21,302 nt of DNA, from positions 1 to 21,302 of IMG/VR virus record IMGVR_UViG_3300047354_000221; one strand, given 5' to 3'. Every line of letters starts with the position of its first letter. Position 1 is the first letter of the stretch. The notes below the pieces were generated by a model. It made no database searches. It was not told the origin of the DNA and was given only the letters and a program-made list of their open reading frames with translations. A program made the position numbers and the translations under genes. This DNA is from a virus. Positions 1-21,302 of this stretch are shown here, piece by piece.

Positions 1-1197
1 TGCCTGATCACCAATTACATAAGCACCATTAAACTTAGATTGAATTGCCTGAATAGACTTAGGCAGAATCTTACTATAAGGTTCCTTATTGTCCTTATCG
101 TAAGACCCATATTCAATCATTGCCCCCGCTTTTTGTGCAGATGCCACAGTAGCATCATGAACTGGTTTATATCTATCATCCTGATTGGATGGAGGAACAA
201 ATACTGCTTGATACCCTAGTTCTTTAATTGCTGCGATTGCCGCCGCAACTCCTTCTGCTCCTTTCTGAGGATCAGCGAAATCCTTAGAACCAGCAGTAAG
301 AATAACATGCTGCTTGTTACTTTGTTTACCTTCTGGAGTAGTGTTTGCACCATTGCCCTCGGTTTGTTGTGAATCTGCTATCGCACTTTCTTGATCATTA
401 CCATTATTATTAGCGAGCACAACGGCAGTAGTTCCAACAACAGCAGTAGTTGCCAGCAACGCCAATCCACCTCTGCCCCTCAATCGCATCTTCATCCCCT
501 TCATCCCCTTCAGGAGATTCTTACGGAATGTTGTTAATACCCAGATGAAATCTTTAACTAACTTTGCTGGATTCTTTAACCATCTTAGACCTAATAGTAA
601 TGTTCCTAGTGATAAGAAGAATTGACCAAAACCTACCAGTTTTTCCCACCAAGTTGCCTCAGGGTCAAACATTGCACCAAGACCATCCAGTATCCCTCCA
701 ACAGTACCTTTGAAGAAATTGAATATGAACGTTGCTACAGTGATAACACCATCAACAATATCTTCTAATTTTTTTATATTATTTTCGTCTGCTAACCATT
801 CCAAAATCCCCCTTACAACGAAGGTTTTAAATAACCATCCTCCTAGTTTAGCAAGACTCTCAAAAAATCCTGCTACTACAGGAGCAATAAATTCGGTAAG
901 ACCACTTCCTTTCTTCTCATCATCTTTAGATACTCCCTGTAAATCACCAGAGTTTTCATTAATACCCTTAAAGAGATCCGCTTCCATTGCTGCATTGACC
1001 TTTAGGTCATCAGCAATTTTTTGGAGAATAACTCCCATGCTATTGAGTGTTGCACCAAGTTGATTACTACCTTTTACAACTTTTACAGAAATAATATTTG
1101 CTGATACAGTACCTTCAGAGTCATCTTTACTTACTTGACCCCTAGGACTTAAAAATTTATAAAAGTCTATCTTTGATGTCTTACCAGACTTCTGCAT
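1..1197 (-). CDS. Tail-associated structural protein, paralogue of the M15 protein (3' end beyond window)
   Basis: About 399 codons are visible from ATG at 1197, and the frame is open to the left edge, so the C-terminus is missing. The start shares one base with the upstream stop (TAATG). Residues about 30-210 resemble the N-terminal region of the upstream 1018-residue protein. The clearest shared block is RGILEWLADENN-IKKLEDI here (from residue 129) against RGILEWFSDEKN-LKKMEDI there. Further on come a Lys/Arg-rich stretch, a hydrophobic Ala/Val segment near residues 245-265, a polar linker, and from residue about 297 an alpha/beta domain starting HVILTAGSKDF and reaching VIGDQ at the edge. 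That domain loosely resembles an SGNH hydrolase in permuted order, but the expected catalytic residues look substituted. A role in the virion is inferred from the paralogy and the late promoter at 1256-1263. The enzymatic reading is weak. Confidence 0.6.
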   Translation of the reverse strand, partial: MQKSGKTSKIDFYKFLSPRGQVSKDDSEGTVSANIISVKVVKGSNQLGATLNSMGVILQKIADDLKVNAAMEADLFKGINENSGDLQGVSKDDEKKGSGLTEFIAPVVAGFFESLAKLGGWLFKTFVVRGILEWLADENNIKKLEDIVDGVITVATFIFNFFKGTVGGILDGLGAMFDPEATWWEKLVGFGQFFLSLGTLLLGLRWLKNPAKLVKDFIWVLTTFRKNLLKGMKGMKMRLRGRGGLALLATTAVVGTTAVVLANNNGNDQESAIADSQQTEGNGANTTPEGKQSNKQHVILTAGSKDFADPQKGAEGVAAAIAAIKELGYQAVFVPPSNQDDRYKPVHDATVASAQKAGAMIEYGSYDKDNKEPYSKILPKSIQAIQSKFNGAYVIGDQA

Positions 1198-4100
1198 TAC
1201 TTAGTAGGATAAGATGAATTTGGGTCACGATATAGAACTATAGGTTCCCCACCAGTATTTATGATCTTGGTATTGGTGATTGGGAGTGTAATTGGTACTA
1301 CAGTCTTACCCTTCTTATCTACTTCACTGTCTGCCTTATTTAATGCATTTGTTTTTGACATCGTTGCTACAGCAGGAGTGGCACCAGGTGCAGATGTAGA
1401 AGACATTTGTGGTGGAGGACTTGCTGATGCAGGAGCAAGACTACTCTTTTCATTACCATATAGTTGTCCACGAACATCATTAATTGCAGAATCTAGCATA
1501 CCAAAGATACGCGCCATCTTTTGCTCTTGAGTCTCTGCTGGTGCCTTTGATGCTTGATTATCACTATCTTGCGTAGTTGTACTATTACTAGTGTTGCCAC
1601 CTGGAGTAGTATTAACACTTGTATCAGTACTTGTATCAGTACTATCGTCTGCTGTTACAGGACTAGTCTTAACATTTGCATTAGAAGAACCACTACCACT
1701 CAAGTTTTCAAAGTGCCATGCTTCAGTAGCGCCAGGTCTGTCCCTTCGTAAACCCCAAGCACTTTTACTCAGTGTCTTAAATCCAAAGGTTTCAGAATTA
1801 TCCCACAACCACTTATATCCTGCATCAAAGTAGTTAAGGTCAGCAGCAAGACCAAATCCATGATTAGATGTTCCTGGAACTGCTGCTGTACCACGAGGTT
1901 TAGTATTATACATGTGCTGTTGATCAGCAAATGTTCTAAAGGTATCATTAATACCAATAGGATGACCCGCTTTCTTAGCAGCATCCAACATAGATTGAAA
2001 CTGCTTTGCAACACTCTTATGCAACTTACCTTTTCCTGCTTGCCCCCAACCTGCATAACCTTTCACTCCTTGCATCTCGGAAGCAGGTACTTCTCCATTC
2101 TTATACTTACCTATTGGACCACCACCTGCGAAAGCAGGCAGTTCTCCACCAAGAGCAAATCCTGTCCATCCAGCAGCACGATAGTTAGACTTTGCGGGAT
2201 TTGAAACAGGTGCTAAATCTTTTGGTTGTATTGGTTGTTCATTTTCGGTCTGCCACCTAGAAAGAGCACCAGTGTTTGTACTAGTAGACTTTAAACCACC
2301 ACCCTTTGCAAGTTCTGGTGCCTTATCTTCATCCTTGTCTATTCCCTCAGGTTTTTGTCCTTCTTCATTGGTAAACATACCAATGAGTGCTTTAAGTGGA
2401 CCAGCAGGAAGATTATCCTTTGCAAAGGTATTAACTTGGTCAATAAGACCTTTAGCACCAGGAATTGAACCTATCATAGCATCTTCCATTTGTCTGATAC
2501 CAGGAATCAGATCTCTAAACAAAGAGAATACGTCAAGTCCTAATGAAACATAGGGACCAGCAGCAAAACCAAATGCTCCAGATAAGTCAAACGCAGCAGA
2601 TAATGCTTCAATACCAGCACCAACTACATCGCCATCAGTTAAGCGATCATATGCAAATAGTAAGTTAATAAGACCACCAACAATTGGTAGTGCTTTACCA
2701 CCAATTCTTTGAATAAGTGGTTTCGGTTCCAATAGAGAAAGACCTTTCTTCTGAAGGTACTCCTCCATCATTATACCTGCACCAGAAGACATGACCTTGC
2801 CCATAACCTGTCCTGCCATTGCCTTGATGGGTTTCATCATTGGTTCAAAGAACTTACCCAAAGGTTCTACGATCTTTGCTGTCGCAAAATTCTTAACCCA
2901 ATTTCCAGCACCTTTTAAACCATTATCTGCCCAAGCAACAGCATCTCCTGCCTTACTCTTAAGATTAGCACCAAGTGTTCTTGCCCTATCTCCGTATTTT
3001 TTTCCTATATCTAAACTCGTTTCCCATGCTTTTTTTGCCTTGTCAGAGAACCTAGCATAGATTTCTGCTGCGCTTCCACTCAATCCATACTTTTTACGTG
3101 CATCTTTTATTTGTTCTGCAATTACAGCGGCAGGTTTATCAATCAGAACACCTTTGAGATTCTTGGCATGATCACCCAAGAAATCTGCAAATTGCATCAG
3201 ACTGCTTTTAATCCCCTCTGCTGCGGAGACTGACACATCCTCAAGAGTATTACCAAGTCTTCCCAGTAAACCTGCTGGTTTATTCTTCCTTGCTTGTTTT
3301 ACTAATGCTTCTATACCTGCTTCAGTAAGTTCTTCGCCTGACTGTTTGGCAACTTTTCTTAATCTAGCATATTCTTCTGCTTGTTCAAGATTCTTAAAAC
3401 CATGCCTCTTCTTAATATTTTCAAGAATTTCTGCTTTGGATCTTACATTATTAGTATTTGGAGTTGGTGTTGTTTTTGGTTTGGGATTATTTGGATCAGG
3501 TATATCATCAGACGACTGCAATGCATCAAACAATGTCATTGCGTCTTGGATAAGACTAAATGGATTTAGTAGATACGATAATGCCTTTAGACCTATTATG
3601 CCTGTTAAAAGGGTTCCCACCCCTACAATCATATCCCATGCGCCACCTAGATTACCATTAGCAATCGCTTTAGCACCGCCAAAGATCTTGGCAAGACCAT
3701 CAAATATTGCGCCTACACTAAAAGTAACTAACTTATATACAAAATCCCCAACCATCTTAAGAGTATTGAAGATGTCTTCCATCTTCTTAAGATTTTTTTC
3801 ATCAGAAAACCACTCAAGTATTCCTCTTGAGATTGCAGTTCTTGCTAACCAAGCAAACAAATTACCGAATGGTCCGAGAATTTTCTCTAACCATCCAAGA
3901 GGATTCTTTTTCTTCTTAATTTCATCCTCTAAACCGTCTTCTAATCCATCTTTACTTTCTGAACTTATCCCACCTTCTGCTTCTATCTCTGCTCTAGCAT
4001 CTCTTCTGAGATCACTAAGTCTTTCTTGCTCTGCAAGTTGATCCCCTAAGAATGATGATCTATTGGATATTGTTTCAGAAATATCCATCATCACATAACC

Positions 4101-4253
4101 CATACCCTCCAGAGTCTTACCAATTTGATTGGCAGATGTAACTACAGAGTATACTGATTGTTTAACCGAGCTAGCAACCTTTATCCCCCCAGATTCTTCA
4201 CTAGAAACCGTAGTGGGGATCAACTTATGTGGTTTGATTTTGGATGCTAGCAT
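1197..4253 (-). CDS. Large tail protein with C-terminal peptidase M15 (VanY-like) domain
   Basis: The protein has 1018 residues and starts with ATG at 4253, just downstream of the gp51-like frame. Residues 1-240 hold the region shared with the next gene (RGILEW at 143-148). Helical, Lys/Ala-rich sequence follows, with hydrophobic stretches near 200-230 and 515-590. From about 735 to 855 there is a peptidase M15 / D-Ala-D-Ala carboxypeptidase-like domain. It has SNHGFGLAADL near residue 797 and AWHFE near 845, which supply the His, Asp and His zinc ligands of this family. A Ser/Thr/Asn-rich linker and short tail end the protein. M15 enzymes cut peptidoglycan cross-link peptides, so a role in local wall digestion during DNA entry is inferred. 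Its place right after a gp26/gp51 chaperone-like pair, its length and its hydrophobic helical segments would also fit a tape measure protein with a muralytic domain. That is not proved. Confidence 0.75.
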   Translation of the reverse strand: MLASKIKPHKLIPTTVSSEESGGIKVASSVKQSVYSVVTSANQIGKTLEGMGYVMMDISETISNRSSFLGDQLAEQERLSDLRRDARAEIEAEGGISSESKDGLEDGLEDEIKKKKNPLGWLEKILGPFGNLFAWLARTAISRGILEWFSDEKNLKKMEDIFNTLKMVGDFVYKLVTFSVGAIFDGLAKIFGGAKAIANGNLGGAWDMIVGVGTLLTGIIGLKALSYLLNPFSLIQDAMTLFDALQSSDDIPDPNNPKPKTTPTPNTNNVRSKAEILENIKKRHGFKNLEQAEEYARLRKVAKQSGEELTEAGIEALVKQARKNKPAGLLGRLGNTLEDVSVSAAEGIKSSLMQFADFLGDHAKNLKGVLIDKPAAVIAEQIKDARKKYGLSGSAAEIYARFSDKAKKAWETSLDIGKKYGDRARTLGANLKSKAGDAVAWADNGLKGAGNWVKNFATAKIVEPLGKFFEPMMKPIKAMAGQVMGKVMSSGAGIMMEEYLQKKGLSLLEPKPLIQRIGGKALPIVGGLINLLFAYDRLTDGDVVGAGIEALSAAFDLSGAFGFAAGPYVSLGLDVFSLFRDLIPGIRQMEDAMIGSIPGAKGLIDQVNTFAKDNLPAGPLKALIGMFTNEEGQKPEGIDKDEDKAPELAKGGGLKSTSTNTGALSRWQTENEQPIQPKDLAPVSNPAKSNYRAAGWTGFALGGELPAFAGGGPIGKYKNGEVPASEMQGVKGYAGWGQAGKGKLHKSVAKQFQSMLDAAKKAGHPIGINDTFRTFADQQHMYNTKPRGTAAVPGTSNHGFGLAADLNYFDAGYKWLWDNSETFGFKTLSKSAWGLRRDRPGATEAWHFENLSGSGSSNANVKTSPVTADDSTDTSTDTSVNTTPGGNTSNSTTTQDSDNQASKAPAETQEQKMARIFGMLDSAINDVRGQLYGNEKSSLAPASASPPPQMSSTSAPGATPAVATMSKTNALNKADSEVDKKGKTVVPITLPITNTKIINTGGEPIVLYRDPNSSYPTK
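1256..1263 (-). promoter_or_regulatory. Candidate T4-type late promoter for the left-edge gene
   Basis: The minus strand reads CATAAATA, matching the NATAAATA form of the T4-like late promoter. It lies inside the 3' end of the M15 gene, about 60 bases before the ATG at 1197. Late initiation here, with sigma gp55 and co-activator gp33, would give the downstream paralogue its own transcript. An eight-base match in AT-rich DNA can arise by chance, but its position just ahead of a structural gene supports it. Confidence 0.5.
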
Positions 4254-4258
4254 TACGC

Positions 4259-4447
4259 TTACTTGTTGTTTCTATCTTTGTACCTCTTCTCCTCTTCTTT
4301 CAAATGGTTGATCAAGAGGTTAACATAAACATCTTTTTCCCATGGCATAATATTATCCAAATATTCAGGGTTCCACTTATGATGGTGAATCAAAGCGAAA
4401 TTAGTCTCATAATAAGTTTGAAGACTTGTATGGAGAAGGACTAGGCG
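4259..4447 (-). CDS. 51: gp51-like baseplate hub/tail assembly extension, read by -1 frameshift from gp26
   Basis: This 62-codon open frame begins inside the last codons of gp26, one frame back, and ends with TAA at 4259-4261. It reads RLVLLHTSLQTYYETNFALI, then a His-rich HHHKW, PEYLDNIMPWEKDVYVNLL, and a charged helix ending KDRNNK. The block around a basic/aromatic KW, a short acidic helix, MPWE and a helical YVNLL resembles C-terminal parts of phage tail assembly chaperones and, from memory, short proteins annotated gp51 in cyanophages. No start codon in this frame has a ribosome-binding site: the first ATG is at 4348, deep inside the conserved block, and a TTG lies at 4393. A canonical slippery site at the junction would give a fusion of about 298 residues. 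gp51 is known in T4 as a baseplate hub assembly factor. The frameshift itself is an inference. Confidence 0.65.
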   Translation of the reverse strand, partial: RLVLLHTSLQTYYETNFALIHHHKWNPEYLDNIMPWEKDVYVNLLINHLKEEEKRYKDRNNK

Positions 4448-5154
4448 AAAAAACTTGCTAAACCCTCAAGTTGGAGAGTCTGTTTTTTCTTAGTCTTAGG
4501 ATTAGTAAATTTAATGTCGTGAGATAATTTAGGCATTGTTTCAAAAAACTTTTGAATTTCTTGAAACTGTGTAGTATTCAATTGATCAAGGAACTCAATC
4601 AATTCTTCCTTTGAAGACTCTTTCGCTTCATATACTTCCTCACCTTCAACAATTTGAAGAATGCAATCTGTAGTCAATTCAAATAGACTTTCTACAGTAG
4701 AATTGGTCTCAAAGTTATTTTTAACAAACATATCCATACTAGGATATTTCATAACCATTGAAATTTTATTATCCAACTTCAAGATGTTTGTATGCTCAGG
4801 TTCAAATTTCACTTCAATCTCACTAAGATCAACTGTTACCTTAACCTGAGTCTCATTATCATCGGGTGAAGTTACCATAAGATCAACAGTTTCACCTACA
4901 GACTTTGCACGAATGTTCAGGAAAATATATTCAAAGTCAAAAGTGGCAAGTCCTTTGATATCTGTATCAGATAGATTAGTGCAGTTAAGCAGTAAAGTCT
5001 GTACAGTATCAACCATTTGTGCTTGATCTTCTGTTTCCATTGCTAACAATAGCAATTTCTCTTCTTTTACCAGAAATGGGCGATATTTAATTCTTTTCCC
5101 GTCAGAAGGTAGTTTCAATTCATAACGAGGAACATTTAACTTAGGTAATGGCAT
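4441..5154 (-). CDS. 26: gp26-like baseplate hub subunit
   Basis: The protein has 237 residues (T4 gp26 has 208) and starts with ATG at 5154, 24 bases after the gp54 stop. The N-terminus, LPKLNVPRYELKLPS followed by IKYRPFLVKEEKLLLLAME, is the signature of the T4 gp26 base plate family (Pfam T4_baseplate). The rest is a mixed alpha/beta domain with acidic helices near 165-205. gp26 belongs to the central hub on which the tail tube is built. Its position between gp54 and a gp51-like frame agrees with marine T4-like phages. The last codons form a slippery T run, so part of the product is probably extended into the -1 frame. The ordinary product ends ASFFA at the TAG at 4441. Confidence 0.85.
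   Translation of the reverse strand: MPLPKLNVPRYELKLPSDGKRIKYRPFLVKEEKLLLLAMETEDQAQMVDTVQTLLLNCTNLSDTDIKGLATFDFEYIFLNIRAKSVGETVDLMVTSPDDNETQVKVTVDLSEIEVKFEPEHTNILKLDNKISMVMKYPSMDMFVKNNFETNSTVESLFELTTDCILQIVEGEEVYEAKESSKEELIEFLDQLNTTQFQEIQKFFETMPKLSHDIKFTNPKTKKKQTLQLEGLASFFA
4447..4467 (-). promoter_or_regulatory. Candidate programmed -1 ribosomal frameshift site (gp26/gp51)
   Basis: In the gp26 reading frame the mRNA is AGU UUU UUC GCC UAG. The heptamer U UUU UUC (4453-4447) fits X XXY YYZ exactly, three codons before the stop. A Shine-Dalgarno-like GAGGG lies at 4467-4463, nine bases upstream, close to the spacing of the stimulatory SD in E. coli dnaX. Downstream, AGUCUU and GAGACU can pair as a six-base stem with a loop of about 12 bases. 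A one-base slip opens the 62-codon gp51-like frame. Confidence 0.65.
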
Positions 5155-5178
5155 AGATAATCACTTCATTACAGATAT

Positions 5179-6120
5179 TTAGCGGTTCAGAGTTGGACCA
5201 AAGAAGTTCAAAGGTTCTGTCCCTGGAGGTTGGTTAAAGACAGCAGCGGAAAAATTATAGTTGCCAACTCTTGACGCTGCAGAGAAATCAAAGTTATTTC
5301 CAAATAACTCTGTATAGTTACCATCAAAATTTTGAAAGAATTTAGCAGCGTCTTTACCAAGACTATCTAGATACTCTTTTTCTGGACTCTTCTTATCTTG
5401 ATTCTTAGTTGACATGTTAACATTTCTATTGTTTGGATAGAATCTGAAGTTTCTATATTGGAATCCAACATTAAATGTAGTGTAGTTTGCTTGCCCTGAT
5501 TGCATTTCTACTTGTCCCAAATTGTATGGGAACACATCTGCCAAGCACCAAACACCTGTAATATCATTCTCGTAATAGAACCCTCTCTTACTATCTGTAT
5601 TGCGACCAGTCCTTTGCTCTGGAATAAGATCGTCTTCTGTAAAGAATCTCTTCTTACCGCCACCCCTTTCCATCTTATAAATCTTCATCGTACATGTGTA
5701 ATTGTCTAAGAGATCCACATGTTGAGTAGTATCATTCATGATCAAATTTATCCACCTATCAAAAAAGGTATAGGTTTGCATTGATCTGGGCATGATGAAT
5801 GAGACACTTATCTCACTATGACTCTGACCAGTAGCATACTTATAAGCAGAACCAATATTATTTACAGTTGCGGTTGTCAAGTTCCTACTAGGAGATGAAA
5901 CACTAGATGCATAGTGATTCAATAGAGTTGCTAGTCTATCAGAGTTTCTACCATAAGGAATCAGAGCATTTCCATACATCTCCTGGAGTACTCTAGGTTG
6001 CCCAAACTCAACTCCATAAAGATTATTAAGAGAAGGTGCATCCTTGTTACTCTTAATAAGTGATTGAAACTGTGTAAAAGAGTTATCACTAAAGCGACTT
6101 TCGTTGAATCTAATTGACAT
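5179..6120 (-). CDS. 54: gp54-like baseplate tail tube initiator
   Basis: The protein has 313 residues, near the 320 of T4 gp54. It starts with ATG at 6120, overlapping the gp4 stop (TAATG). The central region looks like a tail-tube-type beta domain: ISVSFIMPRSMQTYTFFDRW, then YTCTMKIYKME, then GVWCLADVFPYNLGQVEM and a strand-rich FNVGFQYRNFRFY. In T4, gp54 sits on the hub, binds gp48 and nucleates the gp19 tail tube. The Phe/Asn-rich C-terminus (residues about 255-313) is less ordered in appearance. The assignment rests on domain pattern, length and gene order. The alternative is gp48, but the plus-strand protein at 6571-7602 fits gp48 better. Confidence 0.75.
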   Translation of the reverse strand: MSIRFNESRFSDNSFTQFQSLIKSNKDAPSLNNLYGVEFGQPRVLQEMYGNALIPYGRNSDRLATLLNHYASSVSSPSRNLTTATVNNIGSAYKYATGQSHSEISVSFIMPRSMQTYTFFDRWINLIMNDTTQHVDLLDNYTCTMKIYKMERGGGKKRFFTEDDLIPEQRTGRNTDSKRGFYYENDITGVWCLADVFPYNLGQVEMQSGQANYTTFNVGFQYRNFRFYPNNRNVNMSTKNQDKKSPEKEYLDSLGKDAAKFFQNFDGNYTELFGNNFDFSAASRVGNYNFSAAVFNQPPGTEPLNFFGPTLNR

Positions 6121-6539
6121 TATACCTTAAGTTCCTTTTCGGTTATGAGCATAAACTCTAAAGAATGATCTTTGCAGAACTCTCGCGCTGCTTTCCATTT
6201 CGCTTGATTGACACTATAGGTGACAACTTCATTAATATATCTTTTCGTAACTCTTTTTTGAGTCTTTGGTTCTAAAGTTTGTTTGAAGGGTTTGACTTCC
6301 ACAATATACTTTTTGTTTGATGCTTTAACATAGAAATCAGGAAAATATCTATGCCTCTTTCCATCCACTGGTGAAATATATGGGATGATGATCTCTTCAC
6401 TTCCCCATTCAGTAACTGAGGTAGTATTGTCGCACCATTTCATGAATTTATATTCCCAAGACGACCGATAAACAATGCCAGTGACATCTCCTCGGTACTT
6501 AGCAGGAAAAGATGGTGTGTACTTCCCTCTATAGTGCAT
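6120..6539 (-). CDS. 4: gp4-like head completion protein (TnsA-like nuclease fold)
   Basis: I place the start at the ATG at 6539, giving 139 residues beginning MHYRGKYTPSFPAKYRGD. The frame stays open to 6596, but that extension would cover the late promoter at 6563-6570, whose transcript begins about 15 bases before 6539. Motifs seen are RSSWEYKFMKWCD, RHRYFPDFYV and YIVEVKP. These are the E, D and E-x-K positions of a PD-(D/E)XK fold, as in T4 gp4 (about 150 residues). gp4 finishes the DNA-filled head so that it can join a tail. It leads a minus-strand late transcript into gp54 and gp26. The start codon lies inside the late promoter of the opposite gene. Confidence 0.85.
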   Translation of the reverse strand: MHYRGKYTPSFPAKYRGDVTGIVYRSSWEYKFMKWCDNTTSVTEWGSEEIIIPYISPVDGKRHRYFPDFYVKASNKKYIVEVKPFKQTLEPKTQKRVTKRYINEVVTYSVNQAKWKAAREFCKDHSLEFMLITEKELKV

Positions 6540-6544
6540 AAATA
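6537..6544 (+). promoter_or_regulatory. T4-type late promoter for gp48-gp53
   Basis: The plus strand reads CATAAATA, a match to the NATAAATA late consensus reported for cyanomyoviruses and close to T4 TATAAATA. It lies 27 bases before the GTG of gp48, so a short leader is expected. Its first three bases are the complement of the gp4 start codon. Confidence 0.7.
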
Positions 6545-6562
6545 TAATTGGACCATTACTTA

Positions 6563-6570
6563 TATTTATA
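6563..6570 (-). promoter_or_regulatory. T4-type late promoter for gp4-gp54-gp26
   Basis: The minus strand reads TATAAATA, the exact T4 late promoter consensus, 23 bases before the ATG at 6539. It faces the plus-strand late promoter at 6537-6544, so the two transcripts would start within a few bases of each other and overlap slightly. It also argues against the longer gp4 frame starting at 6596. Confidence 0.75.
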
Positions 6571-7602
6571 GTGGCATCTAATAAGAAATCGGTCACGCTA
6601 AAGTATCCTGAGAAATTACCCTTTGCGGAGAAGGGTAGGGGAGCAGCTGATAGTTATCAAGCAGAATATGCAGATTATATAAAATTTTCTAGATATCAAT
6701 TTAAGAATAGTGGTGGTCCTCAATACTTTAACGTACCAGACAATTCAAATAAAACTAATAAGGAGTTAATTACATCTGCTTATATTGCAATGCCGTCGTC
6801 GCTCTCTGCCGACTACGGTGTTAACTATCAGCAGGCAAACTTAGGTGCTTTAGGTAAAGCAGCAGTTGGTGCATTAGCATCAGAAAGTTCTGGAGAAATT
6901 GCTGCAACTCTTCAAGAAGCAGCAAAAGCAGGTTTACCTGAATCTGCATTCAACAACCTATCTCAAGGCATCCAGGGTGTTGGTGGACTGATCGGTCTGA
7001 ATACCGATGGCATCTCTCCTAATATGCTATCTGCAATCTCTCAAGGTAAAGTATTCAATCCTTACTCAGAACAAGTATTTCAGGGTGTAGGATTTAGAAG
7101 TTTTAACTTTAACTTCAAGATGGTTGCTAGAAGTGAGAAAGAAGCACAAAGCATTCAAGATATTCTTGAGATGTTTAAGACTGGACTACTGCCCTCATAT
7201 GGTTCTGGTGGCAGTGGTAAGGGAGGATCTCTTGGAGGTCTACTGACTAAAAGTGGTGCCAATCAAAGATTCTTGAATGTGCCAGATAAGTTTCTGATTC
7301 AATTTATTAGAGTTGGAGAAGATTCATTATCATCACAAGCACTTGATCACTTCAAGATTGATTACTGTGTATGTACCGCTATGAGTGTAAACTATACTCC
7401 AGATGGTCAATATGTCGCAATCAAAAATGAACGCTTGAAGAAAGCGTACAGAGCACAGAACAAAAATCTAAGTTCTGGTTCTCCAGATAATATGACTCAA
7501 GGTCAAGCACCTGGGATGATCTATGTCCCTGCAATTACCTTAGATCTTCAGTTTACTGAAACATCTATCATCACTCAAGAAAAAGCAATCGCTGGATACT
7601 AA
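6571..7602 (+). CDS. 48: gp48-like baseplate tail tube cap
   Basis: The protein has 343 residues (T4 gp48 has 364) with a GTG start. No ATG lies upstream in frame before a stop at 6532-6534, and the late promoter at 6537-6544 sits just ahead. The N-terminus has LKYPEKLPF and an aromatic DYIKFSRYQF. An Ala/Gly-rich segment spans residues about 75-165. A tube-like beta domain follows with FRSFNFNFKMVARSEKEA, LNVPDKFLIQFIR and CVCTAMSVNYTPDGQYVA, ending in LDLQFTETSIIT. In T4, gp48 works with gp54 at the interface of baseplate and tail tube. The stop overlaps the gp53 start (TAATG). Confidence 0.82.
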   Translation: MASNKKSVTLKYPEKLPFAEKGRGAADSYQAEYADYIKFSRYQFKNSGGPQYFNVPDNSNKTNKELITSAYIAMPSSLSADYGVNYQQANLGALGKAAVGALASESSGEIAATLQEAAKAGLPESAFNNLSQGIQGVGGLIGLNTDGISPNMLSAISQGKVFNPYSEQVFQGVGFRSFNFNFKMVARSEKEAQSIQDILEMFKTGLLPSYGSGGSGKGGSLGGLLTKSGANQRFLNVPDKFLIQFIRVGEDSLSSQALDHFKIDYCVCTAMSVNYTPDGQYVAIKNERLKKAYRAQNKNLSSGSPDNMTQGQAPGMIYVPAITLDLQFTETSIITQEKAIAGY

Positions 7603-8549
7603 TGCCTGCATATTTCTCATATCTACCTAACATTTACGTTGGCACAGGAACATCCTCAGATGCCAAGCAAGAGTATGTTGTTGTCAAAAATATCTTCCGT
7701 AGGGTAAAAGCACGAGAGGATCTAAACAAATATACTGAGTTCTTTGAACAAGTATCTATTGAAGATGGGCAAATGCCATGGCAGATTGCTGAAGAATACT
7801 ATGGAGATCCTGAACTAGATTGGGTTGTACTCCTCACCAATAATATCATTGATATGTATGGTCAATGGCCCGTAAGTAGAAGGGAATTGGAATACTATAC
7901 ATCGCAGAAATATGATAACGTAGATGGAGTTCATCATTATGAAACTAATGAGATTAAATGGAACGACATTGTAATGGTTGAGAAGGGAACTATTGTTGAT
8001 GAATTTTTCTCTTACAAAAACCCAGATGGAACTGTCATTAGTGGTCTAAATGCAAGACTGCCTGTAAGTAACTGGGAACATGAATATTTTCAGAATGAAC
8101 TTAAAAGAAATATCTACATTACACTTCCAACTGCATTAGATGCATTCATTGAAGAATTTGATGATTTGATTGGATACGAAGCGAGTGATGAACTTGACGA
8201 GAATGGTGTTAAGAAGACCAAATTGTCTATCTCAAGTAGGTTCCTGAGCAAATCAAGTGGTGGTGGTATTGGTCGTCAATACACTGCAACGTATACTGGA
8301 ACTGGTAGAACAATCACTAATCTACAGGTTGCTACATCAGGTAGTACTAGTGGTGTATCATTTACGACTGTTCAGGCAGACGCTTCAACAGGAATACAAG
8401 TTGCTTCATCTTCCTCCTCAAGTGGAAGTACAGCATCAACCTCTAGCAGTAGTTCTTCCTCTAGTAGCAGTAGTAGTAGTTCTTCTAGTAGCAGTAGTTC
8501 TAGCAGCAGTAGTTCTGGAAGTTCTGGTGGTGGATACGGCGGATATTAG
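7602..8549 (+). CDS. 53: gp53-like baseplate wedge subunit with Ser-rich C-terminal extension
   Basis: The protein has 315 residues, against 196 in T4 gp53. Residues 1-210 look like the gp53 wedge protein: an N-terminal FSYLPNIYVG, then VKNIFRRVKAREDLNKY, then GQMPWQIAEEYYGDPELDWVVLLTNN, a LysM-like stretch typical of gp53, then WPVSRRELEYY. T4 gp53 helps link baseplate wedges around the hub. From about residue 215 the sequence changes to Gly/Ser/Thr-rich, with a run of 25 serines and a final GGGYGGY. The extension is odd for a wedge protein. It may be a flexible surface or linker segment. The gene is translationally coupled to gp48 and ends just before a strong terminator. Confidence 0.8.
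   Translation: MPAYFSYLPNIYVGTGTSSDAKQEYVVVKNIFRRVKAREDLNKYTEFFEQVSIEDGQMPWQIAEEYYGDPELDWVVLLTNNIIDMYGQWPVSRRELEYYTSQKYDNVDGVHHYETNEIKWNDIVMVEKGTIVDEFFSYKNPDGTVISGLNARLPVSNWEHEYFQNELKRNIYITLPTALDAFIEEFDDLIGYEASDELDENGVKKTKLSISSRFLSKSSGGGIGRQYTATYTGTGRTITNLQVATSGSTSGVSFTTVQADASTGIQVASSSSSSGSTASTSSSSSSSSSSSSSSSSSSSSSSSSSGSSGGGYGGY
8442..8516 (+). repeat. Serine-tract repeat in the gp53 C-terminus
   Basis: Twenty-five successive Ser codons occur here, 17 of AGY type and 8 of TCN type. A 15-base unit, TCTAGTAGCAGTAGT, is seen at 8460-8474 and 8484-8498, with a one-base variant at 8499-8513. The tract is therefore partly a DNA repeat that can expand or shrink in frame. The mix of two codon families shows it is not a simple trinucleotide run. 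Confidence 0.9.
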
Positions 8550-8554
8550 ATACT

Positions 8555-8583
8555 AAAAAACCTCCCCTTGGGGAGGTTTTTTT
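8555..8583. terminator. Bidirectional intrinsic terminator
   Basis: AAAAAA-CCTCCCC-TT-GGGGAGG-TTTTTTT forms a perfect seven-base GC-rich stem with a two-base loop, flanked by an A run on one side and a T run on the other. It follows the gp53 TAG by five bases. It lies about 20 bases after the end of the convergent minus-strand gene at 8604, so it can stop transcription from both sides. Confidence 0.93.
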
Positions 8584-8603
8584 ATGACATGAGGTTAGGT
8601 TTC

Positions 8604-8777
8604 TTATTCTTTTAATACTCTTTTACAGATACGTTTACAATACTGCTGGGTATCATCACATTCAATTAGACAATCAAAGTAATCATTGATCAACTGATGC
8701 TGTTCAGTTGAATAGTCTACTGTTGATGCAAAATGATTCCATGACGCTAATTGATTTTGGGAAATTAGATTGTGCAT
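8604..8777 (-). CDS. Small hypothetical protein, 57 residues
   Basis: I do not recognise this protein. I chose the ATG at 8777 because GGAG lies five bases upstream. A TTG at 8792 would place that site inside the gene. The product is polar, begins MHNLISQNQLASWNHFAS and has three cysteines in its C-terminal half (LIECDD, QYCKRICKR). No membrane segment or known domain is visible. It is the last gene of the minus-strand block and ends just before the shared terminator. A sigma-70-like promoter can be drawn about 110-140 bases upstream, so early expression is possible. Small genes of this kind in cyanophages often act on the host, but nothing in the sequence shows that here. Confidence 0.7.
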   Translation of the reverse strand: MHNLISQNQLASWNHFASTVDYSTEQHQLINDYFDCLIECDDTQQYCKRICKRVLKE

Positions 8778-8803
8778 AATGCTCCGTTTCAAGGTATAAC
8801 CAT

Positions 8804-8888
8804 AATAAGTCTTTTTACATGATCACCTTGCAACTGTACTATCTATATGAAATGTGTTGGAATTCTAACGGAATATATAAGACTTATT
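8804..8888. repeat. Ten-base perfect inverted repeat in the intergenic leader
   Basis: AATAAGTCTT at 8804-8813 is the exact reverse complement of AAGACTTATT at 8879-8888, with 65 bases between. Both copies lie in the untranslated stretch between the candidate promoter and the 57-residue gene. They could be a bipartite operator or the base of an RNA stem in the leader. No protein is known to bind them. Confidence 0.6.
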
Positions 8889-8891
8889 TTT

Positions 8892-8920
8892 AGTATATAC
8901 TGCTACACATTTAATATTAA
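8892..8920 (-). promoter_or_regulatory. Candidate sigma-70-like (early) promoter
   Basis: On the minus strand TTAATA (8920-8915) and TATACT (8897-8892) are separated by exactly 17 bases, matching four and five of six consensus positions. It would transcribe the 57-residue gene starting at 8777 with a leader of about 110 bases. The -10 lies within a ten-base palindrome, AGTATATACT (8892-8901). Strongly AT-rich DNA makes chance matches likely. Confidence 0.4.
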
Positions 8921-8926
8921 TTTAGG

Positions 8927-9370
8927 TTAACCCCCATCAATCTGGCAACCCGCTAGAGCGCCGCCGACGATCCCCGTAGGGATTGCCCACCAGCGACCGT
9001 CTCCACGCGACAGAGCGGCACCTAGACCCCCTCCAGCGATCCCTCCAATAACACTACCTTCAATGCATGAATTGTCATCGGTCTTACTCTGCTTACGCTC
9101 AGTTGGTACTGGTCTGGGAGTGTACGAATGACTATGACGGTGGTATCCACCATTGTGACGATTGATGCATCTATGCCAAGGAAGTCTTCGGAAATCTTTC
9201 ATCTGACTTCCATCGGAGTATACCGTGACACTAACCAACTCTTTAGTACAAGTTGACCAGTCTTTTTCAGCAATGTAATCATAACGATTAATAACATGCT
9301 TGCTACGGTGGTGTGCATATGCAGGACCACCGAGAACAGTAGCGAGTAGAAGGATCGGGAGAAATTTCAT
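8927..9370 (-). CDS. Exported glycine-zipper protein
   Basis: The protein has 147 residues with ATG at 9370. An N-terminal signal peptide, MKFLPILLLATVLGGPAYA, ends in an AYA-type cleavage site. The mature part is His/Arg-rich (HHRSKH, NRHNGGYHRHSHSY). The C-terminal 45 residues form a glycine zipper (GSVIGGIAGGGLGAAL, then GIVGGALAGCQIDGG), as in 17-kDa surface-antigen or glycine-zipper 2TM proteins of bacterial envelopes. Export to the periplasm or outer membrane, with membrane insertion of the zipper, is inferred. Codons in the last 130 bases are clearly richer in G+C than the neighbouring genes, suggesting capture from a bacterial genome. It follows gp32 by 23 bases. Possible roles are envelope modification, superinfection exclusion or help in lysis. 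None is shown by the sequence. Confidence 0.75.
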   Translation of the reverse strand: MKFLPILLLATVLGGPAYAHHRSKHVINRYDYIAEKDWSTCTKELVSVTVYSDGSQMKDFRRLPWHRCINRHNGGYHRHSHSYTPRPVPTERKQSKTDDNSCIEGSVIGGIAGGGLGAALSRGDGRWWAIPTGIVGGALAGCQIDGG

Positions 9371-9393
9371 CAGTAAATTACTATAGGTCTAGA

Positions 9394-10341
9394 TCAATCT
9401 TCAGATGCCAACGATGCAAAGTAGTTCATTACATCGTCATCGTCTTTTACTGGAGCAGCAGCGACAGTTTTCTGTTGAAAGGAGTCAATTTCAGCAGTCC
9501 AATCTGGTGCTTGTGCAACAGCCATCTCTGGAGTATTGTATGTTCCACGTCCTTCAGATTCATCCTCAAAGGACTCATCTTGACGAGGAGTTTCTTTGCG
9601 GCCTTTCAGAACAGACGTAAGTCTAGCATTCAGTTCATCATAACTCTTGAAGTTAGAATCATCAGTGAATGCAGTCAGAGAATACTGCTTGTTCCATGCA
9701 GATTCAATTTCAGAATCTTCACCGCCAAACAAGGCAGATGGAGTAGCAAACTCAGACTTATCATAGTTCCAGTAACCGTCTTTCTTGACGATCTTCAGTT
9801 TGAAATCAGCACCACTCCAGGGATCAAATACATTGACTGGAGTTTCGTCTTCAAACTGTGGTTGCATCGCTTCAATGATCTTGTCAAAGATCTTCTTGCC
9901 AAACTTATAAAGCTTTACTTGACCATCGTTTTCGGGATGCAGGGGATCCTTTACTACAAGGATGTTAGCGTAGTAGGAGAGTTTACGCTTTTGCTTACGT
10001 GCAACTTCTTTATCGGAATCTCGTCCAGAGTTCCAGAGTTGACGATTGAGTTCACCTACGGGATCTTTCTTGTTAAGAGTCGTGAGAGAGTTCTCAATGT
10101 ACCAACCACCTGGTCCTTGGAAAGCATGACTCCAGATCTTAGCGAAAGGAATATCTTCTCCGTCTGGAGCAGGAAGAAAGCGAATAACAGCGTAACCATT
10201 GCCGCTTTTATCCAGTTCGGGTTTCCAAAGACGCTCGTCTCCACCGCCTCCACCGCCTGTGGGGTTGGAGATTTTTTCAATCTCTTGGGTGAGTTTTGCA
10301 AAGGAACTTGCACTGGACTTTTTTAGATTAGAAAATGACAT
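9394..10341 (-). CDS. 32: gp32-like single-stranded DNA-binding protein
   Basis: The protein has 315 residues (T4 gp32 has 301). The N-terminus has a basic LAST-like segment (NLKKSSASSFAKL) for cooperative binding. A six-glycine linker then leads into an OB-fold core with ERLWKPELDKSGNGYAVIRF, IPFAKIWSH, GGWYIENSLTT and KLYKFGKKIFDKI. The C-terminus is acidic (DDDDVMNYFASLASED), the tail used by T4 gp32 to contact other replication proteins. The protein contains no cysteine, so the zinc site of T4 gp32 (three Cys, one His) is absent, and the loop where it would be reads YYANILVVKDPLHPEN. gp32 coats single-stranded DNA in replication and recombination and works with gp59, which is encoded nearby. 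A 47-base gap upstream may hold its own promoter. Confidence 0.93.
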   Translation of the reverse strand: MSFSNLKKSSASSFAKLTQEIEKISNPTGGGGGGDERLWKPELDKSGNGYAVIRFLPAPDGEDIPFAKIWSHAFQGPGGWYIENSLTTLNKKDPVGELNRQLWNSGRDSDKEVARKQKRKLSYYANILVVKDPLHPENDGQVKLYKFGKKIFDKIIEAMQPQFEDETPVNVFDPWSGADFKLKIVKKDGYWNYDKSEFATPSALFGGEDSEIESAWNKQYSLTAFTDDSNFKSYDELNARLTSVLKGRKETPRQDESFEDESEGRGTYNTPEMAVAQAPDWTAEIDSFQQKTVAAAPVKDDDDVMNYFASLASED

Positions 10342-10371
10342 TTAGAATGTTTGTATTTGGTTTATTGCTAC

Positions 10372-10400
10372 TGTATAGACGTAGCGTTCTATTTAGGCAA
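10372..10400 (-). promoter_or_regulatory. Candidate promoter upstream of gp32
   Basis: On the minus strand TTGCCT (10400-10395) and TATACA (10377-10372) are 17 bases apart, each matching four of six sigma-70 consensus positions. The site straddles the end of the oxygenase gene and the 47-base gap before gp32. This is one of the few true gaps in the block, so separate control of gp32 is plausible. The motif match alone is weak. Confidence 0.35.
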
Positions 10401-11147
10401 TGGTGCTTCCCAGTCATACTTGCGTTGCCAGGGAGGACTCGTAACATTCTGGTCCAACATGAAGTTGGCAGACAGAGTGATTCGTTTCTCACCTTGCTTA
10501 TTGTAGTACGGCATGACCCAATGTGTCAAGTTTGCTGGGAAGATCAGGAAACGTCCAGGACTAGGATCACCAACAACAAACTCATTGATAGCGAATGGTT
10601 GTGGGGATCCCGACAAGAAGGTGGTCTTGCCGTTGTTTCTCCATGGAGTTTCCGACTCTGGGAAAATAGTGCTCATCTCCGTTGGTACATCTAAGTATAG
10701 TATGGAACTCAGATCACAGTTGTGGATGTGTGGCGGATTAAAATCTGGACCAGGGGACGTGAAATTCACCCAAGCATTCACTAGACGCAACTCGGTATGG
10801 ATCTCGGCACCATCACCATCAGATCCCTGGTTAACGCGAGCAGCGTTATATGCAATAGGGGTAGAAGGTCCAATACGCCCCGCAGCACTCAATTCATTTA
10901 GATATCTCTGCACAAAAGGAGCGAGCATTGGTGTCAATACAGTTTGTGAAAATTCTTCACTACACCATACTTCTCTTTCAATGTTACCCACCAGTCCCAT
11001 ACTAGCATCATCACGTTGCTTAGAATTTGCATGTTCTAAGATGATGTTGCGGTCTTCTTCGGAAATAAATGCCGCATGAATACCAGGACCGAATGGAAAG
11101 ATAGTATTTCCAACTACGGCAGGTTGTGCATTTTCAGGTGAGTTCAT
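10389..11147 (-). CDS. 2-oxoglutarate/Fe(II)-dependent oxygenase family protein
   Basis: The protein has 252 residues, with ATG at 11147 overlapping the DUF1825 stop (ATGA). The C-terminal half carries the pattern of the Pfam family 2OG-FeII_Oxy_5: NAWVNFTSPG, then PPHIHNCDLSSILYLDVP with candidate metal-binding His residues, then GRFLIFPANLTHWVMPYY with the distal His, and a final RITLSANF whose Arg would bind the 2OG carboxylate. Such enzymes hydroxylate proteins or small molecules using oxygen and 2-oxoglutarate. The substrate cannot be read from the sequence. Oxygenases of this family are common in marine T4-like phages. The N-terminal 110 residues are less conserved in appearance. Two other oxygenases in the window have quite different surrounding sequence, so this is not a recent duplicate. 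Confidence 0.8.
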   Translation of the reverse strand: MNSPENAQPAVVGNTIFPFGPGIHAAFISEEDRNIILEHANSKQRDDASMGLVGNIEREVWCSEEFSQTVLTPMLAPFVQRYLNELSAAGRIGPSTPIAYNAARVNQGSDGDGAEIHTELRLVNAWVNFTSPGPDFNPPHIHNCDLSSILYLDVPTEMSTIFPESETPWRNNGKTTFLSGSPQPFAINEFVVGDPSPGRFLIFPANLTHWVMPYYNKQGEKRITLSANFMLDQNVTSPPWQRKYDWEAPLPK

Positions 11148-11476
11148 GTAATTCTATCTCTGGCGTTGTTGAGGTGTTGGATCATTTGGTCAAAGCAATC
11201 TCCTAGATCACGATAACCAAATGCCTGGGACATTAGATTAATACGTGTCTTAAGGTCTGATGCCTCAGTGTCTTCCATAGCAGCAAGAGCAAGTCTAGTA
11301 TAGAACAATTTTTGCTTTTCTATCAAAGACTTAGTATTTTCTATATGTTCTAGACGTTGCTCTTTATTCATGCCAGATAGTTTATTCTGCATGTGAGCAA
11401 GTTTCTGATATGTTTTAAAAATACCACTGATTTCTTCTTGTACGTTATCAGAGTGAAAAAATCCTTCTTCAGTCAT
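11144..11476 (-). CDS. DUF1825 family protein
   Basis: The protein has 110 residues, with ATG at 11476 overlapping the gp59 stop (ATGA). The pattern FFHSDNVQEEISGIFKTYQKL, a helix ending in EKQKLFYTRLALA and a final FDQMIQHL match what I recall of DUF1825. That is a small helical family present in cyanobacteria and in many cyanophages. Three or four long helices are expected, with no membrane segment. Function is unknown. Its presence is a strong hint that the host is a cyanobacterium and that the gene was taken from one. It lies in the coupled run gp33-gp59-DUF1825-oxygenase-gp32, so expression with replication proteins is likely. Confidence 0.8.
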   Translation of the reverse strand: MTEEGFFHSDNVQEEISGIFKTYQKLAHMQNKLSGMNKEQRLEHIENTKSLIEKQKLFYTRLALAAMEDTEASDLKTRINLMSQAFGYRDLGDCFDQMIQHLNNARDRIT

Positions 11477-12069
11477 AATTTTCTATTCATTGTTTCTAAA
11501 ACTACTTTCTTATATTTCTTACAGTCAATGTTAAGAAAGGGTGCGTACTTAACTATACGCATACTAGTATCTTGCCATATAGGATCAGTTAACACCTTAT
11601 TGAAATTGTCTACAAATCCTAGGCAATAGTTCAATACAACCAGTGTTTCTAAACTAATCTCGTTTCCGTAGTACCCCTTAATTAATATGGGATGCTTACC
11701 AGATTCAGCATGAAATAAAGTATCAAAACTTTTTTCATATGGTTGCTCAATCTCATTGAGCAGTGTGTCAATATCTTGTTTAAATTTGTACGTGAAAGAC
11801 TCTTGTTTGGTCTTCCATTGGGAATAATTACTTTCTTTGAACTGACGGATATAGTCTGCACCCATAATAAAGTTGGATACAAAGTAATATAAAAGTTCGT
11901 TACTATCTTTCTTTGTTGCTAGTTTCTTAAACGTGTAGATGTCTTTGCGTTTATTGAAAGCAGATTCAGATGCTCTTGTTTTGCCATTGAATCTGAAAAA
12001 ATCATAATCTAATCTAGTAAAATGTGATCTCACAGCGAGATACATTTTATAGCATTCAAATCCTGTCAC
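11473..12069 (-). CDS. 59: gp59-like loader of the gp41 DNA helicase
   Basis: The protein has 198 residues (T4 gp59 has 217). It begins at a GTG (12069) that overlaps the gp33 stop (GTGA). The N-terminal half aligns by eye with T4 gp59: YKMYLAVRSHF, YDFFRFNGKTRAS, AFNKRKDIYTFKKLATK and a hydrophobic YYFVSNFIMGADYI. The C-terminal half keeps ISLETLVVLNYCLGFVDNF, DPIWQD and NIDCKKYKKVVLETM. In T4, gp59 binds forked DNA and gp32 and loads the replicative helicase gp41. The protein is rich in Lys and aromatic residues, as expected for a DNA-binding helical protein. The gene lies close to gp32, its partner, and directly follows gp33. Confidence 0.88.
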   Translation of the reverse strand: MTGFECYKMYLAVRSHFTRLDYDFFRFNGKTRASESAFNKRKDIYTFKKLATKKDSNELLYYFVSNFIMGADYIRQFKESNYSQWKTKQESFTYKFKQDIDTLLNEIEQPYEKSFDTLFHAESGKHPILIKGYYGNEISLETLVVLNYCLGFVDNFNKVLTDPIWQDTSMRIVKYAPFLNIDCKKYKKVVLETMNRKL

Positions 12070-12320
12070 AGGGGCAAGATACCTCTACTGCTACGCTTCA
12101 TGTAATTAAGTTGTTGAGCATCATTTCTCAACTTTTCCTTCAGTGGTTTTGATAGTAGTTTGGGGACAGACTCAATCTCAATCTCGTTATCTTCACAGAA
12201 ACATACAATTGCTTCAATGTAGTTGATCTCTCCATGAGAGTCTTTAACTAAAGCCTCAATACGCTCCGAAAATTTTGTCGGAGTCATGAAGGGTTTCTCA
12301 CCCTTAGTCTTGGGTGGCAT
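12066..12320 (-). CDS. 33: gp33-like late transcription co-activator
   Basis: The frame is open from 12422, but the plausible start is ATG at 12320 (84 residues, MPPKTKGEKPF). It overlaps the end of the nuclease gene by 17 bases. An ATG at 12287 with GGTGAG upstream (73 residues) is the alternative. The core, EINYIEAIVCFCEDNEIEIESV then a helical PLKEKLRNDAQQLNYM, matches the T4 gp33 core (YLEATTAFLEENSI). T4 gp33 bridges host RNA polymerase and the gp45 sliding clamp so that sigma gp55 can use late promoters. The Lys-rich N-terminus and the ending RSSRGILPL differ from T4. The late promoters seen at 1256 and 6537-6570 are the kind of target it would serve. Confidence 0.75.
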   Translation of the reverse strand: MPPKTKGEKPFMTPTKFSERIEALVKDSHGEINYIEAIVCFCEDNEIEIESVPKLLSKPLKEKLRNDAQQLNYMKRSSRGILPL

Positions 12321-12978
12321 AGAATTCTTTTTGGTAAGATTTAAGTAATTGTAAATAGTCATTAAGATTGTACTTCTGAAATACTTGAATAGATCCCTCT
12401 TCAGTGGCGATAAGTGTGACAATTTTCTTTACCTTAATACCTGTACGTTCATAGAACATAGCAGCGTAAGCGGACTCTTGTACGAAATAGTTTTCAATGT
12501 AAGATTCCTTCTTCTCTTTAGTTGAAGTTTTAAAATCAATTACTGCTAATTCATTATCAAATTCAGCAATGCAATCAACGCGACCAGCGAGAGCGAGAAC
12601 GTGACTGTAAAGAGGGGTTTCAAGAGCGTGAATGTTATCCACCCGAGCAAGAGTCTTACGAGCCATTTTGTACATGTTGAGTGCAAGAGGGTCTCGTTCA
12701 TACTTTTCCTCGTTTAGTATACCACGGATGTGGTCCTCTAGTATAGCATGGAAACTGTTTCCTCGCTTGGATGCTCTCGTAGAAATACGATTTGCTTCAT
12801 CTTCACCAACTCGGCGTCTCCAATCAGCAATAGATTTACGAGAGCGAATGCCAGTGACAGTTGTTACTGATGGATATGGTTTATCTACATTAGGAAATTT
12901 ATAAAAACGTTTTCCGTTTTCTTGAACTACTGTAGGTTCTTCCAGACTATCATAAGTAACATCAACAAAATTAAACAT
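12304..12978 (-). CDS. PD-(D/E)XK exonuclease, RecB/MGME1-like
   Basis: The protein has 224 residues, and its ATG at 12978 shares a base with the upstream stop (TGATG). It carries the order of motifs of a RecB-like nuclease: PSVTTVTGI near 36, KRGNSFHAILEDH near 71-83, AGRVDCIAEFD near 131-141 with the catalytic Asp, LAVIDFKTS near 144-152 with D-x-K, and FVQESAYAAMF near 165-175 with the Gln/Tyr helix. This family cuts single-stranded or flapped DNA and includes mitochondrial MGME1 and phage exonucleases. A role in recombination or in processing replication intermediates or host DNA is inferred from the neighbours gp33, gp59 and gp32. All expected catalytic residues are visible. Confidence 0.85.
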   Translation of the reverse strand: MFNFVDVTYDSLEEPTVVQENGKRFYKFPNVDKPYPSVTTVTGIRSRKSIADWRRRVGEDEANRISTRASKRGNSFHAILEDHIRGILNEEKYERDPLALNMYKMARKTLARVDNIHALETPLYSHVLALAGRVDCIAEFDNELAVIDFKTSTKEKKESYIENYFVQESAYAAMFYERTGIKVKKIVTLIATEEGSIQVFQKYNLNDYLQLLKSYQKEFYATQD

Positions 12979-13589
12979 CAGTACTGATATCCTACAATAT
13001 TTAGATTGAACGCAATTGAAATGCGATCTTCACGAGAATAATTTGGATATACCCCATGATATAGTTCAGATGGAAATATAAACATATCTCCGTCTCTAGG
13101 CATAACCTCAATTAGAGGACCATACTCAGCAAGTTTGCAATGCTCTTCAATGATCGGATTATGTGGTCCAGGTCTCATAAAGTATAGAGCACCAGACTTA
13201 GGAGGTACTTTAACATAGTAGATACCACTAAAGTGTGTACCTCCATGATTGTGTGGTTTATTGTAGTGGCCGCGGCCATTAACATTCATCCACAATCCAG
13301 CACCTTGAATATTCCATTCCCCTATTTTAGCATTAGAGTCCTTCAAGTGTTCCTTCAAGAGACTTTTTGCAACTATAAACAAGGGTTGCCATGCCTCACC
13401 CTTTACGGTAGGTGCAGATTGATACCCACCTACATTACTAAACTCCATTGATCTATGATACTCTTTCTGAGTTGTACGAACTAACTCCTCAGATACAATA
13501 TCAAGTCCAACATTTTTATAGGTTAAAGGAGTTGGAAAGAGATTATGTGTTTTTTGTTCTAAATCAGAACTTTCAGTATAAATGGACAT
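12978..13589 (-). CDS. 2-oxoglutarate/Fe(II)-dependent oxygenase (second)
   Basis: I take the ATG at 13589, which overlaps the PhoH stop by one base (TGATG). A TTG three bases earlier is the alternative. The product has 203 residues. It fits the 2OG-FeII_Oxy_5 family: a first half with LFPTPLTYKNVGLD typical of its N-terminus, then GAGLWMNVNGRGHYNKPHNH and HFSGIYYVKVP with metal-binding His, then a beta strand with GDMFIFPSELYHGVYPN (distal His) and EDRISIAFNLNI (Arg). The motifs are more canonical than in the oxygenase at 10389-11147, so an active enzyme is likely. The substrate is unknown. The gene lies between phoH and the nuclease in one coupled run. Confidence 0.87.
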   Translation of the reverse strand: MSIYTESSDLEQKTHNLFPTPLTYKNVGLDIVSEELVRTTQKEYHRSMEFSNVGGYQSAPTVKGEAWQPLFIVAKSLLKEHLKDSNAKIGEWNIQGAGLWMNVNGRGHYNKPHNHGGTHFSGIYYVKVPPKSGALYFMRPGPHNPIIEEHCKLAEYGPLIEVMPRDGDMFIFPSELYHGVYPNYSREDRISIAFNLNIVGYQY

Positions 13590-14368
13590 CAATAACCAAG
13601 ATTTAATTTATTCATTAGGTAGGAACGTACTAGACCAGATCTAACAATATCTTCAACACCAAACTCTGTAATATCAAACTCTGGCATTTGTTGAAGAATA
13701 CGCATGAAATCTAGGATACCATTACGCTCATTCTCTTTAACCAAATCTGTCTGAGTAACATCACCACAGAACATAATTTTACAATTATCTCCCACACGAG
13801 TGATCATACTATCAAGTTCATGAAAATTCAAGTTTGAAAATTCATCAACAATTACAATACAGTCATCCATAGTAACACCACGAATGAATGAAGTTGACCA
13901 GAAAGAAATAGTTTCTTGAGATTTAAGATTATCATACAGCATATCAAAGCTGTTGTCATCTGGCATCTTAAACATATACTTTACCATGTTCTTATATGGA
14001 ACCTGGTAGAGCATAGACTTATCTTCATGGGTTCCAGGCAAGAATCCAATCTCCCTGGTAGGTACAAGAGATCTAACAATATAGATCTTCTCATAAGGAG
14101 AATCCTCATCAAGGACTTCCTTAAGTGCATTATACAGTACAATAAAAGTTTTACCAGTACCTGCACACCCATGAAGTACACAATTTTTACCTTCGGCATA
14201 TGAAGCAAATACCGATTCCTGATTATCAGTCATCGGTTCAATATTACGAAGGTATCCTCCGTCAATTGGTTTTTTACGCTTCATTTGTTTTTTAGACATT
14301 CCTGAAGATGGGTCATTAAACTGATCACCATATTTTTGGGATCTAGATTTTGATCTTGCTCTTGCCAT
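13589..14368 (-). CDS. phoH: PhoH-like P-loop ATPase
   Basis: The protein has 259 residues, with ATG at 14368 in a TAATG overlap. A basic N-terminus (residues 1-35) precedes the ATPase domain. Walker A is GCAGTGKT at 67-74, and Walker B is IVIVDEF at 171-177. TGxTH-like signalling is replaced by IMFCGDVTQTDL near 198-209. The Q-rich motif TDNQESVFASYAEGKN before Walker A is typical of PhoH. PhoH is very common in marine phages and has been linked to phosphate stress in E. coli. Its phage function is unsettled, and an RNA-related ATPase or helicase role has been proposed. Nothing here shows a pho box. It is coupled to the oxygenase downstream and to small hypothetical proteins upstream. Confidence 0.95.
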   Translation of the reverse strand: MARARSKSRSQKYGDQFNDPSSGMSKKQMKRKKPIDGGYLRNIEPMTDNQESVFASYAEGKNCVLHGCAGTGKTFIVLYNALKEVLDEDSPYEKIYIVRSLVPTREIGFLPGTHEDKSMLYQVPYKNMVKYMFKMPDDNSFDMLYDNLKSQETISFWSTSFIRGVTMDDCIVIVDEFSNLNFHELDSMITRVGDNCKIMFCGDVTQTDLVKENERNGILDFMRILQQMPEFDITEFGVEDIVRSGLVRSYLMNKLNLGY

Positions 14369-14622
14369 TAGAATTCCCTCGCGCTGTCAGGTAAGTATTG
14401 TTTCAATCCATTTTGAATTGATCCTCCTACTTTATAATGCTGTATGGCAACATCTGCCATTTTCTTATCTTCTTGGTTTGATGCAGTGATGTCTACACCT
14501 CTCCAGTTTACTAGTTGCTTAATATGAGGGTTTTCCTCCAAATACTTTTCACGACCAGCAAGAGATAAAAACTTTTCTTCTACCTCACCAGTCTTAGTAT
14601 CTTCAAACTTGTAGATTGGCAT
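14368..14622 (-). CDS. Small FmdB-like hypothetical protein (paralogue of the next gene upstream)
   Basis: The protein has 84 residues, with ATG at 14622. The beginning MPIYKFEDTKTGEVEEKFLS and the segment LEENPHIKQL resemble FmdB-type small proteins (MPxYxF, then a short acidic hairpin). However, the two CxxC zinc-ribbon motifs of true FmdB proteins are missing. The gene immediately upstream begins MPTYPVKNLKTGETKELLMS and has the same ENP spacing, so the two look like an old tandem duplication. The second halves differ: here it is a helix with ADVAIQHYKVGGSIQNG. Function is unknown. It is coupled to phoH. Confidence 0.75.
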   Translation of the reverse strand: MPIYKFEDTKTGEVEEKFLSLAGREKYLEENPHIKQLVNWRGVDITASNQEDKKMADVAIQHYKVGGSIQNGLKQYLPDSAREF

Positions 14623-14623
14623 A

Positions 14624-14854
14624 TTAAGTAAACCGAGATAAGTTAGAGCGTGGGTGTGCTTTCTGCACTTTAGACATTACCTCCTTAAACCCATTATCAA
14701 GTTTAGGGACACCGTAAGTAGTTCCTGCAATGCCTTGTGACCAGTCTTTGTCCCAGTCAGGATTTTCATCCTTCCAAGACATATATTCTTTGCAGGACAT
14801 AAGGAGTTCTTTAGTCTCGCCAGTCTTCAAATTTTTTACAGGATAGGTAGGCAT
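14624..14854 (-). CDS. Small FmdB-like hypothetical protein
   Basis: The protein has 76 residues, with ATG at 14854 overlapping the oxygenase stop (TAATG). The N-terminus MPTYPVKNLKTGETKELLMS and the motif WKDENPDWDKDW parallel the downstream neighbour. The C-terminus, NGFKEVMSKVQKAHPRSNLSRF, resembles the end of phage proteins annotated as FmdB family regulators. Only one Cys is present, so no zinc ribbon can form. It is probably a small soluble protein of the early or middle block. Function is unknown. Confidence 0.75.
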   Translation of the reverse strand: MPTYPVKNLKTGETKELLMSCKEYMSWKDENPDWDKDWSQGIAGTTYGVPKLDNGFKEVMSKVQKAHPRSNLSRFT

Positions 14855-15558
14855 TATTGTGGAGTTAGGATACGTTTAACTTTTTCACCAAAGAAATTAA
14901 TACTGGTGACTCTCATGTCATCTTTATGGACCCCAGAAATAGGTCTTTGTCCATGGTATATATGACCAGGAAACACAACCATTGTGTTGTAACTATCTAG
15001 CACAGTATACAACTCCTTATATTCAGAGTCGTTTCTCCAGGTATCAACGTGTTCAGAACCGAGAGGAGCATCGCTGATCTTCTCATAGAATGTCGTACCT
15101 GCACCCATATTATTGTGGGGATTTAAGTATACCATACAATTATAACATTCGTCAGTATGGGGCCAAAAATATGGGTCCTCTTTGCTGATATCTACTTCCA
15201 TAAACTGATTGAATATTCTCCAAGAGAACATACGAATCCCATCTATCTGCACGTCAAGAATTCTTGCCATGTACTCGTATAGATTAATCTCTACTTGCTT
15301 AGGTTCAGAGCAACGTTCCGCATAGAACTTACCATCATAAAAATTCTTGCCGTTTATATACTCGTCTCCAATAGACTTGTCTAATTGCTGTGCTTGATTG
15401 CGATTACTTTTAATACCACTCTGGGCAACATAATCTCTCACACGATCAGGATACTTGTAGTAATTATCAACAAAAATAAAATATTCCCCGTCAAAGTCAC
15501 AAACTTCAACGGAGACATCATCACTTACCTGAAAGTCTTCTTCGGTAAAAAATTTCAT
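14854..15558 (-). CDS. 2-oxoglutarate/Fe(II) oxygenase-like protein (third, DUF6445-like)
   Basis: The start is the ATG at 15558, which overlaps the ThyX stop (ATGA). The open frame reaches 15606, but that would lie wholly inside thyX. The product has 234 residues. It has FFTEEDFQVSDDVSVEVCDF, then FVDNYYKYPDRVRDYV, a WRIFNQF strand, then PYFWPHTDECYNCMVYLN with an H-x-D metal motif, GAGTTFYE, and YNTMVVFPGHIYHGQRP with the distal His. MRVTSINFF follows with the Arg. This is the arrangement of a double-stranded beta-helix oxygenase and resembles DUF6445 proteins common in marine phages. It belongs to a different branch from the other two oxygenases. The substrate is unknown. Confidence 0.75.
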   Translation of the reverse strand: MKFFTEEDFQVSDDVSVEVCDFDGEYFIFVDNYYKYPDRVRDYVAQSGIKSNRNQAQQLDKSIGDEYINGKNFYDGKFYAERCSEPKQVEINLYEYMARILDVQIDGIRMFSWRIFNQFMEVDISKEDPYFWPHTDECYNCMVYLNPHNNMGAGTTFYEKISDAPLGSEHVDTWRNDSEYKELYTVLDSYNTMVVFPGHIYHGQRPISGVHKDDMRVTSINFFGEKVKRILTPQ

Positions 15559-16256
15559 AGTATCATAATACAAGGTTGATCCATGCCATCGTAATCGTGA
15601 GGACAATCACATTCCTCATCACACCATTCCATGGCACGAGAAATTGTAGGAAACTCACACATAAAGATCTTTTTGATCGCCTTTGCAATATCCATGTGCT
15701 CTTTCTGAGTACCGTTAGCAGATCTCAGAGAAATATAATGGATCCAATTTCTGAGATTGCCCGTCATGTACATTTTGGTTGGTACGCATAAAGGAAGCAC
15801 ATTTCTGGCACATTCCTTTGCAATATTGTCATCTAGCATCTGCTGATACAGATCCATCCCTTGCTGGAAGTGGTGTTGCATCAAGATTTCATACTTTTGC
15901 TTCTTAAAAGGATCAACATCATCAATAGAATTCTGACGATTCTTGGTATCCTGACTACGAAGTTCTGGAAGAGGAATCTTATCAAAACCTAGCAGAGATG
16001 AATCTGCATAGCGTTGCGAAAATTCCTGGAATGTAAATGAACGGTGCCTCAGGATCTGAGCCGCGATTGCTCTAGTTGTGTTAATTTCAACTGTTAGTGT
16101 AGCTTGCTCAAACACACTCCAGTGTCCATGTTTAATACAGTATTTTAGAAGTCCCTCAACCTTAGGATTTTCTTGGTTTGCGGGATTGCTTACTCGTGCA
16201 ATGTACCCAATAGTCTTTTCTGCGTCTGGAGTGACAGCAATCTTACATACTTTCAT
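15555..16256 (-). CDS. thyX: Flavin-dependent thymidylate synthase ThyX
   Basis: The protein has 233 residues, with ATG at 16256. The ThyX signature RHRSFTFQEFSQRY lies at 70-83, with KHGHWSVFEQA before it for flavin and dUMP contacts. ARNVLPLCVPTKMYMTGNLRNWIHYISLR follows as the C-terminal active-site region. ThyX makes dTMP from dUMP with methylene-tetrahydrofolate and FAD/NADPH, feeding phage DNA synthesis. The C-terminus is extended by a Cys/Asp-rich tail (CDEECDCPHDYD) of no known role. Cyanobacteria of the marine picoplankton also use ThyX, so the gene may be of host type. It is coupled to the oxygenase downstream, and glutaredoxin lies about 1.3 kb upstream. Confidence 0.96.
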   Translation of the reverse strand: MKVCKIAVTPDAEKTIGYIARVSNPANQENPKVEGLLKYCIKHGHWSVFEQATLTVEINTTRAIAAQILRHRSFTFQEFSQRYADSSLLGFDKIPLPELRSQDTKNRQNSIDDVDPFKKQKYEILMQHHFQQGMDLYQQMLDDNIAKECARNVLPLCVPTKMYMTGNLRNWIHYISLRSANGTQKEHMDIAKAIKKIFMCEFPTISRAMEWCDEECDCPHDYDGMDQPCIMIL

Positions 16257-16265
16257 GATTTAACG

Positions 16266-16523
16266 TTACTTAAACAAAATACGACATACCCAACACAGTG
16301 CAAATGACTGGAGATATCCAATGGCTGCTAATCCCGTGAATGGAATCAACCAGTTCAATAATAGCATAGCCACGAGTGGAGACACAAACAAATCAAACAA
16401 CATTTTGATGATTTGTTTGGCATTTTCTTCACGCTTCTCCTTTTCAACTAACTCATGTAGTCTTGCTTCAGCTTCTTCATCTTGCTGCTCTGCGACTTTT
16501 TTTGAGTTGAAATAGACACTCAT
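16266..16523 (-). CDS. Small membrane protein, two membrane segments
   Basis: The start is the ATG at 16523 (ATGA overlap with the upstream stop), giving 85 residues. The longer frame from 16556 is unlikely. Residues 1-45 are a charged helix (AEQQDEEAEARLHELVEKEK, probably coiled coil). Two hydrophobic segments follow, around MLFDLFVSPLVAMLLLNWLI and FTGLAAIGYLQSFALCWVC, ending in a short basic tail. The layout of soluble helix plus hairpin of membrane helices would suit an inner-membrane anchor. A holin is conceivable, but no lysis neighbours support it. I do not recognise a family. Confidence 0.7.
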   Translation of the reverse strand: MSVYFNSKKVAEQQDEEAEARLHELVEKEKREENAKQIIKMLFDLFVSPLVAMLLLNWLIPFTGLAAIGYLQSFALCWVCRILFK

Positions 16524-16783
16524 TTTTTCGGTTTTGGTTTCTGAGGATCTTCCCATAGTCTTGGATTTACCGTACCTGCTGCTTGACTGAATGTTTTGAA
16601 ATTTTCTTTGTATTGATCCCAGTAATGATCAAATATGTCAACTTGTTTTTGTGCTAACACAATGTCAAATTCAACTACTCCCTCGTTTACATACTCTACG
16701 AGATATGCTGTACAAGGGAGAGTTTTATCCTTCGCTAGTAAGGGATCACATTTTTCACGAAGAATCGTGATTTTAGTGCTCAA
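16520..16783 (-). CDS. Conserved-looking hypothetical protein, 87 residues
   Basis: The start is decided by the ribosome-binding site. TTG at 16783 lies five bases after GGGGGGAG and overlaps the upstream stop as TTGA. The ATG at 16798 would have that purine run inside the gene and no site before it. The product begins STKITILREKCDPLL and has a middle strand region (CTAYLVEYVNEGVVEFDIVL), an aromatic helix (VDIFDHYWDQYKENF) and a Lys/Pro-rich end. The order, next to the DUF6433-like gene, is one I associate with cyanophages. No function is known. It is a soluble protein with no clear motif. Confidence 0.7.
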   Translation of the reverse strand: MSTKITILREKCDPLLAKDKTLPCTAYLVEYVNEGVVEFDIVLAQKQVDIFDHYWDQYKENFKTFSQAAGTVNPRLWEDPQKPKPKK

Positions 16784-17235
16784 CTTCGCTCCCCCCATTC
16801 AATTCTAGGGAATGCTTCTTTTACCACTGCTGCAGTGATACGATACTTAGATTGAAGGTCTTTGTCTTTAGCCAAAACAATTACTTCTGCTTCACTCTCA
16901 TGCAGTCCTTCAAGCATTTGAATGAATAGGGTCTCTTTCTTCATCATAGGTAGTCTATCATCACCACCCTTAAAAAATCGGTACAGTTTTCTATACTCTT
17001 TAGCGAGTCTAGTATGTTCTGTACCTGCAGGTGCGTCATTAACCGTATAGGGAACTTCCCCTTCAGGCATGACAGAGATCAAACTCTCGTCATAGTTTAT
17101 AATAAGAATTGCACGGAGAGCATTTGTATTGTATGTTCTTAGCAAATCAATTTTTTCTGCCTTTGTCTTAGCGTTGGAGACCTTTTTCAGTACCTCACTA
17201 ATCAACAAAGTATTCACATCAGTTTTTCGTGCCAT
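16780..17235 (-). CDS. DUF6433-like conserved phage protein
   Basis: The protein has 151 residues, with ATG at 17235. It contains LISEVLKKVSNAKTKAEKIDLL, PEGEVPYTVNDAP, RKLYRFFKGGDDRLPMMKKE, LFIQMLEGLHESEAEVIVLAKDKDL and ITAAVVKEAFPRI. I recall this pattern from DUF6433, a family of T4-like phages of cyanobacteria and enterobacteria. It is mainly helical and soluble. The role is unknown; T4 relatives sit among early or middle genes. Eleven bases separate it from the small membrane protein upstream, and its end carries the strong ribosome-binding site of the next gene. Confidence 0.75.
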   Translation of the reverse strand: MARKTDVNTLLISEVLKKVSNAKTKAEKIDLLRTYNTNALRAILIINYDESLISVMPEGEVPYTVNDAPAGTEHTRLAKEYRKLYRFFKGGDDRLPMMKKETLFIQMLEGLHESEAEVIVLAKDKDLQSKYRITAAVVKEAFPRIEWGERS

Positions 17236-17246
17236 GGTTTTAATAA

Positions 17247-17480
17247 TTAGTCATCGTCTTCTTGTTCAATTTCATCCCAAACATCAAAGTTGGGTCTAAT
17301 GTAGATTAACTCATCTTGTAGAATATTACCGTTTTCATCTAGCATTTCTGGATGAGTGACTGACTTAGCATATGCGGCGTTTTCAATGAAATCTTCTACA
17401 TATCCTTTTGCCAACCAGGAGACGGTAATCCCCAAAATAAACGCTCCGATTGTTACCAGAGTCATTAACGCGATTAACAT
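17247..17480 (-). CDS. Small single-pass membrane protein, 77 residues
   Basis: ATG at 17480 is preceded by AAGGGGG six bases upstream, a good ribosome-binding site. The first 25 residues are a membrane helix (LIALMTLVTIGAFILGITVSW), followed by LAKGYVEDFIENAAYA, then HPEMLDENGNILQDELIYI and an acidic end (EIEQEDDD). The same layout occurs in small proteins I recall from cyanomyoviruses, without known function. The acidic part should face the cytoplasm or periplasm depending on topology, and Lys25 favours the cytoplasm. A hairpin could cover its ribosome-binding site (see the adjacent inverted repeat). Confidence 0.75.
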   Translation of the reverse strand: MLIALMTLVTIGAFILGITVSWLAKGYVEDFIENAAYAKSVTHPEMLDENGNILQDELIYIRPNFDVWDEIEQEDDD

Positions 17481-17516
17481 GGTTCCCCCTTAATTTAATT
17501 TTGTTGATCTGGAACC
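17481..17516 (-). promoter_or_regulatory. Inverted repeat over the ribosome-binding site
   Basis: GGTTCC and GGAACC (17516-17511 and 17486-17481 in mRNA order) can pair across a 24-base AT-rich loop. The 3' arm touches the AUG at 17480 and part of the GGGGG ribosome-binding site. It could lower translation when folded. The six-pair stem with a large loop is weak. Confidence 0.35.
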
Positions 17517-17556
17517 TATCCTCCTAAGTGTTAAGTTAGAAGTATTTAGTGCTATT

Positions 17557-17793
17557 TTAGATGAGTTTGTTCTCTCTCAAATATTGAATTGAGTCACTAC
17601 ATCCACCCAATTTCTTTTCGTTCATTAGCACTTGGGGGAAAGTTGCACCTTTACCAAATTCTTGATAGAACTTTTCTCGGTCAAAATGTTCTCCAAGTTT
17701 ATATTCTTGGAAACTCTTATTTTTAGCAGTTAGAACTTGTTTGACTTTATCGCAATAGGGGCATCCACTGCGGGTGTAAACAGCAAAATTCAT
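17557..17793 (-). CDS. grx: Glutaredoxin
   Basis: I choose ATG at 17793, with AAGA six bases upstream, over the ATG at 17799 that directly abuts it. The product has 78 residues with the dithiol site CPYC near the N-terminus, the cis-Pro motif TFPQV, and GGCSD before the last helix: the full thioredoxin-fold glutaredoxin order. It reduces disulfides with glutathione. In T4-like phages it is thought to supply electrons to ribonucleotide reductase, which fits with ThyX nearby. It is a free-standing gene with short gaps on both sides. The extra Cys in GGCSD is common in short phage and cyanobacterial glutaredoxins. Confidence 0.93.
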   Translation of the reverse strand: MNFAVYTRSGCPYCDKVKQVLTAKNKSFQEYKLGEHFDREKFYQEFGKGATFPQVLMNEKKLGGCSDSIQYLRENKLI

Positions 17794-17841
17794 AGTCATT
17801 CTTGAGGGTTGAGCATCAGATTCCGTAACCTATATATCAGA

Positions 17842-18015
17842 TTAACACACCTGGGATTCTTTGTCAATTATCCATGTGGGGGGATGAAAATTACAGTACT
17901 CATTAAAAGTGATTTTCATCTCCTTTTCGGTCAAATTGCAGTGTTTTGCTGCTTTCGGTAAATTCCATTTAGCAGAGAATAGCATCTCCATGGACTCTCG
18001 TGTTTCAATTCTCAT
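17842..18015 (-). CDS. Small conserved-looking protein, 57 residues
   Basis: This short gene starts at ATG 18015 and ends with TAA at 17842-17844. A weak AGG lies five bases before the start. The product begins MRIETRESMEMLFSAKWNLP and continues KAAKHCNLTEKEMKITFNEY, then FHPPTWIID. The middle has the shape of a helix-turn-helix (NLPKAAKHCNLTEKEMKITF), as in small DNA-binding regulators. I have a memory of near-identical small proteins in other cyanomyoviruses, which supports a real gene. The function could be DNA binding, but this is inference from pattern only. It fills what would otherwise be a 290-base gap between glutaredoxin and the gene at 18089. Confidence 0.75.
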   Translation of the reverse strand: MRIETRESMEMLFSAKWNLPKAAKHCNLTEKEMKITFNEYCNFHPPTWIIDKESQVC

Positions 18016-18088
18016 AAAAACCTATAGAAGTCATTTTTTGGCGGCCTTTTTTTTCCGACTTTCTGGGGAATAAAAAGTGAATTTCGTT

Positions 18089-18271
18089 TTAGGACTCAAG
18101 TGTTTTGTTGAACTGCTTGCGACACTTCTTAAGTTCTTTCAGTTCATCCTTGATCATTTGGTAAGCATCTTCGGGAGAGATTCGTCTTGACATCTCCATG
18201 GCAATAGTATACTCAACTCTAGTACCGAAGTGTTTCAGTGCTTCTTCAAATGAATTTAGTTCTTCATACAT
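18089..18271 (-). CDS. Small hypothetical helical protein, 60 residues
   Basis: I favour ATG at 18271 (MYEELNSFEEALKHFGTRVE), overlapping the upstream gene by eight bases. ATG at 18298 would add nine basic residues and a 35-base overlap. The rest, YTIAMEMSRRISPEDAYQMI and KDELKELKKCRKQF, predicts three helices with a Lys-rich end. Proteins of this size and pattern occur in marine T4-like phages. Function is unknown. About 70 bases with no gene follow before 18015. Confidence 0.65.
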   Translation of the reverse strand: MYEELNSFEEALKHFGTRVEYTIAMEMSRRISPEDAYQMIKDELKELKKCRKQFNKTLES

Positions 18272-18563
18272 CTTTTTTATCCAGCGTTGATGCTTCATAG
18301 AGTCCAGAACGATAATATTTTTGAGTCTTCTTCATCTTGCGAACGAAAGTCTTTTCGTTCATGTTCTGTCTTTGTTGAAAGATCTTATTCAATGATGTCA
18401 ATTCATCAATAGTCTTTCTCAACTGTCGTTCTGATTTTTTCTGCTTCATTGGTTGTACTAAATCATCTTCAGTACCCAAAGGTTCAAACTCTGCAGCGTC
18501 TCCATCAATCATGTCCTGAACTTCTTCAGGCAATTGGTCTTTAGGAATTTTTGGTAGGTCCAT
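18264..18563 (-). CDS. Hypothetical helical protein, 99 residues
   Basis: ATG at 18563 overlaps the stop of the large structural gene (TAATG). The N-terminus is Pro/acidic (LPKIPKDQLPEEVQDMIDGD). Residues 38-90 are strongly basic and helical (KQKKSERQLRKTIDELTSLN, then VRKMKKTQKYYRSGLYEAS), possibly a short coiled coil that binds nucleic acid or protein. I do not recognise a family. It is coupled to the fibre-like gene, yet its neighbours downstream look like early genes. A transcript boundary may lie nearby, but no terminator or late promoter is visible. Confidence 0.7.
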   Translation of the reverse strand: MDLPKIPKDQLPEEVQDMIDGDAAEFEPLGTEDDLVQPMKQKKSERQLRKTIDELTSLNKIFQQRQNMNEKTFVRKMKKTQKYYRSGLYEASTLDKKDV

Positions 18564-21302
18564 TATAGTCTAGGTTCAAATCTACATGTGATCAGTTTTA
18601 CTCTTTGTTGACTGGTGTCACTTACGATTTCAAATTTGGTAGTAGTGTCTTCACCAGCATTAGCGGCGTTGCCCTCCTCAACAAAGAATTGTATGCTTGA
18701 CTGAGGATTTATGTCAGCATCTAAACTGGAATCTGCAACAGACCAGTTTGAACGGTAGGAATTGATTATTTCCGTCCCGTCCACTATAACACGAACCCTA
18801 AAGGATCCGCAAGAGCCACCTTGAGATCCTCCAAGGTGAACCAGTCTACATCCATTGTTATCTGGGATTTTCACGTATTGAATTCCAGATGTTGAGGTGC
18901 TATCAGTATAAGAAGAGCATCCACTATTAGCATAACCTGTTGGACGGTGAACAACTTCAAGTGTTTCACCTGTATTGAATACAATTGTATTCACACCTGG
19001 AATAGGATCATTAGCAGTTACTTGAGCACCTTCTTTGTATAGATACACTCCAATACCCTGTCTAGTATTAAATATCTCTCCAGCACTGTTGTCAATTGTA
19101 GTTGTAACTGTTCCCAATTTAATTGGATTGGGACTATAGGGGTAACCAGGAATAGACAGAGTATCACCAGCAGCATAACCAGTGCCACCACTTACTACAT
19201 TATTAATTCTCAACCTTGTATCATAGTCACTAGACCCGTCTTGAATTGCTTGTATAGTAATGTTCAAAACCATACCCGAACCAGAACCACCACCCATGGT
19301 AAAGTCTTGAGTAATTACCTGACCATTACTTGTAAATCCAAAGGCACTGCCGTCTTTATTCTCAACAAACTCACCGATCTGAACACCAACATATTCGTTT
19401 TCTCTGTTCTCAATCTGGAACATATCAGGTATTCCACCAGTAGATTGAACCTGACCAGAGACCTGTGTAATCTTAAACTCTGCGTTGCAATCGTTACCAT
19501 CTAGGTCAAAGAAACACAACTTCTTATTGTTATTTTGTACTACATACCCACCGTATCCATCACCACCACCAATAGTTAATGTCTCTGTGACAGGTGCTGA
19601 TACTGATATAGTCTTAGTTTTCTTACCACTTCTACCATTAGCATTCCAAGTTTTTCCACCAATTGAAAGAGAATCAATAGCAGTACCTGCAGTAGCAGGA
19701 TTGTCATCCCATTCCATCTCCAATGTAATGCTAACGTTCTGGGATCCAGAGACCACTAGATTAGCATTAGAGTCCCATACTGCTTCAGCAGCACCTCCCG
19801 CAGCAATGGGTGCCTCCTGGCCTGTGCTGCTGATGCGTATGCCCCACCCACCAGGGTTCCTATCCCAATCATAGAATCCATTGTCAACATTGGTACACCT
19901 AACAGTCATGGTTCTGACACCACTAGTGACAGCATGAGTGAATATTGTAGGAGCAGAAGCAAAATCATTGAAGACTCTAATGACATTATTACCGTTAAGA
20001 ATCATCTCACCATCAATCTCAATCGTAGTACGGTTATCTGATGATACCTCAAAGACATAGTTACCAGAGACTGGGAAGTTTATATTATAACGAATGTCCT
20101 GCTCCTCATCAGGCAACACGCACTCCTTATTATTAACCCAAACCATATAATTATTTGCCCAAGTTGACCAGGCAGGATGATCAACAGCAAACGTTTCTGG
20201 TTCAGTCTTATTAGCGACCACATATTTTTGAGCCTGAGTTGTTCCAAAGGTCTCAAAAACATTGAGCATTATAGTGCCATAAGTTATAGGATCATACCCG
20301 CCTCTACTATTCTGAGGCAACATACTAAAACTTAATTGATTTGAATCAAATAATTGCTGAATCCAAGCACCAGTTCCAGAGGAACTTAGTTGTGCCTTGG
20401 AAAGATTTCCATCAAATCCCAAACCAGAAGGAAGTTCTAACACATACGATTTAAATCCAATCCACCCTGGAGGTTTACTAATAAAATTAATACTTTGGAT
20501 CCACATCTTAGCATCATTAAGATCAAACTGATTCGCTCTTGTATCACCACCACCACCAAATCGTGATCCGATTACAACTTGCAATGCCCCACCTTCTAAA
20601 CTAAAAGAGGTATAGATTGGACCATCTGCTGAGTTTTGAGGGGCACCAGGTTGACGGATACCTGCAAATAGTGTGCGATGAGCAACCTCTAATTCCATCT
20701 CACTATTTTTACCTCTAGTCCATACCATTTCAGAGTATGCATCCTTACCATAGATAGGACCATTACCATTGTTCTGAGCATAGTCTACAAGATCAAATCC
20801 AATGCCAGATATAACACACCCCATACCAACTGGGTTTGCTCGCCAAGATGTAGAGGCAGGACCGTTAGATACTGTGAACTCAAACCTCTTCCAACCTGCT
20901 TCTGTAAATGTAATGCTAGCAGTAGCAGGTGCAGTCCTCATGTTATTACCCGCATCAAAGACTGGAACATTAGTCCCCTCTGCACCAGAGAATGTAAATG
21001 TTCCACCATCATCCATACCATACTCAACAGTATGAGTACCAACGTTGGTAACATACACTAACATCTGCCATGGCCATGTTTTAGTACCAGCAATGTATGG
21101 TGAAGGAGACACTGCCTTTGCTGTTATCCAACTGTTCCAAGGATTAGGAGCATCGTGCCCAATGCCAGCATAATAGGACTTGTATAGAGTCTTACTACTA
21201 GTCAGTCTTTCATTACTTTCATTTGTTCCAATTCCAGCATTAGCACTCTGGATAACCTCAGACAACTCAGAAATATTATTATCAAAGTTTTCATCTGGCC
21301 AG
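18563..21302 (-). CDS. Large fibre/appendage-like virion protein (5' end beyond window)
   Basis: At least 912 codons are visible. The frame has no stop and no ATG up to the right edge. The first possible start inside, a TTG at 21265, is just an internal codon, so the N-terminus lies outside. Numbered from that TTG, residues about 45-155 and 371-480 look like two copies of a beta-sandwich module. The second resembles PA14-like carbohydrate-binding modules (VSGNYVFEVSSDNRTTIEID, then NPGGWGIRIS). Later parts are Gly/Ser/Thr-rich beta sequence, with VSGGTGYAAGDTLSIPG near 691-707, a motif repeated in cyanophage tail fibre proteins, and a Cys-containing region near 783-820. A surface role in host adsorption or tail decoration is inferred. 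It is coupled to the 99-residue gene downstream. Confidence 0.75.
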   Translation of the reverse strand, partial: WPDENFDNNISELSEVIQSANAGIGTNESNERLTSSKTLYKSYYAGIGHDAPNPWNSWITAKAVSPSPYIAGTKTWPWQMLVYVTNVGTHTVEYGMDDGGTFTFSGAEGTNVPVFDAGNNMRTAPATASITFTEAGWKRFEFTVSNGPASTSWRANPVGMGCVISGIGFDLVDYAQNNGNGPIYGKDAYSEMVWTRGKNSEMELEVAHRTLFAGIRQPGAPQNSADGPIYTSFSLEGGALQVVIGSRFGGGGDTRANQFDLNDAKMWIQSINFISKPPGWIGFKSYVLELPSGLGFDGNLSKAQLSSSGTGAWIQQLFDSNQLSFSMLPQNSRGGYDPITYGTIMLNVFETFGTTQAQKYVVANKTEPETFAVDHPAWSTWANNYMVWVNNKECVLPDEEQDIRYNINFPVSGNYVFEVSSDNRTTIEIDGEMILNGNNVIRVFNDFASAPTIFTHAVTSGVRTMTVRCTNVDNGFYDWDRNPGGWGIRISSTGQEAPIAAGGAAEAVWDSNANLVVSGSQNVSITLEMEWDDNPATAGTAIDSLSIGGKTWNANGRSGKKTKTISVSAPVTETLTIGGGDGYGGYVVQNNNKKLCFFDLDGNDCNAEFKITQVSGQVQSTGGIPDMFQIENRENEYVGVQIGEFVENKDGSAFGFTSNGQVITQDFTMGGGSGSGMVLNITIQAIQDGSSDYDTRLRINNVVSGGTGYAAGDTLSIPGYPYSPNPIKLGTVTTTIDNSAGEIFNTRQGIGVYLYKEGAQVTANDPIPGVNTIVFNTGETLEVVHRPTGYANSGCSSYTDSTSTSGIQYVKIPDNNGCRLVHLGGSQGGSCGSFRVRVIVDGTEIINSYRSNWSVADSSLDADINPQSSIQFFVEEGNAANAGEDTTTKFEIVSDTSQQRVKLITCRFEPRL

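Follow-up and report, generated by a model that had tools for sequence, protein, structure and literature searches.

Programmed −1 frameshifting at the end of gp26 very probably makes both a short and a long tail assembly chaperone in the marine cyanophage examined here; from the sequence comparisons below, we put the probability of this reading at about 0.92. The DNA analysed, hereafter the window, is a stretch of 21,302 nucleotides (IMG/VR record IMGVR_UViG_3300047354_000221). An earlier sequence-only reading had proposed that gp26 is fused to a gp51-like frame by a −1 frameshift, and the conserved heptamer, the Shine-Dalgarno (SD)-like element and the −1 frame support that proposal. The architecture, its conservation and its homology to gp26 and gp51 of T4 can be read from the sequences compared. 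The relevant features are:

1197..4253, minus strand: 1018 aa protein with a VanY domain, downstream of gp26, candidate tape measure protein (phrog_790, 4e-245; VanY, 7.4e-10)
4259..4447, minus strand: gp51-like C-terminal extension in the −1 frame, 62 codons plus TAA (phrog_634, 3e-28; C-terminus of phrog_150)
4400..4441, minus strand: site of the downstream hairpin of other clades, weakly folded in the window (z −0.9, against a mean of −2.36 in relatives)
4441..4443, minus strand: zero-frame stop codon of gp26, TAG (direct reading)
4447..4453, minus strand: slippery heptamer U UUU UUC, phased as X XXY YYZ (173/176 relatives have T TTT TTN in phase; synonymous positions invariant)
4463..4467, minus strand: GAGGG, SD-like stimulator within gp26, 9 nt before the heptamer (GAG usage; anti-SD duplex energy)
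4441..5154, minus strand: gp26, short tail assembly chaperone (TAC-N), 237 aa (PF12322, 2.5e-70; phrog_150, 5.8e-83)
5179..6120, minus strand: tail tube (gp54-like) gene, upstream of gp26 (phrog_45 tail tube, 4.6e-64)

Context of gp26

The window and Synechococcus phage ACG-2014d (Kyanoviridae, Lowelvirus) are essentially identical, and 48 records share at least 99% identity over the junction region. In the ACG-2014d record gp26 is annotated and gp51 is not, and the gp51-like −1 frame has been left unannotated in several genomes, including that of the window. The gp26 of the window falls in PF12322 (T4_baseplate) and phrog_150, and its AF2 model has a pLDDT of 88. It is preceded by a tail tube family gene and followed by the gene for the 1018 aa protein, a probable tape measure protein. 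The match of this protein (1197–4253) to a tape measure family is weak and located at the VanY domain, and the gene next after the gp51-like frame is likely, by inference, the tape measure gene. The adjacent large minus-strand ORFs at 1197–4253 and 1–1197 share N-terminal homology (phrog_790/phrog_1200 cross-hits) and are possibly tandem tape-measure-like paralogues. Elsewhere in the window, a 315 aa protein (7602–8549) ends in a long low-complexity tail that is rich in serine and glycine, and ORFs at 10389–11147, 12978–13592 and 14854–15606 resemble 2OG-Fe(II) oxygenases by eye.

A conserved slippery heptamer

In the window, gp26 ends GCA AGT TTT TTC GCC TAG, and the in-phase U UUU UUC that had been placed at 4453–4447 was borne out base by base. 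An in-phase T TTT TTC occurs only twice in the 6,844 codons of the window, and only one of the two is near a gene end. Relatives were collected using gp26 peptides from outside the junction; because these peptides did not cover it, the heptamer was not selected for by the search. In a first set, TTTTTTC was found exactly 3 bases before the gp26 stop codon in 80/80 loci. In an enlarged set, T TTT TTN was in phase in 173/176 loci, with N being C in 162, A in 7, G in 2 and T in 2. Where the second Phe has become Leu, via TTA (7 loci) or TTG (2 loci), the protein is altered and the slippery heptamer is retained.

Codon choice within the heptamer was assessed in a non-redundant set of 125 loci, 122 of which include it. 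The first Phe codon is TTT in 122/122, against 66% elsewhere in gp26, and the codon before the Phe pair ends in T in 122/122 over six different amino acids, when 62% would be expected from synonymous usage. The corresponding log10 P values of about −22 and −26, respectively, overstate independence, as the loci are related by descent. Other conserved Phe columns of gp26 contain a mixture of TTT and TTC, and this contrast holds regardless of kinship among the loci.

The named isolates with the in-phase heptamer include S-SSM4, S-SSM5, P-SSM3, P-HM1, S-RSM4, Bellamy, Aeh1 and Aeromonas 65. In pelagiphage Mosig the heptamer is also in phase and the zero-frame stop lies further downstream. Against the frameshift reading, three distant relatives (L092, L094 and L096) have an open −1 frame and no T6 heptamer. 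One of these, L096 (Ackermannviridae), has GTTTTTC, which resembles the GTTTTT motif of PMC12846349. Across the aligned relatives, the in-phase heptamer, the upstream SD-like element and the −1 frame are kept almost without exception. Relatives carrying gp51 with its own start codon and ribosome-binding site and no slippery site, the pattern that was to count against frameshifting, were not what this alignment revealed.

The −1 frame beyond the gp26 stop

The 62-codon −1 frame was confirmed at 4447–4262, with TAA at 4261–4259. The next ATG is at 4253 as had been stated, separated from the end of the frame by five bases rather than six. Read through a −1 slip, gp26 and the extension form a 298 aa fusion. 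The extension in the window has a match of 3e-28 to phrog_634 ('baseplate hub assembly catalyst', gp51) and a weak one to the last 55 positions of phrog_150, the gp26 family. For ACG-2014d, the predicted fusion-specific peptides are QTLQLEGLASFFR and LVLLHTSLQTYYETNFALIHHHK, and the C-terminus of unfused gp26 is ...LASFFA.

In 176/176 loci the −1 frame is open for 54–67 codons beyond the gp26 stop. Its aligned columns have entropies of 0.98, 0.65 and 1.45 bits at first, second and third codon positions, respectively, and in 118/118 non-redundant loci neither of the other two frames stays open beyond 150 nt. By this pattern of constraint, the −1 frame is coding. That gp26 works alone and the frame is what is left of a decaying T4-like gp51 might be suggested by its lack of annotation in several genomes, that of the window included, but a frame that is open in every locus and under strong codon-position constraint already contradicts this explanation, which we regard as scarcely credible.

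In the window, no more than about five codons of open −1 frame precede the heptamer, and among relatives the open stretch upstream of the heptamer has a median of only six codons. Positions of ATG in the window were read from L002, a sequence identical to it. The first in the −1 frame comes 95 nt after the gp26 stop, within the conserved domain, and before it there is only TTG. Thus, as had been observed, no start codon with a ribosome-binding site is within reach in the window, and a free gp51 made from its own start was rejected there. Both the window and its relatives have a short ORF followed by an overlapping −1 ORF that lacks its own start.

A gp51 made as a separate short protein, by termination and reinitiation after the gp26 stop and with the T-rich site a coincidence, would agree with the records in which gp51 is annotated as its own gene, with the ATG that many relatives have a few bases past the gp26 stop, and with the overlapping TGATG or TAATG in Rhizobium, Caulobacter and some Vibrio phages. 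An ATG near the junction is present in the −1 frame in 88/125 non-redundant relatives (approximately 70%), and a free gp51 could therefore be made there too. However, in 36/118 non-redundant loci an ATG is missing from the stretch that runs from the upstream stop to 60 nt beyond the heptamer, the window has none in reach either, and the heptamer is retained where the ATG is not. Where −1-frame ATGs are present they lack an SD, with a mean anti-SD energy of −0.08, against −6.8 at the slip site. The annotated starts of gp51 also vary, and that in S-RSM4 is inside the conserved domain. We consider this explanation very unlikely, and conclude from the sequence evidence that the gp51-like piece is very probably the C-terminal part of a fusion protein rather than a separate gene.

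L089, L090, L091 and L098 combine an in-phase T6 heptamer with an adjacent TGATG in which the gp26 stop and a −1-frame ATG share bases, and reinitiation could add a free C-terminal piece in these phages. More generally, both routes might be used in the family, with frameshifting yielding the fusion and reinitiation a free C-terminal piece in lineages with the ATG. Heptamer and ATG do occur together in most relatives, but the ATG is without an SD and is not conserved, and the Met codons may be a constraint of the protein. As a near start codon is absent, this combination is impossible in the window, and for the family as a whole we consider it unlikely, less so than reinitiation alone.

Signals flanking the slip site

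The SD-like GAGGG that had been noticed nine bases upstream of the heptamer is present at 4467–4463. The Glu-Gly pair at this position is written with GAG in 71/107 cases, compared with a background of 33%, and GGG is enriched. The computed anti-SD duplex is −6.1 kcal/mol in the window and −6.8 on average in relatives, while random gp26 segments give −0.7. These values indicate that GAGGG is selected as an anti-SD match. Because the mean is −6.8 here and about −0.1 before the −1-frame ATGs, the element appears to serve the slip site rather than an initiation codon.

Downstream RNA folds more stably than −1-frame sequences shuffled among synonymous codons: the mean z is −2.36 at +12 to +47, where 55% of loci fall below −2, and −1.26 at +24 to +59, and the rest of the −1 frame is mostly near zero. 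The hairpins are clade-specific: GCCCUC...GAGGGC, an 11 bp stem formed by AGUAUGGCGCA...UUGCGUCAUACU, and GAUCC-AUAU-GGAUC. For two hairpin types, covariation counts are above those of shuffles and slid registers. These measures show selection on a downstream hairpin in several clades but detect no such selection in the window, where the fold is no better than synonymous shuffles (z about −0.9). L188, the closest relative of the window with changes in this region, has no predicted fold, and a convincing stem is absent from the window and its subclade. The six-pair stem suggested for the window thus found no support, although other clades do have covarying hairpins, and we rejected a stimulatory stem in the window.

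These flanking signals also bear on whether RNA polymerase, and not the ribosome, slips on the T6 run to join the frames. The run of six Ts in nearly all loci would suit that explanation, but efficient RNA polymerase slippage usually requires longer runs, and a selected anti-SD match upstream with a hairpin downstream are stimulators of ribosomal slipping. Polymerase slippage is accordingly highly improbable, even more so than reinitiation alone.

Relationship to gp26 and gp51 of T4

Both gp26 and gp51 of T4 belong to PF12322. The T4 gp51 (249 aa) covers phrog_150 almost to its end, plus phrog_634, and aligns end to end with the cyanophage fusion, with the join at the slip point. A profile built from the −1 frames of the window and viral contigs alone matched T4 gp51 at 200–245 (E 4.7e-6 for 1000 sequences); the seven other T4 proteins tested gave no match. 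Thus, gp26 is homologous to that of T4 over its length, and the −1 frame piece to the C-terminus of T4 gp51. The difference is that T4 has two separate, divergently oriented full genes and no slippery site, whereas here there is one gene and a frameshift.

PF12322 genes number two in T4 and one in each of 13 complete genomes with the slip-site layout (ACG-2014d KJ019028 and 12 others), and no second copy carrying the extension was found in those 13. In T4, Berthold, KFS-EC, AnYang and AhMtk13a, gp51 is a separate full-length gene and the end of gp26 is without the heptamer. The Phe-Phe is kept in T4 but is written TTC TTT, and gp26 of a further T4-type contig has GAG TTT TTT at its end. From this distribution, the slip site is found in the layout that depends on it and is missing from phages in which a second gene gives the long form. 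Scans of viral contigs for gp26 relatives returned none with the Vibrio D481 query, only two with Caulobacter Cr30 and few with T4.

Sullivan et al. 2010 (PMC3037559) described cyanophage gp51 as 'only ~20% of the length' of its T4 counterpart, with ~200 residues missing from the N-terminus, and reported Aeh1 to be alone among T4-like phages in having no gp51. The slip would account for the short cyanophage gp51, as the missing ~200 residues would be gp26 itself. In Aeromonas phage Aeh1 (L220), we found the −1 frame and an in-phase TTTTTTC, unannotated and without an ATG. Many records are due for re-annotation with ribosomal slippage.

We tentatively suggest, at slightly less than even odds, that frameshifting is the ancestral source of the long chaperone in cyanophages, in pelagiphages and in the T4-like phages of Aeromonas, Vibrio, Cronobacter and Rhizobiales, that clade-specific hairpins turned over around a frozen heptamer, and that gene duplication and in-frame fusion later replaced frameshifting in T4 and its kin. 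Gene duplication and frameshifting would then be alternative routes to one protein pair, a case that can be tested.

Proposed mechanism

The occurrence of slipping, its rate and the chaperone action of the products are inferred. A fraction of the ribosomes on gp26 would pause at the internal GAGGG and then move back by one base on U UUU UUC, with tRNA-Phe re-pairing from UUU UUC to UUU UUU. Slipped ribosomes would pass the gp26 stop and read 62 more codons, giving the 298 aa gp26-51 fusion. By analogy with gpG and gpGT of lambda, gp26 would be the short chaperone, with the expected role of coating the tape measure protein, and the fusion would be the long chaperone, whose extension would recruit tail tube subunits.

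Comparison with known systems

A sequence search of solved structures with gp26 and the extension returned no meaningful match. In a fold search of the PDB, HK97 gp13 (2ob9) had the highest probability, 0.57, but with an E value of 1.3 this model-based match is suggestive and not significant.

Chaperone frameshifting is classical in lambda, where it produces gpG and gpGT (Xu, Hendrix and Duda 2004), and in others, 'except T4' in the words of a 2016 review (PMC5009743). The sequence-only reading knew of no description for T4-like gp26/gp51. However, these proteins were identified as tail assembly chaperones by Vladimirov, Gautam and Davidson (2022, Virology 566:9-15), as cited in PMC10885494. 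According to the account of that work in the PRFect paper (PMC10885494), some T4-like phages have a short gene and a fused long gene in place of frameshifting, and the Adele paper (PMC12846349) credits it with polyT frameshift signals in T4-like chaperone genes. No case of chaperone frameshifting in a cyanophage was found in the literature searched, which did not extend to the text of Vladimirov et al. 2022. The detailed signal, the hairpin turnover and the Aeh1 case may be newly described here.

Vandenendeviridae and Andersonviridae use a chaperone frameshift with an invariant GTTTTT (PMC12846349). As proposed here, a myophage tail chaperone undergoes −1 frameshifting at a poly-T and its extension is misannotated as a separate gene; they are different phage families, and GTTTTT takes the place of the in-phase T TTT TTC. 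The likeness to lambda G/GT is that an in-phase slippery heptamer, conserved in relatives here, ends the short ORF. The lambda heptamer is G GGA AAG, whereas that of gp26 is U UUU UUC, in a different sequence family (PF12322) and accompanied by an SD-like element and hairpins that vary between clades.
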